Assembly (NCBI RefSeq): GCF_019039035.1
Contig: NZ_JAHNZT010000006.1
Location: 186,001-250,000 of the forward strand
Origin: Citreicoccus inhibens
GTDB taxonomy: Bacteria > Myxococcota > Myxococcia > Myxococcales > Myxococcaceae
Reading direction: 5' to 3'
DNA: 64,000 bases
Shown one piece after another: positions 1 through 64,000 of the stretch (position 1 is its first letter; each line of letters opens with the position of its first letter). The notes beneath the pieces were generated by a model. The model worked only from the letters and a program-made list of their open reading frames with translations. It was not told where the DNA came from and made no database searches. A program made the translations under genes and the position numbers.

Positions 1-485
1 CCGCGAAGGCTCCGGAGAAGAAGGACACGCCCGCTCCCACGAAGGGTGAGTCGGCGAAGGCGAGCCTCAAGGACGCTCAGGGCAAGGACGTGGGCGAGGT
101 CACCCTGGAGCAGACCCCGCACGGCGTGCTGGTGAAGGGCTCGCTGAAGAACCTTCCCGAGGGCGAGCACGCCATCCACATCCACGAGGTCGGCAAGTGC
201 GACGCGCCGGACTTCAAGACGGCGGGCGGCCACTTCAACCCCGAGAAGAAGGCCCACGGCATCCTCTCCCCCAATGGCAAGCACGAGGGTGACCTGCCCA
301 ACCTTCACGTGGGCGCCGACGGCAAGGTGTCCTTCGACTTCTTCGCCAACCAGGGCCTCACGGTCGCGTCGCTCTTTGACGCGGACGGCTCGGCCTTCGT
401 GGTGCACGCCAAGCAGGACGACTACCACACGGATCCCGCGGGCGACGCGGGCGGCCGCATCGCGTGCGGCGTGGTGGTGAAGTAA
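1..485 (+). CDS. sodC: Superoxide dismutase [Cu-Zn], 5' end missing
   Basis: The frame is open from the left window edge (first full codon at base 3), so the N-terminus and any lipoprotein or export signal lie outside. The visible part begins with a Lys/Pro/Ala-rich linker, then the Cu/Zn-SOD core. Metal ligands are recognisable: HIHE (two copper His), GGHFNP (bridging His), HG, HEGDLPNL (zinc His and Asp) and VVHAKQDDY (last copper His). The C-terminal GDAGGRIACGVV matches the conserved electrostatic-loop and disulphide region, with the partner Cys in EVGKC. The family converts superoxide to peroxide and oxygen, normally in the bacterial periplasm; the linker fits an exported protein. The stop codon is TAA at 483-485. 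The family assignment is secure; the cellular location is inferred. Confidence 0.93.
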   Translation, partial: AKAPEKKDTPAPTKGESAKASLKDAQGKDVGEVTLEQTPHGVLVKGSLKNLPEGEHAIHIHEVGKCDAPDFKTAGGHFNPEKKAHGILSPNGKHEGDLPNLHVGADGKVSFDFFANQGLTVASLFDADGSAFVVHAKQDDYHTDPAGDAGGRIACGVVVK

Positions 486-615
486 GGACGCGGTGTCGAA
501 CCTCGCCGCGCCGGAGCAAGTGCCCGGAAGGGAACGGAACCACGGTGCGGTGAGGGACTCGGCCCGCAGGAGGCGCCTACCCTGAGGCGCGAACGTCTTC
601 GCGTTGGGAGGCACC

Positions 616-1224
616 ATGCGGGTCGTCGTCGTGGGCGCCACAGGCACCATCGGTCGAGCGGTGGTCCAGGCATTGTCCAGCCGCCACGAGGTCGTCGAAG
701 TCGCCCGCAAAGGCGGGAAGCATCAGACGGACATCGCCTCGAAGGACGCGCTGGAGCGACTCTTCAAGGCGGTGGGGCCGTTCGATGCGCTCGTCTCAGC
801 GACAGGTGCCGCGGCGTTCAAGCCCCTGGTCGCGCTGAGCGACGACGACTTTCAATTCAGCCTGAGCAACAAGCTCATGGGACAGGTGAACCTCGCACGG
901 GTGGGGCTCGCGCACGTGCGTGACGGTGGCTCCATCACGCTGACGAGCGGCGTGCTCGGACAACAGCCGATGCAGGGTTCAGTGGCGGTGAGCCTGGTGA
1001 ACGCGGGACTGGAGGGGTTCACGCGCGCAGCGGCGTTGGAGATGCCGAGAAACATCCGCATCAACGTCGTGAGCCCTCCCTGGGTGGATGAGACGCTCAA
1101 AGCCTTCAACATGAAAGGCATTCCAGGAATGCCGGCTGCGGAGGTCGCCCGCGCCTATCTCGCCAGCATTGAAGGCAAGAGCACGGGTCAGGTCATCGAC
1201 GCCCGCGCGTTCGCGACTCCCTGA
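616..1224 (+). CDS. Small short-chain dehydrogenase lacking the classical Tyr/Lys pair
   Basis: A 202-residue Rossmann protein. The N-terminal VVVGATGTIG is the nucleotide-binding glycine motif of the SDR superfamily. The C-terminal part keeps the SDR order (LTSGVLG, then INVVSPPWV), but the usual YxxxK catalytic pair is replaced: the segment reads SVAVSLVNAG. This is typical of a compact bacterial SDR subfamily of about 200 residues whose substrates are unknown. The ATG at 616 is chosen over an upstream TTG at 604 because GGGAGG sits just before it. The last 37 bases overlap the 3' end of the convergent dioxygenase gene. It stands alone, with no obvious operon partner. Function beyond NAD(P)-dependent redox chemistry cannot be given. 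Confidence 0.82.
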   Translation: MRVVVVGATGTIGRAVVQALSSRHEVVEVARKGGKHQTDIASKDALERLFKAVGPFDALVSATGAAAFKPLVALSDDDFQFSLSNKLMGQVNLARVGLAHVRDGGSITLTSGVLGQQPMQGSVAVSLVNAGLEGFTRAAALEMPRNIRINVVSPPWVDETLKAFNMKGIPGMPAAEVARAYLASIEGKSTGQVIDARAFATP

Positions 1225-1970
1225 GTTTGCGCAGGGCCCGGCCCGCCAATGCGGGTGTGCCATTCGAGCCCCGCGGGCAGCTCGCACGCCGCGAACTCCA
1301 GGTGCAAGACGCGACGGTGCCGGGGCACCCGCGCCGGTGACGAGGCATGCAGGAGCAACGGCCGCATCACCAGGAGTCCTCGCGCGGACGCGAGGCAATC
1401 CTCGGCGGGCTGTTGCTCCAGCCGGGCTTGAGTCTGCACGGGCGATAGCCGCCCGTCGCGGTGCGAGCCCGGCAGCACGCGCACCGGCCCGTTGTCGCTC
1501 CCGCAGTCGTCCAGGTGCAGGCGCACGGCGACCATGGATTCCAACACTTCGGATGGAGGCTGCACACACTCCACACCGGCCTTGTGCGACCAAGGGCCAA
1601 ACCCTGGCACCTCTCTGCGCTCACGCACCGCGATGGTCAGGTCCTGATGCCAGATGACCTTCCAGTTCGACTCGGGAGTCTTGTCGAACATCAAGCCCCG
1701 CACCGCGAAGCAGTCACGTCCGAGGACGCGCTCCGCGACATCGCGCACGGGCCCCTGAAGCGCCAGCGCCTGGACCTCGGGCACGTCCTCCAAGAGGTTG
1801 CGCACACCGCCGCGTCGAGATGCATTCGAGGACGACTCAACTGACGGGAGCGCGCGGAGCAGGGACTCGACAGTTTCAGCGGAGACGGCTTCGGGGATGA
1901 GCGCGAAGCCCTCGTGCTCCAGTCGAGTCCGCCACGGCGAGGACAGCGGACCCAACACGAACTCAGACAT
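1188..1970 (-). CDS. PhyH-family Fe(II)/2-oxoglutarate dioxygenase
   Basis: A 260-residue protein of the phytanoyl-CoA dioxygenase superfamily. The iron facial triad can be read: HQD in WHQDLTIAV, and the distal His in LLLHASSPA followed by the HRRVLHLEF segment holding the 2-oxoglutarate-binding Arg. VRVLPGSHRDGR is the conserved core strand of the family. These enzymes hydroxylate or halogenate varied small molecules, and the sequence alone does not tell the substrate. Its start (ATGTCTGAG) overlaps the stop of the upstream VWA gene by 8 bases, so it is the last gene of that operon and probably translationally coupled. Its 3' end runs 37 bases into the convergent SDR gene. Confidence 0.85.
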   Translation of the reverse strand: MSEFVLGPLSSPWRTRLEHEGFALIPEAVSAETVESLLRALPSVESSSNASRRGGVRNLLEDVPEVQALALQGPVRDVAERVLGRDCFAVRGLMFDKTPESNWKVIWHQDLTIAVRERREVPGFGPWSHKAGVECVQPPSEVLESMVAVRLHLDDCGSDNGPVRVLPGSHRDGRLSPVQTQARLEQQPAEDCLASARGLLVMRPLLLHASSPARVPRHRRVLHLEFAACELPAGLEWHTRIGGPGPAQTQGVANARASMT

Positions 1971-4242
1971 AGCCAAAGCGGCGACGCGCGAACCACTCCG
2001 CGCCCAGCAGCGCGAGCAACGCCATGAGGTAGTACCAGCGGTCCCACAGGGGCTGGTCCTGCGCCCGGCCCACTTCCACCACAGGCGGGTCCAACAACGG
2101 CACGTCCGGCAAACCATCCGCAGGCAGATGGTACGCCTTGCCTCCCGTCACGCTGGCGATCTGCTCCATCAACGCGGGCCGCACCGACGCGTCCGACAGC
2201 TCGGGCCCCACGGTGCGCACCGCCACCGCGTCCTCGCCCTTGCCCAAATCCGTCTCGCCCTTCTTCGCCGAGGCCAACAGCTTGTACGGGCCGGGCGCGG
2301 GCGGCGCGAACTCCAACCGCACCACGCCATCTGGCCCCGCCGTCCCCGTCTGCACCGCCACCGGCTTTTGCGTCGCCACCGACAGCAGCTCCACGCGAAC
2401 CTGCGCGTCCTGCGCCGGCTGGTAGTCCGCCATCCGAGCCTGCACCACCACCCCCACCGGCCGCCCCGGCTCCACCGACGGAGGCTCCGCCGCGACCTTC
2501 AGCGTCGTCAGGTCCGGGTCCCTCACCAACCACCGCAGCGCATTGCCCCAGAAGCGGTCATACGCGCGGTTGGGCGAGCCATCCCGGTGCGCCGTGAACG
2601 CCCACGACCACGTCGCGTCCGTGGCCACCACCATCGAGCGCCCCCGCCCGTAATCCCAGACCGCCACCACCGGCGCGTTCTTGCCATCCGCCGTGAGGAA
2701 CGGATGGTCCATCAGCACCGTGGCGCCCGGCCGCGCGCGCGTCAGGTTCGCGCCAGGAATCGCGGGCAGCTCGGCCCATGCGCCCTCCGTGCTCGCGGCC
2801 CCCATCCCAATGGACGTCACCGGATGCCGCAACCCCTCGGGCGTCAGCCGAGGCTTGAAGGACTCCACGTTCGCCGGCCCCGCCGCTTCCACCGGCAGCG
2901 CCTCCATCAGCGTGGGCATGCTCGCGCGCCCCTCGCCCAGCACGCTGTCGCCGCCAATCATCACGAACGCGCCACCGTTGTGGATGTAGCGCTCCAGGTT
3001 GCGCTCGTACTCCGAGATGGACAGCGACGGATCCGCGTAGCCGAAGTTCTGGAAGATGACGACGTCGAACGTGTCCAGCTTCGTGTCGAAAATCTCCTCC
3101 ATCGGGAACGGGATGAGCGACAGCTCGCGGTCGTTCGTCACGCCCGGATCATCCGAGAGCGTCCGCAAGATGTAGAAGGACACCATGTCCACGTTGGCGT
3201 CCTGCCGGAGCAGCCCGCGCAGGAAGCGCTCGTCCCACGACGGACGCCCCACCACGAGCAGCACGCGCACGCGGTCCCGAATCACCTTGAGCGTGAACGA
3301 GCGGCTGTTGTTGTCGCTCACCGCCTCGTCCGGGAAGGTGGGCACCGTCACCGTGTAGACGAAGCGCCCCGTCTGGTCCGGCGTGAAGGTGAACGTGACG
3401 GGCTTCACGTCGTCGCCGGAGTCCATGCGCACCGACTTCGTCGCGACCGTCTTGCCCTCCTGGCTGAGCACCACGGGGATGTCTCGCCCAGAGAAGCCGC
3501 GCCCGTGGATGTCCACCTCCACCGTGAGCGAATTGCGCACGAAGGCGAAGTCATCGACCTTCAGCCCCTCTACCGCCAGGTCCTTCAACGCCTCACGGCC
3601 CACCAGGAACGTGGACACCGGCACGCCCAGGTCCGCCAGCGCCGCCCGAGCCCGCCCCGCCGCGCCCGCCTTCAGCTCCGCGTTGTCCGCGCCATCGCTG
3701 AACAGCAGCACGCCCGACAGCTTGCGCGAGCCCTGCCCCGCCGCGCCCACCGCGCGCAACGCCGACAAGAGGTCCGTGCTCCCCGCGCGCGCGGGCTCGC
3801 TCGCCAGCGAGGCGGGGGTCACCGGCGTCAGCTCCGGATCAAACCCGTACAGCTCCACCGTGAACCGGTCCTGCAGCGCCGCGAGCCGAGGCGCCGCCTT
3901 CTCCAGGAACGCCGCCACCTGCGCGCTGCGGGTGGGCCCGCCCGGCTCGGTGGGGAAGTTCATGGACGCGGAGCGATCCACCAGCACCGCCACGCGGTTC
4001 TTCATCCGCGCCACCTGCAGGTGACGGATGCCGGGCTCCAGCAGGAAGAACAGCGCCGCCACGCCCGCGCCCATGCGCAGCATCCACAAGAGCACGCGGC
4101 GCGCACGCGAGGGTTCGCGGCGCACGCCCCAGGCCGCCAGTCCCACGCCGAGCGCCACGCAGACACCGAGCGCCACCAGCGCCCAGGCCGGCAAGGGCGA
4201 CAGGCTGACGAGCTTCCACGCGTTGAAGGAAGGGGTGTTCAT
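1963..4242 (-). CDS. Membrane-anchored VWA-domain protein with glutamine-amidotransferase-like fold
   Basis: 759 residues. Two hydrophobic segments (about residues 10-40 and 55-80) precede a von Willebrand A domain whose metal site DRSAS fits DxSxS. A central region (DVVIFQNFGY, then an MIGGDSVLGEG segment) resembles the class-I glutamine-amidotransferase-like fold found in this family. The C-terminus has a last membrane helix followed by RRRFGYV. Such proteins sit beside DUF4159 and BatA-type genes in many bacteria and are thought to act in cell-envelope assembly or stress; no reaction is established. Start at ATG 4242, 10 bases after the DUF4159 stop. The longer frame to 4386 would overlap that gene and has no family similarity. 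Confidence 0.85.
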   Translation of the reverse strand: MNTPSFNAWKLVSLSPLPAWALVALGVCVALGVGLAAWGVRREPSRARRVLLWMLRMGAGVAALFFLLEPGIRHLQVARMKNRVAVLVDRSASMNFPTEPGGPTRSAQVAAFLEKAAPRLAALQDRFTVELYGFDPELTPVTPASLASEPARAGSTDLLSALRAVGAAGQGSRKLSGVLLFSDGADNAELKAGAAGRARAALADLGVPVSTFLVGREALKDLAVEGLKVDDFAFVRNSLTVEVDIHGRGFSGRDIPVVLSQEGKTVATKSVRMDSGDDVKPVTFTFTPDQTGRFVYTVTVPTFPDEAVSDNNSRSFTLKVIRDRVRVLLVVGRPSWDERFLRGLLRQDANVDMVSFYILRTLSDDPGVTNDRELSLIPFPMEEIFDTKLDTFDVVIFQNFGYADPSLSISEYERNLERYIHNGGAFVMIGGDSVLGEGRASMPTLMEALPVEAAGPANVESFKPRLTPEGLRHPVTSIGMGAASTEGAWAELPAIPGANLTRARPGATVLMDHPFLTADGKNAPVVAVWDYGRGRSMVVATDATWSWAFTAHRDGSPNRAYDRFWGNALRWLVRDPDLTTLKVAAEPPSVEPGRPVGVVVQARMADYQPAQDAQVRVELLSVATQKPVAVQTGTAGPDGVVRLEFAPPAPGPYKLLASAKKGETDLGKGEDAVAVRTVGPELSDASVRPALMEQIASVTGGKAYHLPADGLPDVPLLDPPVVEVGRAQDQPLWDRWYYLMALLALLGAEWFARRRFGYV

Positions 4243-4252
4243 CCGGTCGCGC

Positions 4253-5011
4253 TCAACGCCGCTTGTTGAGGATGAGGGGCAGGTGCACGGCGTCGTCCTT
4301 GTAGTCCAGGCAGAGCGCGTACATGCAGGCATTGATGCCCATGCGCAGCGCCAGCTCGCGCTGCGGCTCGCCGCCCGGGGACACATCGAACTCGTAGTCG
4401 CCGGACTCGCTGCGGCTCCACGCGCCCGCCAGGTCGTTCTGCGAGTACAGCACCGCGGCGCGCTTGCCCAGCGTGGCCGCCAGCGGCAGCGGCTTGTTCA
4501 ACAGCCGGCCGGGCGCCGCGTCCAACAGGAAGAACGACTTGAACACCACGTGGCTGGAGGGCACCTCGGCGAGCGGGCTCTGCGGCAGCACGCGCGCCAT
4601 CTCGCGGCGGAAGCTGGCGTCGAAGCCGTCCCCGTCGCTGCCGTCGTTGGCGTCCGCCAACATGAATCCACCGTACGTGAGATAGCGCCGGAGGTTGGCC
4701 ACCTCCGCGTCGGTGAGCGCCGGGAAGGCGCCGTCCCCTCCGAAGTACAGGAAGGGATACTCGAAGAGGTCAGGGCTGCCCACGGGGATGGCGCGAGCGT
4801 CCGGAACCACCTCCACGGAGGTGCGCCGCTGCAGCTCCCAGGCGATGCGTCGCAGGCCCGACAGTCGCGCGTCCCAGCGCCCCCCGTGGCGCGCCACCGC
4901 GGGGATGAAGCGCCCGCGCTCACCGAAGGCGGACGCCCCCCGGGAAAGCAGCGGGACGAGCGCGGCAGTACCGAGCAGGAGGTTTCGACGGGTCAGACGC
5001 CGCACGGGCAT
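4253..5011 (-). CDS. DUF4159 protein with Tat-type signal
   Basis: 252 residues, first gene of the leftward envelope operon. The N-terminus RRLTRRNLLLG followed by a hydrophobic stretch and RGASA fits a twin-arginine signal peptide (TRRNLLL against S/TRRxFLK), with cleavage after ASA. The mature part (YFGGDGAFPALTDAEVANLRRYL, shown in the segments YFGGDG and NLRRYL, then GGFMLADAND and RREMARVLPQ) matches the DUF4159 family, a Rossmann-like domain of unknown function usually encoded with VWA proteins. ATG 5011 is chosen because it opens exactly at the signal peptide; the frame to 5131 runs into the divergent gene. A TatB/TatC pair is encoded in this window near 52-53 kb. Confidence 0.85.
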   Translation of the reverse strand: MPVRRLTRRNLLLGTAALVPLLSRGASAFGERGRFIPAVARHGGRWDARLSGLRRIAWELQRRTSVEVVPDARAIPVGSPDLFEYPFLYFGGDGAFPALTDAEVANLRRYLTYGGFMLADANDGSDGDGFDASFRREMARVLPQSPLAEVPSSHVVFKSFFLLDAAPGRLLNKPLPLAATLGKRAAVLYSQNDLAGAWSRSESGDYEFDVSPGGEPQRELALRMGINACMYALCLDYKDDAVHLPLILNKRR

Positions 5012-5067
5012 AGCGGGCTCTATATACCGTCCGCGGGTCCCCACATTCCCTGGTATAGAGAACCGCC
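5012..5067. promoter_or_regulatory. Short divergent promoter region
   Basis: Only 56 bases separate the divergent starts. Two TATA-like hexamers face opposite ways: TATATA at 5021-5026 readable on the minus strand, and TATAGA at 5054-5059 on the plus strand, 9 bases before the ATG at 5068. I could not find a convincing -35 for either, so the elements are suggestive only. If the rightward one is used, the mRNA would be nearly leaderless. Confidence 0.35.
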
Positions 5068-5331
5068 ATGGCGAAAGGCGGACAGACGCCCCCGGGGCCC
5101 GGCTCCGAAGAGATGCGCGCGGCCTGGGCACGCAAGGACGCGGGCGACGTGGTCGGCGCCCGACGCGAGGCCGAGCGGATCCTCGCCTCCCGGCCCTCCC
5201 CCGTGGACGAAGACGAGGCCCGCGCCCTCTTGCGCGCCACGTCCACCCCGCCGTCGCTCTACCGATTCGCCGCGCTCGCCGCGGTCATCTTCGTCGTCCT
5301 GTTGCTGCTGGCGCTCACGCGCTACGCGTAG
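5068..5331 (+). CDS. Small tail-anchored membrane protein
   Basis: 87 residues, unrecognised. The first 60 residues are charged and soluble-looking, with a short helical repeat-like segment (ARREAERILASRP). The C-terminus is one hydrophobic helix (FAALAAVIFVVLLLLAL) ending TRYA, so the protein is probably anchored by its tail with the N-terminus in the cytoplasm. The next membrane-protein gene begins 14 bases downstream, which suggests co-transcription. No function is assigned. Confidence 0.72.
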   Translation: MAKGGQTPPGPGSEEMRAAWARKDAGDVVGARREAERILASRPSPVDEDEARALLRATSTPPSLYRFAALAAVIFVVLLLLALTRYA

Positions 5332-5345
5332 GGTTGGTGACGCCC

Positions 5346-6053
5346 ATGGAAGGCTTTCTCACGGCCCTCAAGGCCTATCAGACGTTCAACCCCGCCGGCT
5401 GGGTGGCCATCTATCGACTGCTGCCCATGTGGGCCGGCATCGTCGCATGTGTCGTCGGACTCGTGCTGCTGGTGGCGGGTGGCGGCCGGGCCTTCCGCGT
5501 CCTCGCCGGCCCCGTGGGCGCAATCCTCGGGCTGGTGTGGACGGGCGCCGTCACGCAGAAGCTCGGCATGGGCGAGCTGTCCCCGCAGCTGCCCACCCTC
5601 GTGGCCGCTGGCCTGATGGTCCTGGGCTTCCTCTTCCCCCCGGCCATCACCTTCGTGGGCGTGGGCATCCCCCTGGGCCTGGTGGCCGGGCAGATCGCCG
5701 GGCCCGGGGACTTCCTGCTCGGCTTCGCGCCCGGCGTCATCATTGGCGGCGTGGTGGGCGCGCTGCTGCACCGCGTGGTGAGCACGCTGGTGGCATCCGC
5801 GGTGGGCGGTTGGGTGCTCGTCATCGGCGCGCTGGCCGCGCTGCATCAGTTCAGCGGGCTCGTTGGTGCGGTGGCCAACCAACCGTGGGGCGTCATCATC
5901 GCCGCGCTGCTCTTCGCCATCGCCGGCAGCGTCTACCAGCTCGCCGTGCGCCCCTCTCCCGAGGAGGCCGAAAAGCTCCGCGCCGAGAAGGAGCGAACGA
6001 AGCTCCGGCAGGCGGAGCAGCGGGCGCTCGAAAAGCGTTGGGGGGCCAAGTAA
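5346..6053 (+). CDS. Multi-pass glycine-rich membrane protein
   Basis: 235 residues with about seven or eight hydrophobic helices rich in Gly and Ala (GIVACVVGLVLLVAGGG, VAAGLMVLGFLFPPAITF and others) and a charged cytoplasmic tail rich in Glu, Lys and Arg (EKLRAEKERTKLRQAEQ). The pattern of short glycine-rich helices resembles the DUF4203/TMEM198-like group, but I cannot confirm that. ATG 5346 follows the preceding small gene by 14 bases and is supported by the sudden start of hydrophobic coding sequence. Role unknown. Confidence 0.72.
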   Translation: MEGFLTALKAYQTFNPAGWVAIYRLLPMWAGIVACVVGLVLLVAGGGRAFRVLAGPVGAILGLVWTGAVTQKLGMGELSPQLPTLVAAGLMVLGFLFPPAITFVGVGIPLGLVAGQIAGPGDFLLGFAPGVIIGGVVGALLHRVVSTLVASAVGGWVLVIGALAALHQFSGLVGAVANQPWGVIIAALLFAIAGSVYQLAVRPSPEEAEKLRAEKERTKLRQAEQRALEKRWGAK

Positions 6054-6132
6054 CCCACCGGAGCCGTGCTTTACCTCGGAGGTCGCGGCGCGTACATTCC
6101 GCCGCCTTCCCCCCGGAAACCCTCGAGACGCA

Positions 6133-7578
6133 ATGGCCCAGGCCAGCCGCAAGGAGAAGCAGGTCGAATCCCCCGTGGAGTCGGCATCCCGCCCGCAAAC
6201 GGACGCCGCCCCCTGGCAGAAGCCCCAGGGGCTGACGCGCCGCGGGTGGGGCATCCTGGTCGGCATCGTGCTCGCCATTCAGTTCCCGCTCATCCACTAC
6301 GCGCTCCTGCGTGGGGAGGCGGACGTCACCACGAAGGTGCCGTACGAGCAGACCTTCTCCGACCCTGGCGTGGTGGCCCGGGACTTCTTCTCCACCGGCG
6401 CCTACTGGCGCGTGACGGGGGGCGAGCTGCTCGGCCCCTCGCCCAAGAACAACCCGCTGTGGCTCCAGGCGCGGCTGCCGGACGATGTCGCCATCGAGTT
6501 CGACGTCCGCTCCGAGTACCCCGAAGGCGACATCCGCGTGGAGGTCTTCGGCAACGGGCGAGACCCCTCCAGCGGCTACACGCTGGTGCAGGGCGGGTGG
6601 AACAACTCGCTGTCGGTCCTCGCGCGCAACGACATCAACGCGCCCTCCATGGAGGTTCTCAAGCGCCGCGCGGCCCGCATCGCGGAGGGCAACGGCGGCC
6701 AGGGCACGGACCTGGTGGCCACGGGCGCGTTCAAGCGCGACACCGCGGTGCGCGTGGAGGCGCGGGGCAACTCGGTGCAGGCCGGCCGCGTCTACCACTG
6801 GCGCATCGAGCGGCGCGGCACCGTGCTGCGGTGGTTCATCGACGGCGCGCTGCTGTTGGAGCTGGATGATCCGTTCCCGCTCAAGGGCTCGGGACATGAC
6901 CGGCTGGGCCTGTCCGGCTGGGAGTCGCAGCTCTTCTTCGACAACCTGCGCGTGGGCACGCCGGACAGCATGCCGGCCACCTTCGTCGCGCGGCCTCCCG
7001 CGCCGCCTCCGCCCCCCGCCGGTCCGTTCGCGGACGACTTCAACCGCGCCGAGTTGGGCGGAGCGTGGAACGTCACCGGGCCGGACGCGGTGAAGCTGGA
7101 GGATGGCGCCCTGGTCGTGGAGCACACCGCCAACCGGCCCGTGTGGCTCAAGCAGCCCCTGCCCGCCAACGCCACCGTGGAGTTCGACGCCTGGTCGGAC
7201 AGCCCGGAGGGCGACATCAAGGTCGAGGCCTGGGGAGACGGCCAGTCGTTCTACGCGGGCGACCTTCGCCTGCAGTACACCGCCACCGGCTACGTGTTCA
7301 TCTTCGGGGGATGGCGCAACACCCAGTCCGTCATCGCCCGGCAGCATGAGCACACGGCGGACCGCGCCGCGCGCGCGGGAGCGGTCGTCCAACCTGGACG
7401 GCACTATCACTTCAAGATTACCCGCCGCGGCGGCTCCCTTTCGTGGGAGATCGACGGGCAGCCTTTCCTGTCCCTCCAGGACGCGTCACCGCTGGAGGGC
7501 CCTGGCAACCAGTACTTCGGATTCTCGGGCTGGCAGACCCGCGTTCACTTCGACAATCTGAAGATCCAGCCGCTGTAA
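6133..7578 (+). CDS. Membrane-anchored protein with two LamG-like domains
   Basis: 481 residues. A basic N-terminal tail is followed by one membrane helix (GWGILVGIVLAIQFPLIHYA), so the rest should lie outside the cytoplasm. The body is an internal duplication: half one about residues 60-265, half two about 290-481, joined by a proline-rich linker. Matching landmarks are YPEGDIRVEVFGNG / SPEGDIKVEAWGDG, GGWNNSLSVLARND / GGWRNTQSVIARQH, and SGWESQLFFDNL / SGWQTRVHFDNL. The jelly-roll features fit concanavalin-like (LamG/DUF1961-type) carbohydrate-binding modules without evident catalytic residues. The gene ends 27 bases before the ketoacyl-synthase gene. A glycan-binding role is inferred from fold resemblance only. 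Confidence 0.72.
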   Translation: MAQASRKEKQVESPVESASRPQTDAAPWQKPQGLTRRGWGILVGIVLAIQFPLIHYALLRGEADVTTKVPYEQTFSDPGVVARDFFSTGAYWRVTGGELLGPSPKNNPLWLQARLPDDVAIEFDVRSEYPEGDIRVEVFGNGRDPSSGYTLVQGGWNNSLSVLARNDINAPSMEVLKRRAARIAEGNGGQGTDLVATGAFKRDTAVRVEARGNSVQAGRVYHWRIERRGTVLRWFIDGALLLELDDPFPLKGSGHDRLGLSGWESQLFFDNLRVGTPDSMPATFVARPPAPPPPPAGPFADDFNRAELGGAWNVTGPDAVKLEDGALVVEHTANRPVWLKQPLPANATVEFDAWSDSPEGDIKVEAWGDGQSFYAGDLRLQYTATGYVFIFGGWRNTQSVIARQHEHTADRAARAGAVVQPGRHYHFKITRRGGSLSWEIDGQPFLSLQDASPLEGPGNQYFGFSGWQTRVHFDNLKIQPL

Positions 7579-7605
7579 CCCCCCGAGCGGCGAAGGAACA
7601 CACCT

Positions 7606-9174
7606 GTGCGCAGAGTCGGAATCTTCGGCTGGGGCGTGGTCGCCCCCCGTTCCCCCAACATCCAGGCCTTCGAGCGCAACCTCGCGTCGTCCGAGAGCTG
7701 GCTGACCCCCTTCAATGGCTTCGGGCCGGACAACTTCCTGGTCGGCACGCCCGAGTTCAACCTGGCGGATTACAAGCCGTGGATCGACGCCCGCTTCCAG
7801 GCCAGCCGCTTCTCGCAGCTCGAGCGGAAGATGGGGCAGCCGACGCAGTTCGCCATCGGCGCGTTCATCCAGTCGCTCGCGCAGAACCCGGGGCTGGAGC
7901 AGGAGCTCCAGGCGCTGGGGCCCCGCGCCCACGTCTACGTGGGCACGGGCCTGGGCGACCTGCCCACCATCCAGAACATCTCGCTGGACCTGTACCGCGC
8001 GCAGCGCCGCTGGGACCGCTTCTGGGCCAACCCCGAGCGCAACGTGAAGGCGCGCCAGTGGCTGGAGACGCGCGAGCCCCTGGACGGCCTGCCCCCCGAG
8101 CCGTCCACCGTGGAAGACGAGGAGCGCGACAAGGCCGAGGACGCGTGGTGGCACTTCTGGGCGGGCCGCTCCGCGGAGCTGCGCGAGTACCTGGAGGAGC
8201 TGCGCGAGATTGAGGCCATCGGCGTGCCCGACGAGGGCGACGTCGAGTCCGCCAAGCTGGCCGTCATCAAGGAGAAGCGCACCCGCAACGCGCGGCTCCA
8301 GAAGAAGTGGAACGCGCCCGAGCCGCCCTGGAACGCGGTGTCCTCCAACGTGCTGTGGAACATCCACAACACGCCCGCGTCGCAGATCTCCATGCTGGGC
8401 AAGATTACCGGCATGACGTTCGCGCCCGTGGCGGCGTGCTCGTCCTTTGGTTACGGCCTCAAGCTGGCGATGAACGCCATCCAGCTGGGCCAGGCGAAGG
8501 CCGTGGTGATGGGCATGACGGACGCGGCGCCCAACCCGCTGGTGGTGGGCGGCTTCTACAACGCGCGCGTCATCTCCGCGGACGCGGCCCTCTCCAAGCC
8601 CCTCACCGCGCTGCGCGGCACGCACATCGCGGGCGGCGCGGTGGTCTGGGTGCTGGGCGACTACGACCACTTCACCCAGAAGGGCTTCCAGGCGCTGGGC
8701 ATGGAGCCCGTGGCCGTGGGCGTCACCGCGGACGCGGACCACATCATCACCCCGTCCAAGGAAGGCCCCACCGTGGCCATCCGCGAGGCGCTGAGCCAGG
8801 CCCAGTGCACGCCGGAGCACGTGGGGAGCTGGGACCTGCACGCCACCGCCACCCCGGGAGACTTCCTCGAGGTGCAGAACCTGCGCGACGTGCTGCCCGA
8901 GTCGGTGCTGATCACCGCGCGCAAGGGCACCTTCGGTCACGGCATGTCTGCGGGCGGCGGCTGGGAGCTGACGGCCCAGTACCTGGGCTACGCCGCGGGC
9001 AAGGTGTTCGCCACGCCGCTGGCCGGCTCGGAGCTGAACAAGCAGATCGCCAAGGTGCACGGCCGCTTCGTGTTCAACCACGACGAGCCCGCCCCCGCGG
9101 GCTGCGCCGGCAAGCTCTCCATGGGCGTGGGCGGTATCAACGCCTGCGTGATTTCACGCCCCTGGAAGAAGTAG
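7606..9174 (+). CDS. Beta-ketoacyl-ACP synthase family protein with charged insertion
   Basis: 522 residues, a thiolase-fold condensing enzyme. The catalytic triad is readable: Cys278 in VAACSSFGYG, His412 in DLHATATPGD and His445 in TFGHGMSAGG. The spacing is close to KAS I/II enzymes, which condense acyl thioesters with malonyl-ACP. It is about 100 residues longer than usual FabF (near 415). The extra length lies before the nucleophile, roughly residues 130-235, and is strongly charged and Trp-rich (AEDAWWHFWAGR). The start is GTG at 7606, preceded by AAGGA. No ACP, malonyl transferase or reductase gene is adjacent, so it is not part of a visible fatty-acid or polyketide cluster. Product unknown. 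Confidence 0.85.
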   Translation: MRRVGIFGWGVVAPRSPNIQAFERNLASSESWLTPFNGFGPDNFLVGTPEFNLADYKPWIDARFQASRFSQLERKMGQPTQFAIGAFIQSLAQNPGLEQELQALGPRAHVYVGTGLGDLPTIQNISLDLYRAQRRWDRFWANPERNVKARQWLETREPLDGLPPEPSTVEDEERDKAEDAWWHFWAGRSAELREYLEELREIEAIGVPDEGDVESAKLAVIKEKRTRNARLQKKWNAPEPPWNAVSSNVLWNIHNTPASQISMLGKITGMTFAPVAACSSFGYGLKLAMNAIQLGQAKAVVMGMTDAAPNPLVVGGFYNARVISADAALSKPLTALRGTHIAGGAVVWVLGDYDHFTQKGFQALGMEPVAVGVTADADHIITPSKEGPTVAIREALSQAQCTPEHVGSWDLHATATPGDFLEVQNLRDVLPESVLITARKGTFGHGMSAGGGWELTAQYLGYAAGKVFATPLAGSELNKQIAKVHGRFVFNHDEPAPAGCAGKLSMGVGGINACVISRPWKK

Positions 9175-9189
9175 CTCGGACTCGGTGGC

Positions 9190-10296
9190 TCAGCCCTTGG
9201 GCATGGCCACCAGGTCGAAGTCCGGGATGCGCTCGCGCATGAACTCGCGCATCCGGTTGATGAGCGCGGCTTCAATCTGACGCGCGCGCTCCCGGCTCAC
9301 CCCGTACTTGTCGCCGATGTCCTGCAGGGTGAGCGGCTCGTCGGCGATGAGCCGGTTCTCGAAGATGAACCGCTCCTTGCCCTCGAGCGTCTGGGCGAAC
9401 TCCTGGAGGTTCTCGCGGAAGAGGGCCTTGAGCTGCTCGGCGCCCAGCCGCTCGTCGGCGGGCATGGCGCCGGACGGCAGGAAGCGGTCCGCTCGCGTGC
9501 CGCGCGAGTCGTCATCCGGGCCCAGCGGCGCGTCGATGGACATCTCGTCGTGGCCCAGCCGCTGGTCCATCTCCACCACGTCCTGCTCGGAGACGTTGAG
9601 CCGCTCGGCCAACAGGCGCGGGCTGGCCTCGAAGCCCTGGGCGACGAGCTTCTCCTGCTCCTGGCGCAGCTTGAAGAAGAGCTTTCGCTGGGCCTCGGTG
9701 GTGCCCAGCTTCACCATCTTCCAGTTGTCCATGATGTAGCGAAGGATGTACGCGCGGATCCACCAGGCGGCGTAGCTGCTGAGCTTCACGCCGCGCTCCG
9801 GGTCGTACTTCTTCACCGCCTGCATCAACCCGATGTTGCCCTCCTGGACCAGATCCAACAGGGACAAGGGATTGCGGTGGTACTCGTGGGCCAGCTTCAC
9901 CACCAGGCGCAGATTGGACGCCACCAGACGGTACGCCGCCTGCACATCCCCCGTATCCCGGTACTTCCGGGCCGTCTCCAGCTCCTCCTCGCGCGACAGC
10001 AGCGGGTGGCGCGTCACCTCGGCCATGTAGGCCTGGAGCGGGTCCCGGCTGACCAGCCCGGCCTCACCCGTGCGGACGAGCGACGCGCGGGGGGCACGGG
10101 GGGGGCTCACGGGCTCGACTTCCGCCTCGACCTCGGCCTCCAATTCGGAGGGGTCCGGCTCCAGCGAGTCCGGATCGAGCGTAGACTCCTCCGCCCCCGT
10201 CTCGGGCGAATCCCCCGCGTCAGACGCGGCCGGCGCGGGCCGCTTCGCGCGGCTCGGCGCGGCCGTGCCTTTGGTTCTCTTCCGCCCATTCGCCAT
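9190..10296 (-). CDS. rpoH: RpoH-family (sigma-32-like) RNA polymerase sigma factor
   Basis: 368 residues. Sigma regions are in order: 1.2 (DPLQAYMAEVTRHPLLSREEE), 2.1-2.4 (NLRLVVKLAHEYHR, DLVQEGNIGLMQAVKKYDP, YAAWWIRAYILRYIMDN), then the hallmark RpoH box QRKLFFKLR, and region 4 with its helix-turn-helix (LTLQDIGDKYGVSRERARQIE). The RpoH box separates it from RpoD and RpoS. An acidic, low-complexity N-terminal extension of about 90 residues (EAEVEAEVEPVS) is absent from E. coli RpoH (284 residues). ATG 10296 is preferred; a TTG 18 bases upstream is possible. Myxobacteria carry several RpoH-like factors for development or stress, so heat-shock duty is not assured. It is divergent from the helicase gene. 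Confidence 0.88.
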   Translation of the reverse strand: MANGRKRTKGTAAPSRAKRPAPAASDAGDSPETGAEESTLDPDSLEPDPSELEAEVEAEVEPVSPPRAPRASLVRTGEAGLVSRDPLQAYMAEVTRHPLLSREEELETARKYRDTGDVQAAYRLVASNLRLVVKLAHEYHRNPLSLLDLVQEGNIGLMQAVKKYDPERGVKLSSYAAWWIRAYILRYIMDNWKMVKLGTTEAQRKLFFKLRQEQEKLVAQGFEASPRLLAERLNVSEQDVVEMDQRLGHDEMSIDAPLGPDDDSRGTRADRFLPSGAMPADERLGAEQLKALFRENLQEFAQTLEGKERFIFENRLIADEPLTLQDIGDKYGVSRERARQIEAALINRMREFMRERIPDFDLVAMPKG

Positions 10297-10340
10297 GGCC
10301 GCCCCATAGAGCAAAGTGCCGCGATTGTTGCCAGAGGGTA

Positions 10341-12785
10341 ATGCAGGGGCTATGCCCCTGCTCGATGAGCGACAACCAAGAGCCCCCCGCGCCGGGCAGC
10401 CCGGCGACTGACGAAGCTCCGATGCGTCCCGCTGAGTACGTCGCGGACATCAGCTTCGACGACATGAACCTCTCCGAGCCCCTCCGCCGTGCCGTGGCGG
10501 AACGCGGGTATTCGCACCCCACCCCCGTCCAGGCCAAGGCCTTCCGTCCGGTCATGGACGGCAAGGACATCATCGTTCGCAGCAAGACGGGCACCGGCAA
10601 GACCGCCGCGTTCGGCCTGCCGCTGCTGGAGAAGATTCCCGCGGACGAGCGCCGCGTGCGCGCGCTCATCCTCTGCCCCACCCGCGAGCTGGCCCTCCAG
10701 GTGGCCGAGGAGCTGACGCTCCTGGCCAAGCACAAGGGCGTGAAGGTGGCGGCCATCTACGGCGGCGCCTCCATGAAGCAGCAGGAGGACGCGCTGGTGG
10801 ACGGCACGCCCATCATCGTGGGCACCCCCGGCCGCGTGTTCGACCACATCCAGCGCGGCAACCTCAAGCTCGACGCCTGCGACCACGCGGTCCTGGACGA
10901 GGCGGACGAGATGCTCAACCAGGGCTTCTACGAGGAGGTCACCCGCATCCTCGACCGTCTTCCCAAGACGCGGCAGGTGCTGCTGTTCAGCGCCACGGTG
11001 CCCACCGACATCCAGAACCTCATCGCCCGGTACACGACGAACGCGGAGACGCTGCTGCTCTCCGGTGACGTCTTCACGGTCGAGCACATCCACCACATCC
11101 GCTACAACGTGTCGGATGCCTTCCCCAAGCCGCGCAACCTCATCTACGTGCTGGAGAAGGAAGAGCCCCAGAACGCCATCATCTTCTGCAACACGCGGGA
11201 TGACACGGCGCTGGTGACGGCGGTGCTCAACCGCAACGGCTTCGACGCGGAGCTGCTCAACGGAGACCTGCCGCAGAAGGAGCGCGAGCGGGTGATGGGC
11301 AAGGTGAAGCGCGGCGAGGTGGCCTTCATGGTCGCCACGGACATCGCGGCGCGCGGCATCGACATCTCCGGCCTCGAGTACGTCATCAACTACTCGCTGC
11401 CCGAGGACCCCGCCGTCTACCTGCACCGTGTGGGCCGCACCGGCCGCATCGGCAACAAGGGCACGGCCATCAACCTCTTCTCCGGCCGCGAGCTGGCCAC
11501 GTACAGCGCGCTGGAGAAGAAGTACGGCATCAAGTTCGAGCAGCGCGAGATGCCGGCCCCCGAGGAGGCCATGCGCCTGTGGACGGACCGCCACGTGCGC
11601 GAGATTCGCGAGGCGGCCGGCAGCAGCGTCTTCGAGGGCTTCCTCCCCCTGGCCGCGCAGCTCAAGACGCGGCCGGACGCGGACGACCTGGTCGCCTTCC
11701 TGCTCAAGTACTTCTTCAGCCACCTGCGCATGGAGAAGGCCCAGGCCGCGCAGGAGACCGAGAAGCGCGAGCCCGTGGAGTCGCGCAAGGCCGAGCCCCG
11801 CCGCGGCAAGGACCGCGAGCGCGAGCGTCCCCGCCGCGAGGAGCGCGGTGAGCGGACCGAGCGCGCCGAGCGTCCGGCCCGCGCCGAGCACGGCGACCGC
11901 GAGCGCCGTCCCCGCCGCGACGAGCCCCGCCGCGAGGAGCGCGGGCGCCACCACGCCCCCGCCGCCGCGCTGGAGGCGGGCCCGGGCGAGGTGAAGCTCT
12001 GGGTCAACCTGGGCACCGCGGACAACCTGGGCCCGGGCAGCATCGCCACGGCCATGGAGGAGGCGGGCGCGCCGGTGGGCAAGCTGGTGCGCGCGGAGAT
12101 GCGCCCCACGTTCGCGTACGTCTTCGTGGCCGAGGAGGACTCGGCGGGCTTCGAGGCCCTCAACGGCAAGCAGCACGGCGGCAAGACGCTGCGCGTGGAG
12201 AAGAGCAAGCCGCGCAGCGAGCGCGACACGCACGCGCCCCGCCCGCCCCCGTCCCCGGACGCGGGCCCCGGCGAGGTGAAGCTGTGGGTCAACCTGGGCT
12301 CGGATGACGGCATGGACGAGGCGAAGCTGCCCGCCACGCTGGAGGCGCTCGGCGCCCCCGCCGCCGTCGTCCTGCGCGCGCTCACCCGCGCCACCTACGG
12401 CTACGTCTACGTGCCCGAGTCCGAGGCCCCCGGCTTCGAGGCCCTCAACGGCAAGACGCACGGCGACAAGCCGCTGAAGCTCGAGCGGCACCGCCCCCGC
12501 GGTCAGCGTGAGGAGCGGCGCCCCCGCACCGAGGCCCTCCCGGACGTTCCGGGCCAGGCGCGCCTCTGGGTGAGCCTGGGCCGCCAGGACGGCCTGGACG
12601 AGGCCGGCGTCGCGAGCGCGCTGGAGGCCGCGGGCGCGCCGGCGGGCAAGGTGCTGCGCATGGACCTGCGCCCGACGTACGCCTACGTCTTCGTCGCCGA
12701 GGAGGACGTCGCGGGCTTCGAGTCCACCCAGGGCAAGCCCCACGGCGACCGGACGCTCAAGGTCGAGCGCGCCCGGCGCAAGTAA
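10341..12785 (+). CDS. DEAD-box RNA helicase with three tandem DbpA-like RNA-binding domains
   Basis: 814 residues if started at ATG 10341 (AGAGGG just upstream), or 806 from ATG 10365. All helicase motifs are present: the Q motif (PTPVQ), SKTGTGKT, PTRELALQ, GTPGR, DEAD, SAT and HRVGRTGR. After the helicase core comes an Arg/Glu-rich linker (about residues 485-538). Three copies of a roughly 75-residue module follow, at about 545-625, 640-720 and 735-814. Each begins with a KLWVNLG-like strand (third copy RLWVSLG), has a YVFV/YVYV strand and ends near LKVE/LKLE. That matches the DbpA C-terminal RNA-binding domain, normally single. In E. coli DbpA this domain recognises a 23S rRNA hairpin. 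A ribosome-assembly or cold-adaptation role is likely by homology. A perfect hairpin covers the start region. Confidence 0.9.
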   Translation: MQGLCPCSMSDNQEPPAPGSPATDEAPMRPAEYVADISFDDMNLSEPLRRAVAERGYSHPTPVQAKAFRPVMDGKDIIVRSKTGTGKTAAFGLPLLEKIPADERRVRALILCPTRELALQVAEELTLLAKHKGVKVAAIYGGASMKQQEDALVDGTPIIVGTPGRVFDHIQRGNLKLDACDHAVLDEADEMLNQGFYEEVTRILDRLPKTRQVLLFSATVPTDIQNLIARYTTNAETLLLSGDVFTVEHIHHIRYNVSDAFPKPRNLIYVLEKEEPQNAIIFCNTRDDTALVTAVLNRNGFDAELLNGDLPQKERERVMGKVKRGEVAFMVATDIAARGIDISGLEYVINYSLPEDPAVYLHRVGRTGRIGNKGTAINLFSGRELATYSALEKKYGIKFEQREMPAPEEAMRLWTDRHVREIREAAGSSVFEGFLPLAAQLKTRPDADDLVAFLLKYFFSHLRMEKAQAAQETEKREPVESRKAEPRRGKDRERERPRREERGERTERAERPARAEHGDRERRPRRDEPRREERGRHHAPAAALEAGPGEVKLWVNLGTADNLGPGSIATAMEEAGAPVGKLVRAEMRPTFAYVFVAEEDSAGFEALNGKQHGGKTLRVEKSKPRSERDTHAPRPPPSPDAGPGEVKLWVNLGSDDGMDEAKLPATLEALGAPAAVVLRALTRATYGYVYVPESEAPGFEALNGKTHGDKPLKLERHRPRGQREERRPRTEALPDVPGQARLWVSLGRQDGLDEAGVASALEAAGAPAGKVLRMDLRPTYAYVFVAEEDVAGFESTQGKPHGDRTLKVERARRK
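10343..10361 (+). promoter_or_regulatory. Perfect hairpin at the helicase translation start
   Basis: GCAGGGGC, a TAT loop, then GCCCCTGC form an uninterrupted 8-bp stem. It lies inside the first codons if translation starts at 10341, or 3 bases before the ATG at 10365. Either way it would interfere with ribosome access. No U tract follows, so it is not a terminator for either strand. Translational control is inferred. Confidence 0.5.
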
Positions 12786-12800
12786 CCCTTCGAGGGCCCC

Positions 12801-12825
12801 AGGCGGTCGCGCGTGGCGACCGCCT
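12801..12825. terminator. GC-rich hairpin between convergent genes
   Basis: AGGCGGTCGC (12801-12810) and GCGACCGCCT (12816-12825) form a perfect 10-bp stem with a 5-base loop, 15 bases after the helicase stop and touching the stop of the convergent XRE gene. There is no U run on either side, so it may act as an mRNA 3'-end stabiliser or a weak terminator. Confidence 0.55.
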
Positions 12826-13340
12826 CAGCCCTCGTCGGGGCCCGGCCCGGTGGACTTGCGGCGCCTCGCCCGGTGGTAGTGGGCGGAGCACAGGCCCCGG
12901 GCCAGCACGGGCTTGCCACAGGCGGGCTCGTCACAGCGGGTGGGCTCGGGTCCTGGCGTGGCGGCGCTCGGGGCCGGGCCGCTGAACATCACCTCCCCCA
13001 CCGCCAGCAGGCGATCCACGTCCTCGCGGCGCAGCTTGCGCGCCCGCACCAGTTCCACCAACCGATGAGCCCCCGCGTCCTCCGCGTCCTCCAGCCGGAA
13101 CAGCTCCCACAGCGGCAGCTCCAGCGCGCTGGCCACCTGGAGGAGCGTGTCATAGCTGGGGTTGCGCTCGCCGCGCTCCAGCAGCGAGGCGAAGCTCACG
13201 GAGATGCCGCAGCGCTCGGCGAAGTCCTCCTGGGTGAGGCCTCGTCGCTCGCGCAGCGCGCGGATCCTCCGGGCCAGCCCCTGCAGCGGGCCGCTCGCGT
13301 CGGGCGCATCCGGAGGACCAGGGGACATGCGTGCGCGCAT
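12825..13340 (-). CDS. XRE-type regulator with Cys/His motif at the C-terminus
   Basis: 171 residues. Residues about 20-80 form a helix-turn-helix of the Cro/CI type (LTQEDFAERCGISVSFASLLERGERNPSYD, read as its segments LTQEDFAERCGIS and LLERGERNPS). The rest differs from plain XRE repressors: after a helical spacer, the tail holds CDEPACGKPVLARGLCSAHY followed by a basic patch RARRRK. The three Cys and one His could bind zinc; a GLCxxHY signature is seen in various small nucleic-acid-binding proteins. The start is ATG 13340 or the ATG at 13328; neither has a clear ribosome site. It is transcribed away from gdhA and may regulate it, which is only a guess from the divergent arrangement. Confidence 0.8.
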   Translation of the reverse strand: MRARMSPGPPDAPDASGPLQGLARRIRALRERRGLTQEDFAERCGISVSFASLLERGERNPSYDTLLQVASALELPLWELFRLEDAEDAGAHRLVELVRARKLRREDVDRLLAVGEVMFSGPAPSAATPGPEPTRCDEPACGKPVLARGLCSAHYHRARRRKSTGPGPDEG

Positions 13341-13423
13341 GGTAGCGCACCCCTTCTGTTAAGGTCTCGCGCGGCGACGGCGGCCTTCGGCCCCACCGCC
13401 GCCCACCAGGAGCCAGCCGACCC

Positions 13424-14653
13424 ATGAACCCCGTCGAGGGCACCAACTACTTCTTCCGCAAGGCCGCGCGGATCATGGACGTGGGCACGCCCATCGAGAC
13501 GCTGCTCGCCACGCCCCTGCGCGAAGTGAAGGTCCAGGTCTCCATCGAGATGGACTCGGGGGAGATTCGCACGTTCCCCGGCTACCGCATCCAGCACGAC
13601 AACAGCCGCGGCCCCATGAAGGGCGGCCTGCGCTACCACCCGGGCCTCGACCAGGACGAGTGCGTCTCGCTCGCGTCGCTGATGACGTGGAAGACGGCCG
13701 TGGTGAACCTGCCCTTTGGCGGCGCCAAGGGCGGCATCGCGTGCGACCCGTCGCAGATGGGCATGAAGGAGCTGGAGCGGCTCACGCGAAAGTTCGTGGA
13801 TCAGATCCAGGACGTCATCGGGCCCACCCGAGACATCCCCGCGCCCGACGTCAACACCAATCCCCAGGTGATGGCGTGGATCATGGACCAGTATTCCAAG
13901 TACCACGGCCACTCTCCCGCCGTGGTGACGGGCAAGCCGCTGGAGCTGTACGGCTCCAAGGGCCGTGAGGCCGCCACCGGGCGCGGCCTGCTCTACGTCT
14001 GCCGGGAAATCCTCCGCGACCTGAGCTTGCCCGTGAAGGGCACGCGCTTCGCCATCCAGGGCTTCGGCAACGTGGGCAGTCACACCGCGCGGCTGCTCTG
14101 GGAGGACGGCGGCGTGGTGGTGGCGGTGGCGGACGTGCTCGGCGGCGTGCGCAACCCCCAGGGCCTGGACATCCCGTCCCTCTTCGAGCACGTGAAGCGC
14201 ACCGGCACCGTCACGGGCTTCGGCGGTGGCACGGCCTGCAGCAACGACGACGTGCTCGCGGCGGACTGCGAGGTGCTCATCCCCGCGGCGCTCGGCCACG
14301 TCCTCACCCGCGACAACGCCCACCACGTGCGCGCGCGCCTCATCATCGAGGGCGCCAACGGGCCCACCCAGCCCGAGGCGGACGAGATTTTCGAGAAGCG
14401 CGGCATCTTCGTGGTGCCGGACATCCTGGCCAGCGCCGGTGGCGTGACGGTGAGCTACCTGGAATGGGTGCAGAACCTCCAGCACCTGTCGTGGGAGGAG
14501 GAGCGCGTCAACGCCGAGTTGGAGAAGACGATGCGCGAGTCCTACGATCGCGTGGCCCAGGTGGCCCGCACGCGCAAGGTCTCCATGCGGACGGCGGCCT
14601 ACATCCTGGCCATTGGCCGGGTGGGCAAGGCCACGGTGCTGCGCGGAATCTAG
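13424..14653 (+). CDS. gdhA: Glutamate dehydrogenase (Glu/Leu/Phe/Val dehydrogenase family)
   Basis: 409 residues, the usual length for the hexameric enzyme. It interconverts glutamate and 2-oxoglutarate plus ammonia with NAD(P). Family motifs: GPMKGGLRYHPG (substrate Lys), PFGGAKGGI (catalytic Lys), GPTRDIPAPDVNTN (catalytic Asp) and the dinucleotide fold FAIQGFGNVGSHTA. C-terminal YLEWVQNLQHLSWEEE is typical of glutamate dehydrogenases rather than Leu or Phe dehydrogenases. ATG 13424 begins directly in the conserved N-terminal helix. With ilvA and, at 36 kb, pruA, it points to amino acids as carbon sources, which fits a predatory or proteolytic lifestyle. Cofactor preference is not determined. 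Confidence 0.93.
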   Translation: MNPVEGTNYFFRKAARIMDVGTPIETLLATPLREVKVQVSIEMDSGEIRTFPGYRIQHDNSRGPMKGGLRYHPGLDQDECVSLASLMTWKTAVVNLPFGGAKGGIACDPSQMGMKELERLTRKFVDQIQDVIGPTRDIPAPDVNTNPQVMAWIMDQYSKYHGHSPAVVTGKPLELYGSKGREAATGRGLLYVCREILRDLSLPVKGTRFAIQGFGNVGSHTARLLWEDGGVVVAVADVLGGVRNPQGLDIPSLFEHVKRTGTVTGFGGGTACSNDDVLAADCEVLIPAALGHVLTRDNAHHVRARLIIEGANGPTQPEADEIFEKRGIFVVPDILASAGGVTVSYLEWVQNLQHLSWEEERVNAELEKTMRESYDRVAQVARTRKVSMRTAAYILAIGRVGKATVLRGI

Positions 14654-14761
14654 AGCGGGCCGCGTCACGCCATGCCGCGCCGCGTCCATGGCGGGCGGAC
14701 AACCAGGCGCCCGCGCACGGTCCCTTCCGCGCGCGGCGCGCTTCCGCTACACGGCGCGGAC

Positions 14762-15979
14762 ATGGTCACCCTCCCGGACATCCAGGCCGCACGCGAGCGA
14801 CTGCGCTCCGCGCTGCGCCCCACGCCCTGCCCGCTGTCGGACGCCTTCACGGAGAAGACGGACTGCGCGGCGGTGTACTTCAAGCTGGAGAACCTCCAGC
14901 GCACGGGCGCCTTCAAGGAGCGCGGCGCGCTCAACAAGCTGCTGACGCTCACGGACGAGGAGAAGCGCCGGGGCGTCATCGCCGCGTCGGCCGGCAACCA
15001 CGCGCAGGGCGTCGCGTACCACGCGCGTCGGCTCGGGGTGAAGGCCACCATCGTGATGCCCGAGCGCACGCCGCTCATCAAGGTCACGCGCACGCGCGAC
15101 GACTACGGCGCGCGCGTGGTGCTCAAGGGCGCCAACTACGACGAGGCCTACGCCGAGGCGCTGCGCATCCAGCGCGAGGAGAACCTCGTCTTCGTCCACC
15201 CGTTCGATGACCCGTACGTCATCGCCGGCCAGGGCACCATCGGCCTGGAGCTGTTGGAGCAGTGCCCGGACCTGGAGATGGTCCTGGTGCCCATCGGCGG
15301 CGGCGGCCTCATCTCCGGCGTGGCGTGCGCGCTGAAGGAGTCCAACCCGCGCATCCAGGTCATCGGCGTGCAGGCCGCCACCATCGCGAGCATGGCCGCG
15401 TCGCTGAAGGAGGGGCACCGCGTGGAGCTGACCGCGGCGGGCACCACCATCGCGGACGGCATCGCGGTGAAGCGCCCCGGCGAGCGCACCTTCGAGATGG
15501 TCCACAAGTACGTGGACGCCGTCGTCACCGTGGACGAGGAGGAGATCGCCGCCGCCATCCTCACGCTGCTGGAGCAGGAGAAGAGCGTGGTGGAGGGCGC
15601 GGGCGCGGTGGGTCTGGCCGCGCTCCTCAACGGCCATGTCCCCCAGGCCCAGGGCAAGCGCGTGGCCCTCATCCTCGGGGGCGGCAACATCGACATGAAC
15701 GTCATCAGCCGCATCATCGAGCGCGGCCTCGTCAAGGCCGGGCGCCTGGTGCAGTTGGAGGTGCGGATGCCGGACCGGCCCGGCACCCTGGCCCGCCTCA
15801 CCGCGCAGATCGCCGAGCAGCGCGCCAACGTGGTGGACCTCCACCACGACCGCGCCTTCTCCCACGCGGGTCTGGGCGAGGCCATGGTCGAGGTGACGCT
15901 GGAGACCACGGGCCAGCGGCACATCCAGGAGCTGATGTCCGCCCTGGAGAGTCAGGGCTGGCAGGTGGCACGCAAGTAA
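14762..15979 (+). CDS. ilvA: Threonine ammonia-lyase
   Basis: 405 residues. This PLP enzyme converts threonine to 2-oxobutyrate and ammonia. The PLP lysine lies in RTGAFKERGAL, the asparagine loop is ASAGNHAQGVAYHAR, and the phosphate-binding glycine loop is VPIGGGGLISGV. After the catalytic domain a single ACT-like regulatory domain follows (RPGTLARLTAQIAEQRANVV), as in the short threonine dehydratase form of about 400 residues; the long E. coli IlvA has two such units. It could serve isoleucine synthesis or threonine breakdown. The frame extends to 14672, but ATG 14762 begins the conserved domain. Confidence 0.9.
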   Translation: MVTLPDIQAARERLRSALRPTPCPLSDAFTEKTDCAAVYFKLENLQRTGAFKERGALNKLLTLTDEEKRRGVIAASAGNHAQGVAYHARRLGVKATIVMPERTPLIKVTRTRDDYGARVVLKGANYDEAYAEALRIQREENLVFVHPFDDPYVIAGQGTIGLELLEQCPDLEMVLVPIGGGGLISGVACALKESNPRIQVIGVQAATIASMAASLKEGHRVELTAAGTTIADGIAVKRPGERTFEMVHKYVDAVVTVDEEEIAAAILTLLEQEKSVVEGAGAVGLAALLNGHVPQAQGKRVALILGGGNIDMNVISRIIERGLVKAGRLVQLEVRMPDRPGTLARLTAQIAEQRANVVDLHHDRAFSHAGLGEAMVEVTLETTGQRHIQELMSALESQGWQVARK

Positions 15980-16024
15980 TCGCCCTCTTGCGCGAGCGAG
16001 CGGGGGCTCGGCCATACTCGGGGG

Positions 16025-17398
16025 ATGACCGCATCCTTGCTCGCCGCCCTCCTGCTCGCCGCCGCCCCTCCGCCCCAGAAGGCCAAGGAGTTCGCCTCGC
16101 GGCAGCAATGGGATGAGCTCTATCTGGCCTTCGCCACGGCGGAGCCCGCCAGCTACGAGGAGGCGGACCGCCCCGCGCTCGCCGCCGCGCTGCTCAAGGG
16201 CTGCGAGGCGCTGCTCAAGGACGACGCGGTGCTCGCGTACTCGCTGGGAGAGCGCGCCTCGGTCTTCCAGGAGTCCGCCGCCAGCCTGCGCTGTCTGGCG
16301 CGCGCCGCGCTGAAGACCGATCAACGCGCCGCGGCCGAGGAGGCCCTGCGCAAGGGCCTGGAGCAGTACGCCAAGGACGGCGCGTTCGGCCTGGAGCTGG
16401 GGCGCATGCTCCTCGAGGACAAGAACCCCACCGAGGCCATCGCCGCGCTGGAGAAGGTGCCCCCCAAGGCGAAGGAGGCCGCCGAGGCGCGCAAGCTCTT
16501 GCAGAAGGCCCGCGCGCAGAGCAACGACGAGGCCGCGGCCCGCCGCGAGGTCGAGCGCATCGAGAAGCGCCTGGACAACGGCCAGCCCACGGGCGGCTCC
16601 ACCCAGCCCGCAGTCGGCGGGGACTCGGGGGAGGTGCGCTCCACCAGCCTCAGCTACGAGTCCGGCGTGGGCAAGGACGGCATGCGCACGCGCTCCAACC
16701 GCCACTTCGTCATCCGCTACTTCAACAACGCGCGCGACTTCGGCCAGCGGGCCGAGTACGAGGGGAAGATCGTCGAGGCGCTCGACGAGGCGTACTCCTT
16801 CACCCAGGAGCTGCTGGGCGAGGCGCGCGAGTCCCCCGTGGACGTGGTCCTCTACACCCGCGACGAGTTCCGCACGCACCACGGCGCGGCCATGGCTCGG
16901 ACGGTGGCCGGGCTGTACTCGGACGACGCCATCCGCATCAACGACGCCGCCGAGCTGACCCAGGACACCAAGGGCACCCTCGTCCACGAGTACGTGCACG
17001 CCGCGGTGGACGAGTTCTGCGGCGGCAAGGATCACCGCCTGCCCACCTGGCTCAACGAGGGGCTGGCCGAGTTCGTCGAGTGGCGCTACCTGGGCAGCGA
17101 CGGCCCGCCGCGCATGATGCGCGACCTGCTGCGCGGCGCCCTCAAGGCGGACGCCCTGCCCCGACTGGCGGACATGTCCCAGGGGGCGCTCATCTCGAAG
17201 GGGAACCCCACCGTTGCCTATGGCACCTCGGCCGTGGCCGTGGGTGAGCTGGTGCGCCAGGGTGGGACGGCCAAGGTCCTGACGCTCATCCGGGCCGTGG
17301 GGGCGGGCAAGTCCTTCGAAGAGGCGCTCCAGACCCAGTACGGCATGGGCGTGGCGACACTGGACGAACAGGTCCGATCCGCCCTCTCGGGGAGATAG
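16025..17398 (+). CDS. Secreted TPR protein with peptidase-MA-like metalloprotease domain
   Basis: 457 residues. A short hydrophobic signal (ASLLAALLLAAAPPPQ) suggests export. Residues about 20-190 are Ala/Glu/Leu-rich helical repeats of the TPR kind (AAEEALRKGLEQYAKDGAF). After a Gly/Ser/Thr/Gln linker comes a gluzincin domain: HEYVH gives the two zinc His and the catalytic Glu, and LNEGLAEFVEW supplies the third ligand Glu, as in the peptidase MA-like family. The catalytic motif is intact, so it should be an active zinc peptidase outside the cytoplasm. CATACT at 16013-16018 could be a -10 box very near the ATG. Substrate unknown. Confidence 0.83.
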   Translation: MTASLLAALLLAAAPPPQKAKEFASRQQWDELYLAFATAEPASYEEADRPALAAALLKGCEALLKDDAVLAYSLGERASVFQESAASLRCLARAALKTDQRAAAEEALRKGLEQYAKDGAFGLELGRMLLEDKNPTEAIAALEKVPPKAKEAAEARKLLQKARAQSNDEAAARREVERIEKRLDNGQPTGGSTQPAVGGDSGEVRSTSLSYESGVGKDGMRTRSNRHFVIRYFNNARDFGQRAEYEGKIVEALDEAYSFTQELLGEARESPVDVVLYTRDEFRTHHGAAMARTVAGLYSDDAIRINDAAELTQDTKGTLVHEYVHAAVDEFCGGKDHRLPTWLNEGLAEFVEWRYLGSDGPPRMMRDLLRGALKADALPRLADMSQGALISKGNPTVAYGTSAVAVGELVRQGGTAKVLTLIRAVGAGKSFEEALQTQYGMGVATLDEQVRSALSGR

Positions 17399-17423
17399 CT
17401 GGCGAACGGGCCCGTCGGATTGG

Positions 17424-17452
17424 TTTACCCCTCGGCGGGACTCCCCTACACT
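17424..17452 (+). promoter_or_regulatory. Putative sigma-70 promoter of the giant repeat-protein gene
   Basis: TTTACC (17424-17429), a 17-base spacer and TACACT (17447-17452), 65 bases before the ATG at 17517. Spacing is ideal and both hexamers match the consensus at four positions. It is the best promoter-like pair in the gap between the peptidase and repeat-protein genes. Confidence 0.45.
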
Positions 17453-17516
17453 CGCGGGCCTCCATTTTCGCTGCGGCGGGAATCCAAGCCGTGTGCTGTC
17501 CGCAGCAAGGTGACGG

Positions 17517-20500
17517 ATGTCCGACACGCGCACCGCGATGAAAGATTTTCGCTTCCTCGACGAGAGGCGAAAGCTGGGAGGCCTGTCTCCCGAAGAGGAG
17601 GCTCGCTGGGCAGAGCTGCGTGCACTCCTGGGTATCCGCGACACGCCCACAGGTGAGCCCGTCCTTGCGCCCCAGGACTGGCAGCAACCCGCGCCCCAGG
17701 GCTACTACGGCCAGGACGGCCAGTGGTACCCCTACCCCGCCGGTTACGCGCAGCCGCAGGCCTACGCCCAGCCGCAGGGCTATTACGGCCAGGATGGCCA
17801 GTGGTACCCCTACCCTGCGCAGCAGCCCCAGGCCTACGCCCAGCCGCAGGGCTATTACGGCCAGGATGGCCAGTGGTACCCCTACCCCGCCCAGGCCTGG
17901 CCGCAACAGCAGGGCGGTTACGATCCGAACCCGGGCTACGCGCAGCCGTACGACCCGAACACGGGCTATGCCGCGCAGTACCCGGTGGACCCGAACACGG
18001 GCTACGCGCAGCCGTACGACCCGAACCCGGGCTATGCCGCGCAGTACCCGGTGGACCCGAACCCGGGCTACGCGCAGCCGTACGACCCGAACCAGGGCTA
18101 TGCCGCGCAGTACCCGGTGGACCCGAACACGGGCTACGCGCAGCCGTACGATCCGAACCAGGGCTACGCCGCGCAGTACCCGGTGGATCCGAACCAGGGG
18201 TACGTGGATCCGTCCCAGGCGCCCTATGACCCCAACGGGGCCTACGCGCAGCAGGCGTGGACGGGCTATCCGGAGCAGGCGCCCGAGCAGGCCGCGTATG
18301 CGCCGCAGGAGACCGACAGCCTCGACCTCAGCGCGGACGACGTCGACATCCCCGCGCTCAGTGAGCCGGCCCCGTGGATGGCGCCCGCCGTGGCCCCGAC
18401 CGCGCTGCCGGCGCCGACCGCGGAAGAGGCCGGTGAGGACCTCTTCGAGGTCGCTGACGCGGATCTCTCCGATGCGGCGCATGCCGAGGATCCGTCCGCG
18501 TCCTTCGAGACCCTGAGCTCCGAGATGGGTGCGGGGCAGCCGGGCGCTGAGTCTGGGGAAGAGACCGACTTCTCCTCGGTCAGTGACGAGGCCACGCAGT
18601 CCACCGGGCGCGCGACACGGGCACCGGCCAGCGCGGAGTCCTCGCTGGAGGCATCGTTCGCCGAGCTGTCCATGGAGGTCGAGTCCGAGGCCGTGGCCCC
18701 CGCCACGACGCCCATGGACACGGCGGCGTCCGAGACCGACTTCGCGTCGGTCGATGTGACGCCCATGGACGCGACAGCGTCCGAGACCGACTTCGCGTCG
18801 GTCGATGTGACGCCCATGGACGCGACAGCGTCCGAGGCCGACTTTGCCTCCGTCGATGCGCTGCCCATGGACGCGACAACGTCCGAGACCGACTTCGCCT
18901 CCGTCGCGTCGGCCGCAGAGGCAACGGCGTCCGAGGCCGACTTCGCCTCCGTCGATTCGATGCCCATGGACGCGACGGCGTCCGAGGCCGACTTCGCCTC
19001 CGTTGATGCTGAGTTGATGGACGCGGCATCTGAGCCTGTGCTCGCGGAGGAGCGTGAGCCTTCGCCCATGGATGCGGCGTGGGACGCGGCTCCGCTCGCG
19101 GTGGACCCTCTGGAGACGCAGCCAGGCGGAGACAACGCAACCACGGAGTTCTCAGGCGACACGGCCGAGGTCCTCGACGCCGAGCCACTCGATTCCATGT
19201 CGGACGAGGACGCCTCGGCGAGCGCGGTGCTCGAAACCTCCGCGGAGGTGAGTGCCCTCGACGATTCACCCGAGGTCTCCTCCGAGGAGTTCTCACTCGA
19301 CTCCGCGGATCTCGGCGCGGCCGAGGACACCTCCGAACTCGCGGCAACAGCCGTGGAGTCCGGCGCGCCCACGAGCCTCGGCGCGGACTTCGACGCGTCC
19401 ATCGCCGCGCACGAAGCGGCATCGGTGGACGTGCACGCGGGCACAGACGACCAACCTCTTTTCGATGCCACCGAGGACCTCTCAGCGGCTGGCGTGGACT
19501 CCGGCGAGGCCGTCGGTTCGTTCGATGCGCACGCCGACCTGTCGACGAGCTCCGCCGAAGAGATCGCCCTCGACGCGGGTGACATCAGCGAGACAGAAGC
19601 GCCGAGCGCGCCGACCTCTCCCTTCGAGTTGAACCCGCCGTCCCTGCAACTCCGCGAGGTGCAGGTCGGGCCCGATCTCCACGCCGACACCGTCGACGTG
19701 GGCGAGGGTGACGTCGACCATGCCCCGCTGGCGACACTCGCGCAGTCGCCGGACGCCATGGCTCGTCCGGCCATCGAGGATGCATTCGACCTGAGCGGGA
19801 ATCCCGAGGAGGCGGTGCCGCTCGCCGCCGCGGGAGAATTCCTCGACTACGCCCAAGCCGGAGCGGCGGCGACGTCGGACGTGGCGCTCGAGGGTGAGCC
19901 TGCGGACGCGTCTCCCATCGATCTGCAACCTGAGTGGGTCTCACCCGAAGCGGAGACGTCCGCGACGACGTGGGATGCACCGAGCGAGCCGAGCACGACC
20001 GAGTGGTCCGCCACGGCCGCGACCACCGAGGGGCACCCGTCTGACTCGACGGCGGATGCCTCCACCGAGCTTCAGGCCGAGTGGACCGAGGCGGCAACGC
20101 AGGCCCCATCGCACGAGCACGCGGCGACGCCCGACGCGGAGCTCATCGAGGCGCAGCCCGAGTGGGAGCAGCCCACGCTGGAAGCCGCGCCGGAAGAAGC
20201 ATCGGCCGAGTGGACAGCTCCCACGTCCGAGGTGAACGCCACCGAAGCACAGCCTGAGTGGACCGCCCACGAAGGAGCTGTTGCGGCGCACCCGGAGTGG
20301 GACGCCCCAGCCGCCCAGGCCGGAGCCACGCCATCCGCGTGGGGAATCTCCACGGACTCCGCCGCCACCGTCGAGTCCACCGAAGCAAGCCCCACCTGGC
20401 AGTCCGATCCATCCGAGCCCGCGCGCATCGAAGCGCAGGCCGAGTGGCAGCAGCCCACCGACGGCGCGCCTCACGCTGAACAGCCCGAATGGGAGCAGCC

Positions 20501-23500
20501 CGCGACGGAGGCGCCCGTCCTCGATGCGCAGCCTGAGTGGGAACAGCCCGCCGGATCCGCAGTTGCAGCGACACAGCCCGAATGGGAGCAGCCCGCGACG
20601 GAGGCACCCATCCTCGATGCGCAGCCTGAGTGGGAGCAGCCCACCGAAGCGGCACCGGTCGCCGCACAGCCCGAGTGGGAGATGTCTGCGGCAGAAGAAG
20701 CACCGCTCGAAGTTCAGCCCGAGCAGGAGCTGATTGCTGGCGCCGCATCCACCGCCCCCCAATCCACGTGGCAGCCGCCCACTGCGGAGTCCACTGGCCT
20801 CGAAGCGCAGCCCGAGTGGGCGACGACCGAGGCGGAGGACGTTGCCCTCGAAGCCCAGCCGGAGTGGGAACAATCCAACGAGGCAGCCGCACCGACCGCG
20901 CAAGCCACCTGGGAGCAGCCCGCTGCGGACGTGGCTGTTCTCGAAGGGCAGCCTGACTGGGCGCAGCCCGCCGACGCAACTGCAACCACGGTTCAGCCCG
21001 CCTGGGAGCAGCCCAGCGAGGATGCCCCTGTCCTCGATGCGCAGCCCGAGTGGGAGCAGCCCGCCGATGCAACTGCGACCACGGCTCAGCCCGCCTGGGA
21101 GCAACCCAACGCGGATGCTGCTGTCCTCGATGCGCAGCCCGAGTGGGAGCAGCCCGCCAACGCTGCAGCGACTGCGGCTCAGCCCACCTGGGAACAGCCC
21201 GCCGATGCCGCAGCGACCACGGCTCAGCCCGAATGGGAGCAACCCAACGCGGATGCTGCTGTCCTCGATGCGCAGCCTGAGTGGGAGCAGCCCGCCGACG
21301 CCGCAGCGACCACGGCTCAGCCTGCCTGGGAGCAGCCCAGCGAGGATGCCCCTGTCCTCGATGCGCAGCCCGAGTGGGAGCAGCCCGCCGACGCAACTGC
21401 GACCACGGCTCAGCCCGAATGGGAGCAGCCCGCCGACGCCTCAGCCACCACGGCTCAGCCCACCTGGGAACAGCCCAACGCGGATGCCGCTGTCCTCGAT
21501 GCACAGCCTGAGTGGGAGCAGCCCGCCGACGCCGCAGCGACCACCGAACAGCCCGCTGGGGACGTAGCCGTCCTCGAAGCACAGCCCGAGTGGGAGCAGT
21601 CCGAGGCAGTTGCATCCACGACAGCACAGCCAGAGTGGGAGCAGCCCGCCGACATCGCGCCGACCGCGCAAGCCCCGTGGGAGCAGCCTGCTGAGGACGT
21701 ATCCGTCCTCGAAGCGCAGCCCGAGTGGGAGCAGCCCGACGCAACCGCATCCGATACGACCCAGCCGGCGTGGGAGCAGCCCGCCGAGGCCGCGGCGACC
21801 GCGGTGCCAACCGAGTGGGAACAACCCGCTGAAGACGTGGCTGTCCTCGAAGCACAGCCCGAGTGGGAACAGCCCACCAACTCGGAGCAAGCGGCGTGGG
21901 AACAGCCCACCGACGCGGCCTCTGCTGCGGCTCAACCGGCGTGGGAGCAGCCTGCTGAGGATGGAGCCGTCCTCGAAGCGCGGCCCGAGTGGGAGCAGCC
22001 CACGGAGGCCTCTGCTGCCGCAATCCAGTCCGGCACCGATGCAGCTCCCCTCACGGCACAGGCTGAGTGGGCGCAGCCCGGAACCACGTCCGATGCGCAG
22101 CCGGAGTGGGCGCAGTCCGACGTGGAAGTCGCCACACTGGAGGCACAGCCGGAGTGGGAGCAGCCCGGAGCCGTGGCCGCGCCCGTCGAAACGCCCAGCG
22201 CTGACGCGACCGCCATCGAAGTCGAGACCGAGTGGGGGCAGCCCTCCTCGGCCACGTCCGTCGCGGCGCAGCCCGAGTGGGCTCAGACGACCGACGCGGC
22301 TCAGCCGGAATGGGAAACGCCCACCGCCGAGGTCGTAACGCTCGAGGAGCAACCCGCCACAGCGGGTGCACCGCTCGAAGCGCAGCCCGCGTGGGAACAG
22401 CCCGCGGAGCCTGAGCTCATCGAGGCGCAGCCCGAGTGGGAACAGTCCGCCAGCGCCCCAGCTCCAGCGCAGAACGACTGGGCGCACGCCAACGCGACGG
22501 GCGCCGCGACGCAGGTCCAGCCAGTGCAGTCCGCCACCTGGGAGCAGCCCGCCGAAGAGGTCGCCTTCATCGACGCGCAGCCCGAGTGGGAGGCCCCCAC
22601 CACGGCCGAGGCCTCCAGCGCGGCCACCCCTGCCTGGGATCAGCCCATCGAAGAGGCCGCCATCGAGGCGCAGCCCGAGTGGGAGACGCCCGCCGCCGAG
22701 ACCGCGCCCATCGAGCTTCAACCCGAGTGGGCTGCCACCCCAGAGGAGCAGCCCGCTCCCGAGGCCCAGGCCGAATGGGCGCAGCCGCGTGACGAAGCGC
22801 AGCCCATCGACCTCCAGCCCGAGTGGGCCTCGTCCGCCGAGCCCACCGCGCCTGAGCCGGAGGCCACGTGGGAGAACCCCGCCGCGCACGGCGCATCACC
22901 GTCCACCGAATGGGCCTCGCACGAGGCACCCGGCTCGGAGCCCTGGGGGGCCCCGCCCGCCGCGCCCGCTGCTTCGGAGTGGAGCGCGCAGGAGTCCGCT
23001 CCCGCGTGGGAAACGACCGAGTCCGCCCCCGCGGAGCCCTCCGGCACGGTCGAGCTTCAGCCGGAGTGGGTGACGCCGGAGCCCGAGCCCGTCGCGGCCA
23101 CCGAGGACTGGAACTCTCCTGTGTCCGAGGAGATCTCCCTCACGGAGGCAGAGCCGGAGCCGGTCCAGGCCCCCGAGTGGCACGAGCCCGCCGTGGAGAT
23201 CGAACCCGTCCTGGAGGCAACCCCTGTCGACGTCGTCGAGTCGACCTGGAACGCCCCACCCGCGCAGCCCATGTGGCGGGGCGCCCCGCAGACGGCTCGG
23301 TTCGCCGCGCCCACCACTGAGATGCCCTGGCAGGAGGAGCCTCCCGCCCCGCCGCTCGTCGAAGAGGAAGTGGAGGCGGAGCAGGAGCTGGCGGAGATCG
23401 AACTCGTCGAGGAGGCCCCCGAGGCCGTCGAGGAAGAGCCGCCCGAGCTCCCCATCGTCGGCGCCATCGAGCCGCCGCTGTTCGCGCCTCCCGCCGCCTC

Positions 23501-23894
23501 CCTCACGCTCGAGGAGCGCGGCTCGTTCGTGGAGGGCGAGCACCGCGTCATCATCCACACCGTGGAAGGCCAGGTGAAGCGCGGCACCATCCGCGACCTG
23601 GACCTCTTGGATGACGTCATCTCCCTGGAGCAGCAGAGCGGCTTCGCCCCCGAGCGCATCCAGGGCAAGCGGGTGAAGGCCATCTTCTTCATGCTCGCCG
23701 CGGGCGCGCGCCAGCCGCAGTTGGACGGTCAGAAGATTCGCGTCACCTTCAATGACGGTCGCCAGGTGGCGGGCTTCTCCCGCGACTTCAAGAGCACCAT
23801 CCCGGGGTTCTTCGTCATCCCCGCCGACACACGCACCAACACCGCGCGCATCTTCATCTACCGCTCCAGCGTGCAGGCCGTCGCCGAGGGCTGA
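17517..23894 (+). CDS. Giant low-complexity repeat protein with conserved C-terminal domain
   Basis: 2125 residues, no signal peptide or membrane helix. Order: (1) a short conserved N-terminal helix (residues 1-45, DFRFLDERRKLGGLSPEEEA); (2) a Tyr/Gln/Pro repeat region, about 53-251, with GYYGQDGQWYPYPA units then YDPNxGYAAQYPVDPN units; (3) an acidic Ser/Asp region with ETDFASVDVTPMDATAS repeats, about 400-500; (4) about 60 Trp-containing units of the type QPEWEQPADA, about 875-1860; (5) an acidic bridge; (6) a globular domain, about 1995-2125 (VKRGTIRDLDLLDD, RVTFNDGRQVAGF, FFVIPADTRTNTARI). The last domain recurs in myxobacterial proteins and, from memory, is catalogued as DUF6982. A cytoplasmic scaffold or condensate-forming role is inference only. 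A strong terminator follows. Confidence 0.83.
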   Translation: MSDTRTAMKDFRFLDERRKLGGLSPEEEARWAELRALLGIRDTPTGEPVLAPQDWQQPAPQGYYGQDGQWYPYPAGYAQPQAYAQPQGYYGQDGQWYPYPAQQPQAYAQPQGYYGQDGQWYPYPAQAWPQQQGGYDPNPGYAQPYDPNTGYAAQYPVDPNTGYAQPYDPNPGYAAQYPVDPNPGYAQPYDPNQGYAAQYPVDPNTGYAQPYDPNQGYAAQYPVDPNQGYVDPSQAPYDPNGAYAQQAWTGYPEQAPEQAAYAPQETDSLDLSADDVDIPALSEPAPWMAPAVAPTALPAPTAEEAGEDLFEVADADLSDAAHAEDPSASFETLSSEMGAGQPGAESGEETDFSSVSDEATQSTGRATRAPASAESSLEASFAELSMEVESEAVAPATTPMDTAASETDFASVDVTPMDATASETDFASVDVTPMDATASEADFASVDALPMDATTSETDFASVASAAEATASEADFASVDSMPMDATASEADFASVDAELMDAASEPVLAEEREPSPMDAAWDAAPLAVDPLETQPGGDNATTEFSGDTAEVLDAEPLDSMSDEDASASAVLETSAEVSALDDSPEVSSEEFSLDSADLGAAEDTSELAATAVESGAPTSLGADFDASIAAHEAASVDVHAGTDDQPLFDATEDLSAAGVDSGEAVGSFDAHADLSTSSAEEIALDAGDISETEAPSAPTSPFELNPPSLQLREVQVGPDLHADTVDVGEGDVDHAPLATLAQSPDAMARPAIEDAFDLSGNPEEAVPLAAAGEFLDYAQAGAAATSDVALEGEPADASPIDLQPEWVSPEAETSATTWDAPSEPSTTEWSATAATTEGHPSDSTADASTELQAEWTEAATQAPSHEHAATPDAELIEAQPEWEQPTLEAAPEEASAEWTAPTSEVNATEAQPEWTAHEGAVAAHPEWDAPAAQAGATPSAWGISTDSAATVESTEASPTWQSDPSEPARIEAQAEWQQPTDGAPHAEQPEWEQPATEAPVLDAQPEWEQPAGSAVAATQPEWEQPATEAPILDAQPEWEQPTEAAPVAAQPEWEMSAAEEAPLEVQPEQELIAGAASTAPQSTWQPPTAESTGLEAQPEWATTEAEDVALEAQPEWEQSNEAAAPTAQATWEQPAADVAVLEGQPDWAQPADATATTVQPAWEQPSEDAPVLDAQPEWEQPADATATTAQPAWEQPNADAAVLDAQPEWEQPANAAATAAQPTWEQPADAAATTAQPEWEQPNADAAVLDAQPEWEQPADAAATTAQPAWEQPSEDAPVLDAQPEWEQPADATATTAQPEWEQPADASATTAQPTWEQPNADAAVLDAQPEWEQPADAAATTEQPAGDVAVLEAQPEWEQSEAVASTTAQPEWEQPADIAPTAQAPWEQPAEDVSVLEAQPEWEQPDATASDTTQPAWEQPAEAAATAVPTEWEQPAEDVAVLEAQPEWEQPTNSEQAAWEQPTDAASAAAQPAWEQPAEDGAVLEARPEWEQPTEASAAAIQSGTDAAPLTAQAEWAQPGTTSDAQPEWAQSDVEVATLEAQPEWEQPGAVAAPVETPSADATAIEVETEWGQPSSATSVAAQPEWAQTTDAAQPEWETPTAEVVTLEEQPATAGAPLEAQPAWEQPAEPELIEAQPEWEQSASAPAPAQNDWAHANATGAATQVQPVQSATWEQPAEEVAFIDAQPEWEAPTTAEASSAATPAWDQPIEEAAIEAQPEWETPAAETAPIELQPEWAATPEEQPAPEAQAEWAQPRDEAQPIDLQPEWASSAEPTAPEPEATWENPAAHGASPSTEWASHEAPGSEPWGAPPAAPAASEWSAQESAPAWETTESAPAEPSGTVELQPEWVTPEPEPVAATEDWNSPVSEEISLTEAEPEPVQAPEWHEPAVEIEPVLEATPVDVVESTWNAPPAQPMWRGAPQTARFAAPTTEMPWQEEPPAPPLVEEEVEAEQELAEIELVEEAPEAVEEEPPELPIVGAIEPPLFAPPAASLTLEERGSFVEGEHRVIIHTVEGQVKRGTIRDLDLLDDVISLEQQSGFAPERIQGKRVKAIFFMLAAGARQPQLDGQKIRVTFNDGRQVAGFSRDFKSTIPGFFVIPADTRTNTARIFIYRSSVQAVAEG
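17676..18270 (+). repeat. Tyr/Gln/Pro-rich coding repeats
   Basis: Two in-frame repeat families. Three copies of a unit reading GYYGQDGQWYPYPA are followed by four to five copies alternating GYAQPYDPN and GYAAQYPVDPN. DNA copies are nearly identical (for example the segments around 17941-18180), so the array is recent or homogenised and prone to length change. Confidence 0.85.
18715..19020 (+). repeat. Acidic DFASVD/PMDAT coding repeats
   Basis: About seven in-frame copies of a unit like ASETDFASVDVTPMDAT, 17 residues (51 bases) long, with near-identical DNA in the first copies. The encoded chain is highly acidic and probably disordered. Confidence 0.75.
20140..22760 (+). repeat. About 60 Trp-containing QPEWEQP coding repeats
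   Basis: Degenerate 14-16 residue units with the core QPEWEQP. The centre (about 20990-21540) is most uniform, with a higher-order period alternating ADATATTAQPAWEQP and NADAAVLDAQPEWEQP. Flanking units are more diverged, the pattern expected when unequal exchange homogenises the middle of an array. Confidence 0.82.
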
Positions 23895-23930
23895 CAGCCG
23901 GGCGGCGCGCCCGCCTCGCGGGCCAAAAAG

Positions 23931-23960
23931 AAGAGGGGCCTCGTCACCGAGGCCCCTCTT
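23931..23960. terminator. Strong bidirectional intrinsic terminator
   Basis: AAGAGGGGCCTCG and CGAGGCCCCTCTT form a perfect 13-bp stem with a TCAC loop. The plus strand continues with TTGTG; the minus strand continues with CTTTTTGG. It lies between the convergent repeat-protein and yceI genes and should end both transcripts. Confidence 0.9.
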
Positions 23961-23991
23961 TGTGTCTCTGCGGTCCGAAGACTCGCGAGGC

Positions 23992-24615
23992 TTACTTCGT
24001 GTCCTTCGCCGTCGCGGGCGCGTCGGCCTTCTTGGTCAGCTCGATCTCCAGGCTGACCGAGACCTCCTCGCTGACCGCCACGCCGCCGGTCTCCAGCGCC
24101 TTGTTCCACGCCAGGCCGTAGTCCTTGCGGTTGATCTTCGTGGTCGCGGACACGCCCGAGCGGGTGTTGCCCCACGGATCCTTCGACTCCTTCGCCGGGC
24201 CATCCACGTCCAGGACGACTTCCTTCGTCACGCCGTGGAGCGTCAGGTCGCCCGTCACCTTCAGCTTGCCCGCGCCCGCCTTCGCGACCTTCTTCGACTT
24301 GAAGGTCATCGTCGGGAACTTGGTCACGTCAAAGAAGTCCGGGCTCTTCAGGTGCTCGTCGCGCTTCGGCTCGTTGGTGTTGACGGTGGAGACGTCGATG
24401 GTCGCCTCGACGGTGGACTTGGTCACGTCCTTGTCGTCCAGGTTGATGGCGCCCGTCACCTTGCCGAAGCTGCCCTTCACGTTCGACACCATCATGTGGC
24501 GCACGGAGAAGTCGGCGCTGGAGTGCGACGAGTCAATCTCCCAGTTCGAGGCCAGGGCGGCGGACGGCAGGGACAGCGCGAGCATGGCAACGGCGGACTT
24601 CATGAACAGCTTCAT
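23992..24615 (-). CDS. yceI: YceI-family periplasmic protein
   Basis: 207 residues. A signal peptide (SAVAMLALSLPSAALA) precedes the YceI lipocalin-like barrel: NWEIDSSHSSADFSVRHM, KGSFGKVTGAINLD, SPDFFDVTKFPTMTF, DLTLHGVTKEV and YGLAWNKALETGG. The family binds polyisoprenoid-like lipids, and its members are often induced by base or osmotic stress; no catalysis is known. ATG 24615 is set by GGAG 8 bases before it and by the signal peptide; the long upstream frame is spurious. It lies 34 bases after the extradiol dioxygenase gene, so the two may be one transcript. The C-terminal Lys/Ala/Thr tail is unusual but short. Confidence 0.9.
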   Translation of the reverse strand: MKLFMKSAVAMLALSLPSAALASNWEIDSSHSSADFSVRHMMVSNVKGSFGKVTGAINLDDKDVTKSTVEATIDVSTVNTNEPKRDEHLKSPDFFDVTKFPTMTFKSKKVAKAGAGKLKVTGDLTLHGVTKEVVLDVDGPAKESKDPWGNTRSGVSATTKINRKDYGLAWNKALETGGVAVSEEVSVSLEIELTKKADAPATAKDTK

Positions 24616-24649
24616 GGGGTGTGCTCCTTGGGGAATGCCTACAGCGGGT

Positions 24650-25492
24650 TCATTCGCGCAGCGCGAAGCTGCGCATCGACAAAGTCGCGTGATGGAAACC
24701 CTCGAAGACCGAGGTGATTCCATCCTCGGGGAGAGAAGCGCCGAGGGTGAAGAAAAGCGGCAAGAAATGCTCGGCGGAAGGATGCGCCAGCGCCGCATTC
24801 GGTGCACCCCTCCACCCTTGAAGTCCACCAAAGTCTCGCGCGGCCAGCCGGCTCGCCACCCAGCCATCGAACTCGCCCGCCCACGGCTCCACCGGAGCCT
24901 CCTTGGCGCGGAAGTTGACCCGCCGCAGGTTATGCACCAGCCCTCCGCTGCCCACCAACACCACGCCCCTGGCGCGAAGGGGCCGCAGCGCCTCGCCCAG
25001 CCGCGCCACCTCCGAGGGCTCGGCGTCCGCGGGCAACGACACCTGAACCACCGGCGCGCTCGCGTCCGGGAAGGCGTGCCGCAATGGCACCCAGACCCCG
25101 TGGTCCAGCCCCCGCGTCGGCTCGGTGCGCGCAGGGATGCCCGCATCGCGCAGCAGCGCCACGATGTCCACCGCCAGCCCCGGCGCGCCTCGCGCGGGAT
25201 AGCGAAGCTGATACAGCGGCGCGGGAAACCCGTAGAAGTCGTAGATGAGCGGCGGGGCCTCGCTCGACGTGACAGCCACCTCGCCCTCGGTCTCCCAATG
25301 CGCGGAGACCACCACGAGCGCCTGGGCCTGGCTCGCGCTCGCCCCGAATGTCCGGAGCGCGCGTGGATACGCATCCGCGTCCAGCGCCACCATGGGCGAG
25401 CCATGCGACACGAAGAGCGCTGGAGCATGGCGCCAGGGGGCCGCCGGCCCGCCTGACTGAAGAAGTCCACTGGGGTTGCTCACGTCGCTCAT
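24650..25492 (-). CDS. Extradiol (DODA/LigB-type) ring-cleavage dioxygenase
   Basis: 280 residues, the usual length for YgiD/DODA-like enzymes. Conserved histidines sit in LFVSHGSPMVAL, VVSAHWETEG, LDHGVWVPLRHAFP, GSGGLVHNLR and HPSAEHFLPLFF; together these fit the metal site of class III extradiol dioxygenases, which open catechol-type rings with oxygen. The physiological substrate of this group in most bacteria is not known. ATG 25492 begins 14 residues before a short spacer leading to the first motif; no strong ribosome site is seen. It is divergent from the sigma-54 activator gene, which could be its regulator, since that type of activator often senses aromatic compounds. Confidence 0.87.
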   Translation of the reverse strand: MSDVSNPSGLLQSGGPAAPWRHAPALFVSHGSPMVALDADAYPRALRTFGASASQAQALVVVSAHWETEGEVAVTSSEAPPLIYDFYGFPAPLYQLRYPARGAPGLAVDIVALLRDAGIPARTEPTRGLDHGVWVPLRHAFPDASAPVVQVSLPADAEPSEVARLGEALRPLRARGVVLVGSGGLVHNLRRVNFRAKEAPVEPWAGEFDGWVASRLAARDFGGLQGWRGAPNAALAHPSAEHFLPLFFTLGASLPEDGITSVFEGFHHATLSMRSFALRE

Positions 25493-25636
25493 CGCGAGCC
25501 CCAGGATTGCAACCCACAGACCACGCCCGCCTCACGCTCCAACCTGTTGAAATCGCGTGAGGGACCGCGTTCTCGCGTGCACCCAGCCTCTCAGAACGAT
25601 AGACAGACACATCACTCTGACCGGGGGCGAGACGAC

Positions 25637-27277
25637 GTGGCAGGCAGGCTGGAGCTGAACCTGAAGGAGCTGCTGTCATTCGATCCAGGGGGTGGGCTCA
25701 TCCACTTCGCGGGTCAGCGGGCGCTGCTGATGGATCCGGTGGCGCTCGGGCTCCAGCGCAAGGAGCTGGTGGGGTTGCTGGGGATGACCGCGGCGCGCGG
25801 CATCTTCACGCGCATGGGCTACGCGCACGGCTGGCGCACGGCCGAGGCCATGCGGACCGCCGTCCCCTGGCCGGATGAGTCGCAGTGGCGCCGGGCGGGC
25901 GGCAGGCTGCACACCCTCCAAGGACAGGTGCTGGTGGAGCGCTTGGAGCGCAAGCCCGAGGACGGCCCCGAGCCCTTCGCGGAAGCGCAGTGGCGCGAGT
26001 CCTATGAAGCCGAGCAGCACCTGTTGCACCTGGGGCTGGCGGATCAACCCGTGTGCTGGAGCCTCACGGGCTTCGCCTCGGGGTACCTGAGCTTCTGCAA
26101 CGGCAAGCCCATCTACTGCACCGAGGTCCGCTGCGTGGGCAAGGGCGACGCGGACTGCCGCATCGTGGGGCGGCCCGCCGAGGAGTGGAGCACCGAGTGC
26201 AAGGAGGTGCTGCGCCTCTACGAGACGCAGTGCATGGAGGGCGTGCTGGGCCAGGTGACGGACGCGCTCAAGCAGGCGGAGCGCAAGCTGCGCGCGAAGC
26301 GCCAGTCCCTGGCCCGCGTGTCCGGCGTGAGCGAGGACCCCTCGGGGATGGTGGCCCGCGCCGAGTCGATGCAGCGCGTGCTCGGGCTGGCGCGGCGCGC
26401 GGCGAAGGTGGACTCCACGGTGCTCGTCACCGGCGAGAGCGGCGTGGGCAAGGAGCGCGTCGCGCGGCTCATCCACGATGAATCCAGCCGCGCGCACAAG
26501 GCCTTCGTCGCGGTGAACTGCGCCGCCGTCACCGAGAGCCTGCTGGAGAGCGAGCTGTTCGGCCACGCCAAGGGCTCCTTCACCGGCGCCACCAACGACC
26601 GGGCCGGCCTCTTCGAGGCGGCGCACGGCGGCACCCTCTTCCTCGATGAAGTGGGAGAGGTGCCCGCGACGATGCAGGCCCGGCTCCTGCGCGCGCTCCA
26701 GGAGAAGGAGGTTCGCCGCGTGGGCGAGAACACCCACCGCAAGGTGGACGTGCGCGTGGTGGCCGCCACCAACCGGGACCTCGCCGAGGAGGTGCGCGCC
26801 GGACGCTTCCGCCAGGACCTCTACTACCGGCTGCGCGTCATCGAGCTGCGCATCCCGCCCCTGCGCGAGCGCCGCGAGGACGTGCTGCCCCTGGCGCGGC
26901 TGCTGCTCGCCGAGGCCGCCGAGCGCCTGGGGCGCAAGGTGTCCGGACTCTCGCCCGACGCGGCGGATCAACTCCTGCGCTACCCTTGGCCGGGCAACGT
27001 GCGCGAGCTGGGCAACGCCATCGAGCGCGCCGTGGCCCTGTGCGAGGGCCCGCGCGTGGAGCGCGATGACCTGCCCGAGGAGGTCCGCGTCGCGCCGCCC
27101 AGCCTGATTCCCAGCGGCGACCCGCGGCGGCTGGAGGACATGGAGAAGGAATACATCCTCGCGGTGCTGGCGAGGAATGACGGCAACCGCGCGCGCACCG
27201 CCGAGCAGCTCGACATCGGCGTGGCCACGCTCTACCGGAAGCTCAAGCAGTACGGCCACGCCGAGGCCGCGCACTGA
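25637..27277 (+). CDS. Sigma-54-dependent activator with XylR-N and V4R sensor domains
   Basis: 546 residues from GTG 25637, a start that fits the XylR-N domain beginning LELNLKELLSFDP; the frame is open to 25547. Order: XylR-like N domain (RMGYAHGWRTAEAMR), V4R domain with clustered cysteines (SFCNGKPIYCTEVRC, GKGDADCRIVG), AAA+ domain (Walker A GESGVGKE, sigma-54 loop GSFTGA, Walker B GGTLFLDEVGE) and a Fis-type helix-turn-helix (RTAEQLDIGVATLYRKLKQYG). Relatives XylR, DmpR and MopR bind phenols or toluenes through XylR-N/V4R and then activate sigma-54 promoters. The loop has GSFTGA where GAFTGA is more common, a frequent functional variant. It is divergent from the ring-cleavage dioxygenase gene. 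Ligand unknown. Confidence 0.9.
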   Translation: MAGRLELNLKELLSFDPGGGLIHFAGQRALLMDPVALGLQRKELVGLLGMTAARGIFTRMGYAHGWRTAEAMRTAVPWPDESQWRRAGGRLHTLQGQVLVERLERKPEDGPEPFAEAQWRESYEAEQHLLHLGLADQPVCWSLTGFASGYLSFCNGKPIYCTEVRCVGKGDADCRIVGRPAEEWSTECKEVLRLYETQCMEGVLGQVTDALKQAERKLRAKRQSLARVSGVSEDPSGMVARAESMQRVLGLARRAAKVDSTVLVTGESGVGKERVARLIHDESSRAHKAFVAVNCAAVTESLLESELFGHAKGSFTGATNDRAGLFEAAHGGTLFLDEVGEVPATMQARLLRALQEKEVRRVGENTHRKVDVRVVAATNRDLAEEVRAGRFRQDLYYRLRVIELRIPPLRERREDVLPLARLLLAEAAERLGRKVSGLSPDAADQLLRYPWPGNVRELGNAIERAVALCEGPRVERDDLPEEVRVAPPSLIPSGDPRRLEDMEKEYILAVLARNDGNRARTAEQLDIGVATLYRKLKQYGHAEAAH

Positions 27278-27328
27278 GCGCCCCCGGCCGCGCGGGGCTG
27301 TGCGGACGAGGCAGCCGTCCCGGCCGCG

Positions 27329-28051
27329 TCAGTTGAGGAACTGGTCGCGATCCTTGCGGTCCCGCTCCACCACGCGCAGGTGCTTGGAGCGGTCGCGCAG
27401 CTGCCGCTGCAGGCGCCAGTGCTGCAGGTGCAGCCACAGCCGGCGCGGACTGCCGCCCCGCACGTAGGCGAACACGAGCAGCAGGCTCAAGATGTCCGGC
27501 GCGAAGTACTGCCACGGCGCGCGCAGCAGCTGCAGCACCGTGAACGCCGCGCCAATCGCCGCGAACACGTTGCCGGACAACGGGATGCCCCAGAAGTTCG
27601 TCTGGCCTCGGCCAATGACGAGCCCGTACGCCACCCAGAGCACCGTGGTGAAGATGCGCCCACCCGCGTACTCGCCCGCCAGCGGCGTCACGAGCGCCAA
27701 GAGACAGGTGAGGAGCCCCGCCAGCGTGGTGATTCCCACCGAGGCCATCAGCAGCCGCCGGCCGCCCCACGTGGACTCCAGGAAGCCCCCGATGGACCAG
27801 ATGATGAGCGCGCCGAACAGGATGCCCAGCACGTCCGGCGTGACGAAGGCATAGGTGACGAGCTGCCAGAGGTAGAACCGCCCCAGGACGTCCGCCGGGT
27901 GCAGCACCAGCAAGGTGCCCTGGCCGTGCTCCGTGGCGATGTACAGCGCGGAGATGCCCACCAGCGCCACCGCCAGCTTCGCGGACAGCGTCTCCAGGCT
28001 GGGCAGGCCAAACCCACCACCGCCCCCGCCAAAGCTCCTCATCGGTCGCAT
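27329..28051 (-). CDS. Rhomboid-like membrane protein without the serine protease motif
   Basis: 240 residues from ATG 28051 (GGGCGG upstream). There are about six hydrophobic helices: the first begins LAVALVGISALYIATEHG, and WSIGGFLESTWGGRRLL resembles the loop and helix after the first rhomboid core segment. The GxSG active-site motif is not present (the corresponding stretch reads GIPLSGNVFAAIG) and no catalytic His in the last helix is evident. That is closer to derlin/TMEM115-type pseudoproteases than to GlpG. The C-terminus is a basic, charged cytoplasmic tail (RQLRDRSKHLRVVERDRKDR). ATG 28042 is an alternative start. The frame to 28102 crosses a terminator-like hairpin and was not used. 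Confidence 0.75.
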   Translation of the reverse strand: MRPMRSFGGGGGGFGLPSLETLSAKLAVALVGISALYIATEHGQGTLLVLHPADVLGRFYLWQLVTYAFVTPDVLGILFGALIIWSIGGFLESTWGGRRLLMASVGITTLAGLLTCLLALVTPLAGEYAGGRIFTTVLWVAYGLVIGRGQTNFWGIPLSGNVFAAIGAAFTVLQLLRAPWQYFAPDILSLLLVFAYVRGGSPRRLWLHLQHWRLQRQLRDRSKHLRVVERDRKDRDQFLN

Positions 28052-28108
28052 AGCCGCCCAAAGTTGGTGGAAGGTCGCCCGCTTCGCAACCCCAAACGAC
28101 ACAACGAC

Positions 28109-28150
28109 GAAGGGCGCCTCACTCCGGATGAACGGAGCAAAAGCGCCCTC
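28109..28150 (-). terminator. Nested hairpin after the 65-residue gene
   Basis: On the minus strand AGGGCGCT and GGCGCCCT form an outer 7-bp stem (28111-28117 with 28143-28149) enclosing CTCCG/CGGAG. A second hairpin, CCTGTCC/GGACAGG, lies nearer the stop at about 28158-28175. U richness is modest. It probably ends the transcript of the small gene. Confidence 0.5.
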
Positions 28151-28184
28151 GAGAATCCCTGTCCGCCGGGACAGGTCCGTCCGC

Positions 28185-28382
28185 TCAAACCTTGTGGCGG
28201 TAGAAGAGCGTGATGGTCAGGCAGTGGAATTCCTTGTCGGAGGATTGGGTGACGACCTTGTCCACAATGTCGACCTGGGAATTCTCCTTGAGCCACTTGG
28301 TGATGTTCTCACCCATGTTCTCGCGGTCACGCGCGAGGGTGGTGGAGAACACCTTGACTCCCGTGAAGCTGGCAACGGCCAT
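28185..28382 (-). CDS. Small conserved-looking protein, unknown function
   Basis: 65 residues (SFTGVKVFSTTLARDRENMG through FHCLTITLFYRHKV). Composition is unlike the spurious frames: many Thr, Val, Asn and Lys, few Arg and Pro, with alternating hydrophobic residues at the C-terminus that suggest a small alpha/beta fold. GAGGG sits 6-10 bases before the ATG at 28382. A possible promoter further upstream pairs TTGATG with TAAACG at 17 bases. It is followed by hairpins. I do not recognise the family. Confidence 0.72.
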   Translation of the reverse strand: MAVASFTGVKVFSTTLARDRENMGENITKWLKENSQVDIVDKVVTQSSDKEFHCLTITLFYRHKV

Positions 28383-28526
28383 TCCGACCCTCGAGTAACC
28401 AGAGATTCTCGACGTTTACACCGAAGCCCCGCCACCATCAAGAAACGGGCCCGACAAACCGGCGCGGGCGTGCCTTGCGCACACCCGCGCCCACGCGCGA
28501 GTCCGCCCCGGGAGGCGGCGGGGGGC

Positions 28527-28739
28527 TCACCGCGCGGCGGCGCGGCGGGACAGGCAGGCCACCTCGTCCTTGCAGGCGGGCCCGATGCCTTCCGGGTGGG
28601 CCGTGAGGGGCGTCTTGTCACTTTCCTCCACCCCACACACCACGCACTTGCGCTTGCGGTTGCGACGCTCCGCGCGGCGCTGCTCGGCGATGGCCTTGGC
28701 CCGCTCGCGGGCCGTCTTCGCATCCACCTCGTTGCTCAT
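28527..28739 (-). CDS. Small zinc-ribbon-like protein
   Basis: 70 residues. The N-terminal half is a basic helix (RERAKAIAEQRRAERRNRKR). The C-terminal half holds CVVCGVEESD, a His, then GPACKDEVACL, giving four Cys and a His that could bind one zinc ion. It starts at ATG 28739, 47 bases after the thiolase gene, so it may be part of that transcript. A nucleic-acid-binding role is possible from the basic helix plus zinc motif, but unproven. Confidence 0.7.
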   Translation of the reverse strand: MSNEVDAKTARERAKAIAEQRRAERRNRKRKCVVCGVEESDKTPLTAHPEGIGPACKDEVACLSRRAAAR

Positions 28740-28786
28740 CTCACGTCCCGTCCCGAAGTCGTGTCCCGCCTACCCCGCCCGCGCGC

Positions 28787-29983
28787 TCAGAGCGCCTCAA
28801 TCAGCACGGCGATTCCCTGCCCACCGCCAATGCAGGCGGATCCGATACCATAGCGAGCGCCGCGACGCTTCAGCTCGTACGCCAGCGACATGGTGATGCG
28901 CGCGCCCGAGGCGCCCAGCGGGTGCCCCACCGCGATGGCGCCACCGTTGACGTTGGTCGCCTCGCGTGGCAGCCCCAGCTCCTTCTCCACCGCGAGGTAC
29001 TGCGGCGCGAAGGCCTCGTTGACCTCGAAGAGGTCCACGTCCGACAGCTTGCACTGCGCGCGCGCCAGCAGGTTGCGGATGGCCGGCGCAGGTCCGATGC
29101 CCATCACCTTCGGGTCACATCCGGAGATGCCCCAGTTCACCAGCCGGGCCATGGGCTTCAGGCCGTGCTTCTCCACGAAGCCGCGCGTGGCCATCACCAT
29201 GCTGCCCGCGCCGTCGCAGATGCCGCTGGCGGCGCCCGCGTGCACCACGCCGTCCTTCTTGAACACCTTGGGCAGCTTGCGCAGCGTGTCCACCGTGGTC
29301 TCCGGACGGTTGTGCTCGTCGCGGGAGACGACCGTGTCGCCCTTCTTGCCCTTGAGCGTGACGGCGGAAATCTCGTCATTGAGGCGCCCGGCCTCCTGCG
29401 CGGCCGCGAAGCGCTTCTGCGTGAGGACCGCGTACTCGTCCACCTGCTCCTGCGTGAGCGCGTAGTCCACCGCGAGCTGCTCGGCGGTGAGCGCCATGGC
29501 CTGCCCGGTGTAGCTGTCCGTCAGGGCCGTCCACAGCATGTCCTCCAGGCCCCCCTTGCCCAGCGGCAGGCCCCAGCGGGCCCCGCGGATGACGTGGGGC
29601 GCCTGACTCATGGACTCGGTGCCGCCCGCGAGCACGCACGCGGCCTGCTCGGTGAGCATCATCTCCGCGGCCGTCACGAAGGCCTGGAACCCCGAGCCGC
29701 ACAGCCGATTGACGCCCAGCGCGCCCACCGGCACCGGCACGCCCGAGCGCAGGCCCACGTGCCGAGGCAGGTAGATGGCGTCCGCGCTCGTCTGGACCAC
29801 GTTGCCGTACACGACGTGCTCGATGAGCTCGGGGGCCACCTTCGCCTGGGCGAGGGCCGCCTTCGCGGACTCCACCGCGAGGTCGGTGGCGCTGAGGTCC
29901 TTGAGGCTGCCCCCGTAGGTGCCAAACGGGGTGCGCTTGCCGGACAGGAAGAAGATCTCCTCGGACTTGGACACGCTCTTCAT
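28787..29983 (-). CDS. Acetyl-CoA acetyltransferase (thiolase)
   Basis: 398 residues, normal for thiolase II. The nucleophile Cys lies in NRLCGSGFQA, the catalytic His in NGGAIAVGHPLGASGAR and the second Cys in SACIGGGQG, so all catalytic residues are present. It catalyses reversible condensation of acyl-CoA with acetyl-CoA. Whether it works in beta-oxidation or acetoacetyl-CoA synthesis cannot be told, as no hydratase or dehydrogenase gene is adjacent. ATG 29983 lies 69 bases after the preceding gene on the same strand. Confidence 0.92.
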   Translation of the reverse strand: MKSVSKSEEIFFLSGKRTPFGTYGGSLKDLSATDLAVESAKAALAQAKVAPELIEHVVYGNVVQTSADAIYLPRHVGLRSGVPVPVGALGVNRLCGSGFQAFVTAAEMMLTEQAACVLAGGTESMSQAPHVIRGARWGLPLGKGGLEDMLWTALTDSYTGQAMALTAEQLAVDYALTQEQVDEYAVLTQKRFAAAQEAGRLNDEISAVTLKGKKGDTVVSRDEHNRPETTVDTLRKLPKVFKKDGVVHAGAASGICDGAGSMVMATRGFVEKHGLKPMARLVNWGISGCDPKVMGIGPAPAIRNLLARAQCKLSDVDLFEVNEAFAPQYLAVEKELGLPREATNVNGGAIAVGHPLGASGARITMSLAYELKRRGARYGIGSACIGGGQGIAVLIEAL

Positions 29984-30052
29984 GGTGCTCGTCTACCTAC
30001 TCTCGTGGGGCGCGCGGTGCACGCGCGCCGTGGGTGTCCCGGGAGGGGCGGG

Positions 30053-30700
30053 TCAGGAAGCCCGCCGCCCCAGGAAGGCGCTCGCGACGATGGCAAGCGC
30101 GATGGCGGTCCACAACAGCCCTTGCAGGTTCTGCCGGCGGATTTCATGGCGCCCCAGCCCCTGATACCAGGAACGCCCCGCCTGCACGCGGCCCTCCCAG
30201 GTGAAGTCTCCCGTGGGGGACAGCCCCTCCAGGCGCCGCGCGTGGGCCCTCAGCAGGCGCTCGGGGGAAGCGTCGTCCAGTGAACCCGAACGGTAGCGGC
30301 CCGGGAGGTCCAGCGCGGGCCGGCGGTAGTCCGCCGTGATGACGAAGCCCTCGGGGGCCAGGGGCGTGAGCAGGTACAGCCGGGGCGCGCCCTGGCGCCC
30401 CTCGTGGAGCGTGGCGAAGACCTGCTCGGTGGGGTGGGCCCAGTCGTAGGAGCGGCTGGCCCGCTGGAGGAGCGGCTTCTCCTCGTGGCTGCCGAGCGCC
30501 ACGAAGCCGAGCGCCTCCAACTGCCGGGCGAGCGGGCGCAGCGCCTCGGGCAGCGCCATCTGGTCCGCGGGGGCCTCGGCCTCCACCCGCACGCTGCGGG
30601 GGAAGAGGTAGAGCAGCGCCCGCCAGAAGTTGAGGGACAAGAGCACGCCGGCGAGCACGAGGCCGCCGAGCACGATGCCAAGCTGGGTGAAGACGTGCAT
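30053..30700 (-). CDS. Two-helix membrane protein, unknown function
   Basis: 215 residues. One membrane helix is at the N-terminus (LGIVLGGLVLAGVLLSLNF), one at the C-terminus (LLWTAIALAIVASAFLG), and a soluble domain of about 150 residues lies between (RQLEALGFVALGSHEEKPLL, YLLTPLAPEGFVITADYRRP). The domain should face the periplasm or the cytoplasm as one block; topology is not determined. It begins 13 bases after the isomerase stop, so the two are co-transcribed. I do not recognise the family. Confidence 0.75.
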   Translation of the reverse strand: MHVFTQLGIVLGGLVLAGVLLSLNFWRALLYLFPRSVRVEAEAPADQMALPEALRPLARQLEALGFVALGSHEEKPLLQRASRSYDWAHPTEQVFATLHEGRQGAPRLYLLTPLAPEGFVITADYRRPALDLPGRYRSGSLDDASPERLLRAHARRLEGLSPTGDFTWEGRVQAGRSWYQGLGRHEIRRQNLQGLLWTAIALAIVASAFLGRRAS

Positions 30701-30713
30701 GCGCGGGCGACCG

Positions 30714-31370
30714 TCAGCGCCGGGACGCCGACGCGGGCAGGTGCTGCCAACGCGCCAGGTCCGCGGCGGTGAGCGGGTCCTCGCCCCGCAGGAACTGCTC
30801 CAGGTGGCCCAGCGAGTCCTGTCCCCAGAACAGCTCGCCGTCCGCGAGGACCGAGGGCACGCCGAACGCGCCCACCGCCAACGCCGCCTCGGTCTCGCGG
30901 CGCACGCGCTCCTTGACCGCGTCCGTGCGCGCCGCGGCCAGGAGCGCCGGGGCATCCAGTCCCGCGGACGCGATGACGGCGCTCACCTGCTCCGGCGTCT
31001 CGATGCCCGTGCCGCCGCCCCAGGTGGCCGCGTAGAGCGCGGAGATGAGCCGCTCGCGCGCCGCGGGCTCGTCCACCGCCGCCGTCACGCGCAGCGCGAG
31101 CAGCGGGTTGAACGGATGCGCGGGCGGAGGCGCGAAGGGCACGCCCAAGTCATGGGCCAGCCGGAACGTCTGCTTGAAGACCCACACGCGCTTGGGCGGA
31201 ATCTCCGCGGGGCCAATGTTGCCCAGCGCGTTGAGCATCCCCGCGAAGAGGACGGGCACCGGCTCCAACGCGCGCCCGTGCCGCGCGGCCAGCGCGGGCA
31301 TCCGGGCCCAGGCGAGGTACGCGTAGGGTGAGATGTAGTCGAAATAAAAGCGCAGCGGGGCGTTCGCCAT
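30714..31370 (-). CDS. DsbA-fold oxidoreductase / 2-hydroxychromene-2-carboxylate isomerase family
   Basis: 218 residues. The N-terminus LRFYFDYISPYAYLAWARMP carries the SPY signature of the kappa-GST-like isomerases, where Ser replaces the DsbA CxxC cysteine. The C-terminal GAFGVPSVLADGELFWGQDS is the conserved cis-Pro and helix region of the family. Relatives isomerise 2-hydroxychromene-2-carboxylate with glutathione in naphthalene breakdown, but many members have unknown substrates. ATG 31370 is chosen because it opens on the conserved strand; the frame to 31448 overlaps the kinase gene. It sits 53 bases after the kinase gene, at the head of a four-gene leftward run. Confidence 0.85.
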   Translation of the reverse strand: MANAPLRFYFDYISPYAYLAWARMPALAARHGRALEPVPVLFAGMLNALGNIGPAEIPPKRVWVFKQTFRLAHDLGVPFAPPPAHPFNPLLALRVTAAVDEPAARERLISALYAATWGGGTGIETPEQVSAVIASAGLDAPALLAAARTDAVKERVRRETEAALAVGAFGVPSVLADGELFWGQDSLGHLEQFLRGEDPLTAADLARWQHLPASASRR

Positions 31371-31423
31371 GGCGGGCACTCTACCCCTCCCGCCCGAGGC
31401 GCGGGGAAGCCGCGGCCCATGGC

Positions 31424-34400
31424 TCAGGCCGTGCGCTTCACCAGACACTGGCGCTGCATGGCGCCTCGCAGCGACTCGGCCAGCGCGTGGAGGTTCACCG
31501 CCTTCGCCGCGAGGAAGGCGCGCTCGGCGATCTCCAGCTCCCGCACCGAGTCCTCGGGCGCGAGCTGGCGCTCCGCGTGGGCCAGGTAGACGTGGCCCAC
31601 CTGGAGGACGTTGCCGGTGGCCTCGGCCAGGAGCAGCGCGCGCCGCAGGTGCTGCGCGCCCTCCTCCGCGGGCACCAGGGGCGCCAGGGCCCGCCGCGCC
31701 AGGATTTCATCCCAGGGGTTGGCCAGCACGGGGTCCAAGGCCCGGGCCAGGGCGGCCTCCGCCGCGGTGCGCGCCGCCGGGAGGTTGCCCTGCTCCCGCT
31801 CGAAGCGCGACTCGTACACGCGCACCAGCGTCTCCATGCGCAGGTGGCCCGCGCGCGCGGCCTCCAGCGCCCGAGGCAGCGACTCGCGCGCCGCCGCCGC
31901 GTCCTCGAACAGCACGTCCCGGCACGCCTGGTACACGCGCACGTGGTACTGCAGCCGCTGGTCCTCCGGCATCACCCGCGCGAGCGACTCCGCGCGCGCC
32001 ACCACCGCGGCCACCAGCTCGTGCTCGCCGCGCTCCAGGTAGTACGGCGGCGTGAAGACCGCGAGGTTGCGCTCCATCAACCGCGGGTTTCCCAGCCGGC
32101 GCACCAGCTCGGCCTTCTCGGTGAAGGCGGGCACGAACGCGGCGCCGTCTCCGGTGAAGGCCGCGCGCGCCACGCGCGAGAACAGGTGGAAGGCCCGCAC
32201 GTCCAGGAAGCCGTAGGTCTCCGCCAGCGCCAGCCCCTCGTGGACGACCTCCTCGTCCAGCGGCTCACCGCGCAGGGCGCGGTTGACGTTCATCAAGTAG
32301 CCGCCCATCCCCAGCGCCCACGCGAGCCGGCGCGGGGGACGGCCCACCAGGTCGCGGAAGCCGCGCAGCCGCTCCACCTGCTCGCGCTGCGCCTCCAGCA
32401 CGCCCGCCCACTGGCCGCTGTATGCGCTGAGCGACGCGCGCGCGATGAGCACACCCGCGCGATACGGCGAGTCCTCCGGGTGCTCGGCCCGCACGCGCGC
32501 CTGAAGACGCTCGAAGTCCTCGGTGCGCCCCAGCACGGCCAGCGCCATGCTCTCCAGGATGCGCAGCTCCGAGTGCTTCCAGAAGACATCCACCGGCGCC
32601 ATGCGCGCGTCCACCGCCACCTCGCGGAAGAGCGGGCACAACCGCTCCGCGCGCTCGGTCGCCGAGCCCTCTCGCGCCGACTCCAAGCGCGCGAGCGCCT
32701 CGCGCCGCCCCAGCTCCAGCGCCGGTGACGCGGCCCAGTGCGCGGACAAGCGCTCCGCGTACAGCAGCGACGTGGGCGGGTCGCTCGAGTAGCCCACCTC
32801 CACCAGCGACACCCACGTGCGCAGGAGCTGATCCGCGCGCTCCGGGAAGTCCGGCGCCACCTCCAGGAGCCCCGCCGCCTCCGTCAAGAGCAGCGTGGCG
32901 TCCAGCAGCGCTTGCGCCTCGATGGCGGCGCGGCCCGCCTCCAGCAGCGGCGCGATGGCGCGCTGGGGCTCCTCCGAGCGCGCGAAGTGCCAGCCCACCG
33001 CGCGGGCCAGCCCCTTGCGCTGCGCGTGCAGCGCCTGGAGCGCGCGGGCCACCCGGCCGTGGTGGACGCGCCGCTCGGCCTCGGGCGTGGTGTCGTAGAC
33101 GGCCTGATGCACGGTGTCGTGCGTGAAGACGTAGCGGCCCTCCATCTCCTGGAGGAACTGCCGCTCCACGATGCCGTCGAGCACGGCGAACAGCTCCGCC
33201 TCGGGCAGCTCCGCCAGGGCGCGCACGAGCGGCAGGTCCAACAGGCGGCCCGCGGGCGCCAGCCGCCGCAGGAGCGCCACCTGCTCGGGCGGCGCGCTCG
33301 CCAGTCGCGCCAGCACCGCGTCCTGGATGCTCGCGGGCAGCTCGCGCGTGCCCAGGTCCTCCGCCGCGCTCCAGCGTCCGCCCACGCGCGTGAGCGCCCC
33401 GGCCTCCACCAGCATGCGCAGGCACTCGGTGGCGAAGAACGCGTTGCCGCCCGTGGTGGCGTGCAGCCGCGTCACGAAGCCCTCCGGCATGGACAGGCCC
33501 GGCAGCGCCAGCTCCACCAGCGTGCCCACGTGCGCCGCGGACAAGGGCTCCAGGTCCAGGCGCGCGGTGAGCTTCTCGTCCACCGTCTGGAACGCGAGGC
33601 TCAGCCGGCTCAGCTCGCCCGAGCGGAAGCTGCCCACCAGCATGCCGCGCGTGCCGTGCAGCGCGCGGATGAGCACGTTGAGCACCTCCAGCGACGCGCT
33701 GTCCGCCCACTGCAGGTCCTCGAAGCACAGCACGAAGGGCAGCCGCTGCCCCAGCGCGCGCACCCACTCGGCGAGCGCCTCGAAGAACGCCAGCTTCTCC
33801 TCGCCCTCCTCGCGCAGCGCGCCCTCCGGCGCGTCCGACGACAGCCACGGCAACAGCCGCGACAACCGGGGCGACAGCCGCTCCAGCATCTCCGCGGGCG
33901 TGTGCGGCAGCAGGCATCGCAGCGCCTGCGTCACGGGCGTCAGCGGCGCGAGCCCCTCCGCGCGGCACTGTCCTCGGCCGAAGGGCAGCTCCGCGAGCTT
34001 CGCCTGCAGCTCGAACTCCTGCAGCAGCCGCGTCTTGCCCACGCCCGCGGGCGCGCCGATGAGCACCGCGCGCGACTGGCCCCAGTCCGCCTCCGCCAGG
34101 CCGTTCATCAGGCCCTCCAGCTCCGCCTCGCGCCCCACCACCTCGGGCACGTGCAGGTAGCTGGCGCGCGCGGACAGCGGCTCCTCTGGCAGCGGCTCGC
34201 CGCTGGCGTGGCACAGCGCCTCCAGCAGCTCACCGGCGTCCTGGAAGCGCTCGCGCGGATCCTTCGCCATGAGCAGGAGGATGATCTCCTCCAGGTGCGG
34301 CTCCACCGGGCAGAGGGTCGACGGACGGGGCGGCGGGCGCGTCAGGTGGTCCGCCAGCAGCACCGCGGGGTTGGTGCGCTTGAAGGGCAGCCGGCGCGTG

Positions 34401-35149
34401 GCCAGGTAGTAGGCCATCACGCCCAGCGAGTAGAGGTCCGCCCGACCATCGATGCTCGCGCCGCGCTGCCACTCCGGCGCCAGGTACTCCAGCGTCCCCT
34501 TGAGGCGGCCCGGGCTCGGCGTGCCCAGCTGGTGCATCACGCCGAAGTCCATCAACTTCACCGCGCCGGACTCGGTGATGCGCACGTTGCTCGCCTTGAT
34601 GTCGCAGTGCACGTAGAGGCGCGAGTGGATGAACGCCAGCACCTGCGCCATCTGGATGAGCACCCGGAACAGCGCGCTCGCCTCCATCGGCACATCGCGC
34701 ACGAGCGTGCTCAAGTCCTGCCCGCCCACCACCTCCATGGTGATGAAGCGGTTGCCGGCCTCGGTCAGCCCGCAGTCGAAGACGCGCAGCGTGGACGGGT
34801 GCTGCAGCTTCTTCATGGCGAAGAACTCGTGCCGGAACATCAGCACCAGGTCCTCCACCTTCGACTGCGTCAGCCCCGCCGGGACCTGCATCTCCTTGAG
34901 CGCCACGCGGCGCATCTCGTGCGTGTCGTCCGCCAGCCAGATGCGGCCCATGCCGCCCTCGCCCAACAGCGACGCCACCCGATAGCGGCCCGTCACCACC
35001 ATCCCCGGCTCCAGCGAGCGGCGCTCCCCCAGCCCCGCCCACGGAAGGGTGATGGGCGTACGCGGACGATCCCCCCAGGTGCTGGAGGACGCGCGCGTGC
35101 GCTCGTCGAGGACCGTCGTTTTCTCTTCGTCGCTCACACGATGGGTCAA
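31424..35149 (-). CDS. Serine/threonine kinase fused to AAA ATPase and TPR-like region
   Basis: 1241 residues. The kinase domain (about 55-320) has the glycine loop GEGGMG, Lys in VALKEM, catalytic loop VHCDIKASNV, DFG and APE. In the catalytic loop Cys replaces the usual Arg of HRD (a non-RD kinase). Next comes an AAA/STAND ATPase (about 340-620) with Walker A GAPAGVGKT and Walker B VLCFEDLQWAD. The remaining 600 residues are Ala/Leu/Glu/Arg-rich helical repeats of the TPR kind. This PknK-like layout is common in myxobacteria; the ATPase and repeats probably sense a partner. The start is TTG 35149 or GTG 35137; neither has a clear ribosome site. The target is unknown. Confidence 0.9.
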   Translation of the reverse strand: MTHRVSDEEKTTVLDERTRASSSTWGDRPRTPITLPWAGLGERRSLEPGMVVTGRYRVASLLGEGGMGRIWLADDTHEMRRVALKEMQVPAGLTQSKVEDLVLMFRHEFFAMKKLQHPSTLRVFDCGLTEAGNRFITMEVVGGQDLSTLVRDVPMEASALFRVLIQMAQVLAFIHSRLYVHCDIKASNVRITESGAVKLMDFGVMHQLGTPSPGRLKGTLEYLAPEWQRGASIDGRADLYSLGVMAYYLATRRLPFKRTNPAVLLADHLTRPPPRPSTLCPVEPHLEEIILLLMAKDPRERFQDAGELLEALCHASGEPLPEEPLSARASYLHVPEVVGREAELEGLMNGLAEADWGQSRAVLIGAPAGVGKTRLLQEFELQAKLAELPFGRGQCRAEGLAPLTPVTQALRCLLPHTPAEMLERLSPRLSRLLPWLSSDAPEGALREEGEEKLAFFEALAEWVRALGQRLPFVLCFEDLQWADSASLEVLNVLIRALHGTRGMLVGSFRSGELSRLSLAFQTVDEKLTARLDLEPLSAAHVGTLVELALPGLSMPEGFVTRLHATTGGNAFFATECLRMLVEAGALTRVGGRWSAAEDLGTRELPASIQDAVLARLASAPPEQVALLRRLAPAGRLLDLPLVRALAELPEAELFAVLDGIVERQFLQEMEGRYVFTHDTVHQAVYDTTPEAERRVHHGRVARALQALHAQRKGLARAVGWHFARSEEPQRAIAPLLEAGRAAIEAQALLDATLLLTEAAGLLEVAPDFPERADQLLRTWVSLVEVGYSSDPPTSLLYAERLSAHWAASPALELGRREALARLESAREGSATERAERLCPLFREVAVDARMAPVDVFWKHSELRILESMALAVLGRTEDFERLQARVRAEHPEDSPYRAGVLIARASLSAYSGQWAGVLEAQREQVERLRGFRDLVGRPPRRLAWALGMGGYLMNVNRALRGEPLDEEVVHEGLALAETYGFLDVRAFHLFSRVARAAFTGDGAAFVPAFTEKAELVRRLGNPRLMERNLAVFTPPYYLERGEHELVAAVVARAESLARVMPEDQRLQYHVRVYQACRDVLFEDAAAARESLPRALEAARAGHLRMETLVRVYESRFEREQGNLPAARTAAEAALARALDPVLANPWDEILARRALAPLVPAEEGAQHLRRALLLAEATGNVLQVGHVYLAHAERQLAPEDSVRELEIAERAFLAAKAVNLHALAESLRGAMQRQCLVKRTA

Positions 35150-35417
35150 GCCGGGCTAATTCAGAAGTCAGAGGAATATCACGTTTTCATGGGAACGACG
35201 CAGGGTGGGAGAGCTGAGAACACACCAAGTTGGACACTTTCGAGGAAAGGTGGGTCCGACATCGCCTCCATCCACGCACCGGGTGGGTGAGAGCGCGCGG
35301 CTGTCCGCCTTCGCCAGGGCCGAGCGAGTGCTGGGGGCGCGGGTGTCCGCGGCACGCGCGACGCCGCAGCTTGAGGGATGCGCGGGCGCGGGCGCGTCCG
35401 GGAGGAGGCGAGTCACC
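35150..35417. promoter_or_regulatory. Divergent intergenic region with AT-rich patch
   Basis: 268 bases between the kinase gene and a small rightward gene. Bases 35155-35200 are clearly less GC-rich than their surroundings, the kind of patch where promoters sit. I could not assign -35/-10 pairs with confidence. The remainder is GC-rich without a supportable gene. Confidence 0.3.
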
Positions 35418-35624
35418 ATGGCCAGCACGCAGCACGAAGACTTCCAGCCACGTGATCGCGGCCAGGTCGAGGACGCCCTGGACCGTGACGCCGCCGAGAC
35501 GAGCCGGGAGCTGTCCGCGCGCGCGGACGTGGACCCGAGCCCCCTCGAGGAGACGCCGTGGGAGGCGAGCGTGGAGCGCGGCGAGCAGTGGACGACAGAG
35601 AAGAAGACGCCGCCCGAGCGCTAG
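35418..35624 (+). CDS. Small acidic hydrophilic protein
   Basis: 68 residues, hydrophilic and acidic (QPRDRGQVEDALDRDAAETS, then VDPSPLEETPWEAS), with no hydrophobic core or Cys, so probably disordered. The evidence for translation is a strong ribosome site, GGAGGAGG, 9 bases before the ATG at 35418. The frame continues upstream to 35205, but that part looks non-coding. Function unknown. Confidence 0.62.
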   Translation: MASTQHEDFQPRDRGQVEDALDRDAAETSRELSARADVDPSPLEETPWEASVERGEQWTTEKKTPPER

Positions 35625-35761
35625 GGGCACAACGGCCCTCCATGGGGTGGCACGGACCTCTTGCTCGGTACCGGACAGTGGGGGGATGCTGCGTGCCCGT
35701 TCCTCTGGCGCGAGGGTCGTGCCCTTGCGCCAGACACTGGTCCCCTCGGAGTCGAAGCCCC

Positions 35762-36163
35762 GTGAAGCCCAAGGTCCTCATCGTCGAGAACTCCTGGACC
35801 ATGCGCGAGACGCTGCGGCTCTTGCTGTCCGGGGAGTTCGACTGCACGGTGTCCGCCGACGGCGAGGCGGGGCTCGCCCTGGCGCTGGCGCAGCCGCCGG
35901 ACCTGCTCCTGTCGGACGTGAACATGGACGGCCTGGATGGCTACGAGCTGTGCCGCCGCTTCCGCGCCGAGCCGGCCCTCCAGCACATCCCCGTCGTCTT
36001 CGTCAGCGGCTACGCACCGCGTCCAGGCGAGGCGGCGCAGCAGCCCGGACCGGATGCGTACCTGGTGAAGCCCGTGAAGCCCGCGGTGCTCATCGCGCAG
36101 TTGCACGCCGTGCTGCAGCGCGCGCGGGGCGCCGCGGCGGAGCGGGCGGCGGGCGAGCGCTGA
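35762..36163 (+). CDS. Single-domain response regulator
   Basis: 133 residues from GTG 35762. Receiver domain: KVLIVENSWTMRETLRLLL, phosphoacceptor Asp52 in LLLSDVNMDGLDG, conserved Ser in VVFVSGYA and Lys in YLVKPVKP. The first acidic pair, normally DD or ED, is E-N (Glu9-Asn10), so one magnesium ligand may be replaced. There is no output domain; after the receiver only a short basic tail follows. Such CheY-like proteins act by binding partners. No histidine kinase is adjacent; the kinase or chemoreceptor-like proteins of the window are candidates only by proximity. Confidence 0.85.
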   Translation: MKPKVLIVENSWTMRETLRLLLSGEFDCTVSADGEAGLALALAQPPDLLLSDVNMDGLDGYELCRRFRAEPALQHIPVVFVSGYAPRPGEAAQQPGPDAYLVKPVKPAVLIAQLHAVLQRARGAAAERAAGER

Positions 36164-36281
36164 GCCGCACCCACGGCGCGCGTGAGGCCCTCCGAGCGAG
36201 CGGCGAACTGACCGGAAGAAACCGCCGAGTGCGCGCGTTGGCGCCGATGTCGGAGCCCCAACGCCCGTCCCGGCTTCCACG

Positions 36282-36310
36282 CTGACCCGGGGCGTTCGGC
36301 GGGCTATATG
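36282..36310 (+). promoter_or_regulatory. Putative sigma-70 promoter of pruA
   Basis: CTGACC (36282-36287), a 17-base spacer and TATATG (36305-36310). Four of six -35 positions match, including the TGAC core, and the -10 is good. The predicted start would leave a leader of about 30 bases before GTG 36349. Confidence 0.5.
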
Positions 36311-36348
36311 TCCCCCCGCTCATTTCTTTTCGTCCCGAGGTCCTTCGC

Positions 36349-38004
36349 GTGCTCAACGCCATTCCCCGCGTCCCCGCTCCCAAGAACGAGCCCGTCCTCT
36401 CGCATGCCCCCGGCACGCCGGAGCGCGCCGAGCTCCAGGCCACGCTCAAGCGCATGAGCGGCGAGAAGATCGAGATTCCCGTCGTCATCGGCGGCAAGCA
36501 CATCCGCACCGGCAAGACGGACACCGTGCGGATGCCGCACAAGCACCAGCACGTGCTGGCCACGCTGCACGAGGCGGATGCCAGCCACGTGGAGCAGGCC
36601 ATCCAGAATGCCCTCTCCGTGAAGGAAGAGTGGGCGCGGATGCCCTTCCACGCGCGCGCCGCCATCTTCCTGCGCGCCGCGGAGCTGCTCGCCACGCGCT
36701 ACCGCCCGCTGCTCAACGCGTCCACCATGCTGGGCCAGTCGAAGACGGCGCACCAGGCGGAGATCGACGCGTCCTGCGAGCTCATCGACTTCCTGCGCTA
36801 CAACGTCCACTTCGCCGAGCAGATCCTCGCCACGCAGCCGGAGAACTCGCCGCAGACGTGGAACATGCTGGACTACCGGCCGCTGGACGGCTTCGTGTTC
36901 GCCGTCGCGCCGTTCAACTTCTCGTCCATCGCCGTCAACCTGGCCGTGACGCCCGCCATCATGGGCAACGTGGTGCTGTGGAAGCCGTCCTCCACCGCGG
37001 CGCTCAGCGCGTGGTACGGCCTGGAGCTCTTGCGCGAGGCGGGCCTGCCCGACGGCGTCATCAACATGCTGCCCGGCGACGGCCCCACCGTGGGCAACCC
37101 GGTGATGGCCAGCCCGCACCTGGGCGGCATCCACTTCACGGGCTCCACGCCGACCTTCAACAGCATGTGGCGCACCGTGGGCGAGAACATCGGCCGCTAC
37201 AAGCAGTACCCGCGGCTGGTGGGCGAGACGGGCGGCAAGGACTTCATCTTCGCGCACGCGTCCGCGGCGGATGACCTGGAGGCGCTCGCCGTCGCCATCG
37301 TCCGCGGCGGCTTCGAGTACCAGGGCCAGAAGTGCTCGGCGGCCAGCCGCGTCTACGTGCCCGAGTCGCTGTGGGGCAGGCTGAAGCCGCGCCTGCAGGA
37401 GCTCATCCACGAGCTGCGCATGGGCGACGTGGCGGACTTCCGCAACTTCATGGGCGCCGTCATCGACGAGAAGTCCTTCAAGAAGGTCTCCTCGTACATC
37501 GAGCTGGCGAAGTCGGGCGGCAGCGAGGCGACCATCGTCGCCGGCGGCGAGACGGACCGCAGCGAGGGCTGGTTCGTGCGCCCCACGTTGGTGCAGCTGA
37601 CCAACCCGCGCCACCGCATCATGCAGGAGGAGATTTTCGCGCCGCTGGTGGGCCTGCACGTCTACCCGGACAACCGCTTCGAGGAGACGCTGCGCGAGTG
37701 CGACCAGTCCGCCGCCTACGCGCTCACCGGCGCGGTGTTCGCGCGCGACCGCAAGGCCATCGAGACCATGCAGCGCGAGCTGCGTCACGCGGCCGGCAAC
37801 TTCTACATCAACGACAAGCCCACGGGCGCCGTGGTGGGGCAGCAGCCCTTCGGTGGCTCGCGCGCGTCGGGCACGAACGACAAGTCGGGCTCGATGATCA
37901 ACCTGTTCCGCTGGAGCAGCCCGCGCACCATCAAGGAGAACTTCGTCCCGCCGACGAAGGTCGCCTACCCGTTCATGGACGCGGATCCGCGCGACGGGAA
38001 GTAA
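36349..38004 (+). CDS. pruA: L-glutamate gamma-semialdehyde dehydrogenase
   Basis: 551 residues, matching the single-function P5C dehydrogenases of about 540 residues. It oxidises glutamate semialdehyde to glutamate with NAD, the second step of proline breakdown. Motifs: APFNFSSIAVNL, WKPSSTAALSAW, FTGSTPTFNSMW, the catalytic Glu in LVGETGGKDF and the nucleophile Cys in YQGQKCSAASR; the substrate-recognition end QQPFGGSRASGTNDKSGS is also present. Start at GTG 36349 with GAGG upstream. No proline dehydrogenase (putA/prodh) gene is adjacent, so that step must be encoded elsewhere. The epimerase gene begins 9 bases after the stop. Confidence 0.95.
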   Translation: MLNAIPRVPAPKNEPVLSHAPGTPERAELQATLKRMSGEKIEIPVVIGGKHIRTGKTDTVRMPHKHQHVLATLHEADASHVEQAIQNALSVKEEWARMPFHARAAIFLRAAELLATRYRPLLNASTMLGQSKTAHQAEIDASCELIDFLRYNVHFAEQILATQPENSPQTWNMLDYRPLDGFVFAVAPFNFSSIAVNLAVTPAIMGNVVLWKPSSTAALSAWYGLELLREAGLPDGVINMLPGDGPTVGNPVMASPHLGGIHFTGSTPTFNSMWRTVGENIGRYKQYPRLVGETGGKDFIFAHASAADDLEALAVAIVRGGFEYQGQKCSAASRVYVPESLWGRLKPRLQELIHELRMGDVADFRNFMGAVIDEKSFKKVSSYIELAKSGGSEATIVAGGETDRSEGWFVRPTLVQLTNPRHRIMQEEIFAPLVGLHVYPDNRFEETLRECDQSAAYALTGAVFARDRKAIETMQRELRHAAGNFYINDKPTGAVVGQQPFGGSRASGTNDKSGSMINLFRWSSPRTIKENFVPPTKVAYPFMDADPRDGK

Positions 38005-38013
38005 GCCGCGCCC

Positions 38014-38862
38014 ATGAGTGCTCCGTTCCCGGGCATCGCGGGTCTGGACACCTATGCGCTGAGTGATGGCGAGTGCCGCGTGGAGGTCATCCCCTCCCGC
38101 GGCGCGCTCGTCACGCGCATGGTGGTGGGCGGCGACGAGGTCCTCTTCCTCGACACCGCCTCCGTGGCCGACCCTTCCAAGAACGTGCGGGGCGGTATCC
38201 CCGTGCTGTTTCCCATCGCTGGACCGCTGCCGGGGGACACGTACCCGGCGGAGCGCAAGGCGTACACCCTGCCGCAGCACGGCTTCGCGCGGCGCCTGCC
38301 GTGGACCGTGCGGCAAGCCGAGGACTCGCTGCTGGTGGTGGGCCTGTCGTCCTCCGAGGAGACGCTGAAGCAGTTCCCCTGGGCCTTCGACGCGCAGCTC
38401 ACCTTCTCGCTGGTGGGCCACCGCCTCACGCTGGACTTCGACGTGGAGAACCGGGACACGCGGCCCCTGCCGCTGCACCTGGGCTTCCACCCGTACTTCC
38501 GCGTCCCCGACGCGGCGAAGCCCGAGGCGCGCGTGGACACCGACGCCACCCACGCGTGGGACAACCACCACAAGCGCGAGGTGCCCTTCACGGGATTCGA
38601 CCTCACGCTCGACGAGGTGGACCTCCACCTGCGCGACCACTCGCGCCCCGGCACCCGCCTGGACCGAGGGCCCGGCCTGCGCCCGGTGACGCTCTCGTGG
38701 AGCCCCGAGTTCCGCCTGCTCGTCGTGTGGACGTTGAAGGGGAAGGACTTCGTCTGCGTGGAGCCCTGGACCGCGGCCGGGGGTGCGCTCGCCACCGGTG
38801 ACGGCCTGCTGTACGTGGCGCCAGGGGAGCGCGCGTCGCTCGCCTTCGACATCGAGGCCTGA
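38014..38862 (+). CDS. Aldose 1-epimerase family protein
   Basis: 282 residues of the galactose-mutarotase-like superfamily, which interconverts sugar anomers. Landmarks: EVIPSRGALVTRMV, NVRGGIPVLFPIAGPLPGD, PQHGFARRLPWTV (catalytic His), LHLGFHPYFRVPD (second His region) and VCVEPWTAAGGAL (catalytic Glu). The GGIPVLFP and HGFAR signatures fit the YeaD/hexose-6-phosphate mutarotase branch better than GalM. It follows pruA by 9 bases and is probably translated from the same mRNA, though no metabolic link is obvious. Confidence 0.87.
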   Translation: MSAPFPGIAGLDTYALSDGECRVEVIPSRGALVTRMVVGGDEVLFLDTASVADPSKNVRGGIPVLFPIAGPLPGDTYPAERKAYTLPQHGFARRLPWTVRQAEDSLLVVGLSSSEETLKQFPWAFDAQLTFSLVGHRLTLDFDVENRDTRPLPLHLGFHPYFRVPDAAKPEARVDTDATHAWDNHHKREVPFTGFDLTLDEVDLHLRDHSRPGTRLDRGPGLRPVTLSWSPEFRLLVVWTLKGKDFVCVEPWTAAGGALATGDGLLYVAPGERASLAFDIEA

Positions 38863-38962
38863 CGCCTTGCCCGAGGGGCGCGCGGACCTCCGCTCGCCCC
38901 GCCCTCCCCTCCCCGCTTGCCTCCGCCCGCGCGCAGCCCCAAGCCGTGGGAGGAGGGTCGTC

Positions 38963-40129
38963 ATGTCCAATAGGTCCAGGCCGAGCCCCGGAGGACAGGG
39001 GCGTGCGTTGCTCCTCGTGGTGTTGTGCTGGGGAGTCGTCGTGCCGTTGTCCGCGCGAGCGGCCACGGTGCGCACCGGGCAGGTGGTGACGGTGGGGCCG
39101 CAGGAGGTCATCAACGATGACCTCTATGTCTTCGCGCGAGAGGTCCACGTCGAGGGCACGGTGCGTGGCGACGTGGTGGCGGCCGGGCAGAAGGTGGACG
39201 TCACCGGCACCGTGGCCGGTGACGTGCAGACCGCCGCGAGCGAGACGCACCTGTCCGGGCGCGTCTCGGGCAGCGTGCGGGCGGCCAGCAACGTGCTCGA
39301 CCTGAGTGGCCCGGTGGGCAAGGACGCGATGCTCGCCGCGAATGACCTGCGGATGGGCCGCTCCGCGAGCGTGGGAGGCGACCTCTTCTTCGCGGGCAAT
39401 CGCGCCGAGGTGGCGTCCCCGGTGAAGGGCCGGCTCCACGCCGCGGCGCAGACGCTCATCGTCTCCGCGCCGGTGGGAGGCGACGTGCGCGCGCAGGTGG
39501 ACACGCTGCGGCTCGCGAGCGGCGCCCACGTGCACGGCAACCTGAGCTACCGCGGCGGAGAGGGCGCTCTCATCGACCCGGGCGCTTCCGTCGCGGGGCG
39601 AATCGAGCGCCTTCCCGTGGAGCACCGACGCGCGGGCCCCCTCATGCTCGCGTACGCGTGGGTGCGCTCCGTGGTGGGGCTCTTCGCGCTGGGCATGGTC
39701 GTCGCGCTGCTGTCACCGCGCTTCGCTCGCCGCGCGCCCGCCGTGCTGCGACAACAGCCGTGGAAGAGCCTGGGCTGGGGCGCGGTGCTCTTCTTCGGCC
39801 TGCCCGTGCTCGCGGGGGGCGTGTTCTTCGTGGGCGCGCTGGTGGGCGGCTGGTGGCTGGGGTTGTTCGTGCTGGCCGTGTATGCGCTGGGCCTCGTCCT
39901 GGCGTTCCCCGTGGTCGGGATGCTCGTGGGCCAGTGGCTGATGGAGCGCTTCGGACGCGCGGGCGCCTCGCTCGCGCTGAGCTTGTTGGTGGGGCTGATG
40001 TTGCTGATGGCGGTGCGCTGGGTGCCGCTGTTGGGTGGGCTCGTGGCGCTGGCCACGGTGCTGTTCGGCTTGGGCGCCATGTCGCTCGCGGCCGCCCGAG
40101 GTCGAGGCCCGGTGGAGGCCCCGACCTGA
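38963..40129 (+). CDS. Membrane protein with bactofilin-like beta-helix domain
   Basis: 388 residues. A signal-like N-terminus (ALLLVVLCWGVVVPLSARA) leads to about 160 residues of repeated short strands (VHVEGTVRGDVVAAGQKVDV, VTGTVAGDVQTAASETHL, SGRVSGSVRAASNVLDL). This repeating V-x-G-x-V-x-G-D pattern is that of the polymer-forming bactofilin-type beta helix. The second half has about four membrane helices (GLFALGMVVALLS, VLFFGLPVLAGGVFFVGAL, LSLLVGLMLLMAV). The beta-helix should lie outside, unlike cytoplasmic bactofilins. GGGAGGAGGG before ATG 38963 settles the start. A role in surface structure is inferred. Confidence 0.8.
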   Translation: MSNRSRPSPGGQGRALLLVVLCWGVVVPLSARAATVRTGQVVTVGPQEVINDDLYVFAREVHVEGTVRGDVVAAGQKVDVTGTVAGDVQTAASETHLSGRVSGSVRAASNVLDLSGPVGKDAMLAANDLRMGRSASVGGDLFFAGNRAEVASPVKGRLHAAAQTLIVSAPVGGDVRAQVDTLRLASGAHVHGNLSYRGGEGALIDPGASVAGRIERLPVEHRRAGPLMLAYAWVRSVVGLFALGMVVALLSPRFARRAPAVLRQQPWKSLGWGAVLFFGLPVLAGGVFFVGALVGGWWLGLFVLAVYALGLVLAFPVVGMLVGQWLMERFGRAGASLALSLLVGLMLLMAVRWVPLLGGLVALATVLFGLGAMSLAAARGRGPVEAPT

Positions 40130-40148
40130 GCCGACAGGCCGCGCGCGA

Positions 40149-41339
40149 CTATCCCGCGTGCGAGATGAGCGGGAAGGACAGCGGCCCGCGCACGGTGAGC
40201 GACCCGTTCCACTTCAGCGGACCGGCCGCGCTGAAGCCGCGGAAGCGCGACAGCAGGACCTCCAGCCCCACGCGCGCCTCCAACCGAGCCAGCGGCGCGC
40301 CCAGGCAGAAGTGGATGCCGTGGCCGAAGGGGAGGTTGTTCACGCCCTCGCGGTCCATGTCGAAGGTGTCGGGGTTGGAGAAGCGCGACTCGTCGTGGCA
40401 GGCCGAGCCGATGAGCAGCAGCACGCGCGCGCCCGCCGGAATCGTCACCCCGTGCAGCGGGGTGTCCTGGGTCGTGACGCGCACGATGCCGTGCACGGAG
40501 GGCTCGAAGCGCAGCACCTCCTCCACGAAGCGAGCGATCTGCGTGCGGTCCTCGCGCAGCCGCGCCGCCAGGTGCGGATACTCGATGAGCATGCGCACGC
40601 AGTGGCTCACGAGCTGCACCGTCGTCTCCAGCCCCGCCACCACGAGCAGGAACAGGAAGCTCATCAACTCCGCGTCGCTGAGCGCCTCGCCCTCCACGCG
40701 GGTGTTGACGAGGTCCGTCACCATGTCATCGCGAGGATGCACGCGCCGGTCGGCCACCACCTCGGAGAGGTACTGCTCCATCTCGCGCACGGTGTCGCGG
40801 ATGGACGCGTGCCGATGGACATCCTTCTCCGTCGTGGCGGACACGCTGGACAGCTCCACCGACCAGCGCTTGTAGCGGTCCGTCAGCGCGGGGTCCAAAC
40901 CGAACAGCTCACCGATGACGCTCGCGGGCAGCGGCATGGCGAACGTCTCCACGAAGTCCGTCACCTGCTCGGCGCGCAGGCGCTCCGCCAACCCTTGCGC
41001 GAAGGTGCGGATGCGCGCCTCCATGCGTTGGACCGCGGTGGGCGTCCACGCGCGACTCACCAGCGCGCGCAGCCGGCCATGGCTCGGCGGATCCATGACG
41101 ATCATCGACTCGGAGAACGGGTTGTGCCCCAGCCACGCCGGCGCCGTCGTCGTGCGCACGCCCGCCGAGGAGAACACCTGTGGGTTCTTGAACGCCGCCG
41201 ACACGTCCTCGTACCGAGACAGCGCCCACAGCCCGCCCGGGTCCACCTGCACGACGGGCGCATCGCGCCGCAGCATCGCGTAGACAGGATAGGGATTGGC
41301 CCGGACTTCCGGGGCCATCAGGTTCACGCGTCCATTCAT
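40149..41339 (-). CDS. Cytochrome P450
   Basis: 396 residues, a typical soluble bacterial P450. The I-helix VVAGLETTVQL, K-helix EEVLR (ExxR) and heme loop FGHGIHFCLGAPLAR with the thiolate Cys are all intact. In the I-helix, Glu-Thr occupies the acid/alcohol position. ATG 41339 is set by AAGGAAG just upstream; the frame to 41474 overlaps the divergent promoter area. P450s hydroxylate hydrophobic substrates with electrons from ferredoxin or flavodoxin; no redox partner gene is adjacent. No biosynthetic cluster surrounds it, so the substrate cannot be guessed. The 3' end faces the bactofilin-like gene, 19 bases away. Confidence 0.92.
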   Translation of the reverse strand: MNGRVNLMAPEVRANPYPVYAMLRRDAPVVQVDPGGLWALSRYEDVSAAFKNPQVFSSAGVRTTTAPAWLGHNPFSESMIVMDPPSHGRLRALVSRAWTPTAVQRMEARIRTFAQGLAERLRAEQVTDFVETFAMPLPASVIGELFGLDPALTDRYKRWSVELSSVSATTEKDVHRHASIRDTVREMEQYLSEVVADRRVHPRDDMVTDLVNTRVEGEALSDAELMSFLFLLVVAGLETTVQLVSHCVRMLIEYPHLAARLREDRTQIARFVEEVLRFEPSVHGIVRVTTQDTPLHGVTIPAGARVLLLIGSACHDESRFSNPDTFDMDREGVNNLPFGHGIHFCLGAPLARLEARVGLEVLLSRFRGFSAAGPLKWNGSLTVRGPLSFPLISHAG

Positions 41340-41520
41340 GGAAGAACTTCCTTTCCGGACTAAAATCCGTATACCGGGGATGAAGCCTGCTGGCCAGCGG
41401 CAGCCGTCGTGCGCGGACGCGTCACGAGAAGGCGCCCATGGTCGAGGCGAGCTGGCGAGAATCGCGGCCCCCACCCCTGGCGGGACCTGTTCGGTCGGTC
41501 CCCATCATCCGAGAGCCCCC

Positions 41521-42501
41521 ATGTCCCGAGTCCTCTGGTCCGCCCTGCTCGTGCTGAGCGTTGCCGCGTGCTCCGACGAGCCCACTGCGCCTCCCTCCAC
41601 CTCCACCGCCGACGCGGGCTTCGATGCCGGGACGACCCCGGACAGCGGCACGAACCCCATCGTGGACGCGGGCACCGATGCCGGCACGGACCCTGTCGCG
41701 GACGCGGGCACCGACGCGGGCACGGGGCCGAGCAGCTCGCACGGCTCGGGCAAGCTGGCGTGCGAGGCGACGGGCACGGTGGCCAACAGCGGGACGACGT
41801 ACACGTACTGCGTGGTGCAGGTGGCGGGCTCGCAGCTGAAGATCGTGGAGCCGGCGGCCTCGACGTCCACGGAGCCGCTGCGACTGGCCATCTACCTGCA
41901 CGGCGACGGCGCGCGCGCGCATGACGGCAACACCGCCCCGCGACTCCAGGCGCCGTGGACGTCCAGCCACCGCACGCTCTACGTGTCGGCGCGCGCGCCC
42001 AACAGCTGCGCCTGGTGGACGAAGCCCTCGCTGACGACGTGCACGGACAACGCGACCAGCGCGGACCGCGACCTGGATGGCGAGAACGCCGCGACGCTGG
42101 TGAAGGTCATCGAGGCGCTGCGCAAGGGGTGGGACCTGCTCGATGAGCCCATCCTGTTCGGCGGCTCCTCCGGCGGCTCGGTCTTCCTCACCGCGAGCTT
42201 CCTGCCGAAGTACGGCAACACGTACCGAGGCGTGTACGCGCTGGGCTGTGGCGGTGAGGCGCCGTGGTCGGGCTCGCTCGACTGGGACAGCACGAACGCG
42301 GCGCTGCTCGGCCCAACGACGCTCTATTACACGTATGGCAGCAAGGACACGTACCTCGCCGACATCCAGGCCAGCATCAAGGCCTATCGCGACCTGCACT
42401 TCCCCCTGGACGAGAAGGTCATCGCGGACGCGGACCACTGCGCGTTCGACCACATCGGTCGCGCCGTGGAGGTCTGGAACACGGCGACGGGCGGCAACTA
42501 G
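41521..42501 (+). CDS. Lipoprotein alpha/beta hydrolase
   Basis: 326 residues. Signal peptide with lipobox LSVAAC (Cys17 lipidated), followed by a linker of DAGTDAGT-type repeats (about residues 30-70) typical of myxobacterial surface lipoproteins. The catalytic domain has LAIYLHGDG (oxyanion strand), the nucleophile elbow FGGSSGGSVF (GxSxG) and a late His in ADHCAFDHIG, so a serine hydrolase such as an esterase or polymer depolymerase is likely. Cys residues in NSCAWWTKPSLTTCTD may form a disulphide, fitting an exported protein. It is divergent from the P450 gene. Substrate unknown. Confidence 0.8.
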   Translation: MSRVLWSALLVLSVAACSDEPTAPPSTSTADAGFDAGTTPDSGTNPIVDAGTDAGTDPVADAGTDAGTGPSSSHGSGKLACEATGTVANSGTTYTYCVVQVAGSQLKIVEPAASTSTEPLRLAIYLHGDGARAHDGNTAPRLQAPWTSSHRTLYVSARAPNSCAWWTKPSLTTCTDNATSADRDLDGENAATLVKVIEALRKGWDLLDEPILFGGSSGGSVFLTASFLPKYGNTYRGVYALGCGGEAPWSGSLDWDSTNAALLGPTTLYYTYGSKDTYLADIQASIKAYRDLHFPLDEKVIADADHCAFDHIGRAVEVWNTATGGN

Positions 42502-42571
42502 CCATACGCCCGGCGAGCACGGACCGCGCGAAGGGCCTGCCGAGCGCGAACGTGGGCGCTAGATTCCTTCG

Positions 42572-43399
42572 GTGCCCACCTCTCTCAGTCCCGCCCCCGC
42601 CAGCGGCTTCTTCGTGACGCGGCAGGATGTGAAGCCGCACGTGCACGGTCGAAGCACCGCGACGACGCACGACCACGCCACGCTGCTGCTGTACACGCGC
42701 GGCCGAGCGGTCATGGAGCAGCGCACCCGCCTGTCCCTCACGCCGGGCGACGTGCTCCTCGTGCCCGCGGGCGAGCGGCATCACCTGCTCAGCTCCGAGC
42801 AAGCGGGCGTCTGGTGCGTGGGCCTCTATCCCGTGGCGCTCACTCTCTCGGACGCGGGCGCGCTGCTCGACCCCTTCGAGCGCGTGCGCGGCGGGGCCTC
42901 GGCCGTGGTGCGCATCCCCTCCGCGCGGCAGGAGCATCTGGTCCGGCTCTTCTCCGAGTTGCATGACGAGGTGAGCGCCAAGGACCGGCCCTTGGGGGAG
43001 CGCGTCTCGACGAGCCTGCTCACGCTCATCCTGGCGGAGGTCACCCGAGCCCGAGACTGGAGCCACGGTGAGGCGCGGCCTCCGCTCGTCGCGCAGGCGC
43101 TCGGCTACATCGAGCGGCACTGCTTGGAGCCCATCTCCCTGCGCGACGTGGCGGCGGCGGTGGGCCGCACGCCCGCGCATGTCACCACCACGCTCAAGCG
43201 CTCCACTGGCCGCAGTGCCGTCGAGTGGATCATCTCGGGCCGCGTGGCGGACGCGCGCCGTCGGCTGCTGCACACCGACGAGCGCGTGGACATCATCTCC
43301 GAGCGGGTGGGCTATGCGGACCCCACGCACTTCATCCGCGTGTTCCGCCGCGCGGAGGGGATGACGCCCGCGGCCTGGCGCCGCCGGCATCGCCCCTGA
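42572..43399 (+). CDS. AraC-family transcriptional regulator
   Basis: 275 residues from GTG 42572. The N-terminal cupin sensor is readable: HGRSTATTHDHATLLLYTRG with a His pattern, then LTPGDVLLVPAGERHHL. The C-terminal 100 residues hold the two AraC helix-turn-helix motifs (SLRDVAAAVGRTPAHVTTTL and IISERVGYADPTHFIRVFRR), ending GMTPAAWRRR. The start lies 70 bases after the lipoprotein stop, so the gene may be co-transcribed or have its own promoter. The target is unknown; nearby candidates are the hydrolase gene and the convergent flavoprotein gene. Confidence 0.88.
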   Translation: MPTSLSPAPASGFFVTRQDVKPHVHGRSTATTHDHATLLLYTRGRAVMEQRTRLSLTPGDVLLVPAGERHHLLSSEQAGVWCVGLYPVALTLSDAGALLDPFERVRGGASAVVRIPSARQEHLVRLFSELHDEVSAKDRPLGERVSTSLLTLILAEVTRARDWSHGEARPPLVAQALGYIERHCLEPISLRDVAAAVGRTPAHVTTTLKRSTGRSAVEWIISGRVADARRRLLHTDERVDIISERVGYADPTHFIRVFRRAEGMTPAAWRRRHRP

Positions 43400-43409
43400 G
43401 GGCCCCGAC

Positions 43410-44342
43410 TCAGGTGGGCCAGGGCTCGCCCGCGATGACGCGCTCCACGTTCTCCTGATTGAGCCCGTGGTTCATCGCGTAGGCCGCGCTCGCCCCCGCG
43501 CTGGCGGCGACGATCGCGCTCTGCAGCATCGTCGTCACGTCTCCCGCCGCGTGCAGGCCCGGCACCGACGTCTCCTTGAACGGCTCGGTCACCTTCACGA
43601 AGCCCTGCTCGTTGAGTTCGAGCCCCAACCGCCGCACGAACTCCGGCAGGCGCTGAGTCGGCCGAGCGAAGAGGACCTCGCGCGCCACCCGCGCTCCGTC
43701 CGCCAGCTCCACGGACTCCAGGCGCCCGTTCGTCCCGTGCAGCGCGCGCATCGGGCGCTCCTCGACCTTCAAGCCCGCGCGCACGAGGCGCTCGCGCTGC
43801 TCGGCGGTGAGCGCGAGCGGAGTCCCGGCAAAGACGATGAGGTCACGCGACCAGCCCGTGAGGAACAGCGCCAGGTCCAGGTGCGCGGGCTCGGAGGCGA
43901 GCACACCCAAGGGGCGGTCCCGCACCTCCCAGCCGTGACAGTAGGGACACTGGACGATGGAGGTGCCCCACAGGTCGCGGAAGCCGGGCAGCTCTGGCAC
44001 CTCGTCAATGACGCCCACCGCGAGGAGCACGCGCCGCGCATCAACGTGTGCGTCGTCCTCGAGGCGCACGTGAAATCCCGGACGCAGCACGTCCACCGAG
44101 GACACGCGCGTGTCCCGCACCTCCACGTTGGGATAGGGCTGGAGTTGCTCGCGCCCGATGCGGCGGAACTCCGGCGGCGGGGTGCCGTCTCGCGTGACGA
44201 AGCCCTGCATGTGCGCCGCCTTCGCGTTGCGTGGAGGGCCCGCGTCACACAACAGCACGCGCTTGCGCGACCGTCCGAGCACCAGCGCGGCACTCAAGCC
44301 CGCGGGCCCTGCTCCCACGATGACCACGTCGTATCGCTGCAT
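43410..44342 (-). CDS. Thioredoxin-reductase-like FAD oxidoreductase
   Basis: 310 residues. FAD site VVIVGAGPAGLSAALVLG at the N-terminus, second GxG-like fold (GVLASEPAHLDLALF) in the NADP domain, and a C-terminal FAD motif VPGLHAAGDVTT. The redox pair is CPYCHG where true thioredoxin reductases have CATCDG-type motifs, so it belongs to the wider TrxR-like group whose partners are usually unknown. The second fold also departs from the usual GGGNSA nucleotide motif. No thioredoxin gene is adjacent. ATG 44342 opens directly on the FAD strand. It is divergent from the methionine-operon leader, which starts about 150 bases away. Confidence 0.86.
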   Translation of the reverse strand: MQRYDVVIVGAGPAGLSAALVLGRSRKRVLLCDAGPPRNAKAAHMQGFVTRDGTPPPEFRRIGREQLQPYPNVEVRDTRVSSVDVLRPGFHVRLEDDAHVDARRVLLAVGVIDEVPELPGFRDLWGTSIVQCPYCHGWEVRDRPLGVLASEPAHLDLALFLTGWSRDLIVFAGTPLALTAEQRERLVRAGLKVEERPMRALHGTNGRLESVELADGARVAREVLFARPTQRLPEFVRRLGLELNEQGFVKVTEPFKETSVPGLHAAGDVTTMLQSAIVAASAGASAAYAMNHGLNQENVERVIAGEPWPT

Positions 44343-44492
44343 TCGATTCGCTCCGAAGGGTTGCCTCCGAGAAAACTAACGGCGGCATTCCGGCCCCGAC
44401 AGGGCGGGTCTTTCGATGCGATCGGCGGAAGTTGCGATGTGGCAAGCGTCCAACCGGCAACGCGTGACACGCGAGCGTCACAGGCCCCTGGC

Positions 44493-44521
44493 TTGACAGC
44501 GCGCGGAGGTGCCGCTACTTC
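44493..44521 (+). promoter_or_regulatory. Promoter of the methionine-operon leader
   Basis: A perfect TTGACA (44493-44498), a 17-base spacer and a weak -10, TACTTC (44516-44521). The expected start at about 44528-44532 would put the leader-peptide ATG (44532) at or within a few bases of the mRNA 5' end, so this message may be leaderless. The consensus -35 is rare in this window. Confidence 0.55.
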
Positions 44522-44531
44522 TGCGGGCCTC

Positions 44532-44609
44532 ATGTCCGCTTCCTTCGCCAACATGTACATGTGTCTGATGCCTGTTCCGGGTGGGCCCAAGCCCGCCGCG
44601 GTCGGCTGA
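44532..44609 (+). CDS. Met/Cys-rich leader peptide of the metY-metX operon
   Basis: 25 codons. The peptide starts MSASFANMYMCLM and ends with a Pro/Gly-rich tail and TGA at 44607-44609. Three Met codons (44553, 44559, 44568) and a TGT Cys codon (44562) fall within six codons, at residues 8, 10, 13 and 11. TGT is uncommon here, where Cys is nearly always TGC, and would slow ribosomes further. The ORF lies between a promoter and a terminator-like hairpin, 223 bases upstream of the genes that make homocysteine, which is where a tRNA-charging sensor would be. No internal ribosome site is seen, which fits leaderless translation. A control function is inferred; translation is not proven. Confidence 0.65.
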   Translation: MSASFANMYMCLMPVPGGPKPAAVG

Positions 44610-44670
44610 GACACAGCCGGCCCCTGGCGAGTCACCGGAGCCCACCCACCCGCGAGGGTCGGTGGGCTTC
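44579..44670 (+). terminator. Attenuator with competing hairpins before metY
   Basis: The terminator stem is 44637-44647 with 44660-44670: a 10-bp arm including GCCCACC/GGTGGGC, a C-C mismatch and four inner pairs (44648-44651 with 44656-44659) around a GCGA loop, then TTCGTCGTTTCC-type sequence. GGGTGGGC at 44579-44586 is exactly complementary to GCCCACCC at 44640-44647, the left terminator arm, so it can act as antiterminator. The same segment can instead pair with GCCCGCC at 44591-44597. A third hairpin, GGTCGGCTG/CAGCCGGCC (44600-44608 with 44614-44622), covers the leader stop codon. A C-rich, G-poor tract further on (about 44731-44800) could load Rho. Read by eye; energies not computed. 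Confidence 0.6.
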
Positions 44671-44763
44671 GTCGTTTCCGGCCTCCGCTCTCGCCTCTAC
44701 CGAGCAGCGTCGCAGCGTCGCAGCGCCGTCCGTTCACCGCCCCGCCGTCCGCAGTTCCACTGA

Positions 44764-46125
<1,362 letters not shown>

Positions 46126-46151
46126 CGCCTCATCCCGACTGGAGCCTTGCC

Positions 46152-47468
46152 GTGAGCCCCCCCTTCCGCGCGCCCCCGCCGCGCTTGTTCGATTTGACCC
46201 TGCCCGATCTGCCCCTGGAGGCCGGCGCGCGAGTCGCGCCGCACCTCGTCCGGGGCTGGTGGTGGGGGCCCGAGGAGGATCTCCCCTGGCTCCATTCCCG
46301 CGCCCAGGTGCTCTCCGAGGACGCGGCGCGCGCGGCCACGTTCCGCGTCGTGCGCCGCACCGCCGCCGAGCAGCGGCCCGTCCTCGAGCCGCTGCGTCGC
46401 CCCGCCCCGCCCCGCGCACCCGCGCCCGTGCCCACCGTGCTCGTGGTGCACGCGCTCACGGGCGACATGCGCGCGGGTGGCGAGGGTGGCTGGTGGGAGC
46501 CCGTCATCGGACCGGGGCGTGCGCTCGACCCCACACGCATGCGGCTGCTGTGCTTCAACAACCTGGGCTCGTGCTACGGCACTTCGGGTCCGGCGGATGA
46601 AGGGTTCCCTCGACGCGTGGACGACGCGCGCTTCGGGCCCGCGACTTCCCTGGAGAAGGGAGACCTGCAAGTCGACGAGCGACTCCTGCCCGCCACGCTG
46701 ACGCCGTGGGATCAGGCGCGCTCCATCCTGTTCGCGCTGGATGCGCTCGGCGTGGACCAGGTGGCGCTCGTCACGGGGGGCTCGCTGGGAGGGATGATCG
46801 TCCTGTGCCTCGCCGCGTTGGATCCCGAGCGCTTCGCGCGCATGGCCCCCATCGCCACGGCGGAGTGCGCTTCGGCCTGGGTGGTGGGCTGGAATCACGT
46901 GGCGCGGCAGGTGCTCCTCCTGGACCCGGAGTATCCCGAGTCCCCCAGGCGGGGACTCGAAGTCGCGCGGCAGCTCGCCACGCTCACCTATCGCGCCGAG
47001 TCGGGACTCGACGCGAGACAGCCTCGGCCCCAGGCGTGGTCATCGCGCGCGCTGTATCCCGTGCAGAGCTATCTGGAGCACCAGGGCGCGAAGTTGGAGG
47101 CGCGGTTCGACGGGCGCTCCTACCTCGCGCTGCTCGGCGCGATGGACCATCACGACCTGTCACGCGTGCCCGAGGCGCGCGGCGGTCCCGGCATTGGCCG
47201 CATCCTCGCGAGCACGTTGAGCATCGGAATCGACCGGGACCAGCTCTTCTTCCCCGAGCACATGGTGGCGCTCGCGCGCCGTCTGCGCGCGGCGGGCCGT
47301 CACGCCGAGCACGCCGTGCTGTCGAGTCCCCATGGGCATGACGGCTTCCTCCTCGAATGGGGCTCCCTGTCGGCCTTGCTGACCCGTGCGCTCGCGCTTC
47401 CACCGGGTGTCGCCGGCCGAGACATGCGCATCCCCGCGCTCTCCGGAGCCGTGGCGCGACGCTCATGA
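46152..47468 (+). CDS. metX: Homoserine O-acetyltransferase
   Basis: 438 residues, somewhat longer than the usual 370-380. An alpha/beta hydrolase fold with the catalytic triad Ser in TGGSLGGMI, Asp in SIGIDRDQLFFPEH and His in SPHGHDGFLLEW. LVVHALTGDM and CFNNLGSCYGTSGP are family signatures. It acetylates homoserine with acetyl-CoA, feeding MetY. The extra length is at the N-terminus, where about 90 poorly conserved residues precede the core. Start at GTG 46152 with GGAG just upstream. Its TGA overlaps the next ORF start in an ATGA junction. Confidence 0.92.
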   Translation: MSPPFRAPPPRLFDLTLPDLPLEAGARVAPHLVRGWWWGPEEDLPWLHSRAQVLSEDAARAATFRVVRRTAAEQRPVLEPLRRPAPPRAPAPVPTVLVVHALTGDMRAGGEGGWWEPVIGPGRALDPTRMRLLCFNNLGSCYGTSGPADEGFPRRVDDARFGPATSLEKGDLQVDERLLPATLTPWDQARSILFALDALGVDQVALVTGGSLGGMIVLCLAALDPERFARMAPIATAECASAWVVGWNHVARQVLLLDPEYPESPRRGLEVARQLATLTYRAESGLDARQPRPQAWSSRALYPVQSYLEHQGAKLEARFDGRSYLALLGAMDHHDLSRVPEARGGPGIGRILASTLSIGIDRDQLFFPEHMVALARRLRAAGRHAEHAVLSSPHGHDGFLLEWGSLSALLTRALALPPGVAGRDMRIPALSGAVARRS

Positions 47469-47818
47469 ACACCGCGGTCATCCCCGGCGCGCGGTGCGCA
47501 TCCCCGGTCGGGCGCAGTGGACCGGCCTGCGCGGCGCGGCACGTTCGCATCCGGGGCCTCGGTGACCCCGAGGACGGAATGCCTGCCGTCATCCAGGTCG
47601 TGCGGCGTGCCCACATCGCGGGGCGCGGTGCGCTGCCCCACCTCACGCGTTGCACGCGCACCCACACTGACTCGCGCAATTGCCTGGAGGACAGGCTGGC
47701 CGCGTTCGTCTATGTCGCGGGCCAGGTGCCCACTCCGCCGGACTTTGAGGACCGACACGGTTCAGCCCTTGCGCACGCACCCGCTCTGTCCTGCTCGGTG
47801 GCTCCGAAGACTTCATGA
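47465..47818 (+). CDS. Unknown ORF coupled between metX and homoserine dehydrogenase
   Basis: 117 residues, unrecognised, with six Cys, many Arg and no evident domain (AVIQVVRRAHIAGRGALPHL, LAAFVYVAGQVPTPPDFED). Evidence for being real: its ATG overlaps the metX stop (ATGA at 47465-47468) and its stop overlaps the next ATG (ATGA at 47815-47818), which chance alone makes unlikely. Against: codon third positions are about 80 percent G/C, less biased than the neighbours, and the composition is odd. It could instead be a decayed gene or a device that only keeps ribosomes moving through a 346-base gap. Confidence 0.45.
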   Translation: MNTAVIPGARCASPVGRSGPACAARHVRIRGLGDPEDGMPAVIQVVRRAHIAGRGALPHLTRCTRTHTDSRNCLEDRLAAFVYVAGQVPTPPDFEDRHGSALAHAPALSCSVAPKTS

Positions 47819-50328
47819 CCACTCCTGTCTACGTCACGCGCTATGCCCCCCTCCTGCTCGACTCCGCCGAGGGGCTCGCGTCCATCGCCTCGCAGCTTGC
47901 TCGCGAGCCTGTTCCGGCCACGCGCGTGGCCGTGCTCTCCTCGCCCGCGTGGCTGACCGCGCGGTTGGAGGCGGCCCTCGCCGCGTCCCTTCAAGGGTCG
48001 AGAGAGCGCGCGCGGCAGGAACTGGATGCCGTGCTCGCGCGCGGCTTGCTGCTCCTCGAAGAAACGGAGCGCAGACTCGGAGCGCTGAGCCCCGCCGCGA
48101 CTGCTGAGGAGGACGGCGCTCGGTATCTCGGTTCGTGGCTGGAACCCGCGCGCCGCGCACTGGACGGGACCCGCTCGACCCATGGGCCCAGCGCGACCCT
48201 CGAGCAAGTCGTGTACGGCGCGGGCGAACGGTTCACGGTCGCACTGCTCGCGCGCCTGCTGGCACGACGTGGCCTGCCCACGTTGGACGTAGACGCAGCC
48301 GACTGGGTGGTGATGGCGGCAGAGCCTGGCCCGGCGCGCATCAGTCGAGAGCACACACGCGCCCGCGTGGCGGAACTCCGCGTTCAATGGGAGGGCCGCA
48401 CCGGCCTGCACGCGGGCGGCTTCGGGCGAAGCCACGATGCACGCACGCCCCTCCGCGTCCCAGGCGGCGCGGACGAGACCGCCGCCGTGCTCGCCGCGCT
48501 CCTCGGCACACCGCTCACGCTCTGGACGGATGTCCCGGGCGTGATGACCGCGGATCCCGCCTACGTCGCGGATGCGCGACCCGTGCCGCACCTGAGCTAC
48601 ACGGAGGCGTTGGAGCTGGCGCACCTGGGCATGACCACGCTGCATCCTCGCGCGCTCGCCATGCTGCGCGACGCGGACGTGCCCTCTCGCGTGCAGCACC
48701 TCGCGCACCCCGAGGAGCCGGGGACCCTCATCGACTCGCATGGCTCGCGCGATGGCAGCCTGCCCACGTGCGTGGTGTCCCTGGAGGACCTCGCGCTGCT
48801 CTCCCTGGAGAGTGGTGCGGTGGAGTCCGCGCGATACGTGGGCCCGCGCGCGCTCCAGGCGCTGGAGGCCGAAGGACTCACCGCGTGGATGGCCGCGCAG
48901 TCGCCTCCCGGGCATGCGGTGGCCATCGTGCTGCCGCGGACCCAGGTCCCTCGAGCGGAGGAAGTGCTTCGTCGCACGCTGGCCGCGGAGCTGGAACGCG
49001 GCGAGCTGGAACCGCCTCGCCTGCGCGCGCCCGTGACGCAAGTCGCGCTCGTGGCCGAGGCCATGGGCCAGGGCGTGAACGTGGCGGGGCGCCTGTTCCA
49101 TCCCATTGGGGCGCTCGGCATCAACGTGCGCGCGGTGGCACAGGCGGCCACGGCTCGCTCGTTGTCCTTCGTGGTGGATGGGCCCGACACCTCGCTCGCG
49201 GTGCGCACGGTGCACGCGGCCTTCCACATCGCCCATGAGGAGGTCAGCCTGCTCGTGCTCGGACACGGCACGGTGGGCAGTCACCTCTTGGAGCAGATCC
49301 GCGCGCAGCAGGAGACGTTGGCGCGTGAGCATGGCGTGCAACTCCACCTGGTCGGGCTCGCGGACAGCCGCCGCGTCCTGTTCTCTCCGGGAGGGATTCC
49401 GCCCAAGCAGTGGCGTGAGCGCATCGAGAGCGTGCCCATCGGCGCCTCGCCTCCCGTGGTGCGCGCCCTGCTGGAGCCGCTGCGCCGGCTGCCCGTCCCC
49501 GTCCTGGTGGACTGCACCGCCGCCGAGGACATGGAGTCCCTCTACCTGGAGGCCTTCCAGCGCGGCATCCACGTGGTCGCCGCGAACAAGAAGCCGCTGA
49601 CGGGCTCGCTGGAGACGTGGGAGCGACTGCGCGGAACGGCCCGTCATCACCACCGGGCCCACCACTACGAGACGACGGTGGGCGCGGGCCTGCCCGTCAT
49701 CCAGACGCTCAAGGACCTGGTGCGCACAGGCGACTGCGTGCACCGCGTGGAGGGCTCCTTCTCGGGAACGCTCGGCTATCTCTGCGATGAGTTGATGCGC
49801 GGCGTGCCGCTGTCCCGCGCCGTGCGCATTGCTCGGGAGCGAGGCTTCACGGAGCCGCACCCTCGCGAGGACCTCGCCGGAACGGACGCCGCGCGCAAAG
49901 CGCTCATCCTCGCAAGAGAGATGGGCTTGCCCCTGTCCCTGGAGGACGTGGTGGTGGAGCCCTTCGTCCCGCAGGCGATGCTGGAAGAGCGTGACGTGGA
50001 GCGCTTCCTCGCGTCGCTCGAAGGGCTCGATGCCACCTTCACCCAGCGCCTCCAGGGGCTGAGGGCCGAGGGAAAGACGCTGCGCTACCTGGCCCGCATC
50101 GACCCGCGCGCGGAAGACGGCGCGGTGCTCCGCGTGGGCCCGATGCCCGTGGGCCCCGAGCATCCCGCGACGCGCCTGCGAGGCTCGGAGGCGTTCGTGG
50201 CCTTCTCCACCGAGCGCTACGCGGACTTCCCGTTGCTCGTGCAGGGCGCGGGCGCTGGCGGTGCCGTCACGGCAGCGGGGGTGCTCGCGGACATCCTGAA
50301 GATTGCCCAGTCCCTGCGCGGGCGCTGA
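47815..50328 (+). CDS. Aspartokinase-homoserine dehydrogenase fusion with degenerate kinase domain
   Basis: 837 residues, the length and layout of E. coli ThrA/MetL. Dehydrogenase part (about 480-837) is intact: VLGHGTVGSHL, AANKKPLTG, YETTVGAGLPVIQTLKDL (catalytic Lys region), GSFSGTLGYLCDEL and PREDLAGTDAARKALIL. It reduces aspartate semialdehyde to homoserine, the substrate of MetX. The kinase part (1-310) is recognisable (GERFTVALLARLLARRG, LWTDVPGVMTADP, TTLHPRALAML), but the N-terminal KFGGTS that binds ATP reads TRYAPLLL. ACT-like sequence (VAEAMGQGVNVAGRLFHPIG) lies between. I infer loss of kinase activity, with a separate LysC elsewhere. The start overlaps the preceding ORF by ATGA. 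Confidence 0.88.
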   Translation: MTTPVYVTRYAPLLLDSAEGLASIASQLAREPVPATRVAVLSSPAWLTARLEAALAASLQGSRERARQELDAVLARGLLLLEETERRLGALSPAATAEEDGARYLGSWLEPARRALDGTRSTHGPSATLEQVVYGAGERFTVALLARLLARRGLPTLDVDAADWVVMAAEPGPARISREHTRARVAELRVQWEGRTGLHAGGFGRSHDARTPLRVPGGADETAAVLAALLGTPLTLWTDVPGVMTADPAYVADARPVPHLSYTEALELAHLGMTTLHPRALAMLRDADVPSRVQHLAHPEEPGTLIDSHGSRDGSLPTCVVSLEDLALLSLESGAVESARYVGPRALQALEAEGLTAWMAAQSPPGHAVAIVLPRTQVPRAEEVLRRTLAAELERGELEPPRLRAPVTQVALVAEAMGQGVNVAGRLFHPIGALGINVRAVAQAATARSLSFVVDGPDTSLAVRTVHAAFHIAHEEVSLLVLGHGTVGSHLLEQIRAQQETLAREHGVQLHLVGLADSRRVLFSPGGIPPKQWRERIESVPIGASPPVVRALLEPLRRLPVPVLVDCTAAEDMESLYLEAFQRGIHVVAANKKPLTGSLETWERLRGTARHHHRAHHYETTVGAGLPVIQTLKDLVRTGDCVHRVEGSFSGTLGYLCDELMRGVPLSRAVRIARERGFTEPHPREDLAGTDAARKALILAREMGLPLSLEDVVVEPFVPQAMLEERDVERFLASLEGLDATFTQRLQGLRAEGKTLRYLARIDPRAEDGAVLRVGPMPVGPEHPATRLRGSEAFVAFSTERYADFPLLVQGAGAGGAVTAAGVLADILKIAQSLRGR

Positions 50329-50640
50329 CGACTCCGCCCGCGCAGGGCCTCGGCCAGGATGAGCGAACCTCGGGCGCAGCGCGCGCAGCTCCGTCGTCGC
50401 GTCACCGAGGCTGTCCGGCAGCGACACCTCCGTCGGCTCGTCCGGCGGATGGCGCGACAGGAACGCCCTCGTGCGCTTCGCATGAATGGCCGGGATGAGC
50501 GCGCGCACCTAAGCGCTCGTCACCCCGCGGAGGCCTCGGCGGCGCAGCACGGACGCGAAGCGAGACATGCACGAGCGCTCCGCGCAGCAGGGGGCGCGTG
50601 TCTCATTCCGCGCGCGGTGTCGCCGCGCTCCAATGCGCGA
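50329..50640. other. Gene-poor gap, possible coding remnant
   Basis: 312 bases between the convergent homoserine dehydrogenase and RCK genes. On the minus strand a frame from ATG 50508 gives about 55 protein-like residues (IPAIHAKRTRAFLSRHPPDE, PTEVSLPDSLGDATTELRAL) and then runs without a stop into the antisense of the dehydrogenase gene. That suggests the 5' remnant of a lost gene, but it is weak. No RNA gene or terminator was seen. Confidence 0.3.
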
Positions 50641-51732
50641 CTACCCGACGTCGCGGTGGCCCGGCATGAGGAAGTTGTCGCGGTCCGCCCAGGCGGGAGG
50701 CGGCGATTCGTGGGTGAAGGCGCGCAGCCGCTGGTACTCCGGATAGGGCGCCTGCAATGTCACCAGGTCTCCCGCGCGGAGGCACTCGTCACCCGCCGGG
50801 TTGAGCAGCTCCTGTGGCCCTCGGTGCAGCGAGAGCGCCAGGGCGCCGAAGCGGTCTCTCACCTGGGCCACCGTCATGCCCGTCAGGCCCTCGCGCACCT
50901 CGAAGAGCGACACCACCATGAGGTGCTGCGCGATGCGGAACGAGTGGATGATGCGCGGGTCCAACGCCGCCAGCGCCATGGCCGGCGCCGCGAGCGAGGA
51001 GCTGGAGAGCGCCTCGACATGGAAGGTGTCCCGCACCTTGGCGCCCAGGTCGTCGTCGAAGAGCCGGATGACCACGCGGATGTCTGGATTCAGCCGCCGC
51101 GCGTCCAGCGCGATGTTGAGATTGGCCAGGTCATCATCCGTGGCGCAGACGATGGCGGACGCGTGCTTCACATGCGTGCGCGGCAGACACAGCGGGCTGC
51201 GCGTGTCGTCAATCAACAGCGGCACGTTCTCGTCGCGCAGCGCCGAGACGAAGGCCGCGTCCTCGCGCTTCTCCACCACCACCACGTCGCGGCCCATCTC
51301 TCGCAGCTGCGTCACCACGCGGTAGCCCACGCGACCGGCGCCGCACACCACGACGTGTCCCTTCATCGTCTCGGAGACCACGGCGACCCACTCCTTGTCG
51401 TTCTTGTGGCGGGCGAAGAACAGGTACGCGAAGCGCACCACGCCATCCGCCACCAGCGCGATGCCCACCGGCGGGATGACGAAGTTGAGCGTCTCCACCA
51501 GCCAGTCATTGACGTACGGCAACGACGGCTGACCGAAGAGCAGGAAGTAGACGTGGTGCAGCGCCTCGCCAAACGAGACGCCCTCGCCGCTCGGCCCCAC
51601 GTAGCGCCAGTGGAAGAGCAGCGGCCCCACGCCATACAGCGCCAGGGCCAACAGCAACGTCGTGCGGAACCTGCGCATCAGCGCGCGCAGGTAGCGCAGA
51701 TTCACCAGCAGCCTTCGCCCCCAGGAGGCCAT
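50641..51732 (-). CDS. RCK/TrkA-N protein with two membrane helices and no potassium filter
   Basis: 363 residues. Two N-terminal helices (TTLLLALALYGVGPLLF and LNFVIPPVGIALVADGVVRF) flank a re-entrant-like segment, as in 2TM potassium channels. The filter TVGYG is missing; the place reads HHVYFLLFGQPSLPYVNDW. The RCK domain follows: HVVVCGAGRVGYRVVTQLRE (NAD-type glycine motif), DVVVVEKRED, ASAIVCATDDDLANLNIAL and RVVIRLFDDDLG, then a TrkA-C-like tail (LLNPAGDECLRAGDLVTL). It may be a channel-like regulator or another ion transporter. ATG 51732 lies 10 bases after the tatC stop, so it is the third gene of the tat operon. Confidence 0.83.
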   Translation of the reverse strand: MASWGRRLLVNLRYLRALMRRFRTTLLLALALYGVGPLLFHWRYVGPSGEGVSFGEALHHVYFLLFGQPSLPYVNDWLVETLNFVIPPVGIALVADGVVRFAYLFFARHKNDKEWVAVVSETMKGHVVVCGAGRVGYRVVTQLREMGRDVVVVEKREDAAFVSALRDENVPLLIDDTRSPLCLPRTHVKHASAIVCATDDDLANLNIALDARRLNPDIRVVIRLFDDDLGAKVRDTFHVEALSSSSLAAPAMALAALDPRIIHSFRIAQHLMVVSLFEVREGLTGMTVAQVRDRFGALALSLHRGPQELLNPAGDECLRAGDLVTLQAPYPEYQRLRAFTHESPPPAWADRDNFLMPGHRDVG

Positions 51733-51742
51733 GGCCCCAATC

Positions 51743-52948
51743 CTACGGCACCGGCGCGATGTCCGTGGTGGCCGCGGCCTTGGAGCGGCGCTTCTCGATG
51801 AGCCACACCGCCAGGACGCCCAGCTCGTAGCACATGAGCATGGGGCCAGCCATGAGCGACAGGTTCACCACGTCGCCCGTGGGCGTGATCACCGCCGCCG
51901 CGATGAGACACACCACGAAGGCGTGGCGCTGGTAGCGGAACAGCCAGCGCGACTGCACCACGCCGACAATGCCCAGCACCGCCATCACCAGCGGCATCTC
52001 GAAGATGATGCCGAACGCGAGGATGAGCAGCAGCACCAGCGAGAGCTGCTCATCCATGGTGAGCATGGGCCGCGTCCAGCGCTCCGCCTGATTGCGCGCG
52101 TGGCCCTCGGCCAGCTCCTTCTCCAGCTTCCACACCCCCGCCAGCTCCTCGCTGTGCGTGGGCGCCACGCCCGCCAACAGGCTGGCCGACGCGTCCATCG
52201 CGGTCGCGGCGGCCACGAAGTCCTTCTTGCCGAAGGCCTCCACCGCCTCCACCCGCTTCTCCACCGCCTGCTTCAGCACGCCGCGCGCTTGCGAGCCCAA
52301 CCCGCTCGCCACCGCGTCCACCAGCTTGCCCAGTCCCTCCAGGCGCGCCGCCATCTCCACGCTCGCCGAGGGCACCACCTGCGGCGCGTCGAGCTGTCCG
52401 TCGCCCGCGGCGGTGAGCGCCGTGCTGGCCTGCTTCGCGAGTTGCCCGGCGCGCTCGGCGTCTCCTACGCGCAGGAAGCGCAGCGCGTCGTCCGCGGTCA
52501 GCTTCGCGGTGTCCAGCCGCTCCTCCAGCGCCATCGTGTCCTCCTCGTTGAGGAGGAACTTGAACATCGAGGGCAACACCACGAAGTAGCAGAACATCGC
52601 GCCGGTGAGGAACGCGACCGAGCCCAGCACCACGAAGGGGGACGCATAGCGGCGCTCCTCCGGATACAGCCCCGGTGAGACGAAGCCCCAGATCTGCCAG
52701 AGGATGACGGGCGTGGTGAGGAAGATGCCGCAGTAGACACCCACCTTCATCAGCACGTTGATCTCTTCGATACCCGACGTGTAGATGAGCGAGCGTCCCT
52801 CGGGGGGAAGCGCGTCCAGCACCGGCCGCATCAGCATGCCGAAGATGGGCTTGGCGAACACGAGCGACACGGTCCCCAACACGAACACCGCGATGGTGCA
52901 CTTGAAGAGGCGCGAGCGGAGCTCCGTGAGGTGCTCCACCAGGCTCAT
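51743..52948 (-). CDS. tatC: TatC, twin-arginine translocase receptor, with large periplasmic insertion
   Basis: 401 residues against about 250 in most bacteria. N-terminal SLVEHLTELRSRLFKCTIAV is the TatC signature that helps bind the RR signal; GFVSPGLYPEERRYA and ILAFGIIFEMPLVMAVLG also match. Six membrane helices are present. Between helices 3 and 4, after CYFVVLPSMFKFLLNEE (residue 136), about 155 extra residues are inserted up to WTRPMLTMDEQLSL (residue 294). They are Ala/Glu/Lys-rich and helical (KQAVEKRVEAVEAFGKKDF), and should project into the periplasm. The tatB gene lies 39 bases upstream and the RCK gene 10 bases downstream. Confidence 0.93.
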   Translation of the reverse strand: MSLVEHLTELRSRLFKCTIAVFVLGTVSLVFAKPIFGMLMRPVLDALPPEGRSLIYTSGIEEINVLMKVGVYCGIFLTTPVILWQIWGFVSPGLYPEERRYASPFVVLGSVAFLTGAMFCYFVVLPSMFKFLLNEEDTMALEERLDTAKLTADDALRFLRVGDAERAGQLAKQASTALTAAGDGQLDAPQVVPSASVEMAARLEGLGKLVDAVASGLGSQARGVLKQAVEKRVEAVEAFGKKDFVAAATAMDASASLLAGVAPTHSEELAGVWKLEKELAEGHARNQAERWTRPMLTMDEQLSLVLLLILAFGIIFEMPLVMAVLGIVGVVQSRWLFRYQRHAFVVCLIAAAVITPTGDVVNLSLMAGPMLMCYELGVLAVWLIEKRRSKAAATTDIAPVP

Positions 52949-52987
52949 GCGCAGTTCGGAAGAGTCAGCGCTCGGGCGAATCAGGGC

Positions 52988-53449
52988 TCAGCTCCGTTTC
53001 GGGGCGTTGCGCGCCACGGTGCCAGGGATGGGCGTGGGCGCGGGGGACGACGAGGCGAGCGCGGGCTCGGGCTCGGGCTCGGAGGGGGCCACCAGGGACT
53101 CGGTCGCAATGCTGGCCGCGGTCGTCTCCGGCAACTGCGCGGGCTCCGCGGGTGTCACGGCCTCCGCGACCTGGGGAGGAACGGGAACCGGCACCGCCGG
53201 CGGCGCCGCGTCCGGAGGCGTGAAGCGCGAACCCGGGCGCCCCATGGGCGGCGGCGGCTCGCGGTTGACCTCCTGGTCCATGGCGTAGAACTCACGCTCC
53301 ACGACATTGCGGACATCGTCCGTGTGCCGGCGGAACTCGCGCATGAACTTGCCGATGGCGCGCGCCAGCTCGGGCAGCCGCTGCGGCCCGAGCACGAGCA
53401 GCGCGGCCACCAGGATGAGCACCATTTCGCCTGCGCCGATGTTGAACAT
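52988..53449 (-). CDS. tatB: TatB, twin-arginine translocase subunit
   Basis: 153 residues. The N-terminal helix FNIGAGEMVLILVAALLVLG is followed by GPQRLPELARAIGKFMREFR, the hinge and amphipathic helix. Glu8 and the GPQRLPE hinge are TatB features; TatA usually has a shorter tail and GTKKL-like hinge. The Pro/Ala/Glu-rich C-terminus (about 65-153) is long and probably disordered. It works with TatC to bind folded substrates carrying RR signals, such as the DUF4159 protein of this window. No separate TatA is seen here, so either it lies elsewhere or this protein serves both roles. ATG 53449 is chosen because it opens the signature; the upstream frame is unsupported. Confidence 0.9.
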   Translation of the reverse strand: MFNIGAGEMVLILVAALLVLGPQRLPELARAIGKFMREFRRHTDDVRNVVEREFYAMDQEVNREPPPPMGRPGSRFTPPDAAPPAVPVPVPPQVAEAVTPAEPAQLPETTAASIATESLVAPSEPEPEPALASSSPAPTPIPGTVARNAPKRS

Positions 53450-53626
53450 GGTCTGACGGCTCCGGAAGACTGGCGGGGTTATCGCGCCCCGGGACGGCCG
53501 GTGCAACCAACACCGACCCACGGGCATTCGCATGTCCCCTCGCGCGGCGGACAACCGGACCACCGCGCCCCCTGCCCCACGGCCTGGACGCGCGGTGCGG
53601 CTGCCCGCCCGGCACGGGGTGGGGCC

Positions 53627-54892
53627 TCAGCGGGGGACCGGCACCGGGACGCCGGCCGGGGCCGCCTGGGTGCGGGCACGCAACCGGTTCTCCACGACCC
53701 ACAGCATGGGCGGAACCCCCAGGGCCAGGGCGATGGAGACCGTGGCGACGGTCGCCACGCCCCCCAAGTGGCCATCGGGCTCGTCCGACAACAGCTGCGA
53801 GGACAGGACGGCCCCCAGCGCCGAGGCCATGTGCTGGACCGCCGACTGGAGCGACATGAAGCGGGCGCGCACCGCCGGCTCGGGCACCTTGGTCACAAGC
53901 GTGCTGTAGGACACATTCCGCACGCCGTTGGCGAGCATGAAGGCCATGAACAGCACGGGGATGGGCAGCCAGCGAGGGAAGTCGATGAACCCCACGTAGA
54001 TGGAGGTGATGCCCAGCGCCACGCCCACCGTGCCCACGCGGAACGAGCCGTACCTGTCCACGAGCCGGCCCGCCGTCCGCAGCGCGATGAAGCTCATCAC
54101 GCCGCCCGCCAGGTAGATGTTGCCCAGGTTCTCGCGCGGGTAGTCCAGGTTCTGGAGCAGATAGGGCGCGATGTTGGGGATGAGCATGAACGCGCTCATC
54201 ATCACCAGCGCCGTCATCAGATAGGACAGCTGCACATCCGTGCGCCCCAGCAGTTGCAGGATGCCCACCGGCCGCGCGGACTGCCGCTCCGAGGACAGGT
54301 GTCCGCGCACTGGCGGCAGCAGGAAGATGGCGCCCGCGACGACCAGGAGCCCCAGCGCCGACACCCCGAGGAACGGGATGCGCCAGCCGCCCAGCTCGGC
54401 CAACCGCAGGGCGATGGGCACGCCCAGCACCGAGGTGATGGAGAACGCCATCATCACCAGTCCCAGCGCGCGCCCCCGCTTCTCGGCGGGGATGAGGTCC
54501 GCGATGATGGACATGGAGAGCGCCGTGGCGGGTCCGCCGAACACGCCCGCGCACACGCGAGCCAACAACAGCGTCACGAGCCCCGTGGACAGGCCCCCCG
54601 CCGCCGTGGAGGCGACCAGCCCCAGCATGCAGACCGCCAGCGCCTGGCGACGGTCGAAGCGGTCCAGGAACGTTCCGGCCACCAGCCCCGCCACGCTCGC
54701 GGCGGCGGTGTAGCTGCCGCCAATCGTTCCAATGTGTGACGACGCGATGCCCAGGCCGCCGGAGAAGTAGGGGCCCAGCGGCATCACCATCACGAAGTCG
54801 AGGATGTTGATGAACTGAACGGCGCCGATGAGCAACACCACCTTGCGCTCGAAGGAGGTGAGGGTGGACGGCGCGGCTTGGGGAGCGGACAT
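53627..54892 (-). CDS. MFS transporter
   Basis: 421 residues with 12 predicted helices. The loop 2-3 signature reads GTFLDRFDRRQALAVC and the second half repeats it (GRLVDRYGSFRVGTVG). SMSIIADLIPAEKRGRALGL is the conserved segment after helix 4, and ITSVLGVPIALRLAELGGWR is the helix 5 motif of drug/H+ antiporters, so it is probably an exporter of the DHA1 kind. ATG 54892 follows the remnant of another MFS gene by only 8 bases. Substrate unknown. Confidence 0.87.
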   Translation of the reverse strand: MSAPQAAPSTLTSFERKVVLLIGAVQFINILDFVMVMPLGPYFSGGLGIASSHIGTIGGSYTAAASVAGLVAGTFLDRFDRRQALAVCMLGLVASTAAGGLSTGLVTLLLARVCAGVFGGPATALSMSIIADLIPAEKRGRALGLVMMAFSITSVLGVPIALRLAELGGWRIPFLGVSALGLLVVAGAIFLLPPVRGHLSSERQSARPVGILQLLGRTDVQLSYLMTALVMMSAFMLIPNIAPYLLQNLDYPRENLGNIYLAGGVMSFIALRTAGRLVDRYGSFRVGTVGVALGITSIYVGFIDFPRWLPIPVLFMAFMLANGVRNVSYSTLVTKVPEPAVRARFMSLQSAVQHMASALGAVLSSQLLSDEPDGHLGGVATVATVSIALALGVPPMLWVVENRLRARTQAAPAGVPVPVPR

Positions 54893-54900
54893 GAAGGCTT

Positions 54901-55566
54901 TCAAGAAGGCGCGGCGCGAACGGAGAGCGCGCCGCGATGAGAACGAACCCGGTGGGGAGGCACCGGACGCCAGCAGGCCGGAGGAGTCCTCCGCGGACGT
55001 GCGCGCCCCACCCTGCGACAGCCACGGCACGACCCGGATGGAGAGAGCGAGCCCTCTCGTAACTCAGCGCCACTGTCCAGTGCCGCCATCGAGCCCGACA
55101 GCGTCGCGCCCGTGCCGCGCGAGAGCAGGGCCCAGGACATCCCCATCACGAGGCCGCGTCGCGCCGGACGCCCCTCCTCCACCATGACGGCCATGGAGGA
55201 CGGCACCTGCACGCCCGAACAAGCTGAGGAGAGGACCTGGGCCACGCGGCACCCGCTCGAGTCGACGCCCCGCGGAGCGACGCCGAGGGCCACCATGCCC
55301 CCTGCCGTGCCCACCGCCAGCACCGTGCGGCGCCCGAATCGCTCCCAGAGCAGCACGCCGAGCACCCACATGCCCAGTGCGATGAACACGCTGGACTTCG
55401 CGAGGACCGCCAGCCCCGAGCGGAGGTCCCGCAAGGTCCGACCGCAGACCAGTAAGAAGCCAGGGAGCCCACCGTCGGAGAGGAGCCCTTGAACGGCAGC
55501 CCAAAGCACGACCACTCCGCGTTCCGCCGGGGTGAGGGAGAACGACCGAGACGCGGGAGCGGTCAT
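54901..55566 (-). pseudogene. Truncated MFS transporter remnant
   Basis: A frame of 221 codons. The first about 165 look like one end of an MFS protein: helices VVVLWAAVQGLLSDGGLPGF, VFIALGMWVLGVLLWERFGR and LVMGMSWALLSRGTGATLSG, with WERFGRR as the short loop motif. After about position 55070 the composition changes to Arg/Ser/Pro-rich nonsense, as from a frameshift or deletion, and no further membrane helices occur in any minus-strand frame before the next MFS gene. A full transporter needs about 400 residues. It may be the decayed upstream copy of the intact transporter. It begins 11 bases after the chemoreceptor stop. Confidence 0.6.
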
Positions 55567-55577
55567 GAAGGCTGGGT

Positions 55578-57641
55578 TCAGACGCGGAAGCGCCGGACCT
55601 CGGCGCGGAGGATCTCCGCCTGACGCTGGAGATTGTCGATGGCTTCTTCCAACTGACGCACCGAGCGCGTCTGGTGCTCGGAGACCCCCTTGATGGTCTC
55701 CACCGCCTTGAGCACCTGCTCGCTGCCCTTGGTCTGCTCCTTCTGGGCGCGGTTCAGGTGCGTCACCATCTCGTTGATGCTCTCGATGGAGCGGGTGATC
55801 TGCTTGCTGCCGTGCGCCTGCTCCTGGCTGGAGCGCTGCACGTGCTGGGTGAGCGCCTTCATCCGCTCGGCGCTCTTCATGATCTGCTCGCCGCCCTTGG
55901 CCTGCTCGTTGGAGGCCTTGGAGATCTGCTGCACCGTCTCGGAGATGCGGTGGATGGCGGCCGTCACCTGCTTGCTGCCGCGCGCCTGCTCCACCGTGGC
56001 GCGGGCGATGGCCTTCACCATCTGCGTGGACTTCTGCGTGCTGTCGTTGATCTTCCGGAGCGCGCCCTCGGCCTCGCGCCCCAACTGCACGCCGTCCTCC
56101 ACGTTCTTCACGCCCTGGTTCATGACCACCACGGCGTTGCGGCTCTCCTCCTGGATGCTGCGCACCAGCTCGGCGATCTCCTTCGTGGAGGCGCCGGTGC
56201 GCTCGGCCAGGTCCTTGATCTCCTCGGCCACCACCGCGAAGCCCTTGCCGTGCTCACCGGCCTGCGCGGCGATGATGGCGGCGTTGAGCGCCAGGAGGTT
56301 GGTCTGCTCGGCCACGTCGTCGATGACGTTGAGGATGTTGCCAATCTCGGAGATGTGGCGCCCCAGGCTGTCGATGACGCCCGCCGCGCTGCGGCTGTTC
56401 TCCTTGATGCGGTCGATGCCCGACAGCGTCTTGCGCAGCGCCTCCACGCCCGTCTGCGCGTCCTCGAAGACCTGCTCGGACAGGCGCGCCGTCTCGTTGG
56501 CGTTGGCCTCCACCTGGCCAATGGCCGCGTCCATCTGGCTGATGGCCGAGGACGTGTCCTCCGTGGACGTGGACAGCGCGGTGATGTTGAGCGCCACTTC
56601 CTTGATGGAGAACGTCATCTCCTCGATGGCGCTGGTCGTCTCCTCCACGCTGGCCGCCATGGCCTGGACGTTCTCCGCGACCTCGTCGTTGGTGGCGGCC
56701 ATCTCCATGATGGAGGAGCTGCTCTCCTCGGCGCTCTGGTAGAGCACCTCGACGTTCTCCGCGATGCCCCGGAGCGAGGCCATCATCTGCACCATGGAGG
56801 AGGACGTCTCCTCCACGCGCGACTGCACCGTGCCCGCGCCCGAGGACACCGTGGTGCCCGTGCGGTGGATCTGCTCGATGACGCCGGCCACCACGTCGGA
56901 GACGCCGCGCACGCGCCCCAGCGTGTCGCGCCAGCTCTGCCCCATGCGGTTGAGCGCCTCGGCCAGCTCGCCCAACTCGTCCGTGGAGTGGCGCACCTCC
57001 ACGCGGCCGGTGAGGTCCGCCTCCGCCAGCTTGCGCGCCATGGACATCATCGCGTCCAGGGGCAGGATGATGAACGCGTGCGAGATGAGGAACGCCACCA
57101 AGAGGAACAGCACCAGCCCCACGCCGAACGCCGCGAGCACCGTGTGGCGCAGCGACTGGAGCACCGGGTTGAGCCGCGTGAAGTCCACCACCACCATCAC
57201 CTGCCCCGTGGCCCCACCCGCCAGCGCCACCTGCTCCACCACCGCCACGTCCCCGTTGGCGAACGTCAGCCCGTCGAGCGGAGGCAGGGGTGAGCGCGCA
57301 TGACGCGCGCGCAGCTCCTCGACGAACCAGGTCGGCGGCGTGGCCGGCGCGGTGGCGAGCACGTCGCCTGTCACGGACAGCACCGCCACGACCTTGAAGT
57401 CATCGTCCGGGCGGAACAGGCGCTCCAGCCCGAGCGGAGCCTGCGTGCTTGACTGCCCAGCGAGCAGCACCTGGAGCTCCTGGGCCTTGTCGTGTCCGTG
57501 CGCGAGCAGCCGCTGCACCAGGTGGTCCTCCACCTGTGCGGGAACGACGAAGTAGAGCGCGCCCAGGATGACAGCCAGGGCCAGCGCGAAGGAGCCGAGC
57601 AGGATGCCCCGGAGACCGGGTTTCTTGAAGCGACGTGCCAA
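55578..57641 (-). CDS. Methyl-accepting chemotaxis-like protein
   Basis: About 687 residues from TTG 57641, an uncertain start chosen because it places a basic tail (MARRFKKPGLRG) before helix one; no ATG is in frame. Layout: membrane helix (about 12-35), a periplasmic sensor of about 140 residues, a second helix (VLAAFGVGLVLFLLVAFLI), HAMP (ILPLDAMMSMARKLAEADLT), then a long coiled-coil signalling domain. The hairpin tip that binds CheA and CheW is present: EQTNLLALNAAIIAAQAGEH and GKGFAVVAEEIKDLAERTG. The C-terminal half has repeated helical heptads (SKQVTAAIHRISETVQQISK). No che genes are adjacent. Ligand unknown. Confidence 0.88.
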   Translation of the reverse strand: MARRFKKPGLRGILLGSFALALAVILGALYFVVPAQVEDHLVQRLLAHGHDKAQELQVLLAGQSSTQAPLGLERLFRPDDDFKVVAVLSVTGDVLATAPATPPTWFVEELRARHARSPLPPLDGLTFANGDVAVVEQVALAGGATGQVMVVVDFTRLNPVLQSLRHTVLAAFGVGLVLFLLVAFLISHAFIILPLDAMMSMARKLAEADLTGRVEVRHSTDELGELAEALNRMGQSWRDTLGRVRGVSDVVAGVIEQIHRTGTTVSSGAGTVQSRVEETSSSMVQMMASLRGIAENVEVLYQSAEESSSSIMEMAATNDEVAENVQAMAASVEETTSAIEEMTFSIKEVALNITALSTSTEDTSSAISQMDAAIGQVEANANETARLSEQVFEDAQTGVEALRKTLSGIDRIKENSRSAAGVIDSLGRHISEIGNILNVIDDVAEQTNLLALNAAIIAAQAGEHGKGFAVVAEEIKDLAERTGASTKEIAELVRSIQEESRNAVVVMNQGVKNVEDGVQLGREAEGALRKINDSTQKSTQMVKAIARATVEQARGSKQVTAAIHRISETVQQISKASNEQAKGGEQIMKSAERMKALTQHVQRSSQEQAHGSKQITRSIESINEMVTHLNRAQKEQTKGSEQVLKAVETIKGVSEHQTRSVRQLEEAIDNLQRQAEILRAEVRRFRV

Positions 57642-57749
57642 GGCCGTCGCACTGTAGGGAGGGAGACACCCGCGGAGCAAGAACCGGGGAAGCGACGAAC
57701 AAGCCTGCGGGCCTGACTTCCCCCTACCCGGATGCGTAAGGTCGTGTGG

Positions 57750-58784
57750 ATGACGCGCACGCTGCTGCTCACCGACCCCCTCTTCCTCCAGCATGACCCG
57801 GGCGCGGGACACCCGGAGTCGCCCGCTCGGCTGAGGAGCATCCTCGGGGTGCTGGCGCGCACGCCGGTGGAGGGCACGCGGCTTCTCGCGCCCCGCTCGG
57901 CCACCGAGGCGGAGCTGGCCTCCGTGCACTCCGCCGAGATGCGCGCGTCCCTGGAGGCGCTCAGCGGGCAGAGCGCGCGCATCGACGCCGACACCCAGGT
58001 GTCCCCCGACAGCGTGGACGCGGCGCGGCTGGCGGCGGGCGCCGCGGTGCAGGCCGTGGAGGCGGTGATGGCGGGCGAGGCGCAGAACGCCTTCGCCCTC
58101 GTGCGGCCTCCCGGCCACCACGCCGAGCCCGAGCGCGCCATGGGCTTCTGCCTCTTCAACAACGCCGCCATCGCGGCCGAGGCGGGCCGGCGCTTGGGCG
58201 CCGAGCGCGTGCTGGTGCTCGACTGGGACGTCCACCACGGCAACGGCACGCAGGCCGCCTTCTGGAACCGGCGCGACGTGCTCTACCAGTCAATCCACCA
58301 GTTCCCCTACTACCCGGGTACCGGCGCCGCGCCCGAGGTGGGAACGGGGGCGGGCGAGGGCTACACCGTCAACTGCGGCCTGCCCGGCGGAAACAGCGAC
58401 GCGGACTACGGAATGATTTTCGAGGAGCTGCTGCTGCCCGTGGCCCAGGCGTACCGCCCCCAGCTCATCCTCGTGTCCGCCGGCTTCGACCCCCACCGAC
58501 ACGACCCCATAGGTGGCATGGACGTCACCGAGCGCGGCTTCTCCGCCATGTGCTCCGCGGTGCGCGCGCTCGCCGAGGAGGTCAGCGGCGGCAAGCTGGT
58601 GCTGCTGCTGGAAGGGGGCTACTCGCTGCCCGGCCTGTCCCAGTCCGTGCACGCCTGCGTCGAGGTCCTCGCGGGCCGGCGGGACTCGTTTCCCACCGAG
58701 CCCGTGCACCGGGATGCGCGCGACGCCGTGGCCGCCAGTCGCCTCGCGCTCCAGCGCTACTGGCCGGTGCTCACGCGAGGCTGA
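57750..58784 (+). CDS. Histone deacetylase family amidohydrolase
   Basis: 344 residues from ATG 57750, chosen over an ATG 18 bases upstream because AAGG lies 8 bases before it. Zinc-site motifs are intact: HDPGAGHPESPARL, RPPGHHAEP (catalytic His pair), LDWDVHHGNGTQ (Asp and His zinc ligands), SAGFDPHRHDP (second Asp) and LEGGYSLPGL (catalytic Tyr). Bacterial members (AcuC-like, acetylpolyamine amidohydrolases, HDAC class II-like) remove acetyl groups from proteins or polyamines. The short HYPGT-like loop here is FPYYPGTG, as in class II-like forms. It diverges from the chemoreceptor gene. Target unknown. Confidence 0.9.
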   Translation: MTRTLLLTDPLFLQHDPGAGHPESPARLRSILGVLARTPVEGTRLLAPRSATEAELASVHSAEMRASLEALSGQSARIDADTQVSPDSVDAARLAAGAAVQAVEAVMAGEAQNAFALVRPPGHHAEPERAMGFCLFNNAAIAAEAGRRLGAERVLVLDWDVHHGNGTQAAFWNRRDVLYQSIHQFPYYPGTGAAPEVGTGAGEGYTVNCGLPGGNSDADYGMIFEELLLPVAQAYRPQLILVSAGFDPHRHDPIGGMDVTERGFSAMCSAVRALAEEVSGGKLVLLLEGGYSLPGLSQSVHACVEVLAGRRDSFPTEPVHRDARDAVAASRLALQRYWPVLTRG

Positions 58785-58787
58785 GCG

Positions 58788-59195
58788 TCATCCGCGCGGC
58801 GGCTCGGCCACGCGTCGCGCCGGGCCTCGCACCGCGTGGCGCGCGACCTCGTCCAAGAGCTGCTCCAGCTCCAACGGCTTCTTCAAGTAGCCGTCCACGC
58901 CGAACGAGGCCGCCTCGCGCGCGCTCACGCCCTGCCCGGTGACGACCACCACGGGGATGTCCGCCAGCTCGGCGTCCGAGAGCTGGCGCGCGCGGAACTC
59001 CCAGCCGTTCATCCGCGGCATCAGCAGGTCCAGGAGGATGACGGCCGGGCGCAGGCCGCGCGACATCAACGCCAGCGCCTCATCGCCGCTGCGCGCGAGC
59101 GCCACGCCGTAGCCCTCCAGCTCCAGCACGTCCTTGAAGGCGAGCAGGATGTCGGGGTCGTCATCCACGGCCAGCACGCAGTTCCACGACCCCAT
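58788..59195 (-). CDS. Single-domain response regulator
   Basis: 135 residues. Receiver domain with CVLAVDDDPDILLAF (acidic pair), phosphoacceptor Asp56 in VILLDLLMPRMNGWE, Thr in VVVVTGQG and Lys in GYLKKPLEL, so a complete phosphorylation site. No output domain. GGAG is 8 bases before ATG 59195. The 3' end meets the convergent deacetylase gene within 3 bases. Its proximity to a chemoreceptor-like gene makes a signalling link possible, but no kinase is visible. Confidence 0.86.
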   Translation of the reverse strand: MGSWNCVLAVDDDPDILLAFKDVLELEGYGVALARSGDEALALMSRGLRPAVILLDLLMPRMNGWEFRARQLSDAELADIPVVVVTGQGVSAREAASFGVDGYLKKPLELEQLLDEVARHAVRGPARRVAEPPRG

Positions 59196-59392
59196 GTGCG
59201 GTGCTCCCTGAAGAGGATGCCCCACGGTGCGACCGGGTCAGAACGCACGCCATCGCCCTGGTGGCGCGCGGTGATGACGGCCCCTGAACCGCACCCCGCC
59301 CCAGGGGGTCACGCCGCCACGCATTTGTGTGCCCGAGCCCTGGCCAACCATGGCAGAAGCGTCCCGCCCCGAAGCGCGGGCGCGGAGGACGC

Positions 59393-60154
59393 ATGTCGGA
59401 GACGAGCTACCGGACGGCACTGGTGACGGGGGCCTCGAGCGGCCTGGGTCGCGGCCTGGCGCTGTGGCTGGCGAAGCAGGGGCTGCGCGTGTTCGCCACC
59501 GGACGGCGCCTGTCGCAGTTGGACGCGCTGGCGGCCGAGGCCCGCGCGGCCGGCGCTACCGTGGAGCCGGTGGAGATGGATGTCACCGACGAGGCCCGGA
59601 CCCGGGCGCGCCTCCAGCAACTCGACGACGAGTGCGGCGGCCTGGACCTCATCGTGGCCAACGCCGGCGTCGGCGGCCCCACCCACGCAAAGCGCATGGA
59701 GTGGGAGCGCGTGAGCGCCATCATCGACACCAACGTCACCGGCGCCTGCGCCACGCTGTGCGCGGTGCTGCCGCGCATGGTGGAGCGCGGACGCGGGCAC
59801 CTGGTGGGCATCTCCAGCCTCGCGGGCCAGCGCGGCCTGGCGGGCCACGCCGCCTACTCCGCCTCCAAGGCGTTCCTCTCCACCTTTTTGGAGAGCCTGC
59901 GGGTGGACCTGTCCGGCACGGGCGTCCACGTCACGTGCGTCTATCCCGGCTTCGTGAAGAGCGAGATGACGGCGAAGAACCGCTTCCCCATGCCCTTCCT
60001 CATGGAGACCGAGGACGCCGTGGAGCGCATGGGCCGCGCCATCTTCCGCGCCCAGTCCGAGGTCCGCTTCCCCTGGCAGCTCGCCGCGCCCATGCGGCTG
60101 GTGAAGGTGCTGCCCAATCCCCTGTTCGACGCCGCCGCGCGCCGGCTCAAGTGA
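59393..60154 (+). CDS. Short-chain dehydrogenase/reductase
   Basis: 253 residues, a classical SDR. Cofactor loop LVTGASSGLGRGLAL, NAGVGGP, catalytic Ser in GISSLAGQRGL and YSASK (Tyr and Lys), followed by VYPGFVKSEM. An Arg-rich stretch after strand two (FATGRRLSQ) favours NADP. The C-terminal part (VRFPWQLAAPMRLVKVLPNP) is typical of lipid- or membrane-associated SDRs of the DltE/YqjQ type. GGAGGAC sits just before ATG 59393. The next gene, pyrF, begins 8 bases after the stop. Confidence 0.87.
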   Translation: MSETSYRTALVTGASSGLGRGLALWLAKQGLRVFATGRRLSQLDALAAEARAAGATVEPVEMDVTDEARTRARLQQLDDECGGLDLIVANAGVGGPTHAKRMEWERVSAIIDTNVTGACATLCAVLPRMVERGRGHLVGISSLAGQRGLAGHAAYSASKAFLSTFLESLRVDLSGTGVHVTCVYPGFVKSEMTAKNRFPMPFLMETEDAVERMGRAIFRAQSEVRFPWQLAAPMRLVKVLPNPLFDAAARRLK

Positions 60155-60162
60155 GGTCCCCC

Positions 60163-61020
60163 ATGTCGTCCCGTCCGTCCTTCGCCCAGCGCTTCGCGCT
60201 CCTCGCCGCGCAGCGCTCCCCCTTCTGTCTGGGCATCGACCCGTCTCGCGACTTGCTCGCGCGCTGGGGGCTGCCGGACACCGTGCAGGGGCTCGGCGAC
60301 TTCTGCGAGCGGCTGGCGGACGCGGTGGGCCCGCGCGTGGCCGTGGTGAAGCCGCAGAGCGCCTTCTTCGAGCGCCACGGCCCCGGCGGGCTCCAGGTGC
60401 TCCAGCGGCTGCTCGTGCGCTTCAAGCAGGAGGGCGCGCTCACGCTGTTGGACGTCAAGCGCGGCGACATCGGCTCCACCATGGACGCGTACGCGGAGGC
60501 CCTCTTCGGCGCGGGCAGTCCCTATGACGTGGACGCGGCCACCTTCACCGCGTACCTGGGCCTGGGCGCGCTCGCCAAGACGGTGGAGCGCGCGCGAGCC
60601 CACGGCGCCTGCGCCTTCGTCGTCGTGCGCTCGTCCAACCCCGAGGGCGTGGGCCTCCAGTCCGCCATGGACGCCGAGGGCCGCACCGTGGCCCAGGCGC
60701 TGGCGGACGGCATCCGAGCCTTCAACACGCAGGCGGGCCCGGACGCGCTGCCCGTGGGCGCGGTGATGGGCGCCACGCTCCCGGAGAGCGACCGCGCCGT
60801 CGTCGAGCGGCTGGGCGGCGCGCTGCTGCTCACGCCCGGCATCGGCTCGCAGGGCGCGGGATTCGGAGACCTGCCCCGCCTCTTCTCCGGGCGCGAGCGG
60901 CAGGTCATCCCCACCGCCGCGCGCTCCGTGTTGGAGGCCGGGCCCGCGGCGGCCTCGCTGCGCAAGGCGTTGGAGGAGCACGTCGAGCCCTCGCGCCGCT
61001 TCCACGACGCCGGGGCCTGA
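60163..61020 (+). CDS. pyrF: Orotidine 5'-phosphate decarboxylase
   Basis: 285 residues, the longer type-2 form of the enzyme (about 270-285 residues). It makes UMP from OMP, the last step of pyrimidine synthesis. The catalytic tetrad segment is LLDVKRGDIGSTMDAYA (Asp-Lys-x-x-Asp). The N-terminal FCLGIDPS is the first barrel strand, and VGAVMGATLPES and LLTPGIGSQGAGFGD are the phosphate-binding end. ATG 60163 is preceded by GAGGTCCCCC. It is followed by a 31-base tandem repeat that may serve as terminator. Confidence 0.93.
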   Translation: MSSRPSFAQRFALLAAQRSPFCLGIDPSRDLLARWGLPDTVQGLGDFCERLADAVGPRVAVVKPQSAFFERHGPGGLQVLQRLLVRFKQEGALTLLDVKRGDIGSTMDAYAEALFGAGSPYDVDAATFTAYLGLGALAKTVERARAHGACAFVVVRSSNPEGVGLQSAMDAEGRTVAQALADGIRAFNTQAGPDALPVGAVMGATLPESDRAVVERLGGALLLTPGIGSQGAGFGDLPRLFSGRERQVIPTAARSVLEAGPAAASLRKALEEHVEPSRRFHDAGA

Positions 61021-61114
61021 GCGCGACTCCGAGCAGGGCGCCCGCTACCGGGCGCGACTCCGAGCAGGGCGCCCGCTACCGGGCGCGACTCCGAGCAAGG
61101 GCGCCCGCTACTGG
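61021..61114. repeat. Three tandem 31-bp hairpin repeats between pyrF and mrcA
   Basis: Unit 1 (61021-61051) and unit 2 (61052-61082) are identical; unit 3 (61083-61114) has one inserted A and one change. Each junction contains GCGCCCG-CTAC-CGGGCGC, a perfect 7-bp hairpin. The third unit carries the stop codon of the convergent mrcA gene. Probably a termination or mRNA-end element that was duplicated. Confidence 0.85.
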
Positions 61115-63681
61115 GCGCCCATCATGAACTGGTCGACACCGACCTGGTTTTTGTCGGGCACCTCTTCCTTCGGCTCGGTGCCCTTCTTGAAGAACATGAT
61201 CTCGGAGTTCTTCGAGCCCAGCGGCGCCACCTTGCCCGTCTTCTTGTCGATGTTGAGGCGCACCAGGTCCATGGACTGCCACGGGTAGAACTCGGACTGC
61301 GGACGGCCCTCCAGCGCGCGCTTCATGTACGCCAGCCAGATGGGCAGCGCCGCGCGACCGCCCGTCTCGTAGCGGCCCAGCGGGTGCGGGTTCAGGTCGT
61401 AGCCCACCCACGCCACCGTCACCAGGTCGCGCGTGAAGCCGGAGAACCACGCGTCGAACGAGTCGTTGGTCGTGCCCGTCTTGCCGGCCGCGGGCTTGCC
61501 CAACCGCTGCGCGGGACCGCCGGTGCCCTGGAGCACCACGCCGCGCAACAGGTGCGTGAGGATGAAGCCCGTCTCGGGGCTCATCACCTGCTCGCCGGGC
61601 TCGAAGAGGCGCGCGTAGCCCGCGGCGACGCGGTCCTGGAGCGGCGCCCACGGGTCATCGAACGCGGTGTGGTCCTCCAGCGTGCGGCCGTAGCGGTCCT
61701 CCACCTTGCGGATGAAGTACGTGGGCTTCTTGCGGCCGTAGCGGTTGAACGTGGAGTACACGTTGGCCAGGTCCCACGGGTACACGCACGAGGAGCCGAG
61801 CGCCGCGGAGAAGTCCATGTTCATGGGCGTGGTCATGCCGAGCTTCTTGGCCCACTCGGCCATGGGCTTCACGCCCACCGCCGCGAACGTCTTCACCGCG
61901 GGGATGTTCATGGAGTTCACCAGCGCGGTGCGCAAGAGCACGTCGCCCACGAACGCCTCGCTGTAGTTCTCCGGCTTCCACGACACCTTGTTGTCCGGGT
62001 CGTGCTCCACGATGGGCGAGTCCACGATGACGGTGGCCTCGGTCCAGTTCAGGGTCTCCAGCGCCGCCGAGTACACGAACGGCTTGAAGGAGCTGCCCGG
62101 CTGACGGCACGCCTGGAAGGCGCGGTTGAACTCGTTGTCGTCGAAGTCGTAACCGCCCACCATCGCGCTCAGGTACTGGCGATGCGGGTCGATGGAGACG
62201 AGCGCGCTCTGGGCCTCGGGGGTCTGCTCCAGCCGGAAGAGCTTCGCGCCCTCCTCGGGGATGTCCTCCGCGAGCTTCTTGTCCCACTGCTCCTTGTCGT
62301 CCGTGAGGTCCTTCTTCGTCACGTGCCGCACCACGATGACGTCGCCCACGCTCAGGGCCTTCTTCACCGAGGTGATCATCATCGCGGGGTAGTAGCCCTC
62401 CGGGTTCACCTTGCGCGCCCAGCGCATGCCCAGGAGCGGCAGGCGTCCCTGGTACGGGCCCACCTGCACGTCGGCGCCCTTGCCGTCGTCGTCCAACGCG
62501 GTGACGACGCCCACGTAGAGCCGGCCGTCGACCAGCTCCTCCTTGCCCATGGCCTTCCTGGCCTTCTCGATGAAGGCGCGGCGCTCGGTCTCGCCGGCCA
62601 GTTGCTGCACCGGCCCGCGGTAGCCCTGGCGCTTGTCCACGGAGAGCAGGCCGTCCATCACCGCGTCCTGCGCGGCGCGCTGGCGCTCGCTGTCCATGGT
62701 GGTGAAGACCTTGAGGCCCTCCTTCAGGAGCACCGGGTTGCCGTAGCGGTCCACCACGTCCTTGCGGACCTGCTCGGTGAAGTACGGCGCGAACTCGTGG
62801 AAGACGTCCTCCACCGGATACACCTTCACCGGCTCGGCGTTGGCGGCGTCATGCTCCGCCTTGGAGATCATCCCCTCCACCAGCATGCGGCCCAGCACGT
62901 ACGAGCGGCGCCGGCGCGCGGCCTCCGGACGCAGGAAGGGCGAGTAGCGGCTGGGCGCCTGCGGCAGACCCGCGATGAGCGTCATCTCGCCCAATGTCAG
63001 GTCGCGAACATCCTTGCGGTAGTAGTTCTCCGCCGCGCTCTGCACGCCGTAGCTGTGGTGGCCGAGGAAGACGTTGTTCAGGTAGAGATAGAGGATCTCC
63101 TCCTTGGTCAGCGCCTGCTCCAGCCGGAAGGCGAGGATGGCCTCGCGAATCTTGCGCTTGGGCGTCTTGGCCGTGGCCTCCTTGTAGCCCTCGGCGGAGA
63201 TGAGCACCGCCTTGGCGGTCTGCTGCGTGAGGGTGGAGCCACCCTGGACGCCGCCGGCCCGCAGGTGGAGCTTGGACATCACCGTCTTGGAGACGGCGCG
63301 CGCGGTGCCCAGCACGTCCACGCCCTGGTGGTCGAAGAAGCTGGAGTCCTCGCTGGCGATGAAGGCCTGCACGAGCCGCTTGGGGATGCGCTCGTAGGGC
63401 ACCACCTTGCGGCGCTCGTTGTAGAACTCGCCGGCCAGCACCGCGTCGTCGGTGTAGACCTCGGTGACGATGGGGGGCGCGTACTCGTCCACCTTCGGGA
63501 TGGCGGGCAGCCCGTCGGAGAAGATGTAGTAGGCGGTCACCACGGCGAGCGCGGCGGCGGTGGCGCCCGACAGCGCCAGCACGCACGCCAGCTTCAGCAA
63601 GCGCACCAGAAAGAAGCGCTTGGGGGGCACGCCGTCGAGGACCAGTTTCGAGCGGCTGCGGTCGTTCTTCGGGTCGGACAT
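61108..63681 (-). CDS. mrcA: Penicillin-binding protein 1A (class A, bifunctional)
   Basis: 857 residues. A cytoplasmic basic tail and one membrane helix (about 28-52) precede the glycosyltransferase domain (ASEDSSFFDHQGVD with the catalytic Glu, GGSTLTQQ, then the GEMTLIAGLPQAPSRYSP loop). An OB-like insert follows (GVVTALDDDGKGADVQVGPY). The transpeptidase domain has SxxK in PGSSFKPF, SxN in NSMNIPAVK and KTG in AAGKTGTTND, so both activities appear intact. It polymerises and cross-links peptidoglycan in the periplasm. Its last codons lie in the tandem repeat. The ATG at 63681 is preceded by a gap of 24 bases from the pseudouridine synthase stop. Confidence 0.95.
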   Translation of the reverse strand: MSDPKNDRSRSKLVLDGVPPKRFFLVRLLKLACVLALSGATAAALAVVTAYYIFSDGLPAIPKVDEYAPPIVTEVYTDDAVLAGEFYNERRKVVPYERIPKRLVQAFIASEDSSFFDHQGVDVLGTARAVSKTVMSKLHLRAGGVQGGSTLTQQTAKAVLISAEGYKEATAKTPKRKIREAILAFRLEQALTKEEILYLYLNNVFLGHHSYGVQSAAENYYRKDVRDLTLGEMTLIAGLPQAPSRYSPFLRPEAARRRRSYVLGRMLVEGMISKAEHDAANAEPVKVYPVEDVFHEFAPYFTEQVRKDVVDRYGNPVLLKEGLKVFTTMDSERQRAAQDAVMDGLLSVDKRQGYRGPVQQLAGETERRAFIEKARKAMGKEELVDGRLYVGVVTALDDDGKGADVQVGPYQGRLPLLGMRWARKVNPEGYYPAMMITSVKKALSVGDVIVVRHVTKKDLTDDKEQWDKKLAEDIPEEGAKLFRLEQTPEAQSALVSIDPHRQYLSAMVGGYDFDDNEFNRAFQACRQPGSSFKPFVYSAALETLNWTEATVIVDSPIVEHDPDNKVSWKPENYSEAFVGDVLLRTALVNSMNIPAVKTFAAVGVKPMAEWAKKLGMTTPMNMDFSAALGSSCVYPWDLANVYSTFNRYGRKKPTYFIRKVEDRYGRTLEDHTAFDDPWAPLQDRVAAGYARLFEPGEQVMSPETGFILTHLLRGVVLQGTGGPAQRLGKPAAGKTGTTNDSFDAWFSGFTRDLVTVAWVGYDLNPHPLGRYETGGRAALPIWLAYMKRALEGRPQSEFYPWQSMDLVRLNIDKKTGKVAPLGSKNSEIMFFKKGTEPKEEVPDKNQVGVDQFMMGAQ

Positions 63682-63705
63682 ACGCGTTCTATCGAGTCCT
63701 GAGGC

Positions 63706-64000
63706 TCAAGGCTGGAGCGCGGCCCGCTTCAGCACGTCCAACAGCTCCGGGGGCATGGGCGCCTCGACGGCGACCTTCCCCCCATGTTCGGGGTGCGGAA
63801 ACTCAATGCGCTCAGCGTGCAGGAACAAACGTTTGAGCCCCCAGCGCGCCCGCACGTCGCGGTTGAAGGCGAAGTCACCGTACTTCTTGTCCCCGGCCAC
63901 CGGGTGGCCAATGGCCGTCAGGTGCCTTCTTATCTGATGGGTGCGCCCTGTCTCGATGGTGCAGGAAAGGAGGGCCGCCTCGCTCGACTGCCGGATGAGC
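63706..64000 (-). CDS. RluA-family pseudouridine synthase, C-terminal part only
   Basis: The gene starts beyond the right edge. The visible part reads IETGRTHQIRRHLTAIGHPV then AGDKKYGD, the conserved C-terminal motif of the RluA/RluC/RluD family, which isomerises uridines in rRNA or tRNA. The catalytic HRLD motif would lie outside the window. The tail ends RLFLHAERIEFPHPE and a short helix. Which member it is cannot be told. It is upstream of mrcA in the same direction. Confidence 0.88.
   Translation of the reverse strand, partial: LIRQSSEAALLSCTIETGRTHQIRRHLTAIGHPVAGDKKYGDFAFNRDVRARWGLKRLFLHAERIEFPHPEHGGKVAVEAPMPPELLDVLKRAALQP

Follow-up and report, generated by a model that had tools for sequence, protein, structure and literature searches.

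A Putative Methionine-Codon Attenuator with Competing RNA Structures Upstream of metY and metX in Myxococcaceae

Introduction

How are the methionine genes metY and metX controlled in Citreicoccus inhibens, and does the short open reading frame (ORF) with several Met codons in front of them take part in this control? Methionine genes are usually described under the control of MetJ, SAM riboswitches or T-boxes. For this locus, a sequence-only reading had proposed an attenuator that responds to charged Met- or Cys-tRNA. Here, we analyzed the locus in the window (the whole stretch of 64,000 nucleotides under analysis, contig NZ_JAHNZT010000006.1, positions 186,001 to 250,000) and in related genomes. 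We consider it likely that the leader is a ribosome-mediated transcription attenuator sensing charged methionyl-tRNA, and possibly cysteinyl-tRNA in those leaders where a Cys codon is present.

Organization of the Leader Locus

The leader and the genes downstream of it are arranged as follows.

44493-44521, + strand: promoter, with TTGACA at 44493-44498, a 17-nt spacer and TACTTC at 44516-44521 (from the sequence)
44532-44609, + strand: leader peptide gene of 25 codons with ATG at 44532, encoding MSASFANMYMCLMPVPGGPKPAAVG followed by a stop (from the sequence and homologues)
44833-46125, + strand: metY, O-acetylhomoserine aminocarboxypropyltransferase (sulfhydrylase), first controlled gene (PF01053, E 6e-138; TIGR01326, E 7.5e-198)
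46152-47468, + strand: metX-like homoserine O-acetyltransferase, second controlled gene (PF00561; TIGR01392, E 6.7e-69, below the curated cut-off)
47815-50328, + strand: fused aspartokinase/homoserine dehydrogenase, ThrA-like (domain searches)

Direct reading confirmed the TTGACA with 17-base spacing to a weak -10, and the positions that the sequence-only reading had assigned to the promoter, the ORF, its Met and Cys codons, the complementary segments and the stem were all correct. In the leader ORF, Met occupies codons 8, 10, and 13, and Cys occupies codon 11 (TGT). Transcription is expected to start at about 44527-44529, so that the mRNA is predicted to be leaderless or nearly leaderless. 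The same prediction follows from the spacing in other leaders, where TTGAC sits 37-41 nt 5′ of the ATG in 36 of 37 leaders with Met codons (Met-type) and in 26 of 31 sister leaders with Cys codons (Cys-type, described below). A generic scanner called neither a promoter nor a terminator at the leader locus, owing to the weak -10 and the interrupted T-tract.

The operon had been read as metY, metX and homoserine dehydrogenase. This holds for metY and metX; the third gene, a possible member of the same transcript, is the fused aspartokinase/homoserine dehydrogenase, which begins 347 nt past metX. On the other side, a divergent gene for a thioredoxin-reductase-like flavoprotein (window 43410-44342, minus strand) has its intergenic region in common with the leader promoter, and among 21 loci this neighbour is present in the window's genus only. 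We also considered control of metY translation by sequestration and rejected it, for the metY ATG lies about 165 nt beyond the end of the hairpin here and still about 57 nt beyond it in relatives (e.g., L040).

Competing RNA Structures

The leader RNA contains four short segments (A to D) and a hairpin (E).

44579-44586, + strand: segment A, GGGTGGGC, left arm of the antiterminator, within the ORF (invariance; covariation with C and D)
44591-44597, + strand: segment B, GCCCGCC, anti-antiterminator, pairing in register with A (7 bp, 4-nt loop; shared register and pairing)
44594-44629, + strand: hairpin E, enclosed by the antiterminator (fold in 21/21; covariation)
44640-44647, + strand: segment C, GCCCACCC, left arm of the terminator, whose partner is A in the antiterminator or D in the terminator (sequence, folding, and covariation)
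44639-44677, + strand: predicted intrinsic terminator C:D, made of GCCCACC, a GCGA tetraloop, GGTGGGC (D, 44661-44667) and the tail TTCGTCGTTT (pairing and covariation)

The region 44528-44680 has a folding energy of -76.6 kcal/mol, compared with -58.7 ± 3.6 kcal/mol for shuffled sequences (z = -4.9). In all 21 Met-type loci, the sequence that begins with A and stops short of D forms a single hairpin in which A:C encloses E. The outer stem of hairpin E (44594-44598/44625-44629) uses B, the inner stem (44600-44608/44614-44622) holds the UGA stop, and the loop is conserved in neither sequence nor length. In addition, a conserved helix, R1:R1′, joins the Met-codon region with bases 3′ of the stop in the window's own fold. 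All 21 Met-type leaders have the same GGTGGGC in A, even though its GGT GGG is also read as two Gly codons. That 44579-44586 could pair either with the left terminator arm or with 44591-44597 had been noticed from the sequence; both pairings are conserved and covarying. Segments A to D of the earlier structure stand, and what it had missed is the conserved hairpin E at 44594-44629 within the antiterminator.

Conservation and Covariation

A DNA search of 98 relatives found matches to the element in 22 genomes, all of the same family (Myxococcaceae), and the hosts include Myxococcus, Corallococcus, Pyxidicoccus, and Archangium. Counting the window's own locus, the leader lies directly 5′ of metY (17) or metX (4) in 21 of 21 loci. 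These include Myxococcus loci in which metX alone follows the leader; for example, M. xanthus AM003 carries MTSPSAMCRMSMPGGLSPSRFG 5′ of metX. A peptide of 22-25 codons is encoded in every locus (e.g., MFVTSAMCMCSMPVPGGPKPAAAG, MTSLNAMCRMSMPGGLMPSRFG, and MNSVAFASCRMCMPCGGPRPAAG). Among the homologues, all indels in the ORF occur in multiples of three nucleotides; the start codon and the UGA stop are retained, and the stop lies 24 or 27 nt from A. Furthermore, every homologue has at least two internal Met codons 5′ of A amid changing neighbours. Cys is missing from some Met-type leaders (MTFAPFAHRRMRMP.., MTSFFAMMMRRMSM.., and MTSLLAMRRMSM..). The proposal of a Met- or Cys-tRNA sensor is therefore retained for Met, which is constant, and is modified for Cys, which is optional.

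One mark of an attenuator is a short leader ORF with codons for the regulated amino acid, and here we found a conserved ORF of 22-25 codons with at least two internal Met codons. A second mark is an operon in the pathway of the sensed amino acid; metY or metX follows in 21/21 loci, and the Cys-type sister leaders precede sulfate uptake genes. A third is a pair of mutually exclusive terminator and antiterminator structures, and both are conserved here.

The pairings were examined in 53 aligned elements. For the antiterminator set, 92.3% of cells were paired, with 10 pairs changed on both sides where shuffles averaged 4.1; for the terminator set (A:B plus C:D), 97.7% were paired, with 5 such pairs against 1.0; in both sets none of 500 shuffles was as high, in a test that is inflated by the relatedness of the sequences. 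The register of A:B is the same in nearly all Met- and Cys-type leaders (95.7% of cells paired), and in C:D 99.7% of cells are paired and 4 pairs are changed on both sides. The alignment model took in helix E and C:D, which are fitted, and did not take in A:B or A:C, so that the counts for these two are not fitted. When a partner was slid by 1-3 columns, the paired cells fell to 27-53%. Moreover, A, C, and D change in concert in two Cys-type leaders, to GGCGGGC/GCCCGCC/GGCGGGC (L061) and GGTGGGT/ACCCACC/GGTGGGT (L076). The comparison across relatives that the sequence-only reading had called for thus showed that the peptide, the Met codons and the A:B, A:C, and C:D pairings are kept across Myxococcaceae, as are the spacing of the promoter and the association with metY/metX.

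Two records deserve mention. At one Corallococcus-group locus (L060, G107:C443:5602-5735), the promoter, the leader peptide and A/B are kept 5′ of metY and the whole C:D terminator is absent, which is either a natural terminator deletion or an assembly fault. The record BNCN01000001.1 (L090) has the title Comamonas sp. KCTC 72670; this myxobacterial element occurs in it, and the record is probably mislabelled.

Cys-Codon Sister Elements

A second element, which the covariance model matched less strongly, is present in many of the genomes that carry the first. Its leader peptide contains 2-4 Cys codons, as in MRTPTTPLASCCCQAPWVGVCPPVA of the window's genome and MTRSTHQTCCCCPASAVGVRPPVA of Myxococcus. 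The element is followed by the substrate-binding protein and permease genes of a sulfate ABC transporter, in some cases with a porin gene in between. The sister element of the window's own genome (L057:3121-3252; contig C38:106620-106751, minus strand), with the leader MRTPTTPLASCCCQAPWVGVCPPVA, lies 5′ of genes for a Porin_O_P protein, a sulfate ABC substrate-binding protein and a CysT-like permease. The A, B, C, and D words are the same in Met and Cys leaders, and the sensor codons and the pathway alone differ. The identity of the sensor codons therefore follows the pathway on one RNA chassis, which is hard to explain unless tRNA charging is sensed. This is the strongest independent evidence for the attenuator, and it goes beyond the sequence-only reading. 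A search of the own genome for the GTGGGC-triple pattern recovered the Met and Cys elements; its other matches resemble coding sequence.

This bears on the suggestion that the leader and terminator are mainly a constitutive filter, or that the peptide or leader RNA acts in trans, in either case with no sensing of Met-tRNA. Trans-acting leader peptides are published (peTrpL; PMC7298713). However, such a filter or trans action would leave both the conservation of the competing pairings and the pathway-matched sensor codons unexplained, and we regard it as quite improbable.

Some sister elements lie elsewhere. In L058:1072-1209, L099, and L100, a poly-Cys leader (MRATSASSCCCQDLRVGARAPFA) and the same switch are found 5′ of a Peripla_BP_2 transporter (heme/B12/siderophore-type), an unexpected target for a Cys sensor. 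Cys-rich leaders also lie 5′ of a DUF4395 protein gene in L061:1127-1278, from another family of the order, and in L062:4060-4203. The concerted A/C/D change in L061 suggests that the chassis may extend beyond the family.

Weaker matches of the model in relatives (L072-L075 and L114/L126) were rejected as attenuators and are ordinary gene-end terminators. Weaker matches lie directly after the stop codons of csp- (cold-shock) and rpsA-like (ribosomal S1-like) genes, as named from their translations. Since these gene-end hairpins are built alike and have the same kind of tail, C:D can be taken as a normal intrinsic terminator type of these bacteria.

Ribosome Position and Polarity

The effect of the ribosome was estimated by a nearest-neighbour thermodynamic calculation on the full leader in 68 leaders (37 Met-type and 31 Cys-type), in which pairing was barred under an assumed footprint that spans 15 nt upstream and 12 nt downstream of the first base in the A-site codon. 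The mean ddG (A:C minus C:D) of the Met-type leaders was +1.6 kcal/mol with the ribosome at the sensor codons, +4.2 kcal/mol with no ribosome and +6.1 kcal/mol with the ribosome at the stop; the corresponding values of the Cys-type leaders were +1.7, +3.4, and +4.7 kcal/mol. The value at the stop exceeded that at the sensor codons in 33 of 37 Met-type and 23 of 31 Cys-type leaders. Thus, a fourth mark of an attenuator, that a ribosome at the sensor codons favours the antiterminator and one at the stop favours the terminator, was found by calculation only, and it supports the classic polarity in which starvation would lead to antitermination. The sensor codons are mostly 12-28 nt 5′ of A, a spacing that appears just sufficient to keep A clear of a stalled ribosome; in Myxococcus, a ribosome on the last Met codon would mask A according to the calculation.

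Several points, among them the interrupted T-tract and the masking of A in Myxococcus, speak against the proposal. Because the partner of A in A:B lies downstream and is not blocked by a ribosome on the Met codons, the switch needs hairpin E to capture B. Where the transcript stops short of D, many species form A:C even if the ribosome is absent or stands at the stop, and the off state therefore depends on kinetics and release. A stable fold of the ribosome-free RNA was tried as a model of the off state and rejected, since A:C is present in several species before D is made. Such folding alone cannot give the polarity, and the full-length competition between A:C and C:D was used for this reason.

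The anatomy of the leader, its conservation, the covariation of the competing pairings, the match between codons and pathway and the calculated preference are established directly, and from them we infer stalling, termination and a response to starvation. The proposed mechanism would run as follows. RNA polymerase would start just 5′ of the ATG, and a ribosome would enter the leader at once. When Met-tRNA is scarce, this ribosome would stall on the Met codons 12-28 nt 5′ of A; its front edge would reach A yet leave it free, and upstream pairings would be prevented. Hairpin E could then form and take B, A:C would close around E, C:D would be blocked, and metY-metX would be transcribed. When Met-tRNA is ample, the ribosome would proceed to the UGA in hairpin E, covering B and E, with A only a few bases behind its rear edge, and the enclosed antiterminator would be lost. 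After release of the ribosome, A would refold with B, C:D would form and transcription would end.

The same parts can also be read in the opposite direction. A ribosome lingering on the UGA would mask B and free A, and the resulting antitermination would signal that the leader is translated efficiently or that its peptide is released slowly (as in a TnaC-like arrest at Gly-UGA), and not Met starvation. Both partners of A, B and C, are downstream of it, and a ribosome at the stop covers B; as long as D is unmade, A:C still forms in many species with the ribosome there. In addition, all 37 Met-type leaders terminate in Gly-UGA, which is followed by C in 30 of them. However, once D is present, A:C is clearly disfavoured by a ribosome at the stop relative to one at the sensor codons, by about 5 kcal/mol for Met-type leaders. 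Gly-UGA can be accounted for as the 5′ arm of hairpin E and is lost in most Cys-type leaders, and we rejected it as an arrest signal because it is not retained in that class. This direction also leaves no role for the Met and Cys codons, whose identity tracks the pathway. We therefore regard it as unlikely. The attenuator responding to Met-tRNA, as first read from the sequence, is supported by the conservation, the Cys sister attenuator and the polarity predicted by folding.

Comparison with Known Systems

The leader element had no match in Rfam at the gathering score or at E ≤ 1, with the Trp, His, Leu, and Thr leaders and SAM-I (RF00162) included. SAM-I itself was found in 3 of 96 family genomes (G056, G013, and G011), none of them with the attenuator; in G056 it lies 5′ of a Cys/Met PLP enzyme gene. 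A riboswitch for SAM or methionine, with a conserved RNA that binds the ligand directly and a fortuitous ORF, would suit the strong conserved structure 5′ of met genes and the usual RNA control of this pathway by SAM riboswitches, but it is highly improbable given the absence of an Rfam match, the in-frame indels, retained start and stop and pathway-matched codons that indicate that the ORF is read, the ORF and A/B/C/D arms that account for the conserved bases while the loop of hairpin E is not conserved, and the restriction of SAM-I to genomes that lack the attenuator. The attenuator would share with SAM-I (the S-box) the methionine genes and premature termination; unlike it, SAM-I senses a metabolite. 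Codon sensing may have replaced metabolite sensing here. On balance, we lean slightly towards a modular attenuator family in Myxococcaceae, in which one GGTGGGC-based chassis was duplicated and re-tuned by swapping the sensor codons, Met(-Cys) for metY/metX and Cys runs for sulfate uptake, and which stands in for SAM-I in the carrier genera. The presence of both the Met and the Cys version within a single genome offers a natural experiment on switching the sensed amino acid, and Myxococcus xanthus, which carries this leader ahead of metX, allows a direct test.

Leaderless poly-Cys uORFs are known in mycobacteria. A survey of Actinobacteria in 2005 described Cys leader peptides at cys operons, with no terminator hairpins (Rho was suspected) and no methionine attenuator (PMC1262725). 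These leaders resemble the present ones in their Cys codons before sulfur genes and in the leaderless start that is predicted here. However, terminator hairpins were not found there, whereas the Met- and Cys-type leaders here share a predicted intrinsic terminator built from the same words. The nearest published methionine case that we found is metL of Streptomyces lividans TK24, a leaderless Met/Cys leader (MSTTSDRTPATEATTTPGARCMCRRMCAF) 5′ of metNIQ, which was proposed as an attenuator in a 2021 reannotation with no clear Rho-independent terminator (PMC8079986). Both are leaders with Met/Cys codons for a methionine-supply operon and have a similar CMCRRM run, and the leaderless start of metL is predicted here as well. 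In contrast, metL belongs to methionine import in an actinobacterium and has no clear terminator, whereas here an explicit covarying terminator and antiterminator precede metY/metX. In the open-access literature, we found no paper on a Met-codon leader of this kind in myxobacteria, and a Met peptide-codon attenuator with a fully resolved covarying terminator and antiterminator is undescribed as far as we found.

The general kind is known, namely, trp/his-type attenuation. The trp, his, leu, and thr attenuators of Proteobacteria consist of sensor codons, a leader peptide and mutually exclusive antiterminator and terminator structures, and the present leader has all of these. It differs from them in its Met sensor with optional Cys, in having A and its alternative partner B both inside the ORF, in the position of the stop codon inside the hairpin enclosed by the antiterminator, and in a sequence unrelated to those Rfam families.
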